This document shows positions 1-64,000 of a stretch of DNA of 64,000 bases, in pieces. Below the pieces are notes generated by a model. That model was given only the letters and a program-made list of their open reading frames with translations, searched no databases and was not told the DNA's origin. Source of the stretch: Phycisphaerales bacterium (GTDB taxonomy: Bacteria; Planctomycetota; Phycisphaerae; Phycisphaerales; UBA1924); assembly GCA_035627955.1 (NCBI GenBank), contig DASPKU010000002.1:148277-212276 (forward strand). Direction: 5' to 3'. Within the stretch, counting starts at the first letter, position 1. Every line of letters begins with the position of its first letter. Position numbers and translations under genes: made by a program.

Positions 1-314
1 ACGCCGGGGAGGATGGTGCGCTCGAGGTCTTCAAACACCGCTGACCACGCCTGATCCGCGGGCGCGGCGGCGAGCTGCGGCCAGTCTCCCTCTCCCGATT
101 CATCTGACGGCTCCGCCCCGAGCGAGCCGAGCCCCGACTCCGGTGGCGACTCGGGAAGCCCGCCCTTCACCTCACCCGGCGTCACCCGCGACAGCACCGG
201 CAGCGACTCCACGCGGTCCCAGTAGGCCGCGATCCAGTCGACCATGCGGTGCCCCAGCGCGCGGAACTCCTCGCTGGTCATGTGCGGAACGGGGCTCGAA
301 TCGTCGGGCGTCAT
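1..314 (-). CDS. PLP-dependent decarboxylase (aromatic-L-amino-acid decarboxylase type), N-terminal part
   Basis: Reading the minus strand from the ATG at 314 gives 104 open codons that run off the left edge. The N-terminus carries MTSEEFRALGHRMVDWIA, then YWDRVESLPVLSRVTPGEV, and later a segment ending in TILPGV. This order matches the start of group II PLP decarboxylases (Pfam PF00282: DOPA, tryptophan and related aromatic amino acid decarboxylases). These enzymes remove the carboxyl group of an amino acid to give an amine in the cytoplasm. The PLP lysine lies outside the window, so substrate and activity cannot be judged. An acidic, Ser/Gly-rich insert of about 20 residues precedes the ILPG segment. 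The ATG at 281 (MTSEEF) is an alternative start. The gene is divergent from the helicase gene at 379. Confidence 0.82.
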   Translation of the reverse strand, partial: MTPDDSSPVPHMTSEEFRALGHRMVDWIAAYWDRVESLPVLSRVTPGEVKGGLPESPPESGLGSLGAEPSDESGEGDWPQLAAAPADQAWSAVFEDLERTILPG

Positions 315-327
315 GGGCGTCAGCGTA

Positions 328-351
328 CCCACCGGTGATGAGACCGGTGGG
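328..351. promoter_or_regulatory. Inverted repeat between divergent genes
   Basis: A perfect 9-bp inverted repeat, CCCACCGGT-gatgag-ACCGGTGGG, fills much of the 64-bp gap between the divergent decarboxylase (start 314) and helicase (start 379) genes. It could be an operator or a hairpin in the helicase 5' leader. No regulator gene lies next to it, so the role is unproven. Confidence 0.4.
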
Positions 352-378
352 CAAGGGCGGCTTCGTACACTCCCCGTC

Positions 379-3300
379 ATGAACCCCGCCGGGAACCGGA
401 TTCTTGCCCGTATGCTCGACCGGCTGTTCGCCGCGATCGTCAGCGGGCCGAGCCTCAACTGCCGCCCGCACAGCAGCCGCCAGCGCGTGGACCTGATGCA
501 GCTAGGCAAGCTGGCTGACCGTGAGCCGGCGGCCGCGCTGCACGACCTGCTGTCCGACGGCGCCGCATTCGAGCTCACCTCCCGCCTCAAGCCGCCGGCG
601 CGCCTGGCGACGCAGGTGCGCTTCCGCAAGAAGTCCGAAGGCGAGGGTTCGGAGACGCCTCTGGACCCCTCTGAGTCCGCGGCGCAGAAGGCGTGGACCG
701 AGCAGAACTCGCTGCTGTCCAAGCTCCGGGTGCTCATCGAAGAAGCTCGCACGTACGAGAACGACACGGGCGCGTACGTGCTCAACGTCGGCTACCCGCT
801 GGTGAGCCTGCCACCGGGCGCGAGCTTCGGCAAGCACCAGGGCACGCGCCGAATCCTCGCGCCCATCGCGTTCATCCCGGTGGCGGTGACGCTGAAGGCC
901 GGGGCGAGCGCGGGCGTGCGGGTGGAGTGCAAGTCCGACGAGGTGGACCGCGTCGTTGCGAACGACGCGCTGCTGGCGTGGATCGAGCAGAACACCGGCA
1001 AGAAGGCCGAGACGCTGTTCACCGACGACGAGGGCGTCAACACCTGGCGCGAGATCGCGGAGCTGGTGCGGCACGCGTGCGCGGCCCTGAAGCTCGATGT
1101 CCCGGCGCTGTTCCAGGCGGACACCCTCCCCGCGACCCTGCCGCTGGAGGCGGCGCCGAAGGCGGAGGAGGGCGAGGCGAAGCCCGCGATCATCAACGCG
1201 GCGGTGCTGGGGCTGTTCCCGATGGCCAACCAGGGGCTGCTGCGGGACACGCAGGCGATGCTGGCTGGCGAGAGTGTGCGGGGGCCCGTGGAGAGCTTCC
1301 TGCGCGCGGATGTGTCGCTTGACGCCTCGGTTGCGGAGCAGGCCCCTGAAGAGCCGACGCCCAGAAAGAAGCGGCCGAAGGTCTTTGCCACCGAGCGGCT
1401 GGTCGCGCCGGCGGACCCGTGCCAGGCGCGGGCGGTGGCCCTCGCACGCACGAGCGCCGGGCTCGTCGTGCATGGTCCGCCCGGCACGGGCAAGTCGCAG
1501 ACCATCACGAATATCATCGGCGACCACCTCGCCCGCGGCGAGCGCGTGCTTTTCGTCTGCGAGAAGCGCACGGCCCTCGACGTGGTGGCCAACCGTCTCA
1601 CGGCGTTGGGGCTGGGCTCGCTGTGCGCTGTCGTGCACGACCCGCAGCGCGACCAGCGCGAGCTGTACATGAGCATCCGTGAGCAGCTGGAAACGCTCGC
1701 CGAAGTCAAGACGCACCCCATGGCCGAGCAGCGGGTCGCGAAGATCGACCAGGAGCTGGGCACGCTGCACGCCGAGCTGACCGGGGTGCACGACGCCCTG
1801 TCGCGTGCTCCCGATGGTGAGGAGATGTCGCTGCACGCGCTAGTGGGGCAGTGGCTGGCGCTCACGGCCGAGGGCAGTGCCACCGCGCTCGATGGCCTCG
1901 AGGGCGTGTCGCTGCACGAACTGGAGCCCGTGCTGCCGGTGGTGCGCGAGGCGTTGCAGCGGGCCCTTGATGTGTCGTACCCGACCAACGAGTGGAGCAG
2001 GGCCGCGGGGGTGGAGCTGGCGACTCTGGTGAGCCGGCCGATGGACCACTTCCGCGGGCTGCTCGCGCGGTGCGTGGAGGCCGCGAAGGCAGCCGACGCG
2101 ACCATCGACCCGCGCATCCCGCCGTTCGGGCCCGCGGTTCCGTTGGGTGAGCAGGCCGCGAAACGCGAGCAGCTGCGCGCCGCGCTGACCCACGCCTTCG
2201 CGGAGGCCACGCGCGAGACGCGCACCTACTGGGCGAACATGCCACCTGCTGACGTCGCCGTCAAGCTGCGGCTGGCCAAGGACGCGCGCCCGGCCCTTGA
2301 GACCTTCCGTGCCGGCTCGCCGGACCTCGAGCTGCTCGCGAGCGTGCAGGGCGTGCCGACCGTGGGGGTGCTGTCGCAGCAGATCGGTGCTTTGGAGGCG
2401 TACCTGCCCACCGCTAGCAAGTGGTGGGGGTTCCTCGCGTTCGGAAAGAAAAGTGCCGCGGCGAGGGTTCTGACGCCACTGGGCCTGCCCGTGAACGCCG
2501 CGGCCGCGACGCGGGGGCGCGACTTCCTGACATGGCTGCGGGCGATGCTGATCCTGAACGCTGTCGCGGAACAACTCGAAGGGGTGAGGCAGACACCCAC
2601 GCTGCCCGACCATCTTGCTGTGGAGCGCCGGTTCCAGTCGCACGCGGCGGTCCTGGGCGTGCTGGAGCTGCTCACCGACCCGGCACTGGAGAGCGTCGGG
2701 CCGCTCGTGCGCGAGGCCCTGCGGAAGGATGCCGCGCCGGAGCTCCTGGAAGGGCTGCGGCTCGCGGGGGCGCGGGCGAAGGCGCTGGGGGTGATGGAAG
2801 AAGCGGCGAGCGGCACGGCGATGTTCAGCGGCGAGTGGCTCACGGGCTCGGTCGCCACTTTCCGCGGCGGCGCGGCAGCGGAACCGACGTTCAGCGCGCT
2901 GCTGGCGAGCCTGCGAACTCTCGAGGATGTGCTCCGCATAAGGGAGGCGCTGGCCGGCCTCCCAAAGCCACTGAGCGCGGCCACCGAGTCCCTCATCGCG
3001 GCGTCTACCGACCCCGTCGCGGGCATCCGCGCCCTCGAGCGCGAGGTCACCAGCGCCGAGATCACCCGCCGCCTCGCCGACAACCCCAAGCTCCAGTCCC
3101 TCGACCCCCGGCGCGTGCAGACGCAGTTCGACCGCTACCGAGAGCTCGACGAAGAGAAGCGGCAGAAGGTCCGCGACGCGGTGTTGCACCGCTGGACCGC
3201 CAGGGCCAAGGAGCGGCTGCTGGCGTCAACAGGGTCGCGACTCAGCCCCGAGGGCGCGGACGTGCGACGCCGCCTCACCACCCGCGGTCGGAACGCCATG

Positions 3301-4833
3301 CGCCTGCGCCAGGTGCTCGCCCTGGGTCGCGGCATGGAGCGCGGCGACCCGCTCATGGAGCTGCGCCCCGTGTGGATGGCCAGCCCCGAGACCGTGGCGC
3401 AGATCTTCCCGCGCGAGCAGCTCTTCGATGTGGTCATCTTCGACGAGGCCAGCCAGTGCCGCCTGGAGGAGGCCCTGCCGGTCCTCACGCGCGGCAAGCG
3501 CGTGGTCATCGCCGGCGACCCCAAGCAACTCCCGCCCACGCGCTTCTTCGAGACCACGCTCGCCGTGAGCGAGAACGAGGAGATCGAGAGCGATCAGCAG
3601 CTCTTCGAAGCCCAGCAGAGCGAGGTCGAGGACCTGCTCGGTGCGGCCCTGGGGCTCGACATCCAGCAGAGCTACCTCGACGTCCACTACCGCTCCCGCA
3701 ACAGCGACCTCATCGAGTTCAGCAACGAGCACTTCTACGCGCGCCGTTTGCAGGCGATCCCCGGCCACCCCCGCAACCGCGTGCGCTACGCCCCGCTCAC
3801 GCTCTACCACGTCGGCGGCACGTACGAGGATCGCACCAACGAGCGCGAGGCGGACCGCGTGTGCCAGATCGTCCGCGACCTGCTCAAACGGGCCGACCCG
3901 CCCAGCATCGGCATCGGGTGCTTCAACCTGGCCCAGCGCGACCTGATCCTGGAGAAGCTCGACGAGCTGGCCGCGGCCGACCCGGCGTTCGCCACATCGC
4001 TCGCCAAGGCCCGCGAGCTGCGCCGTAAGGGGGCCTTCGAGGGCCTGTTCGTCAAGAACCTGGAGAACGTGCAGGGCGACGAGCGCGACCACATCATTAT
4101 CAGCACGACCTACGGCCCCGCGCCCGACGGGCGGTTCTACCGCCGCTTCGGACCGCTCGCACAGCCCGGCGGCGGGCGGCGGCTCAACGTGCTCGTCACC
4201 CGCGCCCGCGACGAGGTGCACCTGGTCACGTCGATCCCGCGCGAGGTGTACACCGCGCTCCCGCCCATCCCCCAGGGCCAGCAGCCCGGCGGCGGGTGGC
4301 TGCTGATGTCGTACCTCCTGTACGCCGAGACCCTCGCGGCCAAGTACAGCCTCATCCAGAGGGCCCTCGAGCTCGACGCCGACGCCCGCGAGAACCCCTC
4401 GCCCTCCATCCCGGACCCCAACGTGGAGGTGAAGTCGCCGCAGCCGATGCCGACTGATGAGGTCATCATCGAGAAGACGCGGGCGCCCTCAACCCTCGCC
4501 GCGTCGCTTGCGGGCGCGTTGAAGACAGAGCAGCACGTCGGCTCGATCGTGCACTGGGGCAACGACGGCTTCTGCGTCGATGTGGCCGTCCGCCACCCGC
4601 GCGAGCCCGACGGCGTCACCATCGGCGTCCTCTGCGACACGACGCGGTTCCCGCTCGCGGACGACCCCGTGGAGTGGGACATCTTCCGCACCGACATCCT
4701 CACCGGGCAGGGGTGGAACCTGCTGCGGCTGTGGTCGCCCGTGCTGTTCCGCGATCCGCGGGGCCACCTGGAGGAGATCGCGAGGCGTGCGGACGCGGAG
4801 CTGGCGCGCGGGAATGACAAGAGCGCTGAGTGA
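379..4833 (+). CDS. Large SF1 (DUF4011-type) helicase with Vsr-like C-terminal domain
   Basis: This 1484-residue protein is a superfamily I DNA/RNA helicase. Residues 366-373 are the Walker A motif GPPGTGKS, residues 1018-1026 are VVIFDEASQ (motif II), GDPKQLPP starts at about 1046 (motif III), LENVQGDERD lies at about 1228 (motif V) and RRLNVLVTRAR at about 1267 (motif VI). Between Walker A and motif II lies a long, partly helical insert of about 640 residues. The N-terminus (ARMLDRLFAAIV, then RPHSSRQRVDL) resembles DUF4011 helicases. The last 100 residues follow the Vsr/PD-(D/E)XK layout (GFCVDVAV, GVLCDT, GWNLLRLWS), but the usual ECDG is LCDT, so nuclease activity is uncertain. I chose ATG 379 because the 45 in-frame codons upstream overlap the divergent gene and its promoter. 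Relatives occur in anti-phage islands; here the gene stands alone. Confidence 0.85.
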   Translation: MNPAGNRILARMLDRLFAAIVSGPSLNCRPHSSRQRVDLMQLGKLADREPAAALHDLLSDGAAFELTSRLKPPARLATQVRFRKKSEGEGSETPLDPSESAAQKAWTEQNSLLSKLRVLIEEARTYENDTGAYVLNVGYPLVSLPPGASFGKHQGTRRILAPIAFIPVAVTLKAGASAGVRVECKSDEVDRVVANDALLAWIEQNTGKKAETLFTDDEGVNTWREIAELVRHACAALKLDVPALFQADTLPATLPLEAAPKAEEGEAKPAIINAAVLGLFPMANQGLLRDTQAMLAGESVRGPVESFLRADVSLDASVAEQAPEEPTPRKKRPKVFATERLVAPADPCQARAVALARTSAGLVVHGPPGTGKSQTITNIIGDHLARGERVLFVCEKRTALDVVANRLTALGLGSLCAVVHDPQRDQRELYMSIREQLETLAEVKTHPMAEQRVAKIDQELGTLHAELTGVHDALSRAPDGEEMSLHALVGQWLALTAEGSATALDGLEGVSLHELEPVLPVVREALQRALDVSYPTNEWSRAAGVELATLVSRPMDHFRGLLARCVEAAKAADATIDPRIPPFGPAVPLGEQAAKREQLRAALTHAFAEATRETRTYWANMPPADVAVKLRLAKDARPALETFRAGSPDLELLASVQGVPTVGVLSQQIGALEAYLPTASKWWGFLAFGKKSAAARVLTPLGLPVNAAAATRGRDFLTWLRAMLILNAVAEQLEGVRQTPTLPDHLAVERRFQSHAAVLGVLELLTDPALESVGPLVREALRKDAAPELLEGLRLAGARAKALGVMEEAASGTAMFSGEWLTGSVATFRGGAAAEPTFSALLASLRTLEDVLRIREALAGLPKPLSAATESLIAASTDPVAGIRALEREVTSAEITRRLADNPKLQSLDPRRVQTQFDRYRELDEEKRQKVRDAVLHRWTARAKERLLASTGSRLSPEGADVRRRLTTRGRNAMRLRQVLALGRGMERGDPLMELRPVWMASPETVAQIFPREQLFDVVIFDEASQCRLEEALPVLTRGKRVVIAGDPKQLPPTRFFETTLAVSENEEIESDQQLFEAQQSEVEDLLGAALGLDIQQSYLDVHYRSRNSDLIEFSNEHFYARRLQAIPGHPRNRVRYAPLTLYHVGGTYEDRTNEREADRVCQIVRDLLKRADPPSIGIGCFNLAQRDLILEKLDELAAADPAFATSLAKARELRRKGAFEGLFVKNLENVQGDERDHIIISTTYGPAPDGRFYRRFGPLAQPGGGRRLNVLVTRARDEVHLVTSIPREVYTALPPIPQGQQPGGGWLLMSYLLYAETLAAKYSLIQRALELDADARENPSPSIPDPNVEVKSPQPMPTDEVIIEKTRAPSTLAASLAGALKTEQHVGSIVHWGNDGFCVDVAVRHPREPDGVTIGVLCDTTRFPLADDPVEWDIFRTDILTGQGWNLLRLWSPVLFRDPRGHLEEIARRADAELARGNDKSAE

Positions 4834-4858
4834 GGGACGATACAGGCGCGAAAGTGAA

Positions 4859-4884
4859 CATGCTCACCCAGAGCGGTGAGCATG
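4859..4884. repeat. Hairpin repeat family (i), copy 1; terminator-like
   Basis: A perfect 10-bp stem, CATGCTCACC / GGTGAGCATG, with loop CAGAGC, lies between the convergent helicase and DUF4139 genes. The same loop occurs in the hairpin at 14102, but the stem differs, so the paired structure rather than the sequence is conserved. There is no T-run, but its position fits a bidirectional terminator. Confidence 0.6.
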
Positions 4885-4911
4885 CCACGCCTCTTTCTCA
4901 CTGGTCGCGGG

Positions 4912-6738
4912 TCACTGCATCCCCACCAGCGCCATCTGCTTGTCGTACTCCAGCCGGAAGGTGTACTCCACGCTCGCGGCGGTCGTGCCCACCGCCTGCG
5001 GCGGCACCACGAGGTCCCACCGCAGCACGCCGTCCTTCTTCTGCGTCTTCACGTACTCCTCGGCCTCGCTCAGCGTCTCGCTGACGCGCACCATGGTCAC
5101 GCGGATGTCACTGGCCTGTACGCCGGCCTGCGGGTTCGCCTGCACCTTTGGCAGCAGGTCCAGCAGCCGCACCGGCGCGGGGGCCGCGCCGAAGTTCTCG
5201 AGCGTGAGGCGGTAGGTGAGCTCGACGACGCGGTTGCCGCCCTGGATGGTCTCGGTGCGCTCCACCAGCTCGCGCCCGGCCTTGAGGCTGCTGTCGATGC
5301 CGAACCCAGCCATGAACCGCTCGCCCACAGAGACCGTGGGCAGGGCGCCGCTGCCCACGAAGGCGCCGTCGAGGTAGGCCGTGATGGGACCGGCGAGCAG
5401 CACCATGGTGCTGGTGTTCACCGCCGCGGCCTCGTCGTACACGAAGTCGGTGAGCACGGGCGTGGCGACCTTGGTGAACTCAGCCTTCAGCGGCAGTGCG
5501 GCGATCTGGATGAGCTGCTGGTCGCTGCGGCTGGGCATGCTGGTGCGGCCGGGGATGGTGTAAGTGACGGCGAGCCCCTCCTCGCGCCCCTGACGGGTGG
5601 AACCCGCGCCGCGCTCCACCTTCTGTGCGGAGACCAGGTCGAGCACCGCGATGTTGGCCGCGTAAGTGTTGAGGGCCGACTCGGCGGCGTCCTTCTCGGC
5701 CGCGGGCCCGGCCTTGCCCTGCACGCGCGATTGGGCCACCTGACGCTGCTTGTCCAGCAGCTCGCGCCGGGCGTCGTGATACGCCAGCTGTTGCGCAGGC
5801 TGCGGCGCGTTCGCGGGCGCCGTGAGACCGATGACCATCGACGTGAGCGTGGGCGCCTTGGCCACCAGCGACGGCGTCGCGGTCGAGAGCGTCATGTTCA
5901 CGCCGCTCCAGTCCTCGCCGCTCATCTGCTGGATGTTCGCGTAGTACTCCAGGTTGAGTGTGCGCTCGCCATCACCGGCCGCCGCCCGCATGGTGTACGA
6001 GGGCGCCCAGGTGGCACCGTCCACCAGGTACCGCAGCGTGATCTCCCCGCCCGCGCCGGCCTCGGAACCTACCAGCACCACGGCCTCGTGCACCGTCCGC
6101 GACGACCCCGCCGTGAGCAGGTCCCGCTCGCGCTGGAGCTGTTCGGCCTCACGCGAGAGACGGCGGACTTCGACGCCCAGCGCCGCTTCCTCGTCCCACA
6201 TCTTGCCCCGCTGGGCGCGCATGAAGGTCGCCAGCCGCTCCAGCGTCTCGGCGTTGAGCACGCCGCGGGTCAGCTCGACCGTCGCGGCGGGGGCGATGAA
6301 GTTCTGCAGTGACGCGAGCACGCTGCGGTGCTCGTTGATGAGCTCGATCTTCTTCTGAGCGAAGCCGCGCTGGTCGTTGACCGCCTCCAGCCGCTCCTCC
6401 AGCTTGCGGACCTCCTCGCGGGTGTCCTGCACGACCGGCCGCTGCCGGAACCGCACGCTGCGCACCTTCACGCCGTCACGGCTATCCGCGTGCACGCTCT
6501 CTGGCCTGATGCGGGCGGGCAGGTCGGTGATGATGACCTCGCGTACCGACCCGGCGGCCTCCGCGACACCCTTGGCCGCGGGCACCGCGACGATGCGCGA
6601 GACGAGCGCCTGGCCACGGTAGACGGTGACGGAGTCGATCTGGCCGCGGGTCTCCAGCGGCTGCGGCGCGCCGGCCTGGGCGAGCGCGAGTGCGGGTGTG
6701 AGGACGAGCGCAACAGCGGTGTAACGGGCGAGTCGCAT
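4912..6738 (-). CDS. Exported DUF4139/DUF4140 (mucoidy-inhibitor MuiA-like) protein
   Basis: The protein has 608 residues. It starts at ATG 6738 behind a strong AAGGAG site; upstream in-frame codons were rejected. A signal peptide (MRLARYTAVALVLTPALALAQA) predicts export. Residues ~30-130 look like the DUF4140 N-terminal domain (VTVYRGQALVSR, then VIITDLPARIRPESV). A coiled-coil-like helix follows, then a long DUF4139 beta-rich region (GEITLRYLVDGATWAPSYTM; DWSGVNMTLSTATPSLV; ELTYRLTLENF). This is the domain order of the MuiA family, whose biochemical role is not established. It is the last gene of a minus-strand run with the small membrane protein and the M3 peptidase. Family call is secure, function unknown. 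Confidence 0.85.
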   Translation of the reverse strand: MRLARYTAVALVLTPALALAQAGAPQPLETRGQIDSVTVYRGQALVSRIVAVPAAKGVAEAAGSVREVIITDLPARIRPESVHADSRDGVKVRSVRFRQRPVVQDTREEVRKLEERLEAVNDQRGFAQKKIELINEHRSVLASLQNFIAPAATVELTRGVLNAETLERLATFMRAQRGKMWDEEAALGVEVRRLSREAEQLQRERDLLTAGSSRTVHEAVVLVGSEAGAGGEITLRYLVDGATWAPSYTMRAAAGDGERTLNLEYYANIQQMSGEDWSGVNMTLSTATPSLVAKAPTLTSMVIGLTAPANAPQPAQQLAYHDARRELLDKQRQVAQSRVQGKAGPAAEKDAAESALNTYAANIAVLDLVSAQKVERGAGSTRQGREEGLAVTYTIPGRTSMPSRSDQQLIQIAALPLKAEFTKVATPVLTDFVYDEAAAVNTSTMVLLAGPITAYLDGAFVGSGALPTVSVGERFMAGFGIDSSLKAGRELVERTETIQGGNRVVELTYRLTLENFGAAPAPVRLLDLLPKVQANPQAGVQASDIRVTMVRVSETLSEAEEYVKTQKKDGVLRWDLVVPPQAVGTTAASVEYTFRLEYDKQMALVGMQ

Positions 6739-6814
6739 GGCAGGCTCCTTGTGTCTGCATGAAACTACGCCGGCGAGCCATGAGCGCTCGTAACCAGCAG
6801 GTAACGGCGTGTTC

Positions 6815-7495
6815 CTAGAGACTGTCCCGCACAGGCTCGCGAGCAGCCCGCGGCAGCAGCACTCTCCAGAGCGCCACCGTGACGATGAGCCCAAGCACCA
6901 GAGTGCCGCCAAACCCGACGACGCCGCGGAGGAGGACAACGAGGCCCTCCTCCCACTGGTCGCGTGCGAGATGCACCGGCACGGCGCGCCCATTCACAAT
7001 CGAATACCGGGAGTGCCGTTCGTCGCGTCCGAACGATTGCACGAACGTCACCGTGCCGGGCAAGTCTGAATCGCCCATTCGAATGCCGTTTGGCGATGGG
7101 TTCGCGCTCTTCCTGAGGACCGGCAGGAGCCCCGCAAGCCACACTTGCGGCTCCGCCGGTGGCGTCAGCGTCAGGTCCGCTCGCCGCACGTACACGCCCT
7201 CAGTCTGCACCCACGTCCCGCTCTCCTCGAGCGGGGTCATTGATACGGCGCGGTTCAACTCCCCGACCAGCGTTCCGCCCGGAGCATCGAAGGTCTGGAG
7301 CGGCGCCTGCACCGGGAAGCCGACGATCAGAAACGCCGGGGGCGGCGCTTGTGACGATGACGCTCTCCACTCCACCTTGGGAGGAGGATCGACCCACGCC
7401 TTGCAGCCCTTCGCCAGCAGGAACCACGCGAGCGCCACCAGCACGATGAGTGCCACGCGCCGCAGGTCGCGCCGTTCGTACAGGACCAGGCTCAT
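6815..7495 (-). CDS. Membrane protein with N- and C-terminal transmembrane helices, unknown function
   Basis: The 226-residue protein has one hydrophobic helix near the N-terminus (VALIVLVALAWFLLA) and a second near the C-terminus (GVVGFGGTLVLGLIVTVALW). The roughly 150 residues between them lie on one side of the membrane, probably outside. That middle part contains a segment resembling an SH3-like fold (GTLVGELNRAV, then GTWVQTEGVYVRRADL). Its start codon overlaps the stop of the upstream M3 peptidase as ATGA, so the two genes are probably translationally coupled. I do not recognise a named family. Confidence 0.7.
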   Translation of the reverse strand: MSLVLYERRDLRRVALIVLVALAWFLLAKGCKAWVDPPPKVEWRASSSQAPPPAFLIVGFPVQAPLQTFDAPGGTLVGELNRAVSMTPLEESGTWVQTEGVYVRRADLTLTPPAEPQVWLAGLLPVLRKSANPSPNGIRMGDSDLPGTVTFVQSFGRDERHSRYSIVNGRAVPVHLARDQWEEGLVVLLRGVVGFGGTLVLGLIVTVALWRVLLPRAAREPVRDSL

Positions 7496-9225
7496 TCAGG
7501 CAGCTTATCGAGCTCTACCCGCACGCGCTCCGCGATCCGCTTCACCGCATCGGGCCCGAAGTCGAACGTGAGGCCGCTGGCGCGGAAGAGCTCGGGGAGT
7601 GGGCGGCTGCCGCCCAGCGACAGGCCCTTGATGTACAGCTCCACCGCCGACTTCTCGCCCTTCTCGAGCGAGTGCAGCCACAGCTGCAGCGCACCGAGCC
7701 GGGCGATGCCGTACTCGATGTAGTAGAAGGGGTGGCTGAAGAGGTGCAGCTGACGCTGCCAGATCCAGCGGCGGTACTTCTCAAGGCCCGTCCAGTCGAT
7801 TCGGCTGCCGAACCGCTCGTCGAGTCCGAGCCAGAACGTCGCCCGCTCCTCGCGGGTGTGCTTGGGGTTGCCGTACACCCACAGCTGGAACGCGTCGATC
7901 TGGGCAATCCACGGCAGCAGCAGCAGCGAGTGCTTGAGCTGCTCGCGGGCGGCGCGGGCCCAGTCTTCGTCGCTGGCATAGAACGAGCGCCAGTGCGGCA
8001 TGCTCAGCAGCTCCATCGACATGCTCGCCACCTCGGCGAACTCGATGGGGCTGTGCCGGTACTCCACCAGCGGCTCCTCCTCGCACAGCATGCTGTGGAA
8101 CGCGTGCCCCGCCTCGTGCACCATTGTCTCCACGTCCTTGTGCATGCCCGCCGCGTTCATGAAGATGAACGGCCGGCGCGTGCGGTCGCGCATGTACTGG
8201 TACCCGCCCGGGGCCTTGCCCTTGCGGCTGTCCAGGTCCAGGCACGCGCCGTCGCGGGCGCCGCGGGACTCCTCGCCCGTGCCCAGGCGCGCGAACATCT
8301 CGGCCAGGCGCGCGTCAAGCCGACGGAACGTCGCCAGCGACTTGTCCATCAGGTCCTTGCCGCCGTTGAAGGGCTTGAGCGGCCCGCGCCCCTTGGGGTC
8401 AACCCCGAAGTCCCACGGCCGCAGCGCGTCGAGCTTCAGATCGGCCGCGCGCTTCCTGTCGAACTCGCGGACGAGCGGCACGATCGCCTCCTCCACGCCC
8501 GCGTGGAACTGGCGGCACGCCTCGACCCCGTAGTCGAAGCGGTGCTTGCTCTTGAACGCGTAGCCGACGTAATCCTCAAAGCCCGCGTTCCGCCCGACCT
8601 TGGTCCGCAGCGCGACCATCTCCTCGTACACATCGTTGATGGCGGTGACGTCCTGGAAGCGGCGGTCCATGACCGTCCGCCATGCAGCCTCGCGCTTGGC
8701 GCGGTCGGGCAGCTCCTGGTACTTGGCCATTTGCGGGAGCGTCTTCTCCTCGCCCTCAAACTGCACCGACATGGCCCCGGCGATCTGGTCGTACTTCTGG
8801 CTGAGCTTGGCGAGCTCGGTCTCCAGCGGCACGTTCTCCTCGCGGAAAAGCTCGACGTCGGCCTGGGCCGCGCGGAGCAGCACGCCGTAGCGCCCGGCAT
8901 CCAGTGGGAACTTCTTCGCGAGCTCCACCAAGCGCTTGTCGAGCTCAAAGAACAGCGGGGTGAGCCTGGGGGCGACGTTCTCGATGTACGACGCGTAGGC
9001 CTGCTGCGCCGCCTTGCCGTCGGTGTCGCAGCTCATGGAGATGTAGAGGTTGGCCCTGCCCTCGCTGCACGCGGCCGCGAGCTCGCTGCGGTCCAGCAGC
9101 CACGCCTCCAGCTCCTCTGCCGAGCGCACGGGCCGCTCGAGCAGGGCTTTGAACAGCGGCTCGAGGGCGTCAAAGCGGGTCGCGTCGAGGTCGGCCGGAA
9201 CGAGTGTGGTGCTGATGGTGGGCAT
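7492..9225 (-). CDS. M3 family oligoendopeptidase (PepF/thimet-like)
   Basis: The 577-residue protein is a zinc metallopeptidase of family M3, which cleaves short peptides in the cytoplasm. The zinc motif HEAGH sits at residues 370-374, and family-typical context surrounds it (FIFMNAAGMHKDVETMVHEA before, SMLCEEEPLVEY after). The N-terminal two thirds are helical, as in oligoendopeptidase F. No signal peptide is visible. Length is typical for this branch. It overlaps the next gene by four bases (ATGA), forming a two-gene unit with the small membrane protein. Confidence 0.92.
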   Translation of the reverse strand: MPTISTTLVPADLDATRFDALEPLFKALLERPVRSAEELEAWLLDRSELAAACSEGRANLYISMSCDTDGKAAQQAYASYIENVAPRLTPLFFELDKRLVELAKKFPLDAGRYGVLLRAAQADVELFREENVPLETELAKLSQKYDQIAGAMSVQFEGEEKTLPQMAKYQELPDRAKREAAWRTVMDRRFQDVTAINDVYEEMVALRTKVGRNAGFEDYVGYAFKSKHRFDYGVEACRQFHAGVEEAIVPLVREFDRKRAADLKLDALRPWDFGVDPKGRGPLKPFNGGKDLMDKSLATFRRLDARLAEMFARLGTGEESRGARDGACLDLDSRKGKAPGGYQYMRDRTRRPFIFMNAAGMHKDVETMVHEAGHAFHSMLCEEEPLVEYRHSPIEFAEVASMSMELLSMPHWRSFYASDEDWARAAREQLKHSLLLLPWIAQIDAFQLWVYGNPKHTREERATFWLGLDERFGSRIDWTGLEKYRRWIWQRQLHLFSHPFYYIEYGIARLGALQLWLHSLEKGEKSAVELYIKGLSLGGSRPLPELFRASGLTFDFGPDAVKRIAERVRVELDKLPE

Positions 9226-9258
9226 GAACGGATGGTAGCCGGAGGCAAAAACGAGAAA

Positions 9259-9282
9259 GGCCCGGCGGTGGTCCGCCGGGCC
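9259..9282 (-). terminator. Intrinsic terminator of the ClpP-fold gene pair
   Basis: A 10-bp GC stem, GGCCCGGCGG / CCGCCGGGCC, with loop TGGT lies 35 bases downstream of the stop of the minus-strand gene ending at 9317. On the minus strand it is followed by TTTCTCGTTTTTGCC, the classic arrangement for Rho-independent termination. Confidence 0.8.
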
Positions 9283-9316
9283 CTCAGTTTCAGTGGTCTC
9301 GATGGTGGTCAGCGCC

Positions 9317-10591
9317 TCAGCGGCGGGCCAGCTCGCGGATCAGCTTCTCCTGCTCCTTGACCCAGTCATCGAACTCGTCCATCAGCATGTTGAAGGCCAT
9401 GAAGGAGAAGTTGGGGTTGTTCTTCACCATGCGCTGGATCTGCTCGAGGGCCTGGCGGGCCTTGCCCAGGAACTTGCCGCGGTCCTCGGGCGGAGACTGC
9501 GCCGCCATGTTGATGGCGGTGGTGTAGTCGACCTGGTACTTGCGGGTCAGGTCCTCGTCCTTCTTGACCTTCTTGCGCCACTCCATGTTGTTCTTTTCGG
9601 CAGCGCTGATCGGCCAGGGGAAGCCGCGGACGTTGTTGCCAACCCACTCGAGCTCGGTGTAGCCCATCGCCTTGGTGAGCTCCTCGAGGGTCTCGCAGGT
9701 GCCCTTGGAAAAGCCGCACTTGAGGGCGGTCTCGGAGTTGAAGGTGAGCACCTCGCCGATGGGATTGATGACCATCTCGCCGCTGGTGACGTCGCCGTAC
9801 CAGTCGACCTTGCCGTTCTCGCGGACGGTGCAGGAGAGGGGCTGCTGGATCTGCATAGCGCGGGCGATGAGCGGGTGGTGGCCGCCGCGGGCGGAGATCT
9901 TCTCCATCCGGTGCAGGACCTCCTCGAGGCCGCGGCCCTTGGTGGCGTTGAGGGCCCCCGAGTACTGCGTCGCAGCGCCGTAGTTGCCCTGGCGGGTGAA
10001 GTAGATGTCTTCCATGCAGTGGGAGGTCATGGCCGCGGCCGAGATGGCCGAGTCGATCCAGGCAACGGTCCGCCACCGCTTCTTGTACTCGTTATGGATA
10101 ACGTCGGAGAGCTTCTGCACCTCAAGGGTGAGGCCGCCGCCGGAGTGGACGCGGAGCACCACGATGCCGGTGCCGTCGGTGCCCAGTTCCTTCTCGAGGA
10201 TGGGGATCATCTGCTCGAGCTGGTGGGCGGTCATGTAGATGCCCACCATGTGGCCGTTCTCTTCATCGCCCAGCGTGATCACCGCGGCCTTGGGGGCGCC
10301 GGTGTTCTTCTTCGGCGCGGGCGCGGCGGTGGTGGCGGCAGCGCCCGTCGTGCCGGCAACCGGGCCGCGCTCGACGGAGGCGACCTCATCGGCGGAGAAG
10401 AACTCCTCGCGCTCGATGCCGCCGATGGTGGTCTTGATCCAGATGTGGCCGGACTCCTCGCGGGCGATGGTGCCCTCGACGGTCTTGCCACTCTTCAGGA
10501 CGACTTTGTCGGCCAGGCCGGTCGTCGCGAGCACCGCGACACAGACGAGCATGGCCAGCGATCGGAGCAGGGACGTGATTCGGGTCAACAT
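9317..10591 (-). CDS. Exported ClpP/crotonase-fold (NfeD/SppA-like) protein, serine retained
   Basis: The 424-residue protein begins with a signal-peptide-like segment (SLLRSLAMLVCVAVLATTGLA). A small beta domain follows at ~28-77 (VLKSGKTVEGTI, then IEREEFFSADEV), then a low-complexity Ala/Thr linker. From ~115 to 350 lies a ClpP-fold domain: GIVVLRVHSGGG at ~142, VAWIDSAISAAAM at ~177-188 and a GA-rich segment at ~206. Ser184 in AISAAAM falls where NfeD and SppA proteases carry the nucleophile (ASAG/ASGG). SD AAGAGG precedes the ATG. It lies 18 bases downstream of a paralogue with the same architecture, so the two form an operon. It probably acts outside the inner membrane. Substrate unknown. 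Confidence 0.75.
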   Translation of the reverse strand: MLTRITSLLRSLAMLVCVAVLATTGLADKVVLKSGKTVEGTIAREESGHIWIKTTIGGIEREEFFSADEVASVERGPVAGTTGAAATTAAPAPKKNTGAPKAAVITLGDEENGHMVGIYMTAHQLEQMIPILEKELGTDGTGIVVLRVHSGGGLTLEVQKLSDVIHNEYKKRWRTVAWIDSAISAAAMTSHCMEDIYFTRQGNYGAATQYSGALNATKGRGLEEVLHRMEKISARGGHHPLIARAMQIQQPLSCTVRENGKVDWYGDVTSGEMVINPIGEVLTFNSETALKCGFSKGTCETLEELTKAMGYTELEWVGNNVRGFPWPISAAEKNNMEWRKKVKKDEDLTRKYQVDYTTAINMAAQSPPEDRGKFLGKARQALEQIQRMVKNNPNFSFMAFNMLMDEFDDWVKEQEKLIRELARR

Positions 10592-10609
10592 GGGTTTGTA
10601 CCTCTTGCG

Positions 10610-12061
10610 TTACCGCTTGTCTGCGAGTTGACGGAGCTTGATCTGGTCGATGCCGATCATGATCTCGGACACAGGCGGGATGCCGTTCTCGCCGAGCCAC
10701 TGCTCGAGACCCTCGCCCCACTTCTGCATCAGGGCCTTGATCTCCTCGAGCTTGCGGATTTGCAGGCCGCGGGCGCGGGTGCGCTCCTGATAGTCGCCCT
10801 GCACCTGGATTTCCTGGTACTCCTCGAACAGGGTCACGATCCGCTTCTTGGCGTTCGCCACGCCGTCGACCCATTCCTTCTGGATCTGCTTGGCCCGCCC
10901 GGGGATGAGGACACCGGTGCGCTCAAGGCCCATGGCGTGGAGCAGCTCGTCGCGGGTGTCGACTGTGCCCCTGGACAGGCCGACCAGCTTGGCCGTCTCG
11001 GCGTTCATCGTGAGCACGTCGTTGCCGGTCCAGCGCACGCGCTCACTGAGGGAGTCGAAGTTGCCGCCCATGCCGTCATCAGTGAGCAGGACCTCGCCCG
11101 GGGCCTGTGGGTAACCCTCGAAGAGCTCCACCTTGCCATCACGGACGCGGTAGCTCATCACGAACTCGGAGCGGCCCATGGCCCGAATGATCATGGGGTT
11201 GTAGCCGCCCTTGATCGCCCAGCCCTCGGCGTGACGCAGGAACGCGGAGCGGAGCTTCTCACGAACCACCTCGTCGCCGGTGTTGCCGTAGAGCTGGCTG
11301 AGGTTGCCGATGCCGCCCATGCGGGCCTCGCTCGAGAAGTAGATTTCGGGAGCGCACAGGGGCACGAACGCCGCGCCGGCCATCGCCTGCTTCACCCAGA
11401 ACACGATGCGCGGCGGCTTGTGGTTGTACTCGGTGGGCAGCTCATTGACGAGCACGGGCAGGATCTTCTCGGCGCGGAAAATGCCCTGGAAGTCGGAGTC
11501 CTGGTCGTTGGCCTTGTCGGCGTTGATCACCCCGTCCTTGTCGTTCCAGTCGGCGTCGAGCTCAAAGACGATGACCTCGGCGTTGTTTCGCTTCGCGTCC
11601 CGGATGGCGTTGCGGATCGGGGTCTCCGAGATCTCCTGCCCGAACTCGCCCTTGAGCTCGACCCAGTAGATGCCCGTCTTGCCGTCGCGGCTTTCCGCGG
11701 CCTTGTCGCTGCCGCCGCTGCTCTTGAGCGTCGGGGCGGCGGTGTTGGACGGGGCCGCCGGAGCATCGCCGGTGGTCTTTGCCACGCCACGCTTGATCGT
11801 CAGGATGTCCGACATCGGGTACTCGGTCTCGGCCTCGATGCCGGCGATAAGCCCCTTGAAGCGGATGGCAGAGGCCGTCTCCGACACGATCTTGCCCTCA
11901 AGCGTGCGGCCGTTCTTGAAGATGATGATGTCCTGCGTGGACGCCGTCTCCTTCGCGCTGCTCTCGGTCTGCGAAAGTGCCGCGGTCGGAACGGTGCAGA
12001 GGCCGATCACCGCCGCCAACGCGGAGGTCGCGACCTTGTTCTTCCAAGCTCTGTTCTTCAT
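10610..12061 (-). CDS. Exported ClpP-fold paralogue, serine position replaced
   Basis: The 483-residue protein is a paralogue of the next gene: signal peptide (VATSALAAVIGLCTVPTAALS), an N-terminal beta domain (FKNGRTLEGKIVSET), a Ser/Ala-rich linker and a ClpP-fold domain. Without gaps, IDSAISAAAMTSHCMEDIYF of the neighbour aligns with VKQAMAGAAFVPLCAPEIYF here (residues ~223-242). The neighbour's Ser184 therefore corresponds to Ala228, and the family nucleophile is absent. I chose ATG 12061, which has a GAGGTGG site and begins at a proper signal peptide; 13 upstream in-frame codons were dropped. It is the first gene of the pair and may be a structural or binding subunit. Confidence 0.72.
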   Translation of the reverse strand: MKNRAWKNKVATSALAAVIGLCTVPTAALSQTESSAKETASTQDIIIFKNGRTLEGKIVSETASAIRFKGLIAGIEAETEYPMSDILTIKRGVAKTTGDAPAAPSNTAAPTLKSSGGSDKAAESRDGKTGIYWVELKGEFGQEISETPIRNAIRDAKRNNAEVIVFELDADWNDKDGVINADKANDQDSDFQGIFRAEKILPVLVNELPTEYNHKPPRIVFWVKQAMAGAAFVPLCAPEIYFSSEARMGGIGNLSQLYGNTGDEVVREKLRSAFLRHAEGWAIKGGYNPMIIRAMGRSEFVMSYRVRDGKVELFEGYPQAPGEVLLTDDGMGGNFDSLSERVRWTGNDVLTMNAETAKLVGLSRGTVDTRDELLHAMGLERTGVLIPGRAKQIQKEWVDGVANAKKRIVTLFEEYQEIQVQGDYQERTRARGLQIRKLEEIKALMQKWGEGLEQWLGENGIPPVSEIMIGIDQIKLRQLADKR

Positions 12062-12202
12062 GGGTGCCACCTCAATCAGGTCTTCGGAGCCCTTGGCCAA
12101 GCCGCGGGCCGCCGCAAGAGAACACTGTCCCTAACAAAATACCGGTCCAAGCATACCACGCAGGCAGCGGGGAACGGGCCCCGGGGGCGAACGCCCTCCT
12201 CC

Positions 12203-13498
12203 TCAGACGCGCATCCCGCGGGCCAGTTCCAGCGCCGCGTCACGATTCTGGACCCGCCCCTCAAGCTGCGCGTCGTACACCCCGTCGAGGATCACCTTGA
12301 ACCGGGGGCCGGGGGTGAGGCCCATGGCGGTGAGGTCGTCGCCGGAGACATACGGATCCGGTTTCAGCCCGCCGTGGGTCTGGGCAAGTTCGCCGACCCG
12401 GGCCTCCACCCGAGCGGCTGTGGACGGGTCCTTAGCCCGCAGCACACTGGTGGCCTCCCAGAACCACGCCGAGGCCGCGAGCCGCTTCTGGCGGGCGACT
12501 GGCAGGCTGTCCCATTCGCGTTCGAGGGTGGGAAGGGTTGCCAGAATGAAGGCAAACTGATCCCGAACGTCGTTGCTCAGGGTAAGGGTGTTGCGGAACT
12601 GTTGCACCAGGGGGAGGGGGGCGAGGCCCACCACCCCCAAATCGAGTGCCCACGCGGCCAGGGCGGTCGCAAAGCCGACCTCCGCGGGGAGATTCGACAG
12701 CGTGCGCCAGCTTCTCGGACCTTGAGCCCCCGACTGGAGGAACACCGGCCGCTCCAGACCCAAGGAGTGGATGAGGGCCGCGCCCTGGGCGCGGCTGGGG
12801 TGCTCGGCGATCCGGCGGACTTCCTCGCCGATGCGTTCGCGGCTGACGCCCTGAAGGTCCGACGCGTGCCGGGTGATGGCGGCGGCGGTGGGGGGGTCGA
12901 TGGTGAGGCCGAGCTTGGCGGCAAGGCGGGCAGCGCGGAGGGCCCGAAGGTGGTCCTCGGCCAGCCGCTGGTCGGGATCGCCCACGGCCCGGAGCACCCG
13001 CCGCTCCAGATCGGCGATGCCGCCGACAAAGTCGATGACCCGCCCGTGGGCGGCGACGGGGACGATGGCCGCGCCGGGGGCGTGCTCGATGGGTGGCGAG
13101 GGGTGGTCGGCGAGGATGGGGTCGAGGAAGAGGGCGTTGACGGTGTAGTCGCGCCGGTGGGCGTCCTGGAGGGGGTCGCTGAAGGTGACAGTGTTGGGGC
13201 GGCGGCGGTCGGTGTACTCGCCGTCGGAGCGGAAGGTGGCGACCTCGATGACCTCGCTGTCGATGCGGACGAGCATGACGCCGAAGGAGGCGCCGACCTC
13301 GGCGGTGCGGGGGAAGAGGGCGGCGATGCGGTCGGGGCTGGCGTCGGTGGCGACGTCGTAGTCGGTGGGGGTGAGGCCGAGCAGCTCGTCACGGACGCAG
13401 CCGCCGGCGAAGTAGGCGATGTGCCCGGCGCCGGTGAGGGTGCGGACGATGTGCTCGGCGGCCTTGCGGGCGGAGAGGTGGTGTGAGGGTCTTCCCAC
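12203..13498 (-). CDS. CCA tRNA nucleotidyltransferase / poly(A) polymerase family (class II)
   Basis: The 431-residue protein belongs to the class II nucleotidyltransferases that add or repair the 3' CCA of tRNA or add poly(A). The N-terminal catalytic head shows GGCVRD at residues 32-37 and the metal-binding DYD at 46-48. RRDYTVNALFLDP and the ED..R.LRAARLAAKLG neck region follow. Length fits the family. The start is GTG 13498. Sequence alone does not separate CCA-adding enzyme from poly(A) polymerase. It has its own position between the ClpP-fold pair and the AhpD-like gene, all on the minus strand. Confidence 0.88.
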   Translation of the reverse strand: MGRPSHHLSARKAAEHIVRTLTGAGHIAYFAGGCVRDELLGLTPTDYDVATDASPDRIAALFPRTAEVGASFGVMLVRIDSEVIEVATFRSDGEYTDRRRPNTVTFSDPLQDAHRRDYTVNALFLDPILADHPSPPIEHAPGAAIVPVAAHGRVIDFVGGIADLERRVLRAVGDPDQRLAEDHLRALRAARLAAKLGLTIDPPTAAAITRHASDLQGVSRERIGEEVRRIAEHPSRAQGAALIHSLGLERPVFLQSGAQGPRSWRTLSNLPAEVGFATALAAWALDLGVVGLAPLPLVQQFRNTLTLSNDVRDQFAFILATLPTLEREWDSLPVARQKRLAASAWFWEATSVLRAKDPSTAARVEARVGELAQTHGGLKPDPYVSGDDLTAMGLTPGPRFKVILDGVYDAQLEGRVQNRDAALELARGMRV

Positions 13499-13524
13499 GT
13501 GCTGAGTCTAAGAGGGAAGAGCTA

Positions 13525-13619
13525 CCGCGGAGTTGCGCGGAGAGGGCGGAGTGGCGCGGAGTTTGGAATCAGGGTGTGGAAACTCAGCGCAACTTCGCCT
13601 GCTTCGCGCAACTCCGCGG
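13525..13619. repeat. 15-bp inverted repeat flanking a 65-bp spacer
   Basis: CCGCGGAGTTGCGCG (13525-13539) is the perfect reverse complement of 13605-13619. The right arm abuts the stop codon of the AhpD-like gene (minus). The interior holds further GCGCGGAGT-like pieces. It could form a long hairpin in the 3' UTR of that gene. There is no T-run. Confidence 0.55.
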
Positions 13620-14045
13620 CTACTGCCTTGGGTGGGAGCTGCAGGCGGGCTGGTGGGGCACGGCCGCGCGTGCCTCGTCGAGAAACTCGACGCCGCGGCG
13701 CAGGTGCGGGATGACGATCGATCCACCGACGATGAGGGCGACGTCGAAGGTCTCCCAGAGCTCCTCGTCGGTCGCGCCGGCCTTCACGCACTGGTCGATG
13801 TGGTAGGCGATGCAGTCGTCGCAGCGGAGGACCATCGAGGCCACCAGGCCGAGCAGCTCCTTGGTCTTCGCTGAGAGCGCGCCGTCCTCGTAGGTCTTGC
13901 CGTCGAGAGAGAAGAATCGCTTGGTGACCAGCGTGCCACCCATCCGCGGCGAACCGTCGGCGTTGGTGCCGCGCTGGTCATCCTCGCCGAGGATGCGGCA
14001 GTTCATCTTGGAGCGGTACTGCTGGAACTGTTCGTAGCGTGACAT
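13620..14045 (-). CDS. AhpD-like carboxymuconolactone decarboxylase family protein
   Basis: The 141-residue protein has the CMD/AhpD core: LSAKTKELLGLVASMVLRCDDCIAYH at ~58-82, with the redox pair Cys75-x2-Cys78 and a following His82. The next helix reads VKAGATDEELWETFDVAL. Family members with CxxC are small peroxidase or disulfide-reducing proteins that act with peroxiredoxins. No peroxiredoxin gene is adjacent, so the partner is unknown. The ~50-residue N-terminal extension is polar. The gene is flanked by an inverted repeat downstream and the hairpin repeats at 14062-14127 upstream. Confidence 0.85.
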   Translation of the reverse strand: MSRYEQFQQYRSKMNCRILGEDDQRGTNADGSPRMGGTLVTKRFFSLDGKTYEDGALSAKTKELLGLVASMVLRCDDCIAYHIDQCVKAGATDEELWETFDVALIVGGSIVIPHLRRGVEFLDEARAAVPHQPACSSHPRQ

Positions 14046-14061
14046 GATGGATGATATGTGC

Positions 14062-14085
14062 CACGATCATGTCCTCATGATCGTG
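14062..14085. repeat. Hairpin repeat family (i), copy 2
   Basis: CACGATCATG-TCCT-CATGATCGTG is a perfect 10-bp stem preceded by GTGC. Together with the next copy it fills the gap between the PQQ gene and the AhpD-like gene. The outer arms of the two copies (14058-14071 and 14118-14131) can also pair with each other to form one long hairpin. Confidence 0.65.
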
Positions 14086-14101
14086 CTCCATGAGCCCAGG
14101 A

Positions 14102-14127
14102 CACGATCATGCAGAGCCATGATCGTG
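14102..14127. repeat. Hairpin repeat family (i), copy 3
   Basis: CACGATCATG-CAGAGC-CATGATCGTG has the same stem as copy 2 but the loop of copy 1 (4869-4874). It is followed by GCACA and lies directly after the stop codon of the minus-strand PQQ gene (stop at 14133), where it could act in termination or mRNA stabilisation. Confidence 0.65.
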
Positions 14128-14132
14128 GCACA

Positions 14133-17100
14133 TCACTTCGGCGGCGCATCCAGCACCAGCGTCACCGGACCCTCGCTCAGCAGCAGCTTGCCGTCGATGA
14201 CCATCGTCGCGTGGGGGTTCTCGTAGAGGCGCACGCGCTCTGTGTTCAGGAGCTTGCCCGTCGGGTGAGCGAACATGAACACGCGGGAGACGATGCCGGT
14301 GCCGCTGGCGGGCTCGCGCTGGTTGTTCTCCACCGCCACGAACATCGACTCGGTGGCGACGGGCGTCTGCAGCGAGCCCTGGCCATCGAGGGCGTCGGCG
14401 CCCACGAGCTCGCCCTTGTCGTTGAACACCAGCAGGCCGTTGGTGCTGGCCACCGCGAGCGTCTTGCCCATGACCGTGCCGCTGACTGGGAACACGATGC
14501 GCCCGCGGCTGTCGAGGGGGCGGCCCGCGTGCGCCCCGTCTTTGAGCGACACGTGCCACAGGTTGACGTCGCCGTCAAGCACGAACAGCGCGTCGCCCAC
14601 CACCCAGCCCGCGAACGAGTTTGCGCCAGGCGCGCCGGAGGTGAACCACGCCACCTTGCCGCTCTGCGGGGTGAAGCGGAGCAGGCCGTTCGCTGTCGCG
14701 AGGACTACGTCGGCGCCCACCGCCCGCATCCAGCGTGCGTGATCCCCGAGCTGATCGGGGCCGAGGCGCGAGACCTCCTTGCCGGTGCGCTTGTCGAGGG
14801 CGATGACGCCCGCAACCGACGTGCGCCCGGACTTGCTGCCCACCGTGCCGCCGATCACGACATGGTCGCCCGCCTGCTCGATCTCGTACACGCGGCTCAG
14901 CCCCAGCGTGCTGGTCCACAGCGGGTTGCCATTAGTGAGGTCAAAGGCGCCCGCCCGACCGCGCCGCTGCACCAGCACCAGGGTGCTGCCGTCGGCGGTC
15001 ACGACCAGGTCGTTGGGACGCACGGGCCCGTCGAGCGGCGTGTTGACGCGGTCGTCCGCACCGTTCGCACCGCCGTCAAAGAACGCGGCGAACTCCTTCG
15101 TGCGCCACTGAGGCTTGCCGTCGATGGTCGAGATGCTCTCGATCGCTCCGCCGCTCTGGCTGGGCCAGAAAAGCAGCGTGCTGTCGGGCGTCACCCGGAC
15201 GACGATCGGGCGCATTGAGTACGGCTTGCTCCACAGCTGGCGGAGCTTGCCGTCCTCCGCGGCCACGGCCCACATCGATACGCTCTTGCCGTTCTCGTCA
15301 TCCATCACCACGCAGTCACCCGACACGCCGGGCGCGTGGCGGACGATCGGCTCCAGCGGCACCCAGGTCTCGATGACCTGCACTGTGCGGGAGAGGTTCT
15401 GGCCGATCACGGGCCGGCCGCTGCGGGTGGCGAGACGCGCGCGGAGCTCCGCCGCGATCTGCGCGGGCGCGGCGGTGGTGCCGTTCCAATCGATGGCGAG
15501 GTCCTTCATGTCGCGGTCCAGCCGCAGCATGAGGCGGAACGCGGGCTCGATGTCCGCCGGGCCCGTCGAGCGTGCGAGCAGCGAGCCGGTGAGACGTCCC
15601 AGCATCTCGCCCGTGGACTGCCGGCCGATGGCGGCACCCAGCTCAGCGGCCGCGAGGCCCGAGCCGGCGGCGAGCTTGGACTGCTGCTGCATGTTGGCCG
15701 CGGCGTAGGCGGCGCTGGCGCGGTTCCACGCCTCGGGGGCGACGGCCGCGACGGGGTACGCGCGGGCGAGCTCGGCCAGCCGCTCGGGGTTGCTTGCGTC
15801 GGCCTCGGCGAGCAGGCGCGCGGCCTCCTCATCGAAGGCCGCGTAGGGCGCGGGGCCCACACGCTTCACCAGCGCGACGAGGCGATCAGTGGCCTCCGTA
15901 CGCGCGTTGCTGAAAGAGGTCGCCCGCTGCTGGTTGTGCAGGCGCGAGCCGCTGTCGAGCTCGACCGCGACAAGGCCGGTGTCGGTGAGGATCCGCTGGT
16001 AGGCCTCCACGGCCGCGGCGTTGTCGCTCTGCTTCTCCGCGAGCCACGCCTTCTCCAGCAGCATGGCCACCTGCTGCTGCGGGGCCTCGGCGGTGCGCTC
16101 CAGGCGGTCCATCAGCTGCGCGAGCAGCGCGGCGTCGTTGATGGGCTGGGCCGCGCCGACGGCGACGACCTGGCCGGGGTTCGTCCACGCACCGCGGCTG
16201 GCCCGCACCATCTCCAGGAGCATGGAGTACAGGCGGGTGCGCTGGCGGGCAGACTCGCCGTCGCCGGCGCGGGCGTCGAGCACGGTGAGCGCGCGGTCGG
16301 CGAGCTCGGGCACGCGCTCGGCGCGCCCTGTGCGGGCCGCGAGCTCCACATAGGTGAGCAGCGGCTGCGGCTGGTTGGGCTGGGCGGCCACGCGCTGCGT
16401 CAGGATCGTCTCGGCCTCTTCCCACGAGAGGAAGGTGTGCAGGCGCGTCGCGTCGGCGGACACCAGGTGCGTGCCCTGCTCATCGCCCACCACCAGGAGG
16501 TTGCCCGAGCACTCGAACGCGGCGGTCATCTCCTTGCGGAGGTTGTTGGGGTCGACGAGGGCCGCGCCGGTTTCCATGGGGACCAGGGCGTAGGGCCCGG
16601 CGGCGCACACGCGCCCGACGACGGAATCGCGGGCGTTGGGCGACACGAGTTGTGCCTTGCCGCTCTCGAGGTCCGCGCCCTTGATGAACGCGATGCGGCT
16701 GCCGTTGACGGCCGCGACGTGCTCGCCGACCTTCACGAGGTACCGCGGGTCGCCAAGCGTCGAGCCCTCGCGCTGGGCCAGCAGCTTGCCGTCATTGAGC
16801 CCCACGCGCACGACCCGCCCCTTGGGGAACTCGACGGCCATGAGGGCGTCGCCGTCCACCACGGGGATGTGCATCTCCTGCGGAGGGGCGCTCTCGCGAC
16901 CCCCACCGAACTGGAGCATGCTGGTAAACGAGTTCGGGGGCATTGAGCGCAGCCACACCGGGCGGCCACTGGCGGCCTCGTAGGCGAACATCACGCCGAT
17001 CTCGTCGCAGCGGTAAACGACGCCGTTGTGCAGCATCGCGCCGTCGGGCCGGCCGGCGGTCCGCCCCATGAAGCCGGGGCTCTGCACCGTGCCCACCAGG

Positions 17101-18410
17101 CGCACCCACTTGAGGCCGCCGGTGTAGAGGTTCACGCCCACAAGGTGCAGGCGGGTGTCGCGGCGCACCACGCCCGTCGAGCGCATGGCGACCACGATCG
17201 TGTCGGCCTCGATTACCGGCGGGCCGTACACCGCGCCGCCGGCGAGCTTCTCCGAGAGCGTCGCCGGATCGATCGACCACAGCGTGCGCCCGGTGGCGCT
17301 GTCGATGGCGTGCATGCGGCGGTCGCCGCGCCGCCCGCGACCCTCGGCGATGCCCGTCACGCCCACGGCGATGCCGTTGCTGACGCACACGGTGGCCGCG
17401 TCTTCCTTCTGGGTCGCGCCGGGCTGGATGAACAGCCCGAGGTCCTCCTCAACCGCGCGGGGGCTGATGCTCGCGGGGCCGGTGTTGACCTGCCACAGCT
17501 CGCCAAGGGTCGCCGCGTCCCACGCGCTGATGCGGCGCCCGTCGTTCACGTACACCACGCCTGCCTTAAGCGTCGGGATGATCCAGGGCGAGGCGCCGAC
17601 CCGGTTCAGGTACGCGGGCGCATCGGGGCTGCGCTCGACCTCGAGGCGCTCGAGGTCAAGCCCCACCGACTGCAACGGGCGCGCGGGGACGTTGTCGAAC
17701 TTCGGCGCGATCTGCGTGACCAGCGGCGACACGCCCCTTGCGGCGGCCTCCGTGGGAATCTTCGCCGGCGGCAGCATCGCCTCGCCGTTGAGCCCCGCGT
17801 CCTTGCTCCAGCGGGCGGCCCACGCGCGGACATCCTCGCGCGGCAGGTACGACGCGATCATCCCCGCCAGACGCGCGGCATCGGCGCCCCGGGCCTTGTC
17901 GGCGCGGTCGGGGTGCTGCTCCAGCTGCGAGAGCATCAGGCGTGCCGACTCAAATCGGGCCGCCTCCAGCTCCACCTGCGCCAGCCGCAGCACGGCCTCA
18001 AACCCGGACGGGGTCAGCATCCGCGACTCTTCCAGCTCGGTCAGGCGGTTCTGCTCCAGCAGCTGGCGGGCGGCGGGCTCCTGCTCCAGCCGATAGCGGT
18101 TCAGCAGGTCGGGGCTGGCGATCAATAAAGAGTGGATGTGGGCGCGGACGGGCACGAACAGGTCCGGCTGGTCGAGAGACTGCACGACCTGCCCGCCCTC
18201 GGTTTCGAGGGTCTTCTGAAGGACGCGGAGGGCCTCGGGCATGTTGCCAGCCTGGCTGAGCTCGCTGACGCGGATGAGGGCGTCACGTGTGCCCACGCCT
18301 TCATCGGGGAAGACGCTGCGGCCGCGCTGGGCGAGCGCGGGAGTAGTGGCCACGCCGGCGGTGAGGACCATGAGGAGTGCAAGGGCAATGGGTCGGGCGA
18401 TCGGACGCAT
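14133..18410 (-). CDS. Giant exported PQQ-like beta-propeller / TPR protein
   Basis: The 1425-residue protein starts with a signal peptide (IALALLMVLTAGVATTPALAQ). Residues ~35-200 are helical and TPR-like (DALIRVSELSQAGNMPEALRVLQ). A first PQQ-type (BamB-like) propeller spans ~275-640, with repeats such as VYVNDGRRISAWDAATLGELW and MHAIDSATGRTLWSI. Residues ~650-960 are again helical repeats. A second propeller fills ~990-1425 (GGTVGSKSGRTSVAGVIALD, ATANGLLRFTPQSGKVAWF). Such twin-propeller proteins recur in planctomycetes, probably as extracytoplasmic binding scaffolds. No PQQ-dependent dehydrogenase active site is apparent. It is transcribed alone from a 158-bp divergent region. Confidence 0.78.
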   Translation of the reverse strand: MRPIARPIALALLMVLTAGVATTPALAQRGRSVFPDEGVGTRDALIRVSELSQAGNMPEALRVLQKTLETEGGQVVQSLDQPDLFVPVRAHIHSLLIASPDLLNRYRLEQEPAARQLLEQNRLTELEESRMLTPSGFEAVLRLAQVELEAARFESARLMLSQLEQHPDRADKARGADAARLAGMIASYLPREDVRAWAARWSKDAGLNGEAMLPPAKIPTEAAARGVSPLVTQIAPKFDNVPARPLQSVGLDLERLEVERSPDAPAYLNRVGASPWIIPTLKAGVVYVNDGRRISAWDAATLGELWQVNTGPASISPRAVEEDLGLFIQPGATQKEDAATVCVSNGIAVGVTGIAEGRGRRGDRRMHAIDSATGRTLWSIDPATLSEKLAGGAVYGPPVIEADTIVVAMRSTGVVRRDTRLHLVGVNLYTGGLKWVRLVGTVQSPGFMGRTAGRPDGAMLHNGVVYRCDEIGVMFAYEAASGRPVWLRSMPPNSFTSMLQFGGGRESAPPQEMHIPVVDGDALMAVEFPKGRVVRVGLNDGKLLAQREGSTLGDPRYLVKVGEHVAAVNGSRIAFIKGADLESGKAQLVSPNARDSVVGRVCAAGPYALVPMETGAALVDPNNLRKEMTAAFECSGNLLVVGDEQGTHLVSADATRLHTFLSWEEAETILTQRVAAQPNQPQPLLTYVELAARTGRAERVPELADRALTVLDARAGDGESARQRTRLYSMLLEMVRASRGAWTNPGQVVAVGAAQPINDAALLAQLMDRLERTAEAPQQQVAMLLEKAWLAEKQSDNAAAVEAYQRILTDTGLVAVELDSGSRLHNQQRATSFSNARTEATDRLVALVKRVGPAPYAAFDEEAARLLAEADASNPERLAELARAYPVAAVAPEAWNRASAAYAAANMQQQSKLAAGSGLAAAELGAAIGRQSTGEMLGRLTGSLLARSTGPADIEPAFRLMLRLDRDMKDLAIDWNGTTAAPAQIAAELRARLATRSGRPVIGQNLSRTVQVIETWVPLEPIVRHAPGVSGDCVVMDDENGKSVSMWAVAAEDGKLRQLWSKPYSMRPIVVRVTPDSTLLFWPSQSGGAIESISTIDGKPQWRTKEFAAFFDGGANGADDRVNTPLDGPVRPNDLVVTADGSTLVLVQRRGRAGAFDLTNGNPLWTSTLGLSRVYEIEQAGDHVVIGGTVGSKSGRTSVAGVIALDKRTGKEVSRLGPDQLGDHARWMRAVGADVVLATANGLLRFTPQSGKVAWFTSGAPGANSFAGWVVGDALFVLDGDVNLWHVSLKDGAHAGRPLDSRGRIVFPVSGTVMGKTLAVASTNGLLVFNDKGELVGADALDGQGSLQTPVATESMFVAVENNQREPASGTGIVSRVFMFAHPTGKLLNTERVRLYENPHATMVIDGKLLLSEGPVTLVLDAPPK

Positions 18411-18481
18411 CCATCCTCCGATTGCGGGCAGCCTCAGGGTACATCATCGACCCGGAAGGCCCGTGGAATCACTGACCGGTG

Positions 18482-18518
18482 AGGGTTGCCCAGCCGTTAC
18501 TGCCGGAACGGCAACCTC
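18482..18518. promoter_or_regulatory. Bulged hairpin in a divergent intergenic region
   Basis: GGTTGCC (18484-18490) and GGCAACC (18510-18516) pair, and CCGTT / AACGG extends the stem over a short bulge. The element lies between the divergent PQQ gene (start 18410) and DUF5658 gene (start 18569), so it is in a leader or promoter region rather than a terminator. No motif identifies it as a known riboswitch. Confidence 0.3.
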
Positions 18519-18568
18519 TTAAGACACTTTCTTCCGCTTGAGCGTTCCAGTTGCACCGCCGATCACCA

Positions 18569-19009
18569 ATGCTGATGAACGTGGACGCGCCAAGCACCAG
18601 GTTCTGGCAGCCGCTGAGCGAGGCATTTACGCCGCGCACGCGATCGCAGCGGGTGACCCTGCTGCTGTTCGCCACGGTGCTGATGGGGCTGGCCGACCTC
18701 GCGCTCACGCTGACGTTCCTCACTTCCGTCGGAATGATCGAGGCCAACCCGGTCGCCCGGGCCGTGATGCAGCTCAACCACCCCGGCTACGTGGTGCTGT
18801 GGAAGCTGGCGACGATGCTGGTGGGCATCGGGCTGCTGTTCTGGGCCCGGCGGTACCGCGGGGCCGAAGTCGGCACGTGGGTGTGCTTCGTCGCGATGGC
18901 GGCCCTGAGTTACCACTGGCTCACGTACGCCGAGGTCACGGCGACCGAACCAGATTACGCGGTGATGGCCGCTGTGGACGACCCGCGGTGGATCAGCATT
19001 ACACCCTAA
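18569..19009 (+). CDS. DUF5658-like small membrane protein
   Basis: The 146-residue protein carries several hydrophobic helices: LLLFATVLMGLADLALTLTFL, YVVLWKLATMLVGIGLLFW and VCFVAMAALSYHWLTY. The first helix is followed by GMIEANPVARAVM. The pattern LADLxLT...EANPxA is the signature of the DUF5658 family, membrane proteins of unknown function. A TTG codon at 18551 would add six residues; I prefer the ATG at 18569. No strong ribosome site is visible for either. Confidence 0.7.
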   Translation: MLMNVDAPSTRFWQPLSEAFTPRTRSQRVTLLLFATVLMGLADLALTLTFLTSVGMIEANPVARAVMQLNHPGYVVLWKLATMLVGIGLLFWARRYRGAEVGTWVCFVAMAALSYHWLTYAEVTATEPDYAVMAAVDDPRWISITP

Positions 19010-19080
19010 CTCTGGGTGTGACCCGGGCTTGACGCTGCCAAGGGCAGGCGATGGCCGGCGCGGTTACACTCGCGCCCTCC

Positions 19081-19557
19081 ATGCTCAAGACTACCGCCGC
19101 GCGTCGCCTGTTGTTCGCCCTCACCCTCCCCCTTTGCGGCAGCCTGGTCGGCTGCTCCAGCCAGCCCGCCCCCACGCTCAAGGTAGTGGGCGCGGAGGTC
19201 ACCGAGCGCACCCAGGATGGGCTTGTGGTGCTGTTCACGGTGGAGGCCGAGAACGCGTCGGGTCAGGAAGTGCCCCTGCGCGACGTCGAGTACACCGTCT
19301 CACTCCATGGCAAGCCCCTGTTCAGCGGCACCCGCTCCGCCCAGGCCACCGTTCGCCGCTACGGCGTGCAGGACTTCCAGCTCCCTGCGGCCATTCCCGC
19401 CGCGCACGCCCAGCAGCTCAGCGGCATGGTGCCGTACACGATCGAGGGCACGGTGACGTACGTCGTGCCGGGGGTGCTGGCGAAGGCCATGTTTGATATG
19501 GATGTGATCCGGCCGGAGACGGGGTTTGCGGGGCGGGGAGTGGTCGAGGTCAAGTGA
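19081..19557 (+). CDS. Lipoprotein with WHy/LEA-14-like beta domain
   Basis: The 158-residue protein starts with a lipoprotein signal peptide ending in the lipobox LVGC (Cys about residue 24), so it should be lipid-anchored. The remainder is a single beta-sandwich resembling the WHy/LEA-14 domain: VVGAEVTERTQDGLVVLF, ENASGQEVPLRDVEYTVSL, then VPYTIEGTVTYVVPG. Such domains are found in desiccation and stress proteins, but function in bacteria is poorly known. ATG 19081 was chosen because it starts the signal peptide. It is convergent with the kelch protein. Confidence 0.7.
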   Translation: MLKTTAARRLLFALTLPLCGSLVGCSSQPAPTLKVVGAEVTERTQDGLVVLFTVEAENASGQEVPLRDVEYTVSLHGKPLFSGTRSAQATVRRYGVQDFQLPAAIPAAHAQQLSGMVPYTIEGTVTYVVPGVLAKAMFDMDVIRPETGFAGRGVVEVK

Positions 19558-19575
19558 GGGTTTGCGGGACGATCC

Positions 19576-21891
19576 TCAGCAGTGACCACCTCCTAGGACA
19601 CGGAAAAATGCTTCGATGTCCTGATCGGTGCCCGTGTCGCGATCACCATTGAAGTCGGCCGAGCCGCATGTCGGGCAGCAGTGACCGCCGAGGCAGGTGA
19701 AGAATGCCTCGATGTCCTGGTCGGTCCCGGCGTCGCCGTCGTTGTCGAAGTCGGCGGAACACGGGAGCACGGTGACGCTTGCCTCGAGCGGTGGGAGGGT
19801 GGCGCACGCGTTAGAAACCGTGCACTGAATGGTGAACCTCGCGAAGCCGCCGGGGGCGCGGACGCCGCGAAGGGTGAGGTTGGGGCTTGACGCGCCGGTG
19901 ATCTCTCGCGCCATCGGAGCGTCGATCATGTCGGTGAGTAGCGTGCTGCCGAAGCGCCATTGATACGACAGCGGCTCGATGCTTTCGGCGCCCACACTAA
20001 GCGTCACATCAGCGCCGGCGTTGACCGTCACCGACGCGGGGCGGACGAGCAGGCGCGGCGGCGCGGGGCTGGAGGCGAGCACGATTGTGTCGCCTCGCAC
20101 GACCGTTCCCTGGCCGCCGAACATGAGCATCCGCCCGCGGAGTGAGTCGTACGCCATGGGCGCCCCATAGCGGTACAGCGATGAGTGGGCCTGGCGTTGG
20201 TACCAGAACCAACCGTTCCACTCCATCACGCTGGAGTAGGTTGCTAAGGGCGATCCGCCGCCGTGCATGACGACGGCACGCCGAACCGGGTCGTATGCGA
20301 AGCCAGCGTTGGCCCGGCCGAGCGAACCACCAAGTTCAAGGCGCTGGATGAATGGTACCCAGTCATGACCATCCCACTCCCATGTCTCGTCAGGCGGCCC
20401 GTACACCGAAGCGGGTGACAGGAATAGGACGAGCCGTTGTCGCCCGGTGTCAAATGACATCCGTGCCGAAGATGCCGCGCGCGGACCATCAGCCAATCGC
20501 GACCAGCTTTCACCACTCCACAGCCATTGCTCTGCCGAGGGTTGTCCCGCCACCTGACCGCCGTAGAGCAGAACTCCTTGGCGTGCGGGATCGAAGGTCA
20601 TGGCGTGCCCGGACCGCGGCGATGGCCCGACGACAGCACGGAGGGCCCACGCGTCACCGTCCCACTCCCAGGTCTCTGGCGAGAGTGACTGGGCTCCCCC
20701 TCCAAACATGACTACGCGTTGGCGGATCGGGTCATAGGCCATCACAGCGCGGGTACGCCCCGACGGCCCTGCGCCTTCGTATTGACGCCAGGTTTCTCCG
20801 TTCCACAGCCAGGTATCACCGAGAGGTGAGGTCCAGGAGTTCGTCTGATACCCGCCGAAGAGGACCATCTCGTCACGCGCAGCGTCGTATGCCATCGCGT
20901 GGTCCTGACGGTTGCTGGGTGCGACGGGACCCCGCTTCGTCCACTGCTGTCCGTCCCATTCCCAGGTGTCGTTGAAGTCGCCGTAAGACTTCGTCGGAGC
21001 CAGTGTCCCGCCCATAAGCATGATGCGATTCGTGATGGGGTTATGGACCATCCCCGCACCGGCACGGCCGGGCGGGCCCGGCACCTGCAGCCGGGACCAG
21101 CCCGTGCCGTCCCAGGCCCACGTGTCATCGGGCATCACAGTGGGGTTGGTGCCTGCCATTCCGCCGAAGAGGATCAGGCGTTGAGTCGACGGGTCGTACG
21201 CCGCGGAAGCCATCACCCGCGGCGATGGACCTTGCACCTGGCGCTGCGTCCAGGCCTCGCCATCCCACTCCCACGTATCGCTGAGGTAAATGACCACTCC
21301 AGCATAGCGGTACCCGCCGAAGAGAACGACACGCTGGCGGGCCGCGTCGTAAGCGAGCGTCGCGCCCCAGCGGTCACCGGGGCCGACGGTGGTGCGCAGC
21401 GTCCATGAAAGCCCATCCCACTCCCACGTCTGCCCGACGCCGGAGCCGCTGAAGTACACGACGCGGCCCCTTGCCACGTCGAAGGTCATCGAGGGCTCGA
21501 CGTTCCACGGAGGGCTCGCGACCTGGGCAGACGTCCACGTCGCGCCGTTCCAGAGCAGGGTTCGCGAACCGGACGCGGCGCGGGCCACGCAGACAAGCTG
21601 CTGGCGTGCCGCGTCGTAAGCGTGCTTGAACTGCCCGCGCCACGGCACCGGCGTCGAGAGCGGCGCACCTGGAACCCAGTATTGCCCGTTCCACTGCCAC
21701 AAGCACATCTGCTCGTTGCTGCCGGGGGCGAGCTCGAACAGACCGACCTTGTTCTGTGTGGTGTCCAGAAATATCGGCGCGGCGGTGTTACGGGGCTGCT
21801 CGGGCAGTGCCACGGTCCACTCGCCGCATTGGGCCACGCTCCGCGCGCATGTGAGCGCGATGACCAGCAGCGGCAACCAGCGGTTGAGCAT
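19576..21891 (-). CDS. Secreted kelch-repeat protein with Ig-like region and C-terminal dockerin-like module
   Basis: The 771-residue protein has a signal peptide (LPLLVIALTCARSVAQ). About ten kelch-type blades follow to residue ~610. Each has the form MAYDxxRxxxVLFGG...DTWEWDGxxWxxRxxxGPSPR, so the domain is a beta-propeller. An Ig-like region follows (VTVNAGADVTLSVGAES). The C-terminal ~64 residues hold two near-identical units, SADFDNDGDAGTDQDIEAFF and SADFNGDRDTGTDQDIEAFF. These combine Asp-rich Ca-binding loops with a CxxC/GGHC ending. This is the GC-type dockerin-like anchor common in Phycisphaerae. The protein is probably exported and attached to the cell surface or a complex. The ligand is unknown. 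Confidence 0.85.
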   Translation of the reverse strand: MLNRWLPLLVIALTCARSVAQCGEWTVALPEQPRNTAAPIFLDTTQNKVGLFELAPGSNEQMCLWQWNGQYWVPGAPLSTPVPWRGQFKHAYDAARQQLVCVARAASGSRTLLWNGATWTSAQVASPPWNVEPSMTFDVARGRVVYFSGSGVGQTWEWDGLSWTLRTTVGPGDRWGATLAYDAARQRVVLFGGYRYAGVVIYLSDTWEWDGEAWTQRQVQGPSPRVMASAAYDPSTQRLILFGGMAGTNPTVMPDDTWAWDGTGWSRLQVPGPPGRAGAGMVHNPITNRIMLMGGTLAPTKSYGDFNDTWEWDGQQWTKRGPVAPSNRQDHAMAYDAARDEMVLFGGYQTNSWTSPLGDTWLWNGETWRQYEGAGPSGRTRAVMAYDPIRQRVVMFGGGAQSLSPETWEWDGDAWALRAVVGPSPRSGHAMTFDPARQGVLLYGGQVAGQPSAEQWLWSGESWSRLADGPRAASSARMSFDTGRQRLVLFLSPASVYGPPDETWEWDGHDWVPFIQRLELGGSLGRANAGFAYDPVRRAVVMHGGGSPLATYSSVMEWNGWFWYQRQAHSSLYRYGAPMAYDSLRGRMLMFGGQGTVVRGDTIVLASSPAPPRLLVRPASVTVNAGADVTLSVGAESIEPLSYQWRFGSTLLTDMIDAPMAREITGASSPNLTLRGVRAPGGFARFTIQCTVSNACATLPPLEASVTVLPCSADFDNDGDAGTDQDIEAFFTCLGGHCCPTCGSADFNGDRDTGTDQDIEAFFRVLGGGHC

Positions 21892-22018
21892 GAGCGTGCT
21901 CCGTTCTGTGCGCGGCGAAGCAAAGGAATGACGGGATGCCGCGGAAGCGTCTACAGGGGAACAGACTTGCGGGTTGCGGCCATTCTCATTGTGAACGAAG
22001 ACCGAACCTGTGTGCAGC

Positions 22019-23158
22019 TTACACCGTGATCAACGGATCCTGATCCACCTCACTGATGATCGTCGGCAGCCCGGGCGCGAGGCGCTGCATGTGCTGGGCC
22101 AGGCGGGGGAGGTAGCCGCGTTCGGTGCTGGTGTGGTTGCCCAGGATCACGGCCATGCCGGCGTTGAGGGCGCCCAGCACCTCGTGGTGCTTCATCTCGC
22201 CGGTGACGAAGACCTCACAGCCTTCGTCCCGCGCCAGGCGCGAGAGCGACGCGCCCGAGCCGGGCACCACGCCGATGCGGGTGACGGGCCGGTCCTCGGC
22301 GGGCAAGGCGTAGCGCATGCGCTCGCGCTTGAGGAAGTGCTTGAGCCGCTGGGTGAGCTCCGCGACGGTGGTGGGGCGGTCGAGCACCAGGCGGCGGCCC
22401 GCGCCGGCGTTGCGGCGGGGCTGGGGCATCAGCTCGTACACGTCGATCGCGGGCTCTTCATATGGATGGAAGCGCCGCAGTAGCTCGGTGATCAGCGGCA
22501 GGGCCGCCTTGCCCGCGACCATCTCCAGGCGCACTTCGTCCACGCGCTCGACGTGCCCGGGTTCGCCTACTGCGGGGCGGGTGCCGGGGCCGGGGAGGAA
22601 GGTGCCCGTTCCGCGGGTCTCGAAGGAGCAGAGCTGGTACGCCCCGATGTTGCCCGCGCCGCCGCTCGCCAGGGCGTTGCGGATGCGCTCGACATCCGGG
22701 GGCTGCATGAAGGTGACGATCTTGACCTGCTGCATGGCGGGCAGCTTGGCGTGGGGGGTGAGGGCGCGGACGTCGCCCTTGATGCGGCCCGGCTCGCCCC
22801 CGGAGAGGCCCTCGCAGAGCCAGTCGGTGATCCCGCCGTGCACGGCGTCAAGGGCCGTGTGCGGGGAGTACACCGCGATGCCGGCTTCGATCGCCCGCAG
22901 GATGATCCGCTGGCGGGGCGTGGCGTCGGTCACGCGGGCCAGGGGCTCAAAGATCGGCGGGTGGTAGGCGATGATCGCCTTGCTGCCCGCGCCGATCGCC
23001 TCGGCCAGCACGGGCTCGGTCAGGTCAATGGTCAGCAGGACGGGCCCCGTTAGCTCGCGCTCGCCGTCGCCCACCAGCAGGCCCACGCGGTCCCACTCCT
23101 CGGCGTACTCCAGGGGTGCGATCTGGCCCATGAGCCTGACGAGGTCGTTGACGCGCAT
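22019..23158 (-). CDS. Nif3-like dinuclear metal centre protein (DUF34), long form
   Basis: The 379-residue protein matches the Nif3/YbgI (DUF34) family. It has the N-terminal EWDRVGLLVGD, then IIAYHPPIFEPL with a metal-binding His, AVYSPHTALDAVHGG, and near the C-terminus VFVTGEMKHHEVL and ILGNHTSTERGYL. The ~100 residues inserted in the middle (VKIVTFMQPPDVERIRNALAS, then FHPYEEPAIDVYEL) are the PII-like domain of the long form. These proteins form hexameric toroids binding two metals; the reaction is debated (formerly annotated GTP cyclohydrolase 1 type 2). Monocistronic on the minus strand. Confidence 0.9.
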   Translation of the reverse strand: MRVNDLVRLMGQIAPLEYAEEWDRVGLLVGDGERELTGPVLLTIDLTEPVLAEAIGAGSKAIIAYHPPIFEPLARVTDATPRQRIILRAIEAGIAVYSPHTALDAVHGGITDWLCEGLSGGEPGRIKGDVRALTPHAKLPAMQQVKIVTFMQPPDVERIRNALASGGAGNIGAYQLCSFETRGTGTFLPGPGTRPAVGEPGHVERVDEVRLEMVAGKAALPLITELLRRFHPYEEPAIDVYELMPQPRRNAGAGRRLVLDRPTTVAELTQRLKHFLKRERMRYALPAEDRPVTRIGVVPGSGASLSRLARDEGCEVFVTGEMKHHEVLGALNAGMAVILGNHTSTERGYLPRLAQHMQRLAPGLPTIISEVDQDPLITV

Positions 23159-23281
23159 GGCGGAGGGTAGTGCTTCGGGGTTGCCCCGGGCGGGGTGGAA
23201 GCGAAGTCAACGCGGCGGGCGTGGTCTGGCCGATAGAGCGGTGGGGCCGGAGGCTCCGTTGGTCTCGCCAGGAGGGCGCAG

Positions 23282-24424
23282 GTGGTCCGCTGGACATTGA
23301 CAGCCTCGGGGCTTTTGCTGCTCGCGGGTGTGCTCGCGGGGTGTGAGGCCGCGCCTGCCCGCCAGTCTGACGCCGCGTTGCCCAAGACTGGTGACCAGGG
23401 CCCCAATACATCGCTGGAAGCGCTCGCCGAGGGCTCGGGGGGGACGCCGATCCTGAACGTTCCTGACCCGCACGCGCCGCCGCGGGGCGATCTGGCGCGG
23501 GAGGCGGAGTTGGCCGCGATCAACCTGGAGAAGCTGCTGGCTTCGGGCGTGCTGGACCGGGCGCGTCAGGGCGACGCGAGCAGCGGCACGCCGACAAGCG
23601 AGCCGGAGGCCTACGCCTTCGAGCCGCCGGAGGAGTTCGTGGGTCCGATCGCCGAGGTGGTGCCCCCGCCGGAGCCCGAGCCCGAGCCGTTCGACCAGAC
23701 ACTGGACCTAGCCCAGCGGATCGCGAAGCTGCTGCGCGAGCCCGGCGAAGGGCGGCGAAAGATCCCTGACGCCGTGGCCCTGGGGCCCATCGAGGCGCTG
23801 GAGCCGGGGATCCTCGCGGATCTGGAGGACCCGGACAACCGCATCGGCCCGAAGCTGAGCACGGAGGATCGCGAGGCGCTGATCGGCGCGCGGGACGCGA
23901 TCCTGGCCAACCCCGCCGGAGCGAACGAGGCGCTGGTGAAGGCCCTGTCGAAGCTGGCCCCGCCGCCAACGTTGAAGATCGCGCGGGCCGCGTTGTGCTC
24001 GCGGGTCACCGGCTTTGGGCACTACGACCCGCTGCCCACGAGCACGTTCGTGTTTGGACGGCCGATCCGGGTGATCGTGTATGTCGAACTCGACGGCTTC
24101 ACCGCCCGCCCCGCGCGCGAGGGTGATGTGGCGCTCTCCGGGGCTTCGCTCGGCGAGCTGGTCACCGTGGACCTGTCGCAGGCGCTTTCCCTCTACGCCG
24201 ACCCCAGCGGCCTGCTCTCCTGGCATCGCCCGGCGCGGGCAGTGGTAGAGACCAGCCGTAACAAGCGGCGCGACTTCTACGTCATCCAGCAGATCGAGCT
24301 GCCCGCGACACTCAGCATTGGGCGGTACAACCTGAAAGTGACCGTCAAGGACCGCACCAGCGGCAGCGAGGCCGAGGCCGTGCTGCCGATCTCGGTCGTG
24401 GCGGACCGGAGTGCGCAGCGGTGA
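23282..24424 (+). CDS. Lipoprotein, unknown function
   Basis: The 380-residue product starts at GTG 23282 with AGGAGG six bases upstream. A lipoprotein signal ends in VLAGC (Cys at residue 21). A proline/glutamate-rich stretch (PPPEPEPEPFDQ) follows, then a helical segment. The C-terminal ~140 residues form a beta-rich domain (LCSRVTGFGHYDPLPTSTFVFG, then IRVIVYVELDGF and IELPATLSIGRYNLKVTVKD). The C-terminal part recalls envelope proteins of unknown role in planctomycetes. It is followed by a CATAGGACT repeat array and the lipid kinase gene. Confidence 0.72.
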   Translation: MVRWTLTASGLLLLAGVLAGCEAAPARQSDAALPKTGDQGPNTSLEALAEGSGGTPILNVPDPHAPPRGDLAREAELAAINLEKLLASGVLDRARQGDASSGTPTSEPEAYAFEPPEEFVGPIAEVVPPPEPEPEPFDQTLDLAQRIAKLLREPGEGRRKIPDAVALGPIEALEPGILADLEDPDNRIGPKLSTEDREALIGARDAILANPAGANEALVKALSKLAPPPTLKIARAALCSRVTGFGHYDPLPTSTFVFGRPIRVIVYVELDGFTARPAREGDVALSGASLGELVTVDLSQALSLYADPSGLLSWHRPARAVVETSRNKRRDFYVIQQIELPATLSIGRYNLKVTVKDRTSGSEAEAVLPISVVADRSAQR

Positions 24425-24444
24425 CGGCGGGGCTTTGATAAGAC

Positions 24445-24480
24445 CCATAGGACTCATACGACCTATGGGACTTATGGGAG
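24445..24480. repeat. CATAGGACT-unit imperfect tandem repeat, site 1
   Basis: The sequence reads CCATAGGACTCATACGACC, then TATGGGACTTATGGGAG. It is an imperfect array of a 9- to 10-base unit close to CATAGGACT. The same unit recurs at 36333 and 45361. Here it lies just upstream of the lipid kinase start and may contribute its ribosome-binding GGGAG. Confidence 0.6.
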
Positions 24481-24482
24481 AG

Positions 24483-25400
24483 ATGCGAGCCCTCATCCTC
24501 TACAACCCTCACTCCGGTCGCGGGCGCGGCCAGCGCACCGCCGAGTCCGTCGCGGCCATGCTGCGCAGCACCGGGGGCACGCCCACGCTGTTGGGGACGG
24601 CCAAGGAGCCGCCCGACGCATTCCACGCCCGCCTCCGCGCGGCCCTCGCGGGCCAGAACCTGCTCATCGTCGCTGGCGGGGATGGCACGCTGCACCACAC
24701 GCTCCCATCCGTGGTCGGCTCGGGCGTGCCGCTCTACCACCTGGCGATGGGCACCGAGAACCTCTTCGCCCGCCAGTTCGCGATGGACGGCTCGCCGGCG
24801 ACCTTGGAACGAGCGGTCAAGGCGTGGCGGACGCTCGACATCGATGTCGCGACCCTCACCCTCGATGGCGACTCCCCGCGCCCCTTCGTCCTCATGTGCA
24901 GCATCGGCCCCGACGCCGGGGTGATCCGAAGGCTTGATGCCGCCAGGAGTGGCCCCATCAGCCACCTGTCCTACGTCCGGCCGATCGTGGCCGAGCTGCT
25001 CGCGCCCTCACTGCCCCGCCTCACGGTGGAGGTCGACGGGAGGAAGGTGATTGATGATCAGCCGGGCATGTGCGTCGTCGCCAACAGCCGCCATTACGCC
25101 ATGCGGATCGACCCGGCCCTGAATGCCTCCATGACCGATGGCCTTCTTGACGTCGTGTTCTTCCCCAGCGCCGGTCGGGTTTCGCTCGCGGCGTGGATGC
25201 TCAAGTCCCGCTTCCGCAAGCACCTGGGGAAGCCGCTCACGTACGTTTCCGCTGGCAAGGTCCGCATCACCGCGCCCAATCACCGAGGCCCCGCCCCTGC
25301 CTATCAGGTGGACGGCGAGTGCGGGCGGCACACCTTCCCCAAGGGGGTCGAGCTGAACATCGACGTCGTACCAAAGGCTCTGAAGCTGCTGGCGCCCTGA
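24483..25400 (+). CDS. Diacylglycerol kinase-family lipid kinase
   Basis: The 305-residue protein has the DAGK catalytic domain. ILYNPHSGRGRG at 5-16 is the N-terminal nucleotide-binding loop, and VAGGDGTLHHTL contains the signature GGDGT at 65-69. The segment YHLAMGTENLFAR follows, and the C-terminal beta domain ends YQVDGECG. These enzymes phosphorylate diacylglycerol, sphingoid or related lipids at the membrane; the exact lipid cannot be told. ATG 24483 was chosen because GGGAG precedes it and the family begins with RALILYNP; upstream codons come from the repeat. Confidence 0.88.
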   Translation: MRALILYNPHSGRGRGQRTAESVAAMLRSTGGTPTLLGTAKEPPDAFHARLRAALAGQNLLIVAGGDGTLHHTLPSVVGSGVPLYHLAMGTENLFARQFAMDGSPATLERAVKAWRTLDIDVATLTLDGDSPRPFVLMCSIGPDAGVIRRLDAARSGPISHLSYVRPIVAELLAPSLPRLTVEVDGRKVIDDQPGMCVVANSRHYAMRIDPALNASMTDGLLDVVFFPSAGRVSLAAWMLKSRFRKHLGKPLTYVSAGKVRITAPNHRGPAPAYQVDGECGRHTFPKGVELNIDVVPKALKLLAP

Positions 25401-25440
25401 ACGGCCCTCGGCGGGGCACGCCCACCCCGTACCATCACCT

Positions 25441-25989
25441 ATGACCATCTCGGTTGAGGTTTTCGACGCTACCCGCCGCCTGCCCGAGCCGGCCCTGCAC
25501 TGGATCGCCCAGCACGCGGAAAAAGGCATGCGGCACCTGGGGTGCGTCGGAGAGGTCCGCGTCCGGGTGGTGGACGACGCCGAGATGGCCCAGGCTCACG
25601 AGGAGTTCGCGGGGGTCTCCGGGACGACCGACGTCCTCACCTTCGACCTCACCGACCCGGACCTGGGGCCACCCCCGGCCATGGTCCTGGAACACGCCCG
25701 TTTGGAATCTACACCCAATCCGTACGAGATTGATACGGATATCCTGGTCTGTCTGGACGAAGCTGCCCGCCAATCCGGGGGGGCAGCACCGGGTGGAAAC
25801 CCTCCCCCGGGGGTGCAGAGGGAACTACTGTTGTACGTCCTGCACGGGATCCTTCACTGCCTCGGGATGGACGATCACGAGGAGCAGGCCTTTGAGGCCA
25901 TGCACAGGGTGGAGGACGGCGTGCTCGCCGCGATCGGGGTCGGGCCAGTTTTTCGGCCCGGGAGCCCTGGCGGCGGTTCTGGAGCCTGA
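25441..25989 (+). CDS. ybeY: rRNA maturation RNase YbeY
   Basis: The 182-residue protein is the single-strand endoribonuclease YbeY, needed for 16S rRNA 3'-end maturation and ribosome quality control. The zinc motif HGILHCLGMDDH lies at residues 135-146, preceded by the family segment TTDVLTFDLTD at ~62. A ~15-residue Gly/Pro insert sits just before the metal-binding helix (~112-126). The next gene starts three bases after the stop. The ybeY-corC order is conserved widely in bacteria, which supports both calls. Confidence 0.92.
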   Translation: MTISVEVFDATRRLPEPALHWIAQHAEKGMRHLGCVGEVRVRVVDDAEMAQAHEEFAGVSGTTDVLTFDLTDPDLGPPPAMVLEHARLESTPNPYEIDTDILVCLDEAARQSGGAAPGGNPPPGVQRELLLYVLHGILHCLGMDDHEEQAFEAMHRVEDGVLAAIGVGPVFRPGSPGGGSGA

Positions 25990-25992
25990 CGG

Positions 25993-27360
25993 GTGAACGC
26001 ATCAGCCTGGATTGGAATCGCAACCCTCGCCCTGCTGGCGGGCGCGGTGCTGTCCACCCTGGTGCAGTCGCTGCGGGACCTCTCCCGCACCGCCCTCGAA
26101 GAAATCGCCGCGATTCGCAACCGCCCGGCCCGCACCGCGCGGGTGAAGGCCATCCTCGAGGACCTCGAGGGTCACGCCGCGGCGATTGCCCTGCCGCGCA
26201 TCATTGCCAACCTGGTCCTGGTGGTGGCGCTGGTGATGTACGTGGTGATCATCCGCACGCCCGCGGATGACCCCAACCCGGGCATCACCTGGGTGGACGC
26301 CGTGATTGGCATCGGCATCGCCTCGGTGCTGCTGTGGGTGTTCGGCGTTGCTATCCCCACGAGCATCGCCAAGCACGCGGGTGAGGGCACGGTCTACTCC
26401 TGGTCGCTGGTGCTGCGGACGACGTACCTGCTGTGCAAGCCGATCACCGCCCTGGCCCGAGGGATCGACGAGGTCATCCGCCGCCTGACCGGGCGCTCGG
26501 CCAAGAACGACATGGACGCGCTGGAAGAAGAGCTTCTGTCGGTGGTCGAGGAGGCCCAGGACGAGGGCGGCATCGACGAGGCCGAGAAGCAGATGATCGA
26601 GGGCGTGGTGCAGTTCCGCAACCGCACGGTGGCGCAGGTGATGACGCCCCGCACCGAGATCGAGGCCATGGAGCTGACCAACGATCTGGGCAAGGTCACG
26701 GCCCTGGTCCGCGAGGTGGGGCACAGCCGCATCCCGGTGTACGAGGAGAGCATCGACCGCATCGTCGGGATCTTTTACGTGAAGGACCTGATGAAGTGGC
26801 TGGCGGGCGACGCGCGCGTAGGCGGCAAGACCTTCGACCTCAAGCGCCTGCTGCGGCCCGCGTTCTTCGTGCCCGAGACCAAGACCGTCCGCGAACTGCT
26901 GCCCGAGCTGCTCAAGAAGCGCGTCCACATCGCGATGGTGGCCGACGAGTACGGCGGCACGGCCGGGCTGGTCACGATGGAGGACATCATCGAGGAGGTC
27001 TTCGGTGACATCCAGGATGAGTACGAGGCGCCCGAGGAAGAGGTGCCCGAGGTAAAGGTGGACATCGCGGCCAAGACCGCGGAGATCGACGCCCGCGCGT
27101 ACATCGACGACGTGAACGACCGGATCGAGCCGCTGGGCATCGAGCTGCCCACCAGCGATGAGTACGACACCGTGGGCGGGTTCGTGACGGTGACGCTGGG
27201 GCGGATCCCCGCGGCGGGCGAGAGCTTCACGCACGAGCGGGTGATGGTGCAGGTGCTGGAGGCCCAGCCCATGCGCGTCACGCGGGTGCGCGTGCAGCGG
27301 TCAGAGCCTGTGGAAGAGGCGGTGGAAGCGCGGGGCGAGGAGCAGGACGCGCGGGCGTAG
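25993..27360 (+). CDS. CorC/HlyC-type (CNNM-like) membrane protein with CBS pair
   Basis: The 455-residue protein begins at GTG 25993. The N-terminal ~170 residues form a CNNM-type membrane domain with helices WIGIATLALLAGAVLSTL, IIANLVLVVALVMYVVI and VIGIGIASVLLWVFGVAI. CBS pair: VMTPRTEIEAMELTNDLGKV, then SRIPVYEESIDRIVGIFYVKDL and MVADEYGGTAGLVTMEDI. The C-terminal CorC_HlyC domain reads EYDTVGGFVTVTLGRIPAAGES. The family is linked to Mg/Co efflux or homeostasis. It is probably co-transcribed with ybeY. Confidence 0.88.
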   Translation: MNASAWIGIATLALLAGAVLSTLVQSLRDLSRTALEEIAAIRNRPARTARVKAILEDLEGHAAAIALPRIIANLVLVVALVMYVVIIRTPADDPNPGITWVDAVIGIGIASVLLWVFGVAIPTSIAKHAGEGTVYSWSLVLRTTYLLCKPITALARGIDEVIRRLTGRSAKNDMDALEEELLSVVEEAQDEGGIDEAEKQMIEGVVQFRNRTVAQVMTPRTEIEAMELTNDLGKVTALVREVGHSRIPVYEESIDRIVGIFYVKDLMKWLAGDARVGGKTFDLKRLLRPAFFVPETKTVRELLPELLKKRVHIAMVADEYGGTAGLVTMEDIIEEVFGDIQDEYEAPEEEVPEVKVDIAAKTAEIDARAYIDDVNDRIEPLGIELPTSDEYDTVGGFVTVTLGRIPAAGESFTHERVMVQVLEAQPMRVTRVRVQRSEPVEEAVEARGEEQDARA

Positions 27361-27389
27361 CGAGTCGCGGTGGGTGCGTCGCCGCCAAT

Positions 27390-27421
27390 CCGGGACTTCG
27401 CCCAGAGCGGCTCAGTCCCGG
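27390..27421. terminator. Hairpin between convergent genes
   Basis: CCGGGACT (27390-27397) and AGTCCCGG (27414-27421) form a perfect 8-bp stem with a GC-rich loop that can pair further. It lies between the ends of corC (27360, plus) and the HD-GYP gene (27429, minus), so it may terminate both. No T-run. Confidence 0.45.
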
Positions 27422-27428
27422 CGTCGTT

Positions 27429-28775
27429 TCAGGCCGCCGCGGCGTTGACCTGGATGAACTTCATGCCGCACTCGTGGTGCTTGTCGCCCTGCTCGCGGCA
27501 GCGCACGACCTCGCCCTCGAGCGGGCGCTTCTGCCATCCCGCGGCCTGGACATACACGCGCACGGCCTGGCCGGGGCGCAGCGGCGTTGGTGAAATGAAC
27601 CCCAGGCCCGAGCGCGAGATGCTGTGCGCTGTCACGGCAAAGCCGGGGAGCTCGCACACCGCGTCGCCCTCGGTCACCAGCGCGTGCAGCTTGGCGCGGC
27701 AGTGGAACGTGGTGCGCGGGTGGCGGCGCAGGTCGTGGCCAGTGGGCTGCGGCGCGTCCTTGGCGGCGGGAGCAACGAGCCGCGACCACGCGGCCATCAC
27801 CTCCGCGTCGTACTTGGTGCCGGCCTCCTTCTCCATGATCGCCATCGCCTCGCCGACGCCCATCGTGTGTTTCTTGAAGGGGCGGAACGCCGTCATGGCG
27901 TCGAAGGAGTCGACGACGGCGCAGATGCGGCTGTAGAGGTGGATCTTCTCGGCGGTCAGCGCGTGCGGGTAGCCCGTGCCGTCCATGCGCTCGTGGTGCT
28001 CGAGCGTGACGCGGAGGATCTTCTCGTCCAGCCCGTCGAACTTCTTCAGGTATTCGTACCCCGCCTGCGGGTGGGCGCGGATGATCTGCCACTCATCGTC
28101 GGTGAGCCGGCCGGACTTGTTGAGCACTTCCTCGGGCACGCCGATTTTGCCCATGTCGTGCACGAGGCCGGCCCGGCAGATGAGGTTCAGCTCGTCCTGG
28201 TCGGTGATGCCCAGCTCCACCGCGAGGGGCACCATCCACGTCGCGACGTTGACCATGTGCGTCGCGGTGTAGAAGTCATGGTGGGAGGCGGCGAAGAGGT
28301 GCTCGAAAGCTGCGGGGTTCTTGAGGGCGAACGTCGTTACGCCGCGGGAGAGCTGCTCGAGCTTGGGCGAGTTGGCGAGCGTCTCGGGGTCGGCGAGCAG
28401 CTCGTTCATCAGCTCGATGCTGGTCTCGTAGATGATCGTCGCTGCCTCGGGCGCGGCGCCGCTCGCGGCGACCTGGTCGAGCTTCTCGGCCACCTGCTTG
28501 CGGAAGCGGGACTGGTCAGCGATGCGGAGGTAGATGAAGCGCAGCCCGTGCTCGATCAGACGCTGGCGGTGGAACTCGGTGAAGCGGATGTCGCCGGAGC
28601 AGTAGAGCCGGTAGCCCTCGATGGCGGGGCCGCTGCCGAGGTTGAGGGTCTCGGGGCGGATGCGGATGTACGTGTCCATGCCGCGCAGCGATTCCACGGG
28701 CAGGTGCTCGAGGGAGACGGGGAGAAACCCTGCGCGGCTTGACGTTCCGGCCTTGATGTCCGCGGTGTGGGTCAT
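27429..28775 (-). CDS. HD-GYP phosphodiesterase with C-terminal PilZ domain
   Basis: The 448-residue protein is a predicted cyclic-di-GMP phosphodiesterase. After ~140 N-terminal residues of unrecognised type, the HD-GYP domain spans ~165-340. HDMGKIGVPEEVLNKSGRLT lies at ~206 and HHERMDGTGYPHAL at 260-273, so the metal-binding and GYP residues are present. The C-terminal ~100 residues are a PilZ-like c-di-GMP-binding domain (RRHPRTTFHCRAKL, then GRSGLGF-type HSISRSGLGFISP). Turnover and sensing of the same messenger may thus be joined. It is cytoplasmic, with no membrane helix. A second PilZ gene is divergent from it. Confidence 0.88.
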   Translation of the reverse strand: MTHTADIKAGTSSRAGFLPVSLEHLPVESLRGMDTYIRIRPETLNLGSGPAIEGYRLYCSGDIRFTEFHRQRLIEHGLRFIYLRIADQSRFRKQVAEKLDQVAASGAAPEAATIIYETSIELMNELLADPETLANSPKLEQLSRGVTTFALKNPAAFEHLFAASHHDFYTATHMVNVATWMVPLAVELGITDQDELNLICRAGLVHDMGKIGVPEEVLNKSGRLTDDEWQIIRAHPQAGYEYLKKFDGLDEKILRVTLEHHERMDGTGYPHALTAEKIHLYSRICAVVDSFDAMTAFRPFKKHTMGVGEAMAIMEKEAGTKYDAEVMAAWSRLVAPAAKDAPQPTGHDLRRHPRTTFHCRAKLHALVTEGDAVCELPGFAVTAHSISRSGLGFISPTPLRPGQAVRVYVQAAGWQKRPLEGEVVRCREQGDKHHECGMKFIQVNAAAA

Positions 28776-28918
28776 TGCAGAGGACTCGGGTGTGTTTTTC
28801 GACCAGCGGAGGGGCGCGCTTGAGGCGGTGATCAGGACAAAGGGCGTGCAGGGCCCGAGAACATCCGGAGTTTGATGTCCTGCTCAACAACCACGTGCCG
28901 CGGACCGACGTTCGATAG

Positions 28919-29281
28919 GTGAACTCGCCGCGCCCCAGGAAAAGCTCACGTGAGCAGCCGCAGCGCCCAAAGCTGGAGCGGGCGCCCAGGGTGCCGTTCG
29001 AGCACCGCGTCGCGGTCACGGTCGAGCACCCCGGGTCCACGACCGTGACCTTCGAGGTGCAGGGGCGGGACATCTCCCGCACAGGCATGCGGGTGCAGCA
29101 CGGGAACTACGTGTACCCCGGCTCGCCGACCACGGTGTCTTTTCTGCGGGGCAAGGGCGTGCTGTTCGCGGTGCCCGGGCGCGTGGTGCGGTGCGAGTAC
29201 GTGGGGTCTAAGCAGCACGATGTGGGCATCGCGTTTGAGAACCCGATGGGCTCGCGCGAGCTGTCGCTGCTCAACCCCTGA
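28919..29281 (+). CDS. PilZ domain protein
   Basis: The 120-residue protein is essentially one PilZ domain after a basic N-terminus. Visible elements are RAPRVPFEHRVAVTVE, VQGRDISRTGMRVQHG (the D/NxSxxG motif as DISRTG) and a final strand with HDVGIAFENP. PilZ domains bind cyclic-di-GMP through RxxxR and DxSxxG; the Arg motif is represented by RVPFEHR. The start is GTG 28919. It is divergent from the HD-GYP-PilZ gene across 143 bases, suggesting a shared regulatory region. Confidence 0.8.
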   Translation: MNSPRPRKSSREQPQRPKLERAPRVPFEHRVAVTVEHPGSTTVTFEVQGRDISRTGMRVQHGNYVYPGSPTTVSFLRGKGVLFAVPGRVVRCEYVGSKQHDVGIAFENPMGSRELSLLNP

Positions 29282-29295
29282 ACCCGTCACAGACC

Positions 29296-30621
29296 TCAGC
29301 GGAAGCGGCGGACGCAGAGCGTGTTGTTCTGCCCGCCGAAGCCGAAGCTGTTGGAGAGGCAGACGTCGACGCCGCCGAGGGGCCGCAGGTCGCGGGCGCT
29401 GTTGGGCACGTAATCGAGGTCGCACTCGGGGTCGGGCGTGTGCAGGTTGAGCGTGGGAGGCACCCAGCCGGACTGGATGGCCATGACGCAGGTCATCAGT
29501 TCCACTGCGCCCGCCGCCTGGATGAGGTGGCCCAGCATGCTCTTGACGCTGCTGAAGGGCACCTGCTTCGCAAGGTTGCCGAAGACGCCCTTCACCGCCA
29601 CGGTCTCGATTTTGTCGTTCTCCTGCGTGCCGGTGCCGTGGGCGGAGATGTAGTGCACGCGCGGGCGGCCGTTCTCGCCGGGCTCACGCGGGTCGATGCC
29701 GGCCTGGCGGCAGGCCTGGCTCATGGCGGCGATGGCGCCCTTGCCGTCGGGCTGGATGTCGGTAATGCGGAAGGCGTCGGCGGAGCTGCCGAAGCCCGCG
29801 ATCTCCGCGAGCGGCGTCGCGCCGCGGGCCTTGGCGGATTCGAGCGACTCGAGCACGAGCACGCCAGCGCCCTCGCCCATGACGAAGCCGTCACGCGAGA
29901 CGTCGAAGGGGCGCGAGGCGTGGGCCGGGTCGTCGCGCCGTGTCGACATCGCTGTCAGGCGGATGAAGCCGGTCATGCCCAGCGGGTGGATCATCGAGTG
30001 GCTGCCGCCAGCGAACATGAGGTCGGCGTCGCCGCGACGGATGATCTCGAAGGCCTCGCCGATGGCCTGCGTGCTGGCGGCGCAGGCGGTCATGCAGTTG
30101 AAGGAGGGCCCCATGCAGCCGAACTGCCGGGCCATGTGCGACAGCACCTGATGAGGCTCCTGCTCCAGCTCGTTGATGGGGTCCAGACGCGAGAGCGCCG
30201 CCTTCTCCCACTCGCCGTCGTTCACCGCGCGTTTGGTGGCGTCCCAGCCGGCGATGTTGACGTAGGCGAAGGTGTCAAAGTCCATCGGCCCTTCGCCAGC
30301 GCCCATGTAGATGCCCATGCGCGAGGGCTCGAAGGCGCCCTTCGTGAGGCCCGCCTGCTGCCAGGCCATGCTCGCGGCGGCGAGGGCGAACTGCGAGTTG
30401 AGCCCTGCCTTGGCCAGGCGCGGGGTCGTGGGGACGTAGCGCGACAGGTCGAAGTTCTTCACCTCGGCGGCGAAGTTTGTGGCGAAGCTGGATGCGTCGT
30501 AGCGGGTGATGGGGCCGATGCCGCAATCGGCGCGGAGGAGCCGCTGCCATACCTCTTCCAGCCCCGAGCCCAGGGGGGTGACCCAGCCCATGCCCGTGAT
30601 GACGACCCGCCGCTGGCTCAT
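29296..30621 (-). CDS. Beta-ketoacyl-ACP synthase II (FabF-like), catalytic residues intact
   Basis: The 441-residue protein is a condensing enzyme of the KAS I/II family, which elongates acyl-ACP with malonyl-ACP. The N-terminus reads VVITGMGWVTPLGSG. The full catalytic set is present: Cys180 in MTACAAS, His328 in SAHGTGT, Lys360 and His365 in SVKSMLGHL. The C-terminus ends with NSFGFGGQN. ATG 30621 was chosen because the family begins two or three residues before RRVVITG. Two genes upstream on the same strand lies a homologue without these residues, which suggests a KS-alpha/KS-beta-like pair rather than ordinary fatty acid synthesis. No ACP gene is in the window. Confidence 0.9.
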   Translation of the reverse strand: MSQRRVVITGMGWVTPLGSGLEEVWQRLLRADCGIGPITRYDASSFATNFAAEVKNFDLSRYVPTTPRLAKAGLNSQFALAAASMAWQQAGLTKGAFEPSRMGIYMGAGEGPMDFDTFAYVNIAGWDATKRAVNDGEWEKAALSRLDPINELEQEPHQVLSHMARQFGCMGPSFNCMTACAASTQAIGEAFEIIRRGDADLMFAGGSHSMIHPLGMTGFIRLTAMSTRRDDPAHASRPFDVSRDGFVMGEGAGVLVLESLESAKARGATPLAEIAGFGSSADAFRITDIQPDGKGAIAAMSQACRQAGIDPREPGENGRPRVHYISAHGTGTQENDKIETVAVKGVFGNLAKQVPFSSVKSMLGHLIQAAGAVELMTCVMAIQSGWVPPTLNLHTPDPECDLDYVPNSARDLRPLGGVDVCLSNSFGFGGQNNTLCVRRFR

Positions 30622-30648
30622 GGTGCTCCCGAGATCAAGAACAGAAAA

Positions 30649-30688
30649 CCGCACCGGCCCCGGGCCTCAGAGCGGGGGGACGGTGCGG
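30649..30688. terminator. GC-rich hairpin between the GxxExxY-like and FabF genes
   Basis: CCGCACCG (30649-30656) pairs with CGGTGCGG (30681-30688), and CCCCG / CGGGG extends the helix inside. It lies in the 96-base gap between two minus-strand genes and could attenuate or process the transcript. Confidence 0.5.
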
Positions 30689-30717
30689 GCACAGTTTAGT
30701 CACAGTGCGGCGGGGAC

Positions 30718-31356
30718 TTACTGGTTCTCGAAGTCGTGGATCTGGCCGCTGGGACCCGCATCGGAGTCCACTTCGCCGTCGTGCTGACTCGTGACCCCCC
30801 GATCGAGGTTGATCTTCTCGATGTTGAGCACGCGGACCAGGCCGTCGGTCAGGCGCTTGTCAGCGAAGTTGATAATGAGCCCGAGGTCGAGGTTCGCGGC
30901 CTTGAGCTGCGCGCGGAGGCGCAGGCGGTCGGGCGTGTCGACCTCGCGCGGCTCGGCCATCACGGTTACCAGGAACAGGCCATCGACGAACAGCCCGCAG
31001 GTGACCTCGCCGACCTTCTGTCCACGGTAGGTGACGGGGAAGGTTTGACGGGGCTTGTAGTGAAGGCCGATGTTGTCGAGCTCGAGGCGCAGGGCCTCAA
31101 GGTAGATGTCGGCGGGGTAGCCGGGGCCAAGGGCCTTGTGCACCTCGATGGAGCAGCCGATGACCTTGCGAGAGGCCTCGGTGATCTTGGGGTCAAGGTC
31201 GGAGAGGGGGATGCCGCGGCGTTCGCCGCCGTTGCCGCCCCCGTTCGAGCCGCGGTCGTTGTAGTTGCGGTCGTTCTGGCCCCCATAGCCTCGACCACCA
31301 CGACCGCCGCTCCGCCCCCCCCGGTTACGCCCGTCATCTCTGTAGTCGTTCGGCAC
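30718..31356 (-). CDS. GxxExxY-family protein with RGG-rich N-terminus, nuclease residues lost
   Basis: The 212-residue protein starts at GTG 31356 with GCGGAG upstream. Residues ~6-48 are rich in Arg, Gly, Asn and Asp (RGG-box-like: GRNRGGRSGGRGGRGYGG), a form typical of RNA-binding tails. From ~60 to 185 the sequence follows the GxxExxY family (IGCSIEVHKALGPG, then LDLGLIINFADKRL), a PD-(D/E)XK nuclease relative. The defining residues are changed: GxxExxY reads GYPADIY (Glu to Ala82), the ADFxV aspartate is Gly121, and the ELK motif is TVM (131-133). It is therefore probably not a nuclease. It sits between two ketosynthase homologues on the same strand, an unexpected context. Confidence 0.75.
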   Translation of the reverse strand: MPNDYRDDGRNRGGRSGGRGGRGYGGQNDRNYNDRGSNGGGNGGERRGIPLSDLDPKITEASRKVIGCSIEVHKALGPGYPADIYLEALRLELDNIGLHYKPRQTFPVTYRGQKVGEVTCGLFVDGLFLVTVMAEPREVDTPDRLRLRAQLKAANLDLGLIINFADKRLTDGLVRVLNIEKINLDRGVTSQHDGEVDSDAGPSGQIHDFENQ

Positions 31357-31405
31357 GCAAAAACTCCGCTGAAAAGAACCTCTTTGTGTAGAGGTGTTGG
31401 TTGGA

Positions 31406-32758
31406 TCAGTTAGCAGACTTGAGCACCAGGGCCGCGTTCTGGCCGCCCTGTGCGCTGGAACAAACGAGAATAGCCCGCAGGCGGGCCGCGCGGGCCGCCT
31501 TGGAACCGACGAAGTTATCAGATAAGACACCGCCGGTCTCAAATCGGGCGGGCAGACGCTGCTCCTTCACACAAAGAGCCCCCACGGCCGCGAGAATCGA
31601 GCCGTTCCCGGCGGCGCAGTCGCCCAGGGCCGGGGTGAGGGTGACGAGTTCGACGGTGTTGAGGTGCTCGCCAAATACCTGACGCAACGCGCCGGCTTCT
31701 CCGGCGTCAACGCTCGCAATTCCACAGCCTTGGGGGATTATGGCATCAATATCCTCGGCTTTGAGTTGTGCATCCCTGAGCGCGTTGCGGATGGCATGAG
31801 CCAGCCCTTCGTTCACGCCCTGCGGCTCGTCCGAAGGGATCGAGTGGGCGGCGCCGAATCCGGCGACCTCGGCGTAGACCTTGGCCCCGCGCTTCGTCGC
31901 GGCGGTGGCCTCCTCGAGCACGAGCAGGCCGCCGGCCTCGCCCGGGATGGTGCCGGCGCCCTCCGCCTCATAGGGGCGGACCGTGGGGGAGCCATCGGTG
32001 GGGCGGAGGCGGTTCCAGAGCGTCATCTTGGCCATGCCCATCAGGTTGAGCTTGGACTCGGCCCCGCCGGAAAAGCAGAGGTCCGCGGCGCCGCGCTCGA
32101 TGACGCGGCAGGACTCGCCGATGGAGAGAAGGCCGCTGGCCTCGGCGCAGGTGATGGTGTTGCTCGGGCCCTCAGTGCCGTGGATGATGGTGACGTGGCA
32201 CGCGAGCATGTTGGGCAGGTACTTGAGCATCCAGAGGGGCTGGAGGTTGTCCATGCCGCCGCCGCCCTCGGGCGGGATGGTGCCCCAGCGCTTGAGGGTG
32301 AGGCCGTTGGTTTTGTCGAGCTGCTCGGGGGTGGCGGCGGGGTCGCGGGCTGTGACCATGGCCGCGGAGATTTCCTGCGTCTCGGAGCAGATCAGGCCGG
32401 CCCCGATGTGGCAGCCGACGCGCTCGGGCGGGTAGGTGAGTTGGCGCGAGGGGTCGGACTCGAGGGTGGCCTTGGTGACCAGGCCGGCGTCGTCGACCGC
32501 GAGCTTGGCGGCGCCGACGGCGAGCTCGGTGTCCCGGACCATGACCTTGACCGCCTTGCGGTAGCTCTTGGGCACGTAGTCCTTGGCGGAAAAATCTTTG
32601 ACCTCCGCGGCGAGCTTGCAGGGAAAACCGGACGGGTCAAAGCGGGTGATGGGGCCGATGCCGGAGCGGCCGGCGCAAAGACCCTCCCACAAAGCGGATA
32701 CGCCAACGCCCAGGCCCGTGACGGCGCCGATACCGGTGATGAAGACTCTTTTGTGCAT
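31406..32758 (-). CDS. Ketosynthase homologue with all catalytic residues replaced (KS-beta/CLF-like)
   Basis: The 450-residue protein has the thiolase-fold ketosynthase layout: VFITGIGAVTGLGVGVSALW at the start, GPSNTITCAEASG at ~198 and GEAGGLLVLEEA at ~273. A gapless alignment to the FabF at 29296 (GPS...IGE anchors) puts the catalytic Cys180 opposite Glu206, not the nearby Cys204. His328 corresponds to Gln343 (IPQGCGI), Lys360 to Thr375 and His365 to Asp380 (LGDCAAG). It cannot condense acyl chains by the known mechanism. It resembles in principle the chain-length-factor subunits of type II polyketide synthases. It is the first gene of the three-gene minus-strand run. Start at ATG 32758. 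Confidence 0.82.
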   Translation of the reverse strand: MHKRVFITGIGAVTGLGVGVSALWEGLCAGRSGIGPITRFDPSGFPCKLAAEVKDFSAKDYVPKSYRKAVKVMVRDTELAVGAAKLAVDDAGLVTKATLESDPSRQLTYPPERVGCHIGAGLICSETQEISAAMVTARDPAATPEQLDKTNGLTLKRWGTIPPEGGGGMDNLQPLWMLKYLPNMLACHVTIIHGTEGPSNTITCAEASGLLSIGESCRVIERGAADLCFSGGAESKLNLMGMAKMTLWNRLRPTDGSPTVRPYEAEGAGTIPGEAGGLLVLEEATAATKRGAKVYAEVAGFGAAHSIPSDEPQGVNEGLAHAIRNALRDAQLKAEDIDAIIPQGCGIASVDAGEAGALRQVFGEHLNTVELVTLTPALGDCAAGNGSILAAVGALCVKEQRLPARFETGGVLSDNFVGSKAARAARLRAILVCSSAQGGQNAALVLKSAN

Positions 32759-32857
32759 GGAAGGCAAGTCTAACGGACCCCTGCTGCCGGTCTATGAAGC
32801 CGCCGGTATAGGTGTAGTAGCGCGAATCCCCCCCGAGTTCCGACAAGGAGCCAGACC

Positions 32858-34336
32858 ATGGATGCACGCCCGAACCGAGCGTACCCCCACAAGTGGATGT
32901 ACCGACTAGCAGTTGCGGCGGTGGCAGTTTTTTTGATCCTGACGCCAAAAACCTCGCTGGGACAGGATCGGGAGGACGTGGAGCGGGAGGCGGGGCCGCC
33001 GACGCTGCCGGCCACGGCCGCGGGGAATCAGCTGATGTGGGTGCTGAAGGTCGTCAATGGGCAGGAGATTGGCGACCTCAAAGACCACTTTTCCGATCGG
33101 TTCATCCAGACGCGGGGGGACGACACCAAGGTGCTGCTGGAGGGGCTGCGGCAGGAGGTGTTCGAGGGCGGCAAGGTCATCGTCAACAAGGTGCTCGACG
33201 GCGAGCGGGAGAACGACATCTCAGCGGAGGTCACGAGCAAGGAGTCCTGGCGGTACCTGCACGTGTTCCTGATGGTGGATGAGAAGGACGGCAAGATCCG
33301 GGGGCTGCGGTTCGCGCCGGCGGGGGGCGTGGGGCGCAACGTGGGGAACTGGAAGCAGTTCGACAACGCGATGAACCGCGTGCCCGAGGGGGTGTCGTTC
33401 GGGGCGTACGAGCTGGTGCCGGTGAACCCCAACGTCGAGGGCAGCCCGCTGACCATGCGGGTGCTGGCGGAGAACGGGGCGGACCGGCGGCTGAATGTGG
33501 GGGCGACGGGGTACCTGTATGTCGTGGGGGCCGCAGCGGAGGAGGTCGCGGGCAAGCGGATGGGCTGGGACGACAAGGTGGCCCTCAAGCCCGAGTGGAA
33601 TAGCCTGCCGCCGGGGGAGATGCGCGCGATGGAGGGGGAGCATGCGCTGCGCGAGTTCGTGCTGCGGGTGATGGACGACAGCGACAACACGGCTGCGGAC
33701 CACCTGCTGCACCATGTCGGGCGTGACAAGGTCGAGGCGTACCTGGCCAAGATGCATCTGGCGGCGGAACGGAATCAGCCATTCCTGAGCAGTCGGGAGG
33801 TTTTTGCGCTCAAGACCGGGAAGGACAAGGAGATGCTGGCGAAGTTCGGCGTGGCGGGGGTGGAGGAGCGGCGGGGGATGCTGGCGAAGGTGGCCGCGCT
33901 GCCGCTGACGGAGGACGCGGCGGAGGAGTGGACGGACCCAACGGAGATCGAGCGGGTCGGGTGGTTCGCGAGCGCGACGGAGTGCTGCCGCGTGATGATG
34001 GACCTGCACCGGCTGACGCAGAAGGAAGGCATGGAGCCGCTATCGGAGGCGCTGGAGTCAAACCGGGGGGTGAAGCTGAGCCAGGAGTTATGGCCACGGG
34101 CCTGGTACAAGGGCGGGGACGAGCCGGGCGTGCTGAACATGACGTGGCTGTTGGAGCGGGACGACGGGCGGCTGTTCGTGATGTCGATCGGGTGGAACAA
34201 CCCCAAAGGCGAGGTGAAGGAGGCGCGCCTGCTGGACCTGGCGCTGGCGGCGATCCGGCTGCTGGGCGAGGAGGGGCGGAAGAGAGAGCCGGCTCCTGCG
34301 CCGCGGCCCAAGGTTGATCCGAACGCGGCGAACTGA
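32858..34336 (+). CDS. Exported class A beta-lactamase-fold (Orf12-like) protein lacking the SxxK motif
   Basis: The 492-residue protein starts at ATG 32858, seven bases after AAGGAG, and has a signal peptide (LAVAAVAVFLILTPKTSLG). Residues ~50-160 resemble the cystatin-like N-terminal domain of clavulanate-cluster Orf12 proteins. Residues ~190-480 follow the class A beta-lactamase fold. The SDN motif is present (275-277), and KGG occurs in WYKGGDEPGVLNMTW. Where the family has the nucleophilic SxxK (GSAFKLY), this protein has GATGYLY (Ala216, Tyr219), so acylation chemistry should be lost. It may be a binding protein. It is divergent from the degenerate ketosynthase gene. Confidence 0.75.
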   Translation: MDARPNRAYPHKWMYRLAVAAVAVFLILTPKTSLGQDREDVEREAGPPTLPATAAGNQLMWVLKVVNGQEIGDLKDHFSDRFIQTRGDDTKVLLEGLRQEVFEGGKVIVNKVLDGERENDISAEVTSKESWRYLHVFLMVDEKDGKIRGLRFAPAGGVGRNVGNWKQFDNAMNRVPEGVSFGAYELVPVNPNVEGSPLTMRVLAENGADRRLNVGATGYLYVVGAAAEEVAGKRMGWDDKVALKPEWNSLPPGEMRAMEGEHALREFVLRVMDDSDNTAADHLLHHVGRDKVEAYLAKMHLAAERNQPFLSSREVFALKTGKDKEMLAKFGVAGVEERRGMLAKVAALPLTEDAAEEWTDPTEIERVGWFASATECCRVMMDLHRLTQKEGMEPLSEALESNRGVKLSQELWPRAWYKGGDEPGVLNMTWLLERDDGRLFVMSIGWNNPKGEVKEARLLDLALAAIRLLGEEGRKREPAPAPRPKVDPNAAN

Positions 34337-34352
34337 CGGGATTTGATCATCG

Positions 34353-34910
34353 GTGCGCGGGGCTGCCGATACAGGGGGCGTGATCCGCACCCCCCAGTCG
34401 CAGCGCGCGCCGTACCTGGTTGATCCGGGGTGGTTGTTCCTGCTGGCGGGGCTGGCGCTGCTGGCGGCGACGGTGCTGATCCCGGCAGCGGATGATCTGG
34501 CGGCGACCAAGTTCCAGCGCGAGCGGGCGCTGGCGATCGAGAAGCACCGGCTGGAGCGGCTGGCGCGGTACGAGGAGTACCTCGCGGCCCTGGACAACAA
34601 GGACCCGTCGCTGGTGCTGTCGCTGGCGGCGAGCCAGTTGAATGAGATCCCTGAGGACCGGGCCCCGATCCCGGGGCAGCGGGGGGCGCTGGGGGCGATG
34701 GCGGACGCGTCGGTGTTCCCGAGCCTGGAGCCGCCGGCTTTGAAACTGCCGGAGCGGGTGCAGGACGACTCGATCCTGGAACGGTGGACCAACGGCGAGC
34801 GGTCGCGCTTGTGGCTGATCGTGGCGGGGGCCGCGTGCGTGTTGGTGGGGCTGCTGCCGGCGAGCGGGGGGTGGGGGCACCCGGCGCGGAAGCACCCTTA
34901 TCTGGAGTAG
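34353..34910 (+). CDS. Two-helix membrane protein with coiled coil, unknown function
   Basis: The 185-residue product has a transmembrane helix near the N-terminus (WLFLLAGLALLAATVLI). It continues into a charged, coiled-coil-like stretch (RERALAIEKHRLERLARYEEYLAAL), and ends with a second helix (LWLIVAGAACVLVGLLPA). The middle would lie in the periplasm or cytoplasm as one soluble segment. Start choice is open: GTG 34353 is the longest, while GTG 34380 follows a purine-rich run. The general plan recalls small envelope proteins such as FtsB/FtsL-like ones, but nothing proves this. It lies 16 bases after the beta-lactamase-like gene. Confidence 0.65.
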   Translation: MRGAADTGGVIRTPQSQRAPYLVDPGWLFLLAGLALLAATVLIPAADDLAATKFQRERALAIEKHRLERLARYEEYLAALDNKDPSLVLSLAASQLNEIPEDRAPIPGQRGALGAMADASVFPSLEPPALKLPERVQDDSILERWTNGERSRLWLIVAGAACVLVGLLPASGGWGHPARKHPYLE

Positions 34911-34920
34911 TTGGGGGAGA

Positions 34921-34944
34921 CACGATCATGAGGACATGATCGTG
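34921..34944. repeat. Hairpin repeat family (i), copy 4, overlapping the rnpA start
   Basis: CACGATCATG-AGGA-CATGATCGTG followed by GCACT. The first possible ATG of rnpA (34936) lies inside the right arm. If that start is used, the start codon is sequestered in a stable hairpin; otherwise translation begins at GTG 34960. Confidence 0.65.
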
Positions 34945-35328
34945 GCACTACGCTTCGGAGTGGCCCAGACGTTCCCGAGGTCCCGCCGGCTGACGCACGA
35001 CAACGAGTACGCGGCGGTGTACGGCGCGCGGGTGAAGCGGACGCTGGGGCCGCTGACGATGTTCACTTTGCCCAACGCGTTGCCGCACCCGCGGTTAGGG
35101 CTGTCGATCCGCAAGTTCGGGCTGGCGACGACGCGGAATCGGCTGAAGCGGCACCTGCGGGAGGCGTTTCGGCTGGCGCAGGGGGAGCTGCCGCGGCATG
35201 AGGGCGGTAGCTATGACCTGGTGGTGACGGCGCGGGACCATGAGGAGCTGCCGCTGGAGGAGTACCGGCGGCTGCTGGTGGATCTGGGGGGGAGTTTGGA
35301 TCGCGAGTGGCGGCGGAGGCGGGGGTGA
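34936..35328 (+). CDS. rnpA: Ribonuclease P protein component
   Basis: The protein of up to 130 residues is the RNase P protein subunit, which helps the RNA subunit cut tRNA 5' leaders. It shows TFPRSRRLTHDNEYAAVY near the N-terminus, LGLSIRKFGLATTRNRLKR with the conserved RNR at 67-69, and a C-terminal helix. The usual neighbour rpmH is not upstream, but yidD follows with an overlapping TGATG, as in many genomes. The ATG at 34936 lies in a hairpin repeat; GTG 34960 gives the more typical N-terminus (AQTFPRSRRL), so the true start may be there. Confidence 0.88.
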   Translation: MIVALRFGVAQTFPRSRRLTHDNEYAAVYGARVKRTLGPLTMFTLPNALPHPRLGLSIRKFGLATTRNRLKRHLREAFRLAQGELPRHEGGSYDLVVTARDHEELPLEEYRRLLVDLGGSLDREWRRRRG

Positions 35329-35621
35329 TGGGCTGTCCCGGGTGTCAGAAGGAAGCGTCGCCCCCGGGAGTCGATCTGCCCGGGCGTGCGAGCGTGTGGT
35401 CGATCCCGTTTGAGCTGCTGATCCGGCTGTACCAGATCACGCTCTCGCGGTTCCTTGGCGGGCAGTGCCGGTACTGGCCGACGTGCTCGCACTATGGGCT
35501 GAAAGCTTACCGGTCGCACGGTGTGGTGCGCGGGACGTGGCTGACGGCGCGGCGGGTGCTGCGCTGCCACCCTTTCGCCAAGGGGGGTTACGACCCGGTG
35601 CCTCCTGTAAGTGGCGATTGA
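35328..35621 (+). CDS. yidD: Membrane protein insertion efficiency factor YidD
   Basis: The 97-residue protein has the YidD core: LLIRLYQITLSRFLGGQCRYWPTCSHYG, then RSHGVVRGTWLTARRVLRCHPF and the conserved GGYDPVP near the end. YidD is a small peripheral inner-membrane protein that aids YidC-dependent insertion. ATG 35328 overlaps the rnpA stop (TGATG), so the two are co-translated. An N-terminal extension of ~25 residues with CPGCQ precedes the core. yidC is not next to it here. Confidence 0.9.
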   Translation: MGCPGCQKEASPPGVDLPGRASVWSIPFELLIRLYQITLSRFLGGQCRYWPTCSHYGLKAYRSHGVVRGTWLTARRVLRCHPFAKGGYDPVPPVSGD

Positions 35622-35722
35622 GGGGATTTCCGCCGACAAAGCGCAGCAGGCGTGATAAGGTTTGCTCTTGCTAACGCACTCACGTTCAGCTGTGGTGTGA
35701 ACGGGTGCGGCATGGGGCGACC

Positions 35723-36325
35723 ATGAGCCGACTGCCTGCGGAGAAACGACGGGAGCAGCTACTGGACTGCGCGGCGGACCTGTTCGCCAAGAGCGGGTAC
35801 GCGCGGGCGACGACGGCGGAGCTGGCCAAGGCGGCCGGCGTGACCGAGCCGATCATCTACCGGCACTTCAACAGCAAGCGGGACCTGTTCATCGCGCTGA
35901 TCGAGCGGACGGCGAAGGCGACGCTGGACCACTGGGAGCAGCGGCTGGCCGACGCGAGCGACCCGGCGGAACGTCTGCGGAGGCTGATCGGCGACAACCC
36001 GATGGTGAGCAGCGAGGGCGCGGCGCCGTACCGCGTGCTGCTGCAGGCGATCACCGAGGTGAACGACCCGGAGATCAACAAGGCGGTGTCGGACCACTTC
36101 AAGAACCTGCACGCGTTCCTGGCGCGGGAGCTCAAGCGGGCGCAGGACGAGCGGAAGGTGATGAGGGTGTTCTCGGCGGACCTGATCGCGTGGACCCTGA
36201 TCCACGTGGGGCTGGGCTACGGCGTGCTGGTGGCGATGGGCGTGCCGGGCGCGGGCGAGGACGCCGAGGGGCATCACGTGCAGGGCATGCTGGAGCGGTT
36301 GATTGTGGGGCGGCACGAGGATTGA
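35723..36325 (+). CDS. TetR family transcriptional regulator
   Basis: The 200-residue protein has a TetR-type HTH at residues ~5-50: REQLLDCAADLFAKSGYARATTAELAKAAGVTEPIIYRHFNSKRDLF in order. A helical ligand-binding domain follows, ending VMRVFSADLIAWTLIHVGLGYGVL. TetR proteins repress nearby transporters or lipid genes until a ligand binds. I chose ATG 35723, close to the HTH. No obvious palindromic operator was recognised in the 100 bases upstream. A CATAGGACT array follows the gene. Confidence 0.88.
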   Translation: MSRLPAEKRREQLLDCAADLFAKSGYARATTAELAKAAGVTEPIIYRHFNSKRDLFIALIERTAKATLDHWEQRLADASDPAERLRRLIGDNPMVSSEGAAPYRVLLQAITEVNDPEINKAVSDHFKNLHAFLARELKRAQDERKVMRVFSADLIAWTLIHVGLGYGVLVAMGVPGAGEDAEGHHVQGMLERLIVGRHED

Positions 36326-36332
36326 GCGCGTG

Positions 36333-36358
36333 CCATAGGACTCATAGGACTCATACGA
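36333..36358. repeat. CATAGGACT-unit tandem repeat, site 2
   Basis: CCATAGGACTCATAGGACT followed by CATACGA shows almost three copies of the same 9-base unit seen at 24445 and 45361. It lies in the 46-base gap between the convergent tetR-like and pilB-like genes. Confidence 0.6.
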
Positions 36359-36371
36359 ACGCGGCTGTTGC

Positions 36372-38393
36372 CTAGTGCACCGCCTCGGTGACGCGGAGGA
36401 CTTCGCTCACGGTGGTGAGGCCCTTGGCGACCTTGCGCATGCCGTCGGCTCTCAGGGTGACCATGCCGCGTTCGATGCAGAGGCGGCGGAACTCGGCGAC
36501 GTTGGGGTTGCGGGCGATGATGTCGCGGAGCTGGTCGTCGACGGTGAGGAGCTCGTAAATGCCCACGCGCCCGGAGTAGCCGCAGTTGCGGCAGCGGTCG
36601 CAGCCCTTGGGGGACCAGACCTCGTCGGCGTCGAAGCTGTGCATCGCGAGGAAGTCGGCCATCTCTTCGGTGGGCTTGGTCAGGTGCTTGCAGTGGGTGC
36701 AGAGGCGGCGGATCAGGCGCTGGGCGAGCACGGCATTGACGGCGGCGCCGACAAGGAAGGGCTCCAGGCCGATGTTGACCAGGCGCGTGATGGAGCTGGG
36801 GGCGTCGTTGGTGTGGAGGGTGGAGAGGACGAGGTGGCCGGTGAGGGCGGCCTGCACGGCGATGTGGGCGGTCTCGTGGTCGCGGATTTCGCCCAGCATG
36901 ATGACGTCGGGGTCCTGGCGGAGGAGGGAGCGCAGGGCCGTGGCGAAGGTCATGCCGATTTTTTCGTGCATCTGCGTCTGGGTGATGCCGTCGAGGTGGT
37001 ACTCGATGGGGTCCTCGACGGTGCAGACGTTCATGGAGTTCTTGTCGAGCTGGCGGAGGGAGGCGTAGAGGGTGGTGGTCTTGCCCGAGCCGGTGGGGCC
37101 GGTGACGAGGACGATGCCGTGGGGGGCGTCGACCTGCTTTTTCCAGATGGTGTAGGTGTTCTCGTCGAAGCCCAGGTTCTCGAGCTCGACGTTGATGGAG
37201 CGGGTGTCGAGGATTCGCATGACCACCTTCTCGCCGTAGCCGGTGGGGAGGGTGGACATGCGGAGGTCGAGCTTGCGGTTGGCGACGGTGCAGCGGATGC
37301 GGCCATCCTGGGGGAGGCGGCGCTCGGCGATATCGAGGTTGGCCATGATCTTGAGGCGGGAGACGATGGCCGGGCCCATGGAGACGGGCGGGTTCATCAT
37401 CTCGAAGAGCTCGCCGTCGATGCGGAATCGGACCTTGAGCTTCTTCTCGGCGGGCTCGATGTGGATATCGCTGGCGCCCTCCTTGACGGCGGTCTGGATG
37501 ATGTAGTTGGCGAAGCGGATGACCGGGCTCTCGCCGGCGATCTTCTCGAGGTCCACCTCGTCCTGCGACTTCTTCTCGACCTGGACGTCGTTCTCGCTGA
37601 CCTCGGAGAGGATCTGGTTGACGTCGTCGGTGGGCTCGTCGTTCTTGCCGCCGCCGAGGATCTCGAAGGCGCCCTTGAGGTCGAAGGCGGGGACGAGGAC
37701 GATCTTGACGCCGGTGGTGCCCAGGGCCTTGCGGACCTCGTCGAGCAGGAAGACGTTGTCGGCCTGCGTGGTGCCGATGATGACGCGGCTGCCCTCCGTG
37801 CGGAGGGGGATGAGCATGTGGTGCTTGCAGAACTCGAGGGTGAGGCGCTGCACCAGCGAGCCGTCGAAGCCGCCCTCGAGGCCCTTGATGAGGTCGATGC
37901 GCTCAAAGGGGATCCCCGCGGCCTCGGCGACGCAGGACTGCACGCCGGCTTCGTCGGCGCCCTGCTCGATGAGCACGTCGGGCAGCTTGCGGTTGGGCGA
38001 GGCCTTGACGACGCTGAGCGCGGTGGTGAGCTTCTCGGCGTTGACCACCTGGCGGGAGAGGAGCAGCTCGGCGAGGGTGGGGTTGGCGCCGGCCTCGATG
38101 GCGGCGTCGGGGGTGTAGATCTCGCTGATAGCGGGGCCCACGGCGGGGCCGCTGGAGCCCTTCACCTGCTTCACCGCGGGGTCGTCGGCGGTGGAGGGCG
38201 CGTCCTGGCCGAAGGCGCGCTGGTTGGCGGGCATGGAGGGCAGGGGAGAGAACGAGGCCTCGGCCTCATCGACGCGGTGCTTGCGGTCGGCGGACTCCTT
38301 CTGGAGTTCCTTGGAGCTCTGGGCCTCCTTGCGGGCCTTGGGGTCGCTAACGCCCAGCTCGCTGAGGATGTCGTCGATGTTGTACTTGGCCAC
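36372..38393 (-). CDS. GspE/PilB-type assembly ATPase
   Basis: The 673-residue protein powers assembly of a type IV pilus or type II secretion pseudopilus. Residues ~1-110 are polar. A MshEN-like N-terminal domain follows (~100-250). The ATPase domain contains GPTGSGKTT at 432-440, the Asp-box-like VEDPIEYHLDGITQTQ, the Walker B DVIMLGEIRD and the His-box GHLVLSTLHTNDAPS. The C-terminal tetracysteine zinc site is CTHCKH and CDRCRNCGYSGRVGIYE. Start at GTG 38393 with GGGAGAG upstream. It is the last gene of the pilM-N-O operon, which supports a pilus role. Confidence 0.9.
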   Translation of the reverse strand: MAKYNIDDILSELGVSDPKARKEAQSSKELQKESADRKHRVDEAEASFSPLPSMPANQRAFGQDAPSTADDPAVKQVKGSSGPAVGPAISEIYTPDAAIEAGANPTLAELLLSRQVVNAEKLTTALSVVKASPNRKLPDVLIEQGADEAGVQSCVAEAAGIPFERIDLIKGLEGGFDGSLVQRLTLEFCKHHMLIPLRTEGSRVIIGTTQADNVFLLDEVRKALGTTGVKIVLVPAFDLKGAFEILGGGKNDEPTDDVNQILSEVSENDVQVEKKSQDEVDLEKIAGESPVIRFANYIIQTAVKEGASDIHIEPAEKKLKVRFRIDGELFEMMNPPVSMGPAIVSRLKIMANLDIAERRLPQDGRIRCTVANRKLDLRMSTLPTGYGEKVVMRILDTRSINVELENLGFDENTYTIWKKQVDAPHGIVLVTGPTGSGKTTTLYASLRQLDKNSMNVCTVEDPIEYHLDGITQTQMHEKIGMTFATALRSLLRQDPDVIMLGEIRDHETAHIAVQAALTGHLVLSTLHTNDAPSSITRLVNIGLEPFLVGAAVNAVLAQRLIRRLCTHCKHLTKPTEEMADFLAMHSFDADEVWSPKGCDRCRNCGYSGRVGIYELLTVDDQLRDIIARNPNVAEFRRLCIERGMVTLRADGMRKVAKGLTTVSEVLRVTEAVH

Positions 38394-38429
38394 GGTCTCT
38401 CCCTGCGAGTCTCGATGACGGGCGGCGAA

Positions 38430-39059
38430 TCAACGGGTCACGGGGCCGGTGCCCATGCGGGTGGGGGACTTCTTCTGGGTGTTGGGCTTGGGCTCCTCGA
38501 GTGAGAGGGTGAAGGTCTCGCCGTAGGCCTCGAAGGTGACAGTGCGGCCGCTGACGCCGGTGACGGTGAAGATGTCGATCTGGTCGCCGGTGCGGACGGT
38601 GAGGTCGTCGATGCGGGCGACGTTGCCGATGATGCCGCGGAGCTTCATGCGCTTGAGAGCGTCCACGGCCTCGGCGCGCCGGCGGTCGGCGTCGGAGAGG
38701 CCGGGCTCGATGGGGCCGGCGTCGGGGGTGACGAGGGCCTGGGGGCGCTCGCGCATGAAGGGGCTCTTGCCGAACTCGGTGAGGGTGACATCCAGGGGGT
38801 TCTGGACGCGGGCGAGGTCGGCCATTATGCGCTCATAGGAGCGGGCCTTGGCGGAGTCGTCCTCCTTGAAGTCAACGGGGACCTCGGTGAACTTGAAGCC
38901 CGAGCGCATGCCGTAGGAGCGCATGCCCCAGAGGGCGCCGATGCTGACGCTGAGGATGAGCAGCAGGACGGGAACCTGCGAGGGCATCTTGGGCTTGCGG
39001 GCGCCGGGGGCGGTGATCATGGGCGCGTCGTTGAGGTTGGAGATGTCGTTGCCGCTCAC
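38430..39059 (-). CDS. Type IV pilus operon membrane protein in the PilP position
   Basis: The 209-residue protein has a polar N-terminus, one membrane helix (VPVLLLILSVSIGALWGM) and a periplasmic part. The C-terminal region forms a small beta domain (LRGIIGNVARIDDLTVRTGDQ, then TVTFEAYGETFTLSLEEP), comparable to the C-terminal domain of PilP/GspC-type alignment proteins. Direct similarity to PilP is weak, so this call rests mostly on operon position: it overlaps the stop of pilO by ATGA and precedes pilB. Confidence 0.65.
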   Translation of the reverse strand: MSGNDISNLNDAPMITAPGARKPKMPSQVPVLLLILSVSIGALWGMRSYGMRSGFKFTEVPVDFKEDDSAKARSYERIMADLARVQNPLDVTLTEFGKSPFMRERPQALVTPDAGPIEPGLSDADRRRAEAVDALKRMKLRGIIGNVARIDDLTVRTGDQIDIFTVTGVSGRTVTFEAYGETFTLSLEEPKPNTQKKSPTRMGTGPVTR

Positions 39060-39610
39060 TTGGAACCTCCCTGGGCCAGCTGGGCCTCGTCCTGGAAGTA
39101 GATGCTGAGGGTGAACTCGGCCTTGAGCTCGACGCCGTCCTTGGGATTGCCCGAGATCTTCAGGTCGTGCACGCGGGTGATGCGGGGGAGCTTCTCAACG
39201 CTCGCGAGGAAGGTGAAGAAGCCGAGGAAGTCGCCGCTGACCTCGATCTCGATGGGCTGCTCCATGTAGAGCGCGGTCTGGATGGGGCGGAGCGTCTTCA
39301 TTGCCGGGGCCTGCAGGTTGTACGTCTCGGCGAGGTCGGAGACCTTGCGGACGACGTCGTCGACCTCCTTGCTGGAGGGCAGGCGGGCCTCGATGACCTT
39401 GATGCTGTTCTGGATCTCGGCGTTGCTGCGCTCGAGGTCGGCGTTGCGGGCGGTCTCTTCCTGGAGCTTTACCAGGAGCTGCTCCTTGTGCTCGACCTCC
39501 AGCTTCTGGGTCTGGATTTCGTTGTTGAGGGGCTTGAAGACGAAGAAGTAGCTGGCGATGGGCATGCCGACCACGGCGGCGATGAGCAGGGCGCGGAGGT
39601 GGGTGTTCAA
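39056..39610 (-). CDS. pilO: Type IV pilus inner membrane alignment protein PilO
   Basis: The 184-residue protein has an N-terminal membrane helix (LLIAAVVGMPIASYFFVF) and a coiled-coil periplasmic stem (QKLEVEHKEQLLVKLQEETAR). The ferredoxin-like PilO domain contains the family motif IEIEVSGDFLGFFTFLASVEKLPRI. PilO pairs with PilN in the inner membrane and links PilM and PilP. It overlaps both neighbours by ATGA, so it is translationally coupled to pilN and to the PilP-like gene. Confidence 0.85.
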   Translation of the reverse strand: MNTHLRALLIAAVVGMPIASYFFVFKPLNNEIQTQKLEVEHKEQLLVKLQEETARNADLERSNAEIQNSIKVIEARLPSSKEVDDVVRKVSDLAETYNLQAPAMKTLRPIQTALYMEQPIEIEVSGDFLGFFTFLASVEKLPRITRVHDLKISGNPKDGVELKAEFTLSIYFQDEAQLAQGGSK

Positions 39611-40452
39611 GGGTTGTTCTCCTGCTTGGGAGTGGCGTCGGTGATGGTGGGGCCGGCCTTGGCGTCGGGCGTGGTGCTGCCCTTCTGCAGCTGCGCGCTT
39701 CGGGCGGCCTTGAGGCTGGTCAGGCTGTCGGCGAGGACCTGCGAGTTGATGTCGGTCCTGATGCTTGCGGAGATCTCGAACTTGCGGAACTCCTTGTCCT
39801 TCTCCCTGGCCTCGCGGATGAAGGTGAGCTCGACCTTGTCGAGGATGGGGCTGTCCTTGAGGCTCTTGAGGAAGTCGGCGACATCGGAGTTGTTGTCGGC
39901 GCTGCCGCTGATGGTCATGGCGTAGGTGAACGTGGGGGCGGTGACCTTGGGCTTCTCGGGGGTGGGGTCGGGGGCGCCGGCGACCTTGTCGGTGAGGCTC
40001 TTGACGATGGGCTTCTTGGCGGGCGCGGCCGCGGCGGGTGCGGCGACGACGGGGTCCTTGCGGGTGCTCTTGATCACCAGCGAGTCGAGCGTGGAGGACA
40101 TGGGCTTGCGGAGGGTGACCTCGCCGAGCACGGCCCAGCGGGGCACGCGGTCGATAAGGGCGGAGGTGATCTCGGCCTTCTCCATCATCTGGGCGCGCTG
40201 GCTTTCGAGGGCCTTGAGCTGCTCGATCTTCTTGCCCTCGGCGTCGAACTGCTCGTTGACGAGCATCTGGCGGGCGCGGATGTCCTTGCCCTGCTGGTTG
40301 GTGACCAGGAAGGCGCCGACCACGCCGGCCATGACCAGCATGAAAAGCGAGAGGATGAGGATGTTGACGCGGGACTCGGTCTTGCGCGCGATGTAGTCCT
40401 CGGGGAGGAAGCTGCTGTTCGCGGGCGCGACTGGGCGGAAGGGGTTGCTCAT
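39607..40452 (-). CDS. pilN: PilN-like type IV pilus assembly protein
   Basis: The 281-residue protein has a short cytoplasmic N-terminus, a membrane helix (ILILSLFMLVMAGVVGAFLV), a coiled-coil segment and a periplasmic ferredoxin-like domain near ~185-245 (TFTYAMTISGSADNNSDVADF, then VELTFIREAREKD). The N-terminal NPFRPVAPANSSFLPEDY includes the short sequence likely to contact PilM, as in known PilN proteins. An Ala/Pro/Lys-rich insert splits the periplasmic domain. It overlaps pilO by four bases. Confidence 0.82.
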   Translation of the reverse strand: MSNPFRPVAPANSSFLPEDYIARKTESRVNILILSLFMLVMAGVVGAFLVTNQQGKDIRARQMLVNEQFDAEGKKIEQLKALESQRAQMMEKAEITSALIDRVPRWAVLGEVTLRKPMSSTLDSLVIKSTRKDPVVAAPAAAAPAKKPIVKSLTDKVAGAPDPTPEKPKVTAPTFTYAMTISGSADNNSDVADFLKSLKDSPILDKVELTFIREAREKDKEFRKFEISASIRTDINSQVLADSLTSLKAARSAQLQKGSTTPDAKAGPTITDATPKQENNP

Positions 40453-40485
40453 GGAGAGCTCCAGGGGGTCGGGGACATTCGTGGG

Positions 40486-41769
40486 TTAGAGGTCGGTGGG
40501 GGAGAGGCAGAGGCCGAGGGTGACGGCCCAGCCGGGCTGGGGCTGCTTGAGGTCAACGCCGAGCGCCGGCTCACTGCCGGTGCGGGCGACGCGGGCGAGG
40601 GGGTCGGCCATCTGCGCGGGCAGGCGGAGGGCCTTGGCAATGGCCTGGCAGAGGCCCTTGTGGCGGGCCTCGCCGCCGACGAAGATCGCGCGTTCTACGC
40701 GCTTGCCGGGAAACTGGCTCTCGTGGTAGCGGACGCACATCAGAACCTCGTCGGTGAGGCTCTCGAGGGGCTCGCTGAGGTCGGCGGCGGCGGGGGCGAA
40801 GGCGGCGCGGGGCTGGGCGGCGAGGTCGGTGGTGAAGCCGGTGGCGAGGGGCTGCAGGCCGCGTTCGTCGGAGCGCTTGAAAGGCTCGGCGTGCGCGCCC
40901 GCGCCGACGAGCGCGGGAGCGGGTGCCGCGACGGTGGCGGGGCGGTGGATGGTGCGGACGAGCTCGTCGGCCTCCATGCGGCGGCGGCCGGCCTCCGCGA
41001 GGTCGCACTTGAGCTGCTTGGCGATGGTCTCGTCGAAGTGGCGGCCGCCGAGCTGGATGGCGCGGGCGAAGGCGAGGTCCTTGCCGTGCGAGATCATGAC
41101 GTTGGTGGTGGCGTTGCCGATGTCGAGGTAGAGGGTGTTGATGGCGGAGTCGGTCTCGCGCTTGTGGACATGATCGAAGGTGCGGAGCACGGCGGCGAAC
41201 TCGCTGTGCATGCCGACGGGCTGGAGCTTGCAGGCGGCGATCGCGCCCATGAGCTGCTGCACGAGCTCGAAGGAGACGGCGGTGACGATGACCTCGGCCT
41301 TGCCGGGGCGGTCGGGCGCGGGGACTTCGGTGAAGCGGTGCACGATCGTCGCGGGGTCCAGGTTGAAGGCGCCAGGGAGCGCGGCGTTCACGAGCGCGGC
41401 CGTGGACTGGCCCTCGACGCGCTGCAGCGAGAGGTGCTTGCAGTGGATGGCCCAGGCGGGGATGGCGCACACGGCGCGCTTGCCCTTGAAGCCGCCGGAG
41501 CGGAGGAGGCGCGGGAGGCCTTCGAGCTGGAACTTGAGGCGGCGGGACTGGTCGCGGAGGAGGTCGAGGGGTGTTTCGAGGCAGGCCGCGGCGACGAGCG
41601 AGGGGGGCTCGCCCTGCTGCACCTGGAGGATCTTGAGGGCGGCGGTGCCGAACTCGATGGCGATGGGGAGGGCGTGGGTGGTGTTGATGCCGAGCGTCTC
41701 GCCCACGGAGGAGGAGAGGACGTTGCCCAGCTTGGAGAGCGAGCTGAACTTGGGGACGTTGAACGCCAT
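40486..41769 (-). CDS. pilM: PilM-like actin-fold pilus assembly protein
   Basis: The 427-residue protein has the FtsA/PilM actin-like ATPase fold. ALPIAIEFGTAALKILQVQQ near residue 40 is the phosphate-1 loop region (canonical DxGxxxxK, here EFGTAALK). INTLYLDIGNATTNVMISHG near ~220 is phosphate-2, and AIFVGGEARHKGL is the adenosine motif. PilM is cytoplasmic and binds the PilN N-terminus. An Ala/Pro-rich insert of ~60 residues lies before the last third. ATG 41769 starts the first gene of the five-gene operon; the 194 bases upstream should carry its promoter. Confidence 0.85.
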   Translation of the reverse strand: MAFNVPKFSSLSKLGNVLSSSVGETLGINTTHALPIAIEFGTAALKILQVQQGEPPSLVAAACLETPLDLLRDQSRRLKFQLEGLPRLLRSGGFKGKRAVCAIPAWAIHCKHLSLQRVEGQSTAALVNAALPGAFNLDPATIVHRFTEVPAPDRPGKAEVIVTAVSFELVQQLMGAIAACKLQPVGMHSEFAAVLRTFDHVHKRETDSAINTLYLDIGNATTNVMISHGKDLAFARAIQLGGRHFDETIAKQLKCDLAEAGRRRMEADELVRTIHRPATVAAPAPALVGAGAHAEPFKRSDERGLQPLATGFTTDLAAQPRAAFAPAAADLSEPLESLTDEVLMCVRYHESQFPGKRVERAIFVGGEARHKGLCQAIAKALRLPAQMADPLARVARTGSEPALGVDLKQPQPGWAVTLGLCLSPTDL

Positions 41770-41963
41770 CGGCGGGCAAGCTCCACACGGGGCAGGACAG
41801 GCAGGTCGGGGGCAGCATGTGCCCGCCGGCGCGCGTGTTCGCGGCAGGAGGTGCATCGGCCAGCGGGGTGCGGGTGTTCAGCGTGTCAGGGTCGAGTGCA
41901 GATTGCCCAGGCGTCGCGGGCGTGCGGGGCGGCGCAGGCGGTACACGCGGCGTGTCAGGCGTG

Positions 41964-42656
41964 TCAGACGCCTTTGAGCACAGACCCGATAACGCTCGTG
42001 AGCGTGCTCAGCGCCTCGCGCATGCGCCAGGTCTGGTTCGGCCGGTCGCCGGTGGTGTTGCTGATGACGCGGAGCTCGGCGAAGGGAACGCTGAGGCGCT
42101 CGGCGACGAGGGCGACGGCGGCGCCCTCCATGGCCTCGGCGAGGGCGCCGGTGCGGGTGCTGACGGCGCGGGCGAGGGTGTCGGTGCCGGAGCAGGTGGA
42201 GACGGTGGCGATGGGGCCGGTGTGGGTGCAGTGGGGGCGGAGAGCTTCGAGGGCGCGGGGGTCGGTGGGGATGTGGAGGCCGTGGGGGGAGGGGGCGAAG
42301 CCCAGGGCGGTGAGGTCGTCGAAGCCGGTGGGGGTGGCGACGCCCTCGTCGGCGAGGATGGAGTGGGTAGCGGCGATGGTGGCGAGGAGCGGGAGGTGGC
42401 CGTAGGTGCCGGCGATGCCGGTGCTGAGGACGAGCTTGTGGGAAGCGTTGAGGACGCGGGCGACGGCGCCCGCGGCGGGGGCCTTGCCCACGCCGGTGAT
42501 GACGAGGTCGGTGGTGGCGGTCAGCGGGATCAACTGCCATTGGGGCAGCGGGTCGGGCGCATGCATCGGAGTTGCGGCAATGACGGCGCGGGCTTCGATG
42601 TCCGCGGCGACCGCGATCAGGAGTTTCCCGCCCTGGATGAGCTCGGCGAGCGGCAT
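41964..42656 (-). CDS. mqnB: Futalosine hydrolase
   Basis: The 230-residue protein is a nucleoside phosphorylase-fold hydrolase that splits futalosine in the alternative menaquinone pathway. It contains LVITGVGKAPAAGAVARVL, LVLSTGIAGTYG and, near the C-terminus, EAMEGAAVALVAERLSVPF followed by ISNTTGDR, a segment typical of MqnB that separates it from MTA/SAH nucleosidase. It implies that this organism makes menaquinone by the futalosine route. It starts nine bases after the HD-GYP gene, so the two may share a transcript. Confidence 0.87.
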   Translation of the reverse strand: MPLAELIQGGKLLIAVAADIEARAVIAATPMHAPDPLPQWQLIPLTATTDLVITGVGKAPAAGAVARVLNASHKLVLSTGIAGTYGHLPLLATIAATHSILADEGVATPTGFDDLTALGFAPSPHGLHIPTDPRALEALRPHCTHTGPIATVSTCSGTDTLARAVSTRTGALAEAMEGAAVALVAERLSVPFAELRVISNTTGDRPNQTWRMREALSTLTSVIGSVLKGV

Positions 42657-42665
42657 GGGGGCATG

Positions 42666-44072
42666 CTACGCGGCGGAGCGCTCGGCGTGGCTGGCGGGCG
42701 CGAGCGTCACCTCGCCGGCGTGCAACTGGCGGCGGGCCTCGTCGAACTGGCGCTCGGCCTGGACGAAGGCGTCGACCACGAGGGGGTCGAGGTGTGAGCC
42801 GCGGGAGTCGCGGATGAGGGCCGCGGCCTCGGCGTGGGAGAGCGAGGGCTTGTACACGCGGGCGGAAGTGAGGGCGTCGTAGACATCGGCGAGTGCGACG
42901 ATGCGGGCGGCCAAGGGGATCTGCTCGCCTTCAAGGCGATAGGGATAGCCGCGCCCGTCGTAGCGCTCGTGGTGGGAGAGGGCGACCTGGATGCCCATGT
43001 TGATGAGGTCGTCGTCGCCCACGCGCTGGCGGATGGCGGCGAGGGTGTCGGCACCGATGATGGGGTGGAGCTCCATCAGGCGGCGCTCCTCGGGGGTGAA
43101 GGGCCCGGGTTTGAGGAGGATGGCGTCGGGGATGCCGACCTTGCCGATGTCGTGCATCGAGCTGGCGAGCTTGAGGCGCTCGATCCAGGGGCGGTCGATC
43201 TCGGGGTGCACGCCCAGGAGGTGCTCGGCGAGGATCTCGCTGTACTGGCAGATGCGCTCGAGGTGACGGCCGGTATCGGAATCGCGCGAGTCGGCGAGCT
43301 TGGCGAGGCCGAAGATGACGCCGTTGCGGATGGCGAGACCCTGCTGTGTGCGGCGCTCGACCTCGTGCTCGAGGCGTTCGTTGGCGCGCTCCAGGATGCT
43401 GTCGTAACGGCGGACGAGCATGATGGAGCCGAGCAGCGTGACGCCCAGCACGCAGAGGCCCGCGGCGGCGCCCCAGATCGTGAAGCCGCCCGTCAGGCGG
43501 GACTCCAGGGCGGCGATCGCCTCGGCGGACTGGTGAGCCACGATCCTGGTCTCGGCGGTGGGGTTGTACATGACGGCGACGGAGGCGTTGCCATTGAGCA
43601 GGTCGGTGTCGCCGGTGAGGATGGTGCCGGGCGTGATCCCGGCGACCGAGACCTTCTCGCCGCTGGGGTGAAGGGTGATGACCACGTCCGAGTAGTCGAT
43701 GGAGCGGAGGTTGGGGTTCTTGCGGAGGCCGGGGTGGCAGACGATGTGGCCGAAGCGGTCGATGAGCACGAGGCTGGCGCCGCGGGGCATTTTGTAGGTT
43801 TCGACGAGGGATTGCGCGGCCTCCCAGCCAGTGCCCGAGTAGCGGAGCGGGCCGGCAGTGACCTTGGCAAGCTGCTCGTTGAACTGCTCGACGCCGCGGG
43901 AGACTTCTTCCATGAAGCGGTCGCGGGCGCGGGCGGAGACGTCGGCGCGGGCGAGGTGGAGGCTGGCGAGCCAGCCCAGGCCGATGACGGCGGCCTGGAG
44001 CAGGACCGTGAGCGCGATGAGGGTCGCGCGGCTGCGGATGCGCAGGGGTCCTGTCTTACGGAACGGGTGCAC
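42666..44072 (-). CDS. Membrane-bound sensor HD-GYP phosphodiesterase
   Basis: The 468-residue protein has two membrane helices (LIALTVLLQAAVIGLGWLA near the N-terminus, and IWGAAAGLCVLGVTLLGSIM at ~200) flanking a ~150-residue extracytoplasmic sensor segment. A coiled coil leads to the HD-GYP domain: SSMHDIGKVGIPDAILLKPG and HHERYDGRGYPYRL. Metal-binding residues are intact; the GYP loop reads GRGYP. It should degrade cyclic-di-GMP in response to an outside signal. It is directly upstream of mqnB. Confidence 0.88.
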   Translation of the reverse strand: MHPFRKTGPLRIRSRATLIALTVLLQAAVIGLGWLASLHLARADVSARARDRFMEEVSRGVEQFNEQLAKVTAGPLRYSGTGWEAAQSLVETYKMPRGASLVLIDRFGHIVCHPGLRKNPNLRSIDYSDVVITLHPSGEKVSVAGITPGTILTGDTDLLNGNASVAVMYNPTAETRIVAHQSAEAIAALESRLTGGFTIWGAAAGLCVLGVTLLGSIMLVRRYDSILERANERLEHEVERRTQQGLAIRNGVIFGLAKLADSRDSDTGRHLERICQYSEILAEHLLGVHPEIDRPWIERLKLASSMHDIGKVGIPDAILLKPGPFTPEERRLMELHPIIGADTLAAIRQRVGDDDLINMGIQVALSHHERYDGRGYPYRLEGEQIPLAARIVALADVYDALTSARVYKPSLSHAEAAALIRDSRGSHLDPLVVDAFVQAERQFDEARRQLHAGEVTLAPASHAERSAA

Positions 44073-44168
44073 GCCAACAGATCGGATGGAAACTGCGCCG
44101 ACTGCAGAGCGCGTGCGCGGTATGAGCGGGTCTGAATGTGTGCGCGGGGGATCGGGGCGGCGCGTGCG

Positions 44169-45344
44169 TCACTGGAGGGGGAAGAGGTCGCTTATGAGAC
44201 GGTCGGCGGCGGGGAGCATGGCCGCGACTTCCTCGGGGGCGATTGCGGAGGGGCTGGGGATTTCGGTCATGCCGAGTTTCTTCACGAGCTCGGGGCGGAT
44301 GGGGGTGTTGCGGGCGTCGCTGGTGGCGAGCATCTCCTCGACCTCTGCGGAGAGGAGGTAATCGGCGAGGCGGGTGGCCTCGTTGGGGTGCTGGTTGCCG
44401 CGGATCTTGGCAACGGTGTTGGGGATGACGAGGGGGCCGTGGCTGGGGAGGCCGGTGATTTTGATGCCGGGCTTGTCGGGGACCTCGAAGGCGAGCTCGA
44501 CGGGCCAGTTCTCGCGCTTGCCCGCGTAGATGTCGTCGGAGTCGGTGAGGCCGATGACGATCTCGCCGGTGGAGAGGGCCTGCACCACGGCGGAGTTGCC
44601 GTCGTAGAGCTTGAGGCCGTTGTCCTTGAGGGCCTGGAGCCACTCGCGGACGGTCTTCTCGTCGGACTGGGCGAGCAGCGCGGCGATGAAGGTGCGGGTG
44701 GTGCCGAACTGGGGGCGGGCCATGCCGACCTTGCCGGAGAACTGGGGCTTGGTGAGGTCGCGGAGCTTGGTGGGGGCGGTCTGCTTGGTGTAGCGGTTGG
44801 TGTTGTAACCGATGACGCGGGCGCGCTGGGCGAAGCCGTACCACATCTTGTCCGTGGGACGGAGGTGGGCGGGCCAGCCGCCCTTGATCTCGGCCTCCTG
44901 GCGCGAGACGTAGGGGTCGAGCAGGCCGGACTTGGCGAGGGTGATGGTGCCGGAGGCCTCGTTGCTCCACCAGAGGTCGGCGCGGGGCTTGGCGCGCTCG
45001 TTGATGAGACGCTGGACGAGGCCGGTGGTTTTGGTTGCTTCGGTGTCGCCCTGGACCTCGACCTTGATGCCGGTCTGCTGCTCGAAGCGGGCGATGACGG
45101 GGTTGTAGATGTTGGGGTCGGCGGAGGTGTAGAGGACGACGCTGGTGGGGATGTCGGCCTGGTTGTTCTCGGAGCCGCGGCGCCAGAGGACGGCGACGGC
45201 GATGAGCATGCAGAAGCCGGAGACGGCGAGGAGGCCGCCGGCGATCTTCCATTGCGTCTCGCGGGGGAGTGCCCGCCAGCGGTCGCGCCCGTCGGCGAGC
45301 TTGTGGGCGGCGCTGCGCTTGAAGTTGAACCACCGGTCGCTCAT
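44169..45344 (-). CDS. Membrane-anchored iron(III)-type ABC substrate-binding protein
   Basis: The 391-residue protein is a periplasmic binding protein of the Fbp/FutA (Fe3+ ABC) type. It contains VVLYTSADPNIYNPVIARFEQQTGIKV, LINERAKPRADLWWSNEA, MWYGFAQRARVIGYN and GLTDSDDIYAGKREN. An N-terminal cytoplasmic stretch of ~33 residues and one uncleaved-looking helix (IAGGLLAVSGFCMLIAVAVLW) suggest membrane anchoring instead of secretion. No permease or ATPase gene is adjacent, so its transporter must be encoded elsewhere. Ligand not proven. Confidence 0.85.
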   Translation of the reverse strand: MSDRWFNFKRSAAHKLADGRDRWRALPRETQWKIAGGLLAVSGFCMLIAVAVLWRRGSENNQADIPTSVVLYTSADPNIYNPVIARFEQQTGIKVEVQGDTEATKTTGLVQRLINERAKPRADLWWSNEASGTITLAKSGLLDPYVSRQEAEIKGGWPAHLRPTDKMWYGFAQRARVIGYNTNRYTKQTAPTKLRDLTKPQFSGKVGMARPQFGTTRTFIAALLAQSDEKTVREWLQALKDNGLKLYDGNSAVVQALSTGEIVIGLTDSDDIYAGKRENWPVELAFEVPDKPGIKITGLPSHGPLVIPNTVAKIRGNQHPNEATRLADYLLSAEVEEMLATSDARNTPIRPELVKKLGMTEIPSPSAIAPEEVAAMLPAADRLISDLFPLQ

Positions 45345-45360
45345 GAGGGGAAGCTTACAG

Positions 45361-45408
45361 GAGATAGGACTCAGAGGAGGTCATAGGAGCCATAGGAAGC
45401 CGGAGGGA
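45361..45408. repeat. CATAGGACT-unit imperfect repeat, site 3
   Basis: GAGATAGGACTCAGAGGAGG followed by TCATAGGAGCCATAGGAAGC contains four diverged copies of the unit found at 24445 and 36333. It fills the gap between the divergent binding-protein and MBL genes. Confidence 0.5.
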
Positions 45409-45429
45409 AGGCCGTGACTATCGTGGATC

Positions 45430-46257
45430 ATGCGTTTCGTGTTCCTGGGAACGGGTACGTCCTCTGGCATCCCTGCGATCGGGTGCGAGTGCGCGACGTG
45501 CACGAGCGCGGACCCCCGGGACAACCGGCTGCGGACGTGCGCGGCCGTGGAGTGGACGGACGCGAAGGGGCAGGAGCGGGTGGTGCTGCTGGACTGCGGT
45601 CCAGACCTGCGGCAGCAGGCGCTGCGGCGGGGGATGAAGCGGTGCGACGCCATCCTGTTCACGCACAACCACGTGGATCACGTGTTCGGGCTGGACGAGG
45701 TGCGGCGGTTCAACGTGCTGCAGCACGGGCCGATCGATATCTATGCCGAGCCGCACACGCTGGAGCACCTGCAGCGGGTTTACAAGCACATCTTCGAGGC
45801 GCACCGGAACGTGAACGACTCGTTCGTGGCGACGCTGCTTGCGCACCGGATCGACGAGTCGACGGTGGCGGGCGGGCGGGGGATCGATGTGTTCGGGCTG
45901 CGGGTCACGCCGATCCGGCTGCTGCATGGCAAGCTGCCGGTGCTGGGGTTCCGCATTGATCCTCCCGCGGGGGTTGAGAGCTCCGTGTTTCCGCTGGCGT
46001 ACTGCACGGATGTGTCGGGGATCCCGCCGGAGAGCTGGGCGCGGCTGGAGGGTGTGAAGACGCTGGTCCTTGATGCGCTGCGGCACCGGCACCACCCCAC
46101 GCACTTCACGGTGGGGCAGGCGGTAGGCGTGGCGCACCGCGTCGGTGCGGAGCGGACGTGGTTCATCCACATGACGCACGACCTCAAGCACGCGGAGACG
46201 GACGCGGAGCTGCCGGAGGGGGTCTCGTTGGCGTGGGATGGGTTGGTGCTGGAGTGA
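45430..46257 (+). CDS. MBL-fold metallo-hydrolase (PhnP-like)
   Basis: The 275-residue protein has the beta-lactamase-fold metal motif THNHVDH at 78-84, and a C-terminal HMTHD metal ligand segment. The N-terminus LGTGTSSGIPAIGCECATC with two Cys pairs is typical of PhnP-type phosphoribosyl cyclic phosphodiesterases, where the Cys residues bind a structural zinc. Phosphonate genes are not nearby, so the physiological substrate is uncertain. ATG 45430 follows the repeat array closely. Confidence 0.85.
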   Translation: MRFVFLGTGTSSGIPAIGCECATCTSADPRDNRLRTCAAVEWTDAKGQERVVLLDCGPDLRQQALRRGMKRCDAILFTHNHVDHVFGLDEVRRFNVLQHGPIDIYAEPHTLEHLQRVYKHIFEAHRNVNDSFVATLLAHRIDESTVAGGRGIDVFGLRVTPIRLLHGKLPVLGFRIDPPAGVESSVFPLAYCTDVSGIPPESWARLEGVKTLVLDALRHRHHPTHFTVGQAVGVAHRVGAERTWFIHMTHDLKHAETDAELPEGVSLAWDGLVLE

Positions 46258-46300
46258 ACGGGCGTCCAGCGGGAAGACCCTCGCTTGCGCTTCGGGCTCG

Positions 46301-47209
46301 TTAGTCGTGCTTGGGTTGCTTCTCGTGGCGCGGGGCTTCGCGCTCGCCCTTGGGGCGGCCTTCGCGGGAGTGGGAGAGGTCGAGGCGGCCGGCGGGGGGT
46401 TTCTTCATATCGCGCTCGGCCTGGAGGCCAGCGGGGCCCTTGGCGATGGTGATGCCGCCGTCCACTTTGTAGAGCGAGCCGGTGACGTAGCTCGCCTCGT
46501 CGCTGGCGAGGAAGGCGTAGACGTTGGCGACTTCTTCGGGCGTGCCGCGCCGGCCGAGGAGGGTGGAGGCGATGGCCATCTTCTCGGTCTTGAGGTCCAT
46601 GGGGCCGGATTCGCGGTGAGTCCAGGAGGTGTCGATGGGGCCGGGGCAGACGCAGTTGACGCGGACGCCGTGCTTGGCCTGCTCGGCGGCAAGGCTCTTG
46701 GCGAAGGCGTGCAGGTAGCCCTTGGTGCCGGCGTAGGGGGCGCCCTGCTCGAGGCCGACGAGGCCGGACTCGGAGCCGGCGAAGAGGATGACGCCGTTGC
46801 TCTTCTGGAGCTCGGGGAGCGCGGCGCGGGTCATCATGAACGCGGAGGTGATGTTGTTCTTGAGGAGGAGCTGGAAGTCGTCGGTGGTGAAGTTCTGGAG
46901 CTCTTCGAGGTTGGGGAAGCTGCCGGCGTTGTTGACGAGGATGTCGATCCTGCCGAAGGTGTCGACGGCGAGCTTGACGCAGGCGCGGGCCTGGAGGTCG
47001 TCGGCGAGGTCGCCGGAGAAGTCGGTGCTGCGCCCGCCTTTGGCGCGGATCTCCTGGGAGACGTCGTGCACGGGGTCGCCGGGGAGGCCGGCGACGACCA
47101 CGGAGGCGCCCTCATCGATGAACTTCTTGCAGATGGCCTCACCGATGCCGGTGCCGCCGCCGGTGACGATGGCGACCTTGTCGGGCAGACGGAGTCTGGG
47201 GCTGGGCAT
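46301..47209 (-). CDS. SDR family oxidoreductase
   Basis: The 302-residue protein is a classical short-chain dehydrogenase: TGGGTGIGEAI at the N-terminus, NNAG in VNNAGSFPNLEEL, and the catalytic YxxxK in PYAGTKGYLHAF. CPGPIDTSWTHRES and ASYVTGSLYKVDGG follow. A basic, disordered tail of ~40 residues (GRPKGEREAPRHEKQPK) is unusual for the family. The preferred cofactor is not certain. ATG 47209 was chosen; the upstream eight codons lack support. Confidence 0.87.
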   Translation of the reverse strand: MPSPRLRLPDKVAIVTGGGTGIGEAICKKFIDEGASVVVAGLPGDPVHDVSQEIRAKGGRSTDFSGDLADDLQARACVKLAVDTFGRIDILVNNAGSFPNLEELQNFTTDDFQLLLKNNITSAFMMTRAALPELQKSNGVILFAGSESGLVGLEQGAPYAGTKGYLHAFAKSLAAEQAKHGVRVNCVCPGPIDTSWTHRESGPMDLKTEKMAIASTLLGRRGTPEEVANVYAFLASDEASYVTGSLYKVDGGITIAKGPAGLQAERDMKKPPAGRLDLSHSREGRPKGEREAPRHEKQPKHD

Positions 47210-47279
47210 GGAAGGCGACCTCCTTGGCCGCATGTTCGCGGGACGGCCTGACGCCGGGATGAGTGGCCCATGTGGTTTC

Positions 47280-47573
47280 TCATGCCAGCAGGGCGGACGC
47301 CTCTGACGCGGTCCTGCCGGTGACGCGGACCACCTTTTCGGGCGAGGCGTGGCCGACGATCACCTCGACGTCGCGCTCGCTAACGTTGAGCGCCGCGGCC
47401 AGGAGGGCGCACACGGCTTTATTGGCCCTGCCGGCCTCGGGCGGGGCTGAGACCTTGACCTTCAGGCGGTCTCCCAGGGGGCCGACGATCTGGTCGCGGC
47501 GGCTGCCGGGGACGACCTTGAGGGCGATGCGGACCGACTGGGGGGTGTGGGGGTCGTCCTCGAACATGGGCAT
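47280..47573 (-). CDS. DUF167 (YggU-like) small protein
   Basis: The ~97-residue protein matches DUF167: IALKVVPGSRRDQIVGPLGDRLKVKVSAPPEAGRANKAV in order, then a C-terminal HASPEKVVRV. The role of this conserved family is unknown. ATG codons at 47573 and 47567 are both possible starts. It is divergent from the TIGR03790-type gene. Confidence 0.88.
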   Translation of the reverse strand: MPMFEDDPHTPQSVRIALKVVPGSRRDQIVGPLGDRLKVKVSAPPEAGRANKAVCALLAAALNVSERDVEVIVGHASPEKVVRVTGRTASEASALLA

Positions 47574-47692
47574 CCGTAAACCCCTTGGGTGAGGCCGCCG
47601 ATCAAGCAAGTGCGTAAAGAAATAGGGTTGCCCTCCACCCCGCCTGCTTTACGCTGGTACGGCCTTTGGATTCTTACCCCGGGAGCCCGCGC

Positions 47693-49309
47693 GTGAGGAA
47701 GACGTTTGTGAAGGTGTTGGCGGCGGCGGGCGTGTGCGCTGGGGTGCAGGCCCTGGGCCAGACGGCGGGGCAGACCCCGCTGTTCCCGGATCAGGTGCTG
47801 GTGGTGTACGACAGCCGGGTGGCGGACAGCCGCGCGGTGGCGGAGTTCTACGCGGGGTCAAAGAAGGTGCCGGGGGGCGTGGGCGGGGTGCTGCCGGCGC
47901 GCCCGGGCGTGCGGGTGTTTGACCTTGCGACCAGCGGGGCGCCGGTGACCACGGCCGACTATTGCTCGTACAACGACTTCCGCACGCGGGTCCGCGACCC
48001 GATCCGGGCCCACCTGACGGCCAACCGGCTGCAGCGGGTGGTGCGGTGCCTGGTGATGACCAGAGGCCTGCCGCACCGGATGGACGACAGCGACGCGCTG
48101 GTGGTGGGGGACAACCCGGGCGCGTTCGTCAACGAGTACAACGCGTTCGACGTGACCAGCGCGAGCATCGACAGCCAGCTGACGCTGCTGTGGCAGGACC
48201 TCAACACCGGCGAGAACGGCAATGCCAGCGACAGCAAGGACGACGGGCTGATCGTCAACCCGTACTGGAAACTCAACCTGCCGATCAACAGCTACACCAA
48301 CGCGAACATCACCACGGCAAAGACGTTCACATCGACGAGCTTTGGGCCGGTGTGGGCAATCGGCGGTGCGGGGGCGACGCGGCTGTTCCCGGGTGACATG
48401 TACCTGGTGTGCAGGCTCGACGGGCACTCGCTCGCGGACGTGCAGGGGATGGTGAACCGCGGCAAGAACATCCTGTACAACGTGAACACCGATGTCGTGC
48501 TGCTGGATGAGGCGAACTCCAACGGCGTTACGGACACGGCGGCGAACGACGAGCTGGACAACTCGGGGGCGCTGGGCGGGATCCGATCCGGTGATGACTA
48601 TGAGCGGACGCGCGACTACCTGCTGAACACCGACCGGCGGTTCGCGGCCGCGAACGTGCGGTACAACGCGGCGGGGGGCGCGGCCAACTTCTTCATCGGG
48701 CCGCGGGTGGGGCCCAACGGCGGGATCCTGGTGACCAGCCCGGTGGCGCTGCTGGCGACGTACGGCAGCAACCACGCGGGGACGTTCCCGACCAACTCGG
48801 GCGGCGCCTCGGTAGCGACGAGCTTCGCGGATTCCTTCAACTACACCAACGGGGCGATCTTCAACACCATCGAGAGCTACAACGGGCGGAAGTTCGGCGG
48901 ACTGACCGAGGGGTCGATCGTGCAGGAGCAGGCGTCGGACTTCATCGCGGCGGGGGGGACGCTGGCGATCGGGCACGTGTGGGAGCCGCTGGCGGACACG
49001 ATCGCGGACAACGAGTACCTGGCGAGCAACTTCCTGCTGGGCAACCTGCACTGGGCGGAGGCGGCGTGGACCAGCGTGCCGTGCCTGTCGTGGATGCACG
49101 TGGCCATTGGCGATCCGCTGGCGCGGGCGTGGCGGAGCAGCGAGGACGTGGACGCGAGCGGTCGGGTGGGCGTGGGCGATGCGTACGCGTGGCAGGTGAC
49201 GCCGTCGGACGTGGACCGCTCGGGCGCGGCGGATAGCGCGGACCGGGTGCTGCTGCACGCGACGCTGCGGTTCTATGAGCGGGGGGACCTGGTGAACCGC
49301 AGGCCCTGA
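47693..49309 (+). CDS. Secreted TIGR03790-family protein with C-terminal dockerin-like loops
   Basis: The 538-residue protein starts at GTG 47693 after GGGAG and has a signal peptide (VKVLAAAGVCAGVQALGQ). The body fits TIGR03790: QVLVVYDSRVADSRAVAEFYAG, then RCLVMTRGLPHRM and the late block GTLAIGHVWEPLADTIADNEY followed by LSWMHVAIGDPLAR. The family is predicted to have a caspase/gingipain-like fold, with function unknown. The last ~45 residues contain DVDASGRVGVGDAY and DVDRSGAADSADRV, two calcium-loop repeats of dockerin type, suggesting attachment at the cell surface. A second protein with similar blocks lies at 57288. Confidence 0.82.
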   Translation: MRKTFVKVLAAAGVCAGVQALGQTAGQTPLFPDQVLVVYDSRVADSRAVAEFYAGSKKVPGGVGGVLPARPGVRVFDLATSGAPVTTADYCSYNDFRTRVRDPIRAHLTANRLQRVVRCLVMTRGLPHRMDDSDALVVGDNPGAFVNEYNAFDVTSASIDSQLTLLWQDLNTGENGNASDSKDDGLIVNPYWKLNLPINSYTNANITTAKTFTSTSFGPVWAIGGAGATRLFPGDMYLVCRLDGHSLADVQGMVNRGKNILYNVNTDVVLLDEANSNGVTDTAANDELDNSGALGGIRSGDDYERTRDYLLNTDRRFAAANVRYNAAGGAANFFIGPRVGPNGGILVTSPVALLATYGSNHAGTFPTNSGGASVATSFADSFNYTNGAIFNTIESYNGRKFGGLTEGSIVQEQASDFIAAGGTLAIGHVWEPLADTIADNEYLASNFLLGNLHWAEAAWTSVPCLSWMHVAIGDPLARAWRSSEDVDASGRVGVGDAYAWQVTPSDVDRSGAADSADRVLLHATLRFYERGDLVNRRP

Positions 49310-49383
49310 ACAGGGCGGTGGTCAGTGCACGCCGCGGAGGACGCGTGCAGCGATCGTGAGCGGGCGGGTATCCTGCGGGCCTG

Positions 49384-50619
49384 ATGTCGCAAGGCGTCCT
49401 TGAACAAGTGGTCGAGCGAGCGCCGGCGCCGGTGGAGGTGGTGCCGAGCGGTGGCGTGCGCGTCAGGGACGAGCGGATCCCGGAGCTGGACGCGCTGCGC
49501 GGGATCGCGGCGCTGGCGGTAGCGGTGTACCACTACACGGCGCGGTACGACGAGCTGTACAGGCACACGCCGGGGCTGCTGGGGGGGTGGGAGCACACGC
49601 ACGAGGTGATGTCGTACGGGCGGTACGGCGTGCAGCTGTTCTTCATCATCTCGGGGTTCGTGATCCTGATGAGCGTGAGCCGCGCGAAGAGCGCGGGGCA
49701 GTTCGCGGTGCAGCGTGCAGCGCGGCTGTACCCGGCGTTCTGGGTGGCGTGCGCCGCGACGTGGCTGATCGTGGAGTGGTGCGGGCTGAAGGGGCGGCAG
49801 GTGTCGGGGGCGGTGCTGGGGCTGAACCTGACGATGGCGCCGATGTGGTTCAAGCCGGTGGCGCCGTGGGTGTGGTACGTGGACGGGGCGTACTGGAGCC
49901 TGAAGGAAGAGCTGCTGTTCTATGTGGTGATGGGGGTGGTGCTGCTGGTGGGGCTGCGGAAGCATGCGCTGTGGGTGGTGGGGGGGTTGGCGGGGCTGCA
50001 CTTGTGCGGCCTGTGGGTCAGCGCCGACACGGCTGCGTCCTGGGCGCAGGCGGTAGGGTTCAAGAGTGCGTCGCAGCTCTACGACAGCGTGAACCTGCGG
50101 TGGTTCTGCCTATTCGCCATCGGGATGGTGCTGTACGAGACCCTCAAAGGAGCGTGGAAGGTGCGCCACTGGGTGGTGCTGGCGGTGGCGATGATGGACG
50201 TGTTGCTGCCGCTGAACAAGGCCAAGGGGTATGGGCAGCTGGTGTCGGACTGGCCGTGGATGTTCGAGGACCGGCCGGGGCCGAGCGGGTGGGAGCACTT
50301 CTTCGTGGTCGTCACCGCGGCAGCACTGGTGTGGGTGGCCGCGCGGATGCGCCCGGCGGTGCTGCGGTGGAGGCCGCTGGTGTGGCTGGGGGCGATCTCG
50401 TACAGCTTCTACCTGCTGCACCAGAACATCGGGTATGTGGTGATCAGAGAGTGTGAGGCTCGTGGGGTGGATGCGAATGTGGCGGTGGTGGTGGCGCTGT
50501 GTGTGGTGGCGGGGTTGGCGAGTGGGCTAACGTTTGGGGTGGAGCGGCCGGTGTATTCGTTAGTGAAGGGGTGGATGAAGGGGCGGGCGGGCGCGGGGGG
50601 TGGGGTTGGCGCGCGGTGA
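49384..50619 (+). CDS. Acyltransferase 3 family membrane protein (OafA-like)
   Basis: The 411-residue protein has about ten membrane helices. After a ~30-residue N-terminal tail it shows the family motifs: ELDALRGIAALAVAVYHYTARY with the catalytic-type His, YGRYGVQLFFIISGFVI, and RAARLYPAFWVACAAT (the RxxRLxPxY type). WSLKEELLFYVVMG follows. Such enzymes O-acylate surface sugars or lipids using a cytoplasmic acyl donor. Substrate unknown. It is convergent with the ABC transporter across a repeat-filled gap. Confidence 0.86.
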   Translation: MSQGVLEQVVERAPAPVEVVPSGGVRVRDERIPELDALRGIAALAVAVYHYTARYDELYRHTPGLLGGWEHTHEVMSYGRYGVQLFFIISGFVILMSVSRAKSAGQFAVQRAARLYPAFWVACAATWLIVEWCGLKGRQVSGAVLGLNLTMAPMWFKPVAPWVWYVDGAYWSLKEELLFYVVMGVVLLVGLRKHALWVVGGLAGLHLCGLWVSADTAASWAQAVGFKSASQLYDSVNLRWFCLFAIGMVLYETLKGAWKVRHWVVLAVAMMDVLLPLNKAKGYGQLVSDWPWMFEDRPGPSGWEHFFVVVTAAALVWVAARMRPAVLRWRPLVWLGAISYSFYLLHQNIGYVVIRECEARGVDANVAVVVALCVVAGLASGLTFGVERPVYSLVKGWMKGRAGAGGGVGAR

Positions 50620-50630
50620 TGTGTGAGTTC

Positions 50631-50742
50631 TCCTTCGCCCCTTCGGGGCGAGTGAGTTCCGCGCGGGCATCCACCAGTTGCGCTCGCCGCGAAGCGCGGC
50701 ATCGCTCCACTGGTGGCAACACTCTGGCGCCCCGTTGGGGCG
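50631..50742. repeat. Three-hairpin element (family ii), copy A
   Basis: A 112-base element with three inverted repeats: CGCCCCTTCGGGGCG at the left, CCACCAGT...ACTGGTGG in the middle enclosing TGCGCTCG-CCGCGAAGCGCGG-CATCGCTCC (itself with an inner hairpin), and CGCCCCGTTGGGGCG at the right. It occupies the 311-base gap 50620-50930, which has no gene. Copy B follows at once. Confidence 0.75.
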
Positions 50743-50780
50743 GGGAGGCGGCCGGTGAAGCTCGGACTTCCTATGCCTTT

Positions 50781-50895
50781 CCTTCGCCGGTTCGGGGCGA
50801 GTGAGCTCTTTGCGCAACGGTCCACCAGTTGCGCTCGCCGCGAAGCGCGGCTTCGCTCCACTGGTGGCAACACTCTGTCGCCCCGTTGGGACGGG
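50781..50895. repeat. Three-hairpin element (family ii), copy B
   Basis: This copy repeats A almost base for base: TTCGCCGGTTCGGGGCGAGTG, the CCACCAGT...ACTGGTGG stem around the same GC-rich inner hairpin, and CGCCCCGTTGGGACGG. The two copies are direct repeats ~150 bases apart, and hairpin family (i) copy 5 follows at 50902. Confidence 0.75.
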
Positions 50896-50901
50896 GGAAA
50901 G

Positions 50902-50925
50902 CACCGAGATGAGGACATCTCGGTG
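50902..50925. repeat. Hairpin repeat family (i), copy 5
   Basis: CACCGAGATG-AGGA-CATCTCGGTG followed by GCACT, directly after the stop of the minus-strand ABC transporter gene (50931). The stem differs from copy 4 at several paired positions yet stays perfect, which is covariation. Confidence 0.65.
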
Positions 50926-50930
50926 GCACT

Positions 50931-52967
50931 TCACGCCTGCGCGGCGGTGTGGGCGGCTTTCTGGGCTTCGAGCTGCATGGCCTTGTGGCCTTCGACCTGA
51001 AGGCGGAGGAGGTCGGCGTAGCGGCCGCCGAGGGCGGTGAGCTCGTCGTGGGTGCCAAGCTCGATGAGCTTGCCAGCCTCGAGCACGGCGATGCGGTCCG
51101 CGCTGCGGACGGTGCTCAGGCGGTGGGCGATGACGAAGCTGGTGCGGCCCTGCATGAGCGTCGTCAGGGAGCGCTGGATGAGGGCCTCGCTCTCGCTGTC
51201 GAGGTTGCTGGTGGCCTCGTCGAGGATAAGGATGAGCGGGTCGGCGAGGAGGGCGCGGGCGATGGCGATGCGCTGCTTCTGGCCGCCGGAGAGGCGCACG
51301 CCGCGCTCGCCGATGAGTGTGTTGTACCCCTTGTCGAGCTCGCGGATGAAGCCGTCGGCGTTGGCCATCTTCGCGGCGTCGGTGATCTCCTGCTCGCTGA
51401 CGTCGCGCCGGGCGTAGGCAATGTTCTGGGCGATGGTGCCGTCGAAGAGGAAGACGTCCTGCTCCACGATGCCCAGCAGCGAGCGGTAGGAGCGGACGTC
51501 GGTGTCGCGGAGGTCGGTGCCGTCAAAGAGCACGCTGCCGCTGGTGGGGTCGTAGAAGCGGGCGATGAGGTTGCACAGCGTGGTCTTGCCCGAGCCCGAG
51601 GGGCCGACGAGGGCGATGGTCTCGCCGGCGCGGACCTTGAGCGAGACGCCCTTGATGACGGGCTCGGGTTCGGCGCTTGTCTTGGCCTGGCCGTTGTCGA
51701 CGGTCTGGGTGTTGGCCGCGAGGGCCTCCACGGCGGTCTTCTTGGCGGCGCGGGGGTAGGAGAACCAGACGTCGCGGAGCTCGATGTCGCCCTTGGCGGT
51801 GGCGCGGGAGACGAGCTTGCCGGTGCGCTGGCCGTGGAACTCGGGCTCTTCATGGAGGAGGTCGAGGACGCGGTCGAGGGCGGCGAGGTTGTTCTGGATG
51901 AGGGTGGCGGTGGCGGTGAGGGTCTCCATGGGTCCCAGCAGCATGAGCAGGTAGGTGGAGAACATCATCACGTCGCCAATGGTGAGCTTGCCCTTAAGCA
52001 CCTGCGTGCCGCCGTAGATGAGCACGCCGGCGGAGGCCGCGGGGATGAGCACGGCCCAGATGGACTCAAGCAGTCGGCTCCACCACCAGATGTGGACCTC
52101 GAGCCGCGCGAGGTAGTGCTGAGCGGTGGTGAATCGGAGCGATTCGGCACGCTCGCGGTTGAAGCCGCGGACCACGCGCATGCCGCCGAAGGCCTCGGTG
52201 GTGGTGGAGTCGATGACCTGGCGGACCATCTTGGTGTCGCGGAACATCGGGCGGATGCGGCTGATCCAGGTGCGGTGGGTCACGAAGAGCAGGGGGATGA
52301 GGGCGAGGCCGCCGACGAGCATGCGCCAATCGACCCACGCGAGGATGACGAGCGTGCCCAGCAGCTGGATGATCGCCTTCCAAGGGTTGTAGATCATCTG
52401 GAAGAGCAGGTCGGCGACGGAGCCGGCGTCCTCGCGCAGGAGGCTCGACATGCCGCCCGACTTGTAGTGGTAGATGCGGTGGAGGGGCAGGGCGCCGGCG
52501 TGCACGAAGGCGCGGGTGCGGAGCTCGGTGGCGACGCGCTTGGTGACGCGGGTCATCTGCCAGCGGCCCAGGGTGCCGATGAGCACGGCCGCGAGGGAGA
52601 GGACGATCATCGCGCCCCCAAGCCAGTAGAGCAGGGTGGTGCGGGAGTCGGGCAGGCGGGGCTTGAGCCACTCGGGCAAACCGGTGGGGCCGGGCTGATC
52701 GGTGATGATGTAATCGATCGCGATCTTGGTCGCGGCCGGGATCAGCAGGCCGATGCCGGTGACGATGGTGAGCGTGGTGAGGGCGAGGGCGATGTACGCG
52801 CGGTGGCCCCTGCAGAGGGACCAGAACTGGGCAAAGAGGTGGAAGAAGGAGCGGGAGCGGGCCTTCTTCTTGGCCATCGCCTCTGCGGTTTCGTCGGGCT
52901 TGCCCTCGCGCCGCTTGGCCCGGTAGCTCTGGTAGCGGGCACGGCTGCTTTCACGGCGCGACAGCAT
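50931..52967 (-). CDS. ABC exporter, fused permease and ATPase (MsbA-like)
   Basis: The 678-residue protein is a half-transporter exporter. After a basic N-terminus come about six membrane helices (for example YIALALTTLTIVTGIGLLIP and GGAMIVLSLAAVLIGTL) to ~390. The nucleotide-binding domain contains VGPSGSGKTTLCNL (Walker A), RLSGGQKQRIAIARAL (signature) and LILILDEATSNLDSE (Walker B), with the switch His in IAHRLSTV. A polar insert of ~20 residues lies before Walker A. The cargo could be lipid or drug. As a half-size protein it should act as a homodimer. Confidence 0.92.
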   Translation of the reverse strand: MLSRRESSRARYQSYRAKRREGKPDETAEAMAKKKARSRSFFHLFAQFWSLCRGHRAYIALALTTLTIVTGIGLLIPAATKIAIDYIITDQPGPTGLPEWLKPRLPDSRTTLLYWLGGAMIVLSLAAVLIGTLGRWQMTRVTKRVATELRTRAFVHAGALPLHRIYHYKSGGMSSLLREDAGSVADLLFQMIYNPWKAIIQLLGTLVILAWVDWRMLVGGLALIPLLFVTHRTWISRIRPMFRDTKMVRQVIDSTTTEAFGGMRVVRGFNRERAESLRFTTAQHYLARLEVHIWWWSRLLESIWAVLIPAASAGVLIYGGTQVLKGKLTIGDVMMFSTYLLMLLGPMETLTATATLIQNNLAALDRVLDLLHEEPEFHGQRTGKLVSRATAKGDIELRDVWFSYPRAAKKTAVEALAANTQTVDNGQAKTSAEPEPVIKGVSLKVRAGETIALVGPSGSGKTTLCNLIARFYDPTSGSVLFDGTDLRDTDVRSYRSLLGIVEQDVFLFDGTIAQNIAYARRDVSEQEITDAAKMANADGFIRELDKGYNTLIGERGVRLSGGQKQRIAIARALLADPLILILDEATSNLDSESEALIQRSLTTLMQGRTSFVIAHRLSTVRSADRIAVLEAGKLIELGTHDELTALGGRYADLLRLQVEGHKAMQLEAQKAAHTAAQA

Positions 52968-53039
52968 GGGGCGATCCTACGCGGGGGCGGCCCAGGTGTG
53001 GCGGCGTCTCGGCCTGCGTGCGCGGCACTAGCATTGCGC

Positions 53040-53534
53040 ATGGATCCACTGATCAGAGCGCTGCTGACGACCTGGGCCTCACACCGTGATTACGTGCAGA
53101 AGCTGGTGGCGGATGTTCCGGAGGCGGAGATGGTGTCGCAACCGGTGCCGGGCGTGGTGATGAACCACCCGGCGTGGACGCTGGGGCACCTGCTGCCGTA
53201 CTGCTCGACGGTGGCGTCGATGGTGCGGGGCGAGGCGTTCCCCGATCCGGCGAACTCGCCGTTTGCGAAGGGGAGCTCGCCCAGCGCGGACGCTGGGGTG
53301 TACCCCAAGAAGGCGGAGCTGGTGGCGGCGTTCATCAGGGCGCACGACGACGCCGCGGCGGCGCTGGAGCGGGCGGACGTGTCGGTAATGTCGCGCCCGA
53401 TCCCGCTGGAGCGGTGGAAGGCGCGGTTCCCGACGGTTGGCGACGCGGTGGTGTACCTGATGACGTCGCACGAGGCGACGCACCTGGGGCAGCTGAGCGC
53501 GTGGCGGCGGGCGGGGAAGCGGCCGTCGGTGTAA
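53040..53534 (+). CDS. DinB/YfiT family protein
   Basis: The 164-residue four-helix protein has the DinB-type metal ligands: MNHPAWTLGHLLPY and MTSHEATHLGQLSAWR. Family members bind metal and include thiol-dependent transferases. No partner gene is obvious. ATG 53040 is the natural start just after the divergent ABC transporter promoter; the much longer upstream open frame lies over the ABC gene on the other strand and is not coding. Confidence 0.83.
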   Translation: MDPLIRALLTTWASHRDYVQKLVADVPEAEMVSQPVPGVVMNHPAWTLGHLLPYCSTVASMVRGEAFPDPANSPFAKGSSPSADAGVYPKKAELVAAFIRAHDDAAAALERADVSVMSRPIPLERWKARFPTVGDAVVYLMTSHEATHLGQLSAWRRAGKRPSV

Positions 53535-53544
53535 GGGGGGAACG

Positions 53545-53630
53545 AAAGGGCAAAGGGCAAAGTTGCAAATGGCAAATCAGAGCCGGGCCGCCGGCGTTCC
53601 CATTTGCCCTTTGGACATTTGCCCTTTGCT
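53545..53630. terminator. Long A/T-rich inverted repeat between convergent genes
   Basis: GGGCAAAGGGCAAAGTTGC and GCAAATGGCAAAT on the left (53548-53577) are matched by ATTTGCCCTTTGGACATTT and GCCCTTTGC on the right (53602-53629). The arms are themselves tandem copies of AAAGGGCAAA. The lower GC content stands out from its surroundings. It lies between dinB-like (ends 53534) and the SPW gene (ends 53640) and fits a bidirectional terminator. Confidence 0.5.
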
Positions 53631-53639
53631 CATGTGTGC

Positions 53640-54023
53640 TCAGCTCGCCCGCTTGATGTCTTCGGCTCGCACGTGGTGCTCGGTGGCGAGGGCGCTCCAC
53701 GTCGCGAGGATGATGATGACGACGCCGGTAATGACTGCGTTCCACATCAGGGTGAGATCGACCACACGCGACATCATCCACGGCGAGAGCATGATCCACA
53801 GGCCGAGCGCGGCGTTGACCCAGCTGGGCCAGGCGGGGCCGTAGCCGGCGGCTCGCGCCGCGGCGAGGGTGGCGACCAGCAGGCCGGTGATGGCGAGGTC
53901 CCACGGGAACGCGGTGGTGCCCTGTAGGAGGAAGGCGGAGGCGAAGAGCCACAGGCCCACAAGGGTGTCGAGGCCGCTGGTGATGCGGACGGGGTCGCGG
54001 GGGTGTCGCACGGCGAGGGGCAT
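53640..54023 (-). CDS. SPW-repeat membrane protein
   Basis: The 127-residue protein has four membrane helices in two similar halves: ITSGLDTLVGLWLFASAFLL and then PSWVNAALGLWIMLSPWMM, which carries the SPW motif. Each half continues into a second helix. Proteins with SPW repeats are small membrane proteins of unknown function. Monocistronic. Confidence 0.8.
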   Translation of the reverse strand: MPLAVRHPRDPVRITSGLDTLVGLWLFASAFLLQGTTAFPWDLAITGLLVATLAAARAAGYGPAWPSWVNAALGLWIMLSPWMMSRVVDLTLMWNAVITGVVIIILATWSALATEHHVRAEDIKRAS

Positions 54024-54118
54024 GGAGTGCTCCCTTCACCTTCAGCGTTCGCCCTCCAAAGCGCGTACGGGGTGAGTGTGGGCTGAACCGTGCGGTAAGC
54101 GAGGTGGAACCACGTCAC

Positions 54119-54142
54119 CACCGAGATGAAGACATCTCGGTG
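54119..54142. repeat. Hairpin repeat family (i), copy 6
   Basis: CACCGAGATG-AAGA-CATCTCGGTG followed by GCACT. The tail overlaps the stop codon of the minus-strand dehydrogenase gene (ends 54146). Stem identical to copy 5, with one loop base changed. Confidence 0.65.
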
Positions 54143-54145
54143 GCA

Positions 54146-55090
54146 CTAGGGCGCCGGGTGGACGGGCTTTTCGCCGATCAGGACGCGGTAGACGTCCTTG
54201 ACCACCCAGCTCATATTGACGTGGGCGGTAGCCGTCGATGCCGCGAGGTGGGGCGAGAGGAAGGCGTTTGGCAGGCCCAGCAGCGGGTAATCGTTGCAGA
54301 AGGGCTCGGGGTCGTGGACGTCGATGAGGGCCTTGGCGGTGGGGGTGGCGCGGAGCCAGCTGGCCAGAGCGGGGGCGTCGACGACGAGGCCGCGGCTGGT
54401 ATTGACGACGATGGCGGTCTTGCGCAGCTGGGCGAGCAGCGCGGCGTTCACGAAGTGTCGATTGGTGGGGCGGGAGTCGATGTGGATGCTGAGGATGTCG
54501 GTGCGGTAGAGGAGCTCGTCGAGAGGAACAGGGCGGGCGCCGTGCCGGCGCTGCTCGGGGACGTCGACGAGGTCGGTGTAGAGGACGTCCATCCCGAGGC
54601 CCTGGGCGACGCGGGCGACGCGTGAGCCGACGCGTCCCATGCCGAGGATGCCCATGGTGAGCTCGCTGAGCTGGTTGATGGCCTCCATCTCGCGCCGCAG
54701 GCGGTTCCAGCGCTGCTGGTCGATGGCTTCGCTCAGAAAGCGGCGGGGGCGGAGGCCGTCGAAGAGCATGGCGAAGACGTACTCGGCCACGGCCTGAGTG
54801 TTGGCGTCGGGCGTGTGGACGACCTCGATCCTGCGGCGGCGGCACTCGGCGACGTCGATGCGGTCGAGGCCAACGCCGGCGCGGCCGACCACCTTGAGGC
54901 GCGGGGCCTTGTCGAGGAACGCGGCGTCGACGCGGGTGTAGGTGCGGACGACGGCGGCGTCGGCGCGAGCCAGCAGGTCGTCGAAGCCGGGTTCAGAGAA
55001 GTGCTTGGCGACCAGCTCGCAGGACTCGCGCAGCCATGCGGCGGCCGCGGGGTCCAGGTCTTCGGTCTGGAGGACGAAGGGGCGGGTCAC
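54146..55090 (-). CDS. D-isomer-specific 2-hydroxyacid dehydrogenase (SerA-like)
   Basis: The 314-residue NAD-dependent oxidoreductase shows the Rossmann loop GILGMGRVGSRVA at ~148, NTSRGLVVD with the conserved Arg, a LIDVHDPEPF segment containing the family Asp/Glu, and SPHLAAST with the catalytic His. GRAGVGLDRIDV at ~70 matches phosphoglycerate dehydrogenases. It lacks the C-terminal ACT or ASB domains of full SerA, so the substrate may be 3-phosphoglycerate or another 2-hydroxyacid. Three-hairpin element copy C lies upstream. Confidence 0.87.
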   Translation of the reverse strand: MTRPFVLQTEDLDPAAAAWLRESCELVAKHFSEPGFDDLLARADAAVVRTYTRVDAAFLDKAPRLKVVGRAGVGLDRIDVAECRRRRIEVVHTPDANTQAVAEYVFAMLFDGLRPRRFLSEAIDQQRWNRLRREMEAINQLSELTMGILGMGRVGSRVARVAQGLGMDVLYTDLVDVPEQRRHGARPVPLDELLYRTDILSIHIDSRPTNRHFVNAALLAQLRKTAIVVNTSRGLVVDAPALASWLRATPTAKALIDVHDPEPFCNDYPLLGLPNAFLSPHLAASTATAHVNMSWVVKDVYRVLIGEKPVHPAP

Positions 55091-55157
55091 GGGGGGATCA
55101 TTGGCGGGGGGTGGGGAGAAGGCGGGCTGGGGGTTAGGTTCGATCGTGGTGGAGGCA

Positions 55158-55260
55158 TCCTTCGCCCCTTAGGGGCGATGTGAGTTGGCCGGCCCCTACC
55201 ACCAGTTGCGCTCGAAGACTCGCTTCACTGGTGGCAACACTCTGGCGCCCCGTTGGGGCG
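55158..55260. repeat. Three-hairpin element (family ii), copy C
   Basis: CGCCCCTTAGGGGCG at the left, CCACCAGT / ACTGGTGG in the middle around the loop TGCGCTCGAAGACTCGCTTC, and CGCCCCGTTGGGGCG at the right. The inner loop is shorter than in copies A and B, which carry a GC hairpin at that point. It lies in the 277-base gap between the dehydrogenase and clpS. Confidence 0.75.
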
Positions 55261-55275
55261 ATGAGGCAAGAAAAA

Positions 55276-55305
55276 GAGCCGGCCACGGTTGCTCGTGGCC
55301 GGCTC
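55276..55305 (-). terminator. Intrinsic terminator of clpS
   Basis: A 12-bp perfect stem, GAGCCGGCCACG / CGTGGCCGGCTC, with loop GTTGCT. On the minus strand it is followed by TTTTTCTTG. It lies 62 bases downstream of the clpS stop, a standard Rho-independent terminator. Confidence 0.85.
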
Positions 55306-55367
55306 CGCTCAGGAGAAACAGATGCAAACTCGCCCCGGCCGGTGTCCCGATCCCGGGGCGGCTCTCG

Positions 55368-55724
55368 TTACTGGGTCAGTTCGAGCACGGCGTTCATGGA
55401 GCCGCTGGAGCGGTCCACGAGGGTGTCGCGTCCGTAGCCGAGGACCTGCTCGCGCTTGAACTCGGCGTGCTCCTTGTGGCTGGTCATGCAGACCGCACGC
55501 CCCTGGCGGTCCAGCTTGGAGGCGACCTCGACCGCCTTGGCGGCGGGGAGCTTGAAGAGGTCACGGAGCATGGAGGTGACGTAGTTGTACGAGTGGTCCT
55601 GGTCCTTCATGAGGACGACATTCCACTGCTGGAGCTGGTCAACCTTCTTGTCGAAGCTCTTCGCGGGGGGGACCGCGGGCTGGGTGCTGTCGGGTGACGG
55701 ACGCTGCTCGTTGGTGTTGCTCAT
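55368..55724 (-). CDS. clpS: ClpS-like Clp protease adaptor
   Basis: The 118-residue protein has a ~33-residue disordered N-terminus and a ClpS fold: QWNVVLMKDQDHSYNYVTSML (canonical VVLLNDDxTPxxYVxxxL), then KAVEVASKLDRQGRAVCMTSHKEHAEFKREQV. ClpS delivers N-degron substrates to ClpAP/ClpCP. The usual DDxT pocket reads DQDHS, so substrate choice may differ. No clp ATPase is adjacent. ATG 55724 chosen at MSNTNE. Confidence 0.78.
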   Translation of the reverse strand: MSNTNEQRPSPDSTQPAVPPAKSFDKKVDQLQQWNVVLMKDQDHSYNYVTSMLRDLFKLPAAKAVEVASKLDRQGRAVCMTSHKEHAEFKREQVLGYGRDTLVDRSSGSMNAVLELTQ

Positions 55725-55848
55725 GTCGAGGGAATATTCGCGTGTCGCGCCCCGGAAGTGCATGGGGTCTTTTCGCTATTGGCCAGGTGAGGTCTTAATC
55801 TCTCGCGGAGCTCGCGGCGGCGCGGAAAAAAAGCAGGAACAGAAAGAA

Positions 55849-55876
55849 AACGGCCGACGCTGGTGCGCCGGCCGTT
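55849..55876 (-). terminator. Intrinsic terminator of the epimerase-like gene
   Basis: AACGGCCG / CGGCCGTT encloses a smaller GCG / CGC pairing. On the minus strand the hairpin is followed by TTCTTTCTGTTCCTG and then seven Ts. It lies 28 bases after the stop at 55904. Confidence 0.75.
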
Positions 55877-55903
55877 GTGGTTGTCTGTGCTGTAAGAGCT
55901 GCG

Positions 55904-57145
55904 TCAGTCCTTCTTCGGCTCGTCCTTCTCGGGCTTCTCGCCGGGCTTGGACTGGCCCTGCTGGTGGAAGCGTGCGAGGATTTCCTGCTCCTTCTCGGCG
56001 TCGGGGACGCCGGGGTGGAACTTGCGGCGGCCGCTCGCTTCGGGCAGGCCCTTCCACCACTCCAGCGTGTCGCGGCAGGTGTCCTCGATGGGGCGGAACT
56101 TGAGGCCGGCCTTGATCGCCTTGCTCACGTTGCGCTGGTGGAAGCCGACGTACTCATCGACCGGCGGGATCCAGATCGGGAAGTAGACGCCCTCCTGATC
56201 CTTGAGGAACTCGTGGGGCACCCACGTCAGTGTGCTCTTGTTTGAGGACGCCTTCTGGCAGGCCTCGAGCACGCGCCCCCACTTGAGCTCACCGGCCGCG
56301 GGGCCGAGCGCGTCGTAGGCGCCCAGCGTCTTGTTCTCGGCGAGGTGCACGAGCCACTCGCCCAGATCGCGCACGTCCACGAGCTGGATGGGGTCATTGG
56401 GGGTGCCGGGGGCGAGGATCTCGCCGCCGCGCTCGGCGCGGGCGGGCCAGTAGGCGAAGCGGCCGGTGGGGTCGTCCGGGCCGACGATGTAACCGGGGCG
56501 GACGATGGTGGTCTTGCCCGGGCACGCGGCCTCGACCGCGCGCTCGCACAGCACCTTGAGCGGCCCGTAGTACTTCCCGCCGGGGCCCATGTTCTCGACC
56601 GTCGGGTCGCCGTCCATCTCCGCGAGCTTGGCGGTCTCGTCATCGCCGACGCCCCGCGAGGGGCCGTAGGCGGAGACGCTGGAGATGAAGATGTACTGCC
56701 CGACGTTGGGGGCGAGGAGGTCGGCGGAGGCCTTGACGTGGCGCGGGTAGTAGCCCGAGTCGTCGATGACGACGTCCCACTGTTTGCCCTCGAGCGACTT
56801 GACGCCCTCGTACTTCTTCTCCTCGCCGTTCACGGTGATGGGGTCGGAGGTCTTGCTGGGGTCGCGGTTGCCGAAGAGCTTCTCGACCTCGTCGTCCTTG
56901 AAGAGGCCCGGGCGAGTGCGGCCGCGGGTGAAGGTGGAGACCGAGTGGCCGTTCTTCTGGGCCGCGCGGATGATGGCGGGGCCGAGGAAACCGGTGCCGC
57001 CGAGGATGAGGATGCGCAGCTTCTTGCCGTTGCCGGCGGGCTTGGCCTCGCCCTTGGTCGCGGGCTGGCCCATCGCGGCGCCGGCGAGGGACAGGGTGAG
57101 GCCCGCGGCCATGGAGGTCTGGAGGAACTGACGGCGCGTTGTCAT
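55904..57145 (-). CDS. Tat-exported NAD-dependent epimerase/dehydratase-like protein
   Basis: The 413-residue protein starts with a twin-arginine signal (TTRRQFLQTSMAAGLTLSLAG), so it is likely folded with its cofactor and exported. The extended-SDR Rossmann loop is ILILGGTGFLGPAII at ~45. Further marks are VVIDDSGYYPRHV, FISSVSAYGPS, and TIVRPGYIVGPDDPTGR. The usual YxxxK appears as YYGPLK. The C-terminal tail is Lys/Glu-rich. An exported nucleotide-sugar-type dehydrogenase is unusual, but this type recurs in planctomycetes. Substrate unknown. Confidence 0.82.
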   Translation of the reverse strand: MTTRRQFLQTSMAAGLTLSLAGAAMGQPATKGEAKPAGNGKKLRILILGGTGFLGPAIIRAAQKNGHSVSTFTRGRTRPGLFKDDEVEKLFGNRDPSKTSDPITVNGEEKKYEGVKSLEGKQWDVVIDDSGYYPRHVKASADLLAPNVGQYIFISSVSAYGPSRGVGDDETAKLAEMDGDPTVENMGPGGKYYGPLKVLCERAVEAACPGKTTIVRPGYIVGPDDPTGRFAYWPARAERGGEILAPGTPNDPIQLVDVRDLGEWLVHLAENKTLGAYDALGPAAGELKWGRVLEACQKASSNKSTLTWVPHEFLKDQEGVYFPIWIPPVDEYVGFHQRNVSKAIKAGLKFRPIEDTCRDTLEWWKGLPEASGRRKFHPGVPDAEKEQEILARFHQQGQSKPGEKPEKDEPKKD

Positions 57146-57287
57146 TGGGAGCGCTCCGGGAATCTTGGCAGGTCCGCCGGCGCGTGCGGGCGGAGGGGCA
57201 CCACGGCCACCGGAGAGGATGATGCAGGATCGGCGGAAGCCCGTCAGGCGAAGGTGGCGGAATTCGCGGCGGGTCTACGCTTGACGC

Positions 57288-59282
57288 GTGAAGCCAAGCA
57301 CACTGGTCGCGGCGGTGGTGGTGGGGGTCGTGGGTGTGGGGGCGGGGGCGCAAACGCAGCCGCCACCGGCACCTCCGGCCCCGGGTCCGGCGGCGCCGGG
57401 GACGCAGCCCGCACCGCAGCCGCTGCCGCCGCAGCTGAAGCTGGGGCAGCGGGTGAACGGCCTGCGGGCTCTAGCCAAGCACGGCAGCGCGGTGGTGATC
57501 GTGAGCGACGCCGCGTCGTACCTGGAGGCGATCAGCCGCTGGCGGCCCGACGCGCGGTACCCGGTGCTGATCGACGACGGCACGCCCGAGGCCCACGAGA
57601 ACATCGCGAGGTTCGTGCGCGGGTATGGGCCGGCGAAGGTGGTGCGGTGGAAGGCGGAGGGTGCCGGCGAAGGCGGCGCGGCATGGCCCGAGGTGGCTGT
57701 TGAGGATGTGCAGAAGGTCGTGGCGCGCTCGTGGGGCATCCCCAAAGAGCACGCGTCGGAGCCGCTGCTGGTGCAGTTGTGGGACAAGCTCAAGTTCGAG
57801 CCGCCGGGCGTGGTGGTGATGAGCCCCAGGGACACGGCGTGGCCCGCGGCGGTCGCGCTGGCGGCGGCCCGCGGGCAGCTGGTCATCGGCGCGAGCGTGC
57901 CCGGCGGCGTGAGCGGGATGATCTCGACCGCCGACGCGGATGCACTGGAGAAGACCATCCAGGAGGGTGCCGAGGCGAGCGGTAAGGCGTGGCGGGGGAT
58001 GGGCGACGCCATTGAGACGGTGACGCTGTGCCTCAACTGCCCCTCGAAGCTCGATACCGGCAAGCCCAACGAGTACTACGCGCTGACGGACCGCATCGGG
58101 CGGATCAGCACGGGGCTGGAGGACGGCACGCGCTGGGCGTGGACGGGGCAGGTGTTCGGCAACCAGCAGCAGAGCGCGTACATGGCGATGTGCTCGCTGT
58201 TCATCCCGACGCGCAAGGCGTGGCTGTTCGACGGGTACCCGACGGGCGAGCCGTGGAGCCAGTGGGACTGCACGAAGGCGGGGGGAATCCTGAAGGACGC
58301 GGGGGTCGCGGTGGAGGTGGACGACACGCCGCGCCAGGGGGCGCGGGAGTGGAAGCTGCGGAGTGCGCGGGCGCTGAGCGCGGAGCTGGTGCTGGTCAAC
58401 AGCAAGGGCGGGAGTAACTTCTTCGATCTGGAGCCGGGGCAGTGCCGGCCGGGGCATATCCCCGTGCTGGACGTGCCGAGCGTGGTGCACTTCGTGCACT
58501 CGTGGTCGGCGCAGTTCCTGACGGCGCGGGGCACGGTGGCGGGGCGGTGGATCGAGCGGGGGGCGTTTGGCTACTACGGGTCGGTGAACGAGCCGTATTT
58601 GCAGGCGTTCCTGCCGACGCCGGCGGCGGCCGGGCGGCTGGTGGCGGGGGCGCCGTTTGCGCCGGCGGTGCGGACCGACGCGGCCAAGCTTTGGAAGCTC
58701 GCGGTGGTGGGCGACCCCTTGTACGTGCTGGGGCGGGAGCAGCCGCGGTTTGATGACCTGGGGCTGGAGGGCGCGGTGGACGTGAGCGAGGGGCTGCGCG
58801 AGCTGCTCACGGGCGGGAAGTTCACGGAGGCGCTGCGGGTGCTGACGCTCACGGGCAAGGACCAGAAGGCAGCGCAGCTGGCGCTCTCGCTGCTGAAGGA
58901 CAGGCCAGAGGGGCTGGAACCGCGCGGCGTCGCGTACGCGGTGCAGGCGGCGCTGCGGAGCGGGAACAACGCGGGCGTGGTGAAGCTGTACGCGAACCTG
59001 GGAGAGCTGGCCAAAGACCCGGTGCTGCAGGACACACTGTGGCTCGCGGCGTACCCGCTGCTGGAGGCGCCCGAAGACGACGTGCTGAAGGTGCTGTACG
59101 ACAACGTGCGGCTGGATCAGCCGGGCGCGGACGCGACGACGCTCGCCGCGGCGTGGTCGCGGAAGATCTCGCGGGCGAGCGCGGATGCGATGCTGGAGTC
59201 ACTGCGGAAGCGGCTGAACGCAGAGCAGCAGAAGGACCTGGATGAGTGGATGAAGCGGCCGTTTCAGCAGTGGGGGAGGTAG
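57288..59282 (+). CDS. Large exported protein related to TIGR03790/gingipain-like fold
   Basis: The 664-residue protein starts at GTG 57288 with a signal peptide (LVAAVVVGVVGVGAGA) and a Pro/Ala-rich linker to ~48. Residues ~60-250 form an alpha/beta domain (SAVVIVSDAASYLEAISRW, then PGVVVMSPRDTAWPAAVALA). The block at ~400-490 (VVHFVHSWSAQFLTARGTVAG, then GAFGYYGSVNEPYLQAF and AVVGDPLYVLG) resembles the C-terminal half of TIGR03790 and C25-like proteins. The last ~170 residues are helical repeats. Function unknown. The next, broken, gene starts five bases after its stop. Confidence 0.72.
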   Translation: MKPSTLVAAVVVGVVGVGAGAQTQPPPAPPAPGPAAPGTQPAPQPLPPQLKLGQRVNGLRALAKHGSAVVIVSDAASYLEAISRWRPDARYPVLIDDGTPEAHENIARFVRGYGPAKVVRWKAEGAGEGGAAWPEVAVEDVQKVVARSWGIPKEHASEPLLVQLWDKLKFEPPGVVVMSPRDTAWPAAVALAAARGQLVIGASVPGGVSGMISTADADALEKTIQEGAEASGKAWRGMGDAIETVTLCLNCPSKLDTGKPNEYYALTDRIGRISTGLEDGTRWAWTGQVFGNQQQSAYMAMCSLFIPTRKAWLFDGYPTGEPWSQWDCTKAGGILKDAGVAVEVDDTPRQGAREWKLRSARALSAELVLVNSKGGSNFFDLEPGQCRPGHIPVLDVPSVVHFVHSWSAQFLTARGTVAGRWIERGAFGYYGSVNEPYLQAFLPTPAAAGRLVAGAPFAPAVRTDAAKLWKLAVVGDPLYVLGREQPRFDDLGLEGAVDVSEGLRELLTGGKFTEALRVLTLTGKDQKAAQLALSLLKDRPEGLEPRGVAYAVQAALRSGNNAGVVKLYANLGELAKDPVLQDTLWLAAYPLLEAPEDDVLKVLYDNVRLDQPGADATTLAAAWSRKISRASADAMLESLRKRLNAEQQKDLDEWMKRPFQQWGR

Positions 59283-59287
59283 TAGGG

Positions 59288-59448
59288 ATGGACGTATATG
59301 AGCAGGTTGAGCGAGTGGGCTCTGTCGAGGACTTCCGTACGTTTGTTCGAGTGCTACGAGCAGACCTCACAACGAATCCTGAGCGATGGGGGCACACAAC
59401 GCTTGAGGGGTACCTCGAGTGCTGCTGGCCGCGTCGTTATATGAGTGA
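59288..59448 (+). pseudogene. Internally deleted DUF7660 gene remnant
   Basis: From ATG 59288 the frame reads MDVYEQVERVGSVEDFRTF, then LRADLTTNPERWGHTTLEGYLE, a good match to the N-terminal half of DUF7660 proteins. The frame then loses similarity. From 59419, in another frame, it reads VLLAASLYE-stop (stop at 59446-59448), which matches the family's C-terminal end. The middle ~35-40 residues are missing, so a deletion has joined the two ends out of frame. DUF7660 function is unknown. Confidence 0.6.
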
Positions 59449-59497
59449 CCGCGTACTCGTCAGGAGCTCGCGCTCCGATCTCGTACGCGTGGGAGCG

Positions 59498-60502
59498 TCA
59501 CGTAACGACAAACAAGAACTCGGTGTTGCGCAGGTGGCTGACGGTGCCGACCTTCTGGCCGCCGGGGTTGTAGATGCCGATCTGGGCGCCGACGTAGCGC
59601 TTGTAGTCGCGCTCATGCACGGTGACGTGGCCGCGGGTGGAGAGGATGGCCTCGGCCTGCTCGCGGGTGAGGTAGCCCTCGTTGCTGAAGGACACGACGA
59701 GGATGGGCGCGGCCACCGCTTCGATGAGGCGCGCGAAGGCGTCGGCGAACTGCGTGCGCGAGTTGAAGGGGCTGCGGCGGTCGCGGACGTCGGCGCGTTT
59801 GCAGGCGGTGCCGTAGACGGCGGGCTTGTCCCAGCGGACGAGGGTTTCCCAAATGTGGTAGTTGCCGAGGTAGCTGTGCTGGTTGTAGGGCGGGTCGATG
59901 TACGCGATGTCGGCGGGCGTGCGGGCGGCGTCGAGGGCGTCGAGGCTGAGGGCGCGGCACTTGGCGCCCTGTGGGCGCGGCAGCACGTTGGGGACGCGGA
60001 GTTCGAGAGGGTTGTGGGCGCGGGGTGCCCACGACTTGAGGTACGCCATCTGGACGCCGGTTGTGGAGTCCACGCGGTCCGCGGCCTCCATGAGCGAGAC
60101 GAGCATCACGGCCTCGAGCTCGGGGTCGAGGGACTTGGCCGCGATCGCTTCGCGGATGGCGTCGATGCGTTCGCCGTTGTGCGGCTGGAAGAAGCGGGAC
60201 TGCTGGCAGAAGGTGTGGGTGAAGTAGCCCGGCCGGCCGGGGAGCGTGTTGAACTCGCGGACGAGCAGCTGGGCATTCTCGAGCACGTCCTCCGCATCGG
60301 CCTGCACGTAGCAGGTGGCGAGGGCGTGGGCGTAGGCGTTGTGGTCGTTGGCGATCACACGGTGGCCACGGGCCTTGAGGGCGTGGCCGACGCGTGAGGT
60401 CCCGGAGAAGAGGTCGAGGACGGTGCCGCCCGGGGCGAGCTCGGCGATCACCTCTGTGATCAGCGGGAGGAGCGTGCGTTTGGAGCCGAGGTACTTGATC
60501 AC
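59498..60502 (-). CDS. D12-class N6-adenine DNA methyltransferase (orphan)
   Basis: The 334-residue protein has the D12/Dam-type layout. The N-terminus IKYLGSKRTLLPLI is typical. The SAM-binding motif I is LDLFSGTSRVGHAL (FSGTSRVG at 32-39), and motif IV DPPY sits at 203-206, continuing NQHSYLGNYHIWETL. It should methylate adenine N6 at a short DNA site. No restriction endonuclease gene lies beside it, so it is either a solitary regulator or a restriction remnant. GTG 60502 was chosen because the family begins just before KYLGSK; an upstream open frame derives from repeat DNA. Confidence 0.86.
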   Translation of the reverse strand: MIKYLGSKRTLLPLITEVIAELAPGGTVLDLFSGTSRVGHALKARGHRVIANDHNAYAHALATCYVQADAEDVLENAQLLVREFNTLPGRPGYFTHTFCQQSRFFQPHNGERIDAIREAIAAKSLDPELEAVMLVSLMEAADRVDSTTGVQMAYLKSWAPRAHNPLELRVPNVLPRPQGAKCRALSLDALDAARTPADIAYIDPPYNQHSYLGNYHIWETLVRWDKPAVYGTACKRADVRDRRSPFNSRTQFADAFARLIEAVAAPILVVSFSNEGYLTREQAEAILSTRGHVTVHERDYKRYVGAQIGIYNPGGQKVGTVSHLRNTEFLFVVT

Positions 60503-60575
60503 GCTGGGGCAGTGTAGTTGAAAGGAGCCAGCAGCCCATGCGCGATCGGGCCTTCTTGGGCAGCGGTTAGCGGAA

Positions 60576-60680
60576 GAATCGCCCCGATGGGGCTCTGCAG
60601 ACGCTCGCGAACACAACCCCGGGTTGCGCTCGAAGACTCGCTTCACCCGGGGCTACTACAAGCCACCCGCTACGCGGGTT
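60576..60680. repeat. Three-hairpin element (family ii), diverged copy D
   Basis: The left hairpin is CGCCCCGATGGGGC, the centre is CCCCGGGT / ACCCGGGG around the loop TGCGCTCGAAGACTCGCTTC, and a short CCCGCTACGCGGG hairpin lies at the right. The 20-base loop is identical to copy C while the stem sequence is different but fully paired. It lies between the methyltransferase and PIN-TRAM genes. Confidence 0.65.
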
Positions 60681-60695
60681 CAGAGGTCGTGCCAC

Positions 60696-62039
60696 TCAGC
60701 GCCGTGGGTTGCGGGGGGTGCCGGATTTGAGGGTGCGCGGGGGCTTGGGGGGGAAGGGGGTGCGCGGCGGTGGAGCGGATTCGGCCGCGCCGTTCGCGGC
60801 AGCGTGGGGCGTGGGCGCTTCGGGAGCAACTGGTTGCTCGGAAGCAGTTGGACTAGCGGGAGCAGCGGGAGCGGGCTGCGGCACCTCGGCAATCGCCGGC
60901 GCCTGGCTGTCGTTCATCGCGTCCGCCACGTTGATGCGGGCGAAAATGAGGCGGCCGGCGGAGGTCTGGAGGCTTGAGGTGACCGTCATCGTCACCGTGT
61001 GGCCGATGGCGTGGGCGCCGTCCTCGGCGACAACCATCGTGCCGTCGGCGAGGTAGCCGACGCCCTGCGTGGCCTGCTCGCCCTGGCGGACGAGTTTGAT
61101 GGTGACTTGCTCGCCCGGGACGAGGGCGGACTTGAGGGCGTTGGCGAGGTCGTTGATGTTGAGGACGGGGACGCCGTGGATGTTGGCGACGCGGGCGAGG
61201 CCGACGTCGGTGGTGGCGACCATCGCGGACATCGAGCGGGCGAGCTCGACGACCATCTGGTCCACGGCCTTGCCGGGCACGAGCGTGTCGTCGATGGTGA
61301 CGTCCAGGCGCGGCTGTCGCTGCAGCTTGGCGATGATCTCTAGCCCTCGGCGGCCCTTGCTGCGGCGCATGGCGTCGGCGGAGTCGGCCAGCTGCTGGAG
61401 CTCGCCGACCACGAAGCGGGGGATGACCACCGGAGCCTGCATGAAGCCGGTCGCGGCGACGTCGGCGATGCGGCCGTCGATGAGGACGGAGGTATCGATG
61501 AGGATGGGGCGCACGCCGCGGAGCTGCTTGGCGAACTCGACGTAGGGGATCACGAGGCGGAAGTCGTCCTGCGTCTGGAGGATGGTGGAGACGCCCAGGT
61601 AGCTCAGGGTGATGCCGATGATGATCTTGATGGAGTTGACGGTGGGCTTGAGCTCGGCGACGGCCTTCTCCTCCACCGCCCAGCTCTCGACGGCGAGGTC
61701 GATGATGAAGCCAAGGGCCAAGGTGGCGATGAGGCCGGCGAGGACGCCCACGAGCACGCCGACGATGGTGCCGGTCTTCTTGTTGGGCGTGAGGAGGTCA
61801 ACGCCCAGGGCCCCGAGGAACAGGATGACCGAGACGAGCAGCGGCAGCCACCACTGGGTGCCGACGCCCTCGTTGAAGCCCTCCTGATGCTGGAGGAAGG
61901 CGAGGGTGGTGAAGGTGGCGATGAGGATGAAGAAGGCGGCGCGGACGATCTTGAGCATCACCGCGCGCTGGCGGGCCGCGGCCTCGGCGGGGTGGAGGGA
62001 GTAGTTGGGCTCGGGGGATTGGCTGGGGCGGAGGATCAC
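60696..62039 (-). CDS. PIN/TRAM-domain integral membrane protein (YacL-like)
   Basis: The 447-residue protein has four membrane helices at ~27-155. The PIN-like nuclease domain follows: PILIDTSVLIDGRIADV, FVVGELQQLADSAD, GLEIIAKLQ and SAMVATTDVGLARVA, with the acidic residues of the family. The TRAM domain contains LVPGEQVTIKLVRQGEQATQGVGYL. The C-terminal ~80 residues are Pro/Ala-rich and end in a basic tail. It is a predicted membrane-attached RNase or RNA-binding protein. GTG 62039 chosen; the upstream frame overlaps the SRP RNA promoter. Confidence 0.85.
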   Translation of the reverse strand: MILRPSQSPEPNYSLHPAEAAARQRAVMLKIVRAAFFILIATFTTLAFLQHQEGFNEGVGTQWWLPLLVSVILFLGALGVDLLTPNKKTGTIVGVLVGVLAGLIATLALGFIIDLAVESWAVEEKAVAELKPTVNSIKIIIGITLSYLGVSTILQTQDDFRLVIPYVEFAKQLRGVRPILIDTSVLIDGRIADVAATGFMQAPVVIPRFVVGELQQLADSADAMRRSKGRRGLEIIAKLQRQPRLDVTIDDTLVPGKAVDQMVVELARSMSAMVATTDVGLARVANIHGVPVLNINDLANALKSALVPGEQVTIKLVRQGEQATQGVGYLADGTMVVAEDGAHAIGHTVTMTVTSSLQTSAGRLIFARINVADAMNDSQAPAIAEVPQPAPAAPASPTASEQPVAPEAPTPHAAANGAAESAPPPRTPFPPKPPRTLKSGTPRNPRR

Positions 62040-62079
62040 CGTCCAAGTGTACGGGTTGGGGGTGGCGGCGGGTTCAGGT

Positions 62080-62108
62080 TTGATTGGGGGAGCGGGGGGC
62101 ACTAACCT
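62080..62108 (+). promoter_or_regulatory. Sigma-70-like promoter of the SRP RNA
   Basis: TTGATT (62080-62085) and TAACCT (62103-62108) are separated by exactly 17 bases. The expected start at ~62115 coincides with the 5' end of the SRP RNA helix, which supports the assignment. Confidence 0.5.
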
Positions 62109-62118
62109 CCGTGCTCGT

Positions 62119-62240
62119 CCCCCCGATCGACGGCCGGGCCCGGTGCACGGATGGCCCGTGAACCTGGTCAGGGCTTGACCGCAGCAGCCATAAGCGGCCG
62201 TCGTCCGGTGCCGCCGGTGTCCTGGCCGTCGATCGGGGGG
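62119..62240 (+). ncRNA. ffs: Signal recognition particle RNA (small, 4.5S-type)
   Basis: The two ends, CCCCCCGATCGACGGCC (62119-62135) and GGCCGTCGATCGGGGGG (62224-62240), are perfectly complementary and close the molecule. The apex has the SRP helix-8 signature: GGTCAGG (62166-62172) and AGCAGCC (62183-62189), separated by ten bases as in the E. coli RNA, preceded by GTGAACCT and followed by ATAAG. These bases form the Ffh-binding asymmetric loop. The RNA is the scaffold of the signal recognition particle, which targets membrane proteins. The apical bases GCTTGACCGC do not give the usual GGAA-type tetraloop. It is a short form without an Alu domain. The gap 62040-62350 contains no protein gene. 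Confidence 0.88.
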
Positions 62241-62350
62241 ATGAGTGGGGGAAGAGTTCTCGGGCGTAGCGCCCAACCGCAGCCGATGATGGGGTCCTCT
62301 GGCCACCACCGCTAGAATCGGTGCTGGGATCTGTCAGGAGAGGACCGCGT

Positions 62351-63973
62351 TTGACTAAGCATGCGACCGTCGGGCCGGATGAGCGGATCGTGATCATCGG
62401 CGCGGGGCCTACGGGCCTGGGCGCCGGGTACCGCCTGAAGGAGCTCGGCCACACGAACTTCGCGATCTACGACCGCCACCCCTACGTAGGCGGGCTGTCG
62501 CACAGCTTCACCGACGACAAGGGCTTCACGTGGGACATCGGCGGGCACGTGATGTTCTCGCACTACACGTACTACGACCAGTGCTTCGAGAAGCTGATGG
62601 GGAGCGACTTCACCCTGAACAACCGCGAGAGCTGGGTGCGGATGTTCGACCGGTGGGTGCCGTACCCCTTCCAGAACAACGTGCGCTACCTGCCCAAGGA
62701 GGCGGCGTTTGAGTGCATCGCCGGGCTGATCAAAGCCCAGGGCGGCAAGGGGAAGGTCCCGAGCCCCGCGGCGGCCCGCAACTTCGGCGAGTTCATCGAC
62801 GCGGTGTTCGGCGAGGGGATCGCCAAGCACTTCATGCGCCCGTACAACTTCAAGGTCTGGGCGTACCCGCCCGAGATGATGAACAAGCAGTGGATCGGCG
62901 AGCGGGTCGCGGTGATCGACGTGGAGCGGGCGCTCAAGAACGTAATGCTGGGGCTGGATGACTTCGGCTGGGGCCCCAACAACCAGTTCAAGTTCCCCTT
63001 GAAGGGCGGCACGGGCGAGTTCTACCGCCGGTTCGGGCCGGTGCTGGGGCTGACCGAGGACGGGCGGGAGACGCAGCGGTCGCACATCAAGCTGAGCCGC
63101 ACGGTGGTGAGCATCGATGTGGATGCGCGGGTGGTGACGTTTAACACGGGGGAGCAGGTTCCCTACGACACGCTCATCAGCACCATGCCACTGGACGTGC
63201 TGTGCCGCGAGGTGCTGGTGGGGAACGTTCCCGATTCGATCCGCGCGGCGGCAGGCAGGCTGCTGCACAGCGGCGGGCACATGGTGGGCATCGGCATCAA
63301 GCGGCCGTGCCCGAGCACCAAGAGCTGGATGTACTTCCCCGAGGCCAACTGCCCCTTCTACCGGGTGACGTACCTCTCGAACTACTCGCCCTTCATGACG
63401 CCGGACAAGGACCGGTACTACTCGCTGCTGTGCGAGACGAGCACGAGCGACGTGAAGCCGGTGGACGCCTCCCGCATCGTGGAGGACACGATCGAGGGGT
63501 TGATCAACGCCGGGCTGATCACGCGCGAGGAGACCAAGGACATCGTCTCGACGTGGCACTACTACGCGGACTACTCGTACCCGACGCCGAGTGTGGAGCG
63601 CGATGAGGTGCTGAGCGTCCTGATTCCCTGGCTGGAGGCGCGGGGGATCTACTCGCGCGGGCGGTTCGGGATGTGGAAGTACGAGGTGGCGAACACCGAC
63701 CACACACTCATGCAGGGCGTGGAGTGCGTGAACCGGCTGCTGCTGGGAGAGCCGGAGACCACCATCGGCGTGGTGTACAAGGTGACCGAGGACGGGCGTC
63801 AGGCGGCCGTGCACGAGCGCCCGGCGCACGCGGGTTCGGGCGAGAAGCGGATCAGGCCGTCCGTTGCGCACGCGGAAGCGAAGCCCGAAGCGGTGCTGAT
63901 CGAAGCGAAAGTCGGCGATCTCGCGGCGGGGCCGATCGGCGAGGAAGAGGTCGGGATCGGCGAGGGCTCGTGA
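62351..63973 (+). CDS. FAD-dependent oxidoreductase, amine-oxidase/UDP-galactopyranose-mutase-like
   Basis: The 540-residue protein has an N-terminal FAD-binding motif, IVIIGAGPTGLGAGYRL, followed by the E/D-ended strand AIYDRHPYVGGLSHSF. WDIGGHVMFSHYTYYD and FKFPLKGGTGEFYRRF match the family of UDP-galactopyranose mutase-like and protoporphyrinogen-oxidase-like proteins. The late segment VANTDHTLMQGVECVNRLL is where the family binds the flavin a second time. It may act in surface polysaccharide synthesis. TTG 62351 was chosen: AGGAGAGGA lies about seven bases upstream. A charged tail of ~60 residues is probably disordered. Confidence 0.82.
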   Translation: MTKHATVGPDERIVIIGAGPTGLGAGYRLKELGHTNFAIYDRHPYVGGLSHSFTDDKGFTWDIGGHVMFSHYTYYDQCFEKLMGSDFTLNNRESWVRMFDRWVPYPFQNNVRYLPKEAAFECIAGLIKAQGGKGKVPSPAAARNFGEFIDAVFGEGIAKHFMRPYNFKVWAYPPEMMNKQWIGERVAVIDVERALKNVMLGLDDFGWGPNNQFKFPLKGGTGEFYRRFGPVLGLTEDGRETQRSHIKLSRTVVSIDVDARVVTFNTGEQVPYDTLISTMPLDVLCREVLVGNVPDSIRAAAGRLLHSGGHMVGIGIKRPCPSTKSWMYFPEANCPFYRVTYLSNYSPFMTPDKDRYYSLLCETSTSDVKPVDASRIVEDTIEGLINAGLITREETKDIVSTWHYYADYSYPTPSVERDEVLSVLIPWLEARGIYSRGRFGMWKYEVANTDHTLMQGVECVNRLLLGEPETTIGVVYKVTEDGRQAAVHERPAHAGSGEKRIRPSVAHAEAKPEAVLIEAKVGDLAAGPIGEEEVGIGEGS

Positions 63974-64000
63974 GCGCGCAAGCAGCGACAGCCCAGCGGC
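63970..64000 (+). CDS. Possible start of the next gene (partial)
   Basis: GTG at 63970 overlaps the TGA stop of the oxidoreductase as GTGA, and the frame is open to the window end (SAQAATAQR). The coupling pattern suggests a co-translated downstream gene, but ten codons cannot identify it. Confidence 0.3.
   Translation, partial: MSAQAATAQR

Follow-up and report, generated by a model that had tools for sequence, protein, structure and literature searches.

A ketosynthase homologue without catalytic residues, conserved across Phycisphaerae, as the probable partner of an intact ketosynthase

Introduction

What can a ketosynthase (KS) do once its catalytic residues have been replaced? KS-Q decarboxylases have a Gln at the position of the catalytic Cys and retain both His. 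For chain-length factors (CLFs) there is a long-standing argument on whether their Gln does chemistry or merely fills space. The KS/CLF is described as an obligate heterodimer of one active ketosynthase and one without catalytic residues (PMC12664062).

The same question is raised by a 64,000-nucleotide stretch of DNA from a Phycisphaerales bacterium, the whole of which is referred to as the window. It contains an intact ketosynthase gene (KSalpha) and, close to it, a homologue without catalytic residues (KSbeta). The original prediction, made from the sequence alone, read KSbeta as a structural or chain-length subunit paired with the active enzyme, and possibly as a new type. The features that bear on this reading are the following:

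31406 to 32758, minus strand: KSbeta, a 450-aa ketosynthase homologue that lacks the catalytic residues (ATG at 32758, stop at 31406)
32180 to 32248, minus strand: KSbeta codons 171–193, putative interface/acyl-channel segment (lowest entropy of eleven stretches compared)
32141 to 32143, minus strand: GAG codon of Glu206, in the motif GPSNTITCAEASG (E, D or Q at 117 of 117 loci)
30718 to 31356, minus strand: gene of a GxxExxY / PD-(D/E)XK_3 protein, GTG start, between KSbeta and KSalpha
29296 to 30621, minus strand: KSalpha, intact ketosynthase, 441 aa, Cys180-His328-Lys360-His365 (ATG at 30621; PF00109 and PF02801)

Results

Residues and fold of KSbeta

The positions originally given for the two ketosynthase genes were correct, and the coding strand of each is the minus one; the plus-strand frame at 31406-32758 is interrupted by a stop. 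KSbeta and KSalpha shared 29% identity (BLASTP, E 9e-47), and their alignment confirmed the four replacements that had been proposed: Glu206, Gln343, Thr375 and Asp380 of KSbeta (numbered from the ATG at 32758) stand opposite Cys180, His328, Lys360 and His365 of KSalpha. This alignment had been called gapless, which holds around the active site but not overall, where 56 gap positions were counted in 469 columns. The Pfam domains PF00109 and PF02801 matched both proteins, above cut-off in the case of KSbeta. On the FabF equivalog TIGR03150 (cut-off 493.75), KSbeta scored 234.9 bits, far under the cut-off, and KSalpha scored 447.4, with KSalpha passing the broader FabF subfamily (433.8 vs 387).

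The predicted model of KSbeta, built on a 24-row alignment, had a mean pLDDT of 87.7 and aligned with KS structures over residues 1–450. FabF structures were the best matches in the structure search (Z 58.6; identities of at most 35% among the matches listed), and chain A of 1TQY reached a Z of 55.9. The fold is kept, as had been claimed, given the two Pfam matches and the match of the model to FabF. FabF (KAS II) is the closest solved fold to KSbeta, yet its catalytic Cys-His-His triad is absent there, with E-Q-D in its place.

In the model, Glu206 lies in the first turn of helix 205–221, at the nucleophile elbow. Cys204, whose placement in the active site would have spoken against the original prediction, was found just ahead of the elbow; we rejected it as a nucleophile on account of this position and because N, G or A replaces it in some KSbeta rows. 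We also rejected a frame error or a pseudogene. Residues 174–182 had a pLDDT below 50 in the monomer model, yet are mostly invariant, which would fit a stretch that is ordered only in a complex. In FabF, the stretch that corresponds to KSbeta residues 171–193 borders the acyl pocket at the dimer interface.

Conservation across Phycisphaerae

We compared KSbeta at 117 Phycisphaerae loci (113 different sequences), an uneven sample in which 80 loci are the best of at least 571 encoding stretches and hence close to the window; the named relatives among those best 80 were mostly Phycisphaerales and other Phycisphaerae. The Cys position was occupied by E in 106 loci, D in 6 and Q in 5, and by Cys in none. 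A position that is never Cys in 117 relatives indicates that the replacement is not due to chance. Close relatives that keep Cys had been named as evidence against the original prediction, and there were none among the 117, although a more distant lineage outside the class (family f39) does keep it. In 55 KSbeta rows the Cys position had E in 48, D in 4 and Q in 3, while the first His was retained in 13, the second His in 1 and the Lys in 17. The Cys-His-Lys-His set of KSalpha was intact in all 39 non-redundant full-length rows (42 of 42 with the addition of three further ketosynthases from the window's genome).

KSbeta was matched at E <= 1e-40 in 288 of the 298 genomes of the class, with no internal stop among the matches listed. 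The figure of 288 is an upper one for KSbeta proper, as about a dozen best values fell between 1e-40 and 1e-70 and, of the genomes concerned, G046 alone was checked individually. Fifty-two columns were invariant among 24 diverse KSbeta members. The mean column entropy near the lost His and Lys was 1.93 bits in KSbeta vs 0.81 and 0.76 bits in KSalpha, whereas over residues 171–193 it was 0.32 bits in KSbeta vs 1.55 in KSalpha, this being the strongest conservation of KSbeta in the eleven stretches. Judged from these alignments, the two proteins differ in their kind of conservation.

Linkage to KSalpha

A same-strand KSalpha began at most 1,013 bases downstream of KSbeta in 101 of the 117 loci, with a median gap of 79 bases (this count is by distance; the architecture labels give 100 of 117). 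The Glu is mostly conserved and the pair mostly co-occurs, the two points on which a homologue search had been proposed. The architectures were KSbeta-GxxExxY-KSalpha (44 loci), KSbeta-KSalpha (42), FabZ-ACP-FabZ-KSbeta-KSalpha (14), KSbeta alone (12), KSbeta-GxxExxY (2) and three others with one locus each. Regarding the 16 loci without a downstream KSalpha, the sequence ended at most 217 bases further on in five, and 1,293 bases were left in one; another nine had more than 4 kb remaining and still no KSalpha (of these nine, L038 and L089 are one sequence). In L069, KSalpha lies upstream of KSbeta. The pair is therefore non-adjacent in some genomes.

The GxxExxY gene, which is nuclease-like and has no known link to lipid synthesis, separates KSbeta from KSalpha in 44 of the 117 loci, making it a stable feature among the window's relatives, and perhaps it shares a transcript with the pair. 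Elsewhere in the window, a gene of a Beta-lactamase2-domain protein (32858-34336, plus strand) is transcribed away from KSbeta, and at 36372-38393 and 38430-41856 (both minus strand) a Type II/IV secretion ATPase (T2SSE, MshEN) lies beside open frames that, on visual inspection, resemble pilus assembly genes.

Gene module and its split in the window's order

Domain searches assigned the proteins of 160 aa and 130 aa that precede the pair to FabA/FabZ-like dehydratases and an acyl carrier protein (ACP). Beyond Phycisphaerae, the order FabZ-ACP-FabZ-KS-KS recurred in families f71, f39 and f57, with a FabG in f71 and f57. In all three loci scanned (L158, L162, L171), the gene of the FabG-type reductase followed the first FabZ and preceded the ACP, and the one of L158 was also assigned by NCBIfam. 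In the Planctomycetia-like families f50, f100 and f91, FabZ-ACP-FabZ-KSalpha was contiguous in L165, L171 and L224; KSalpha alone was seen in L168, and the KSbeta-like genes of Planctomycetia-like genomes were located apart from KSalpha. In L158 (f71), a GH3-type gene follows directly after KSalpha (9084-10859) with a weak likeness to OlsH, a lyso-ornithine lipid synthetase (99.7 bits vs a cut-off of 620); a possible hint at an aminolipid product.

No FabZ-ACP-FabZ was linked to the pair at the window locus itself. In all ten genomes searched within the window's taxonomic order, an ACP flanked on both sides by FabZ homologues was found apart from the KS pair; the window's own genome has it at C12:38358-40653, unlinked to the pair. 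All parts of the module are present in the window organism, split between two sites, and we infer that they continue to work jointly. At this second site, a SseB-domain gene (L264 5769-6551, G000:C12) lies between FabZ and ACP, where FabG is found in other lineages.

Of 20 genomes, 19 had at least three PF02801 matches, the third being a fragment in two of them; the remaining genome, which is 91% complete, had two. The C6 ketosynthase of the window's genome clustered with FabF references in both careful trees (described below). With a further ketosynthase besides the pair, and the C6 one grouping with FabF, the pair most likely represents a second system that exists alongside ordinary fatty acid synthesis.

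Other planctomycete lineages and phylogeny

In the FabZ-ACP-FabZ-KS-KS operon of family f39 (L159, L160, L161, L219, L220), both ketosynthases have Cys-His-Lys-His, the upstream one in five out of five genomes. The upstream KS of f71 (one genome) has Asp-His-Lys-His, and in that of f57 Asn or Ser occupies the Cys position. The nine KSbeta-like genes of Planctomycetia-like genomes had E (5), D (3) or S (1) at this position, and eight of them retained the first His and the Lys. Relatives with a partial triad (e.g. E/D-His-Lys-His/Asn) may have residual activity.

Trees were computed with FastTree on 133 rows and with more careful methods on 83 and 72 rows; all of them are unrooted. The 83-row tree takes in 18 of the 55 KSbeta rows and 11 of the 39 KSalpha rows; for the 72-row tree the figures are 9 and 7. 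Absent from both trees are the half-size ApeC (E. coli), the truncated L221 KS and the multidomain L060 KS, and the 72-row tree is additionally without the most divergent anammox KS, L161, L225, ApeR, ApeO, S876KSb and the L059 KS of the window's genome. In the 72-row tree, where the bootstrap was not fully settled, the KSbeta of all lineages and the Cys-bearing upstream KS of f39 formed one group (100/99), the downstream KSalphas grouped as well (98/94), and both groups formed one clade (100/99) that also took in a Streptomyces KS whose cluster contains dehydratases. The KSbeta and f39 group was weaker (95/69) in the 83-row tree, which has longer branches. Chain-length factors joined the actinobacterial KS with 88/84 (83 rows) and 61/81 (72 rows). 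AU tests did not reject a joint clade of KSbeta with the actinobacterial chain-length factors (p 0.134 with two factors, p 0.089 with nine), and they rejected one of KSbeta with the anammox non-canonical FabFs (p 0.00185). The Cys-bearing f39 KS as sister to inactive ketosynthases suggests that the CLF-like subunit was born inside the phylum.

Comparison with known systems

We hand-picked 16 actinobacterial chain-length factors out of 109 plasmid records; 14 carry this annotation, and the other two are annotated as N-terminal-like ketosynthase and adjoin a KS. Their Cys position had Gln in 13, Glu in 2 and Asp in 1. The residue set is the same as in KSbeta, with Glu being the minority in the actinobacterial factors and the majority in KSbeta; the Glu is therefore no mark that separates KSbeta from known chain-length factors, contrary to what had been proposed. 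KSbeta resembles the KSbeta/CLF of type II polyketide synthases (PKS), such as the actinorhodin KS/CLF (PDB 1TQY), in its inactive KS fold, in the Gln/Glu/Asp that stands for Cys, in the adjoining intact KS gene and in the discrete ACP of the cluster. Unlike in those systems, the planctomycete order is beta then alpha, the operon has two FabZ-type dehydratases, and KSbeta groups with planctomycete ketosynthases in the best trees. KSbeta is also nearly ubiquitous in a bacterial class, hence housekeeping-like, unlike the type II PKS CLF. The ishigamide KS/CLF (PDB 6KXD; compared by its chain A, which is among the fold matches) is another KS/CLF heterodimer, as is the aryl polyene ApeO-ApeC, which is described as working with FabZ-like dehydratases on reduced chains (PMC8358021) and in which ApeC is about half-size.

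Within the phylum, Table 2 of Rattray 2009 (PMC2649909) gives FabF paralogues of Rhodopirellula baltica with Glu163 (RB4527) and Asp163 (RB3714). RB4527 is printed there as Glu163-His298-Lys328-Asn333, and this E-H-K-N pattern, compared via the printed residues, equals that of the KSbeta-like loci L169, L170, L173 and L175; the window KSbeta, unlike RB4527, has additionally lost His and Lys. The same paper reports Kuenenia FabF paralogues with Val, Phe and Ser at the site. In the anammox ladderane cluster, kuste3603-3606 are given as ACP, FabZ, FabF and non-canonical FabF (PMC4790861), so that kuste3605/kuste3606 resemble our pair as a tandem of an intact and an inactive KS beside ACP and FabZ. 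However, anammox-type loci put the intact gene first, and we rejected an identity of KSbeta with the non-canonical FabF of Kuste3606 type, which has V-N-K-E residues and belongs to a separate lineage (AU p 0.00185). In genome G381 we observed three inactive ketosynthases (L216, L217, L218), each directly after an intact KS, with the patterns S-S-D-N, V-N-K-E and F-N-K-E that are printed for Kuste3348, Kuste3606 and Kuste2805 (PMC2649909); these matches suggest that G381 is Kuenenia or a near relative.

Discussion

In sequence terms, KSbeta is a class-wide inactive partner of an intact ketosynthase, and possibly essential. The reading as a structural or chain-length subunit fits our results, as the fold without catalytic residues adjoins an intact KS in most loci of the class. 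We consider it probable that KSbeta is the non-catalytic member of a heterodimer with KSalpha and that this heterodimer belongs to a second type II fatty-acid-like module. KSalpha would perform the chemistry, and KSbeta, by contributing the opposite face of the dimer interface, would shape the acyl channel, setting chain length or primer choice. Glu206, at the nucleophile site, would fill or polarise the dead pocket, as the Gln, Glu or Asp of the actinobacterial factors would do. The pair, a dedicated ACP and two FabZ-type dehydratases, with a FabG-type reductase in some lineages, would make up a Planctomycetota module beside the ordinary FabF, whose FabZ-ACP-FabZ part would be encoded at another genomic site in the window's order. 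There is a good chance that KSbeta works like a chain-length factor, its membership of that family being unproven. Against the heterodimer stand the 16 loci that have no KSalpha downstream, the separate sites of the KSbeta-like genes in Planctomycetia-like genomes, and the nuclease-like gene that splits the window's own pair.

Other roles have to be weighed against the heterodimer. A KS-Q-type decarboxylase, in which Glu206 replaces Gln and an acetyl starter is formed from malonyl-ACP, would be in line with the E, D or Q at every one of the 117 loci and with the first His and Lys kept by most of the Planctomycetia-like proteins. The window protein, however, has Glu206, Gln343 and Asp380 in place of the Gln and the two His that define a KS-Q, besides Thr375, and His and Lys are rare among the 55 rows. 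Since both His are reported to be indispensable for decarboxylation (PMC2649909), we regard this role as quite improbable. KSbeta could also act alone or as a homodimer, e.g. as a protein that recruits or holds foreign acyl groups for fatty acid synthesis, which is the proposal of Rattray 2009 for the non-canonical anammox paralogues (PMC2649909), and the distance between KSbeta-like genes and KSalpha in Planctomycetia-like genomes would suit such a role; but KSalpha lies within about 1 kb in most Phycisphaerae loci, and the anammox group is a separate lineage with V, F or S at the site instead of E/D/Q, which leaves this reading unlikely. Lastly, the loss of four catalytic residues could reflect a functionless FabF duplicate in decay, an explanation to which we give almost no weight in view of the matches in nearly all genomes of the class, free of internal stops among those listed, and of the 52 invariant columns.

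With respect to origin, a member of the actinobacterial KS/CLF family could have reached Planctomycetota by gene transfer. The shared Q/E/D residue set, a similar local motif and the AU tests, which did not reject the joint clade, are compatible with this, yet in the best trees KSbeta falls among planctomycete ketosynthases, where its sister is the upstream KS that has Cys (95/69 and 100/99), and the chain-length factors join the actinobacterial KS; transfer is thus an improbable source. The simplest reading of the trees would be an active tandem pair in which the upstream copy, the later KSbeta, lost Cys first and His and Lys afterwards, both the direction and the order of loss being deduced from living lineages. 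The wider proposal, on which we are evenly divided, is that Planctomycetota evolved a CLF-like subunit of their own, separately from the actinobacterial one, as this upstream copy decayed, that its stages are still alive in f39, f71, Planctomycetia-like genomes and Phycisphaerae, and that the heterodimer drives a second type II fatty-acid-like module which is widespread and probably essential.

The idea of a new type stands in part. FabF paralogues with Glu163 or Asp163 were already in print in 2009, and the available excerpts of PMC2649909 neither call them KSbeta nor propose a KSalpha/KSbeta pair or a FabZ-ACP-FabZ module; the separate lineage and the module are what stands. The literature searched, partly as listings, gave no account of a KSalpha/KSbeta pair in Phycisphaerae, the portions of the papers found gave no description of the module or of the Cys-bearing sister lineage, and a search for glutamate at the active-site cysteine of chain-length factors returned no paper. 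Nothing on type II systems was found in the accessible part of the review PMC12078418. A type II PKS catalogue lists Planctomycetes among the phyla with KS-CLF hits (PMC10132072, in the portion available), so an entry for some planctomycete pair may exist there. As far as this literature shows, the module across several planctomycete lineages and the sister lineage with Cys-His-Lys-His in its upstream KS are new.

For the organisms themselves, an ACP-FabZ-FabZ-KSbeta-KSalpha module beside a normal FabF probably means that a dedicated acyl chain is made. Transposon data reported for Planctopirus limnophila (PMC10632474) include a group of five KAS-II-type paralogues, all of them essential. If a separate lineage settled on Glu, Asp or Gln after the loss of Cys, with an intact sister still alive, the argument on the role of the Gln would become testable by comparison.
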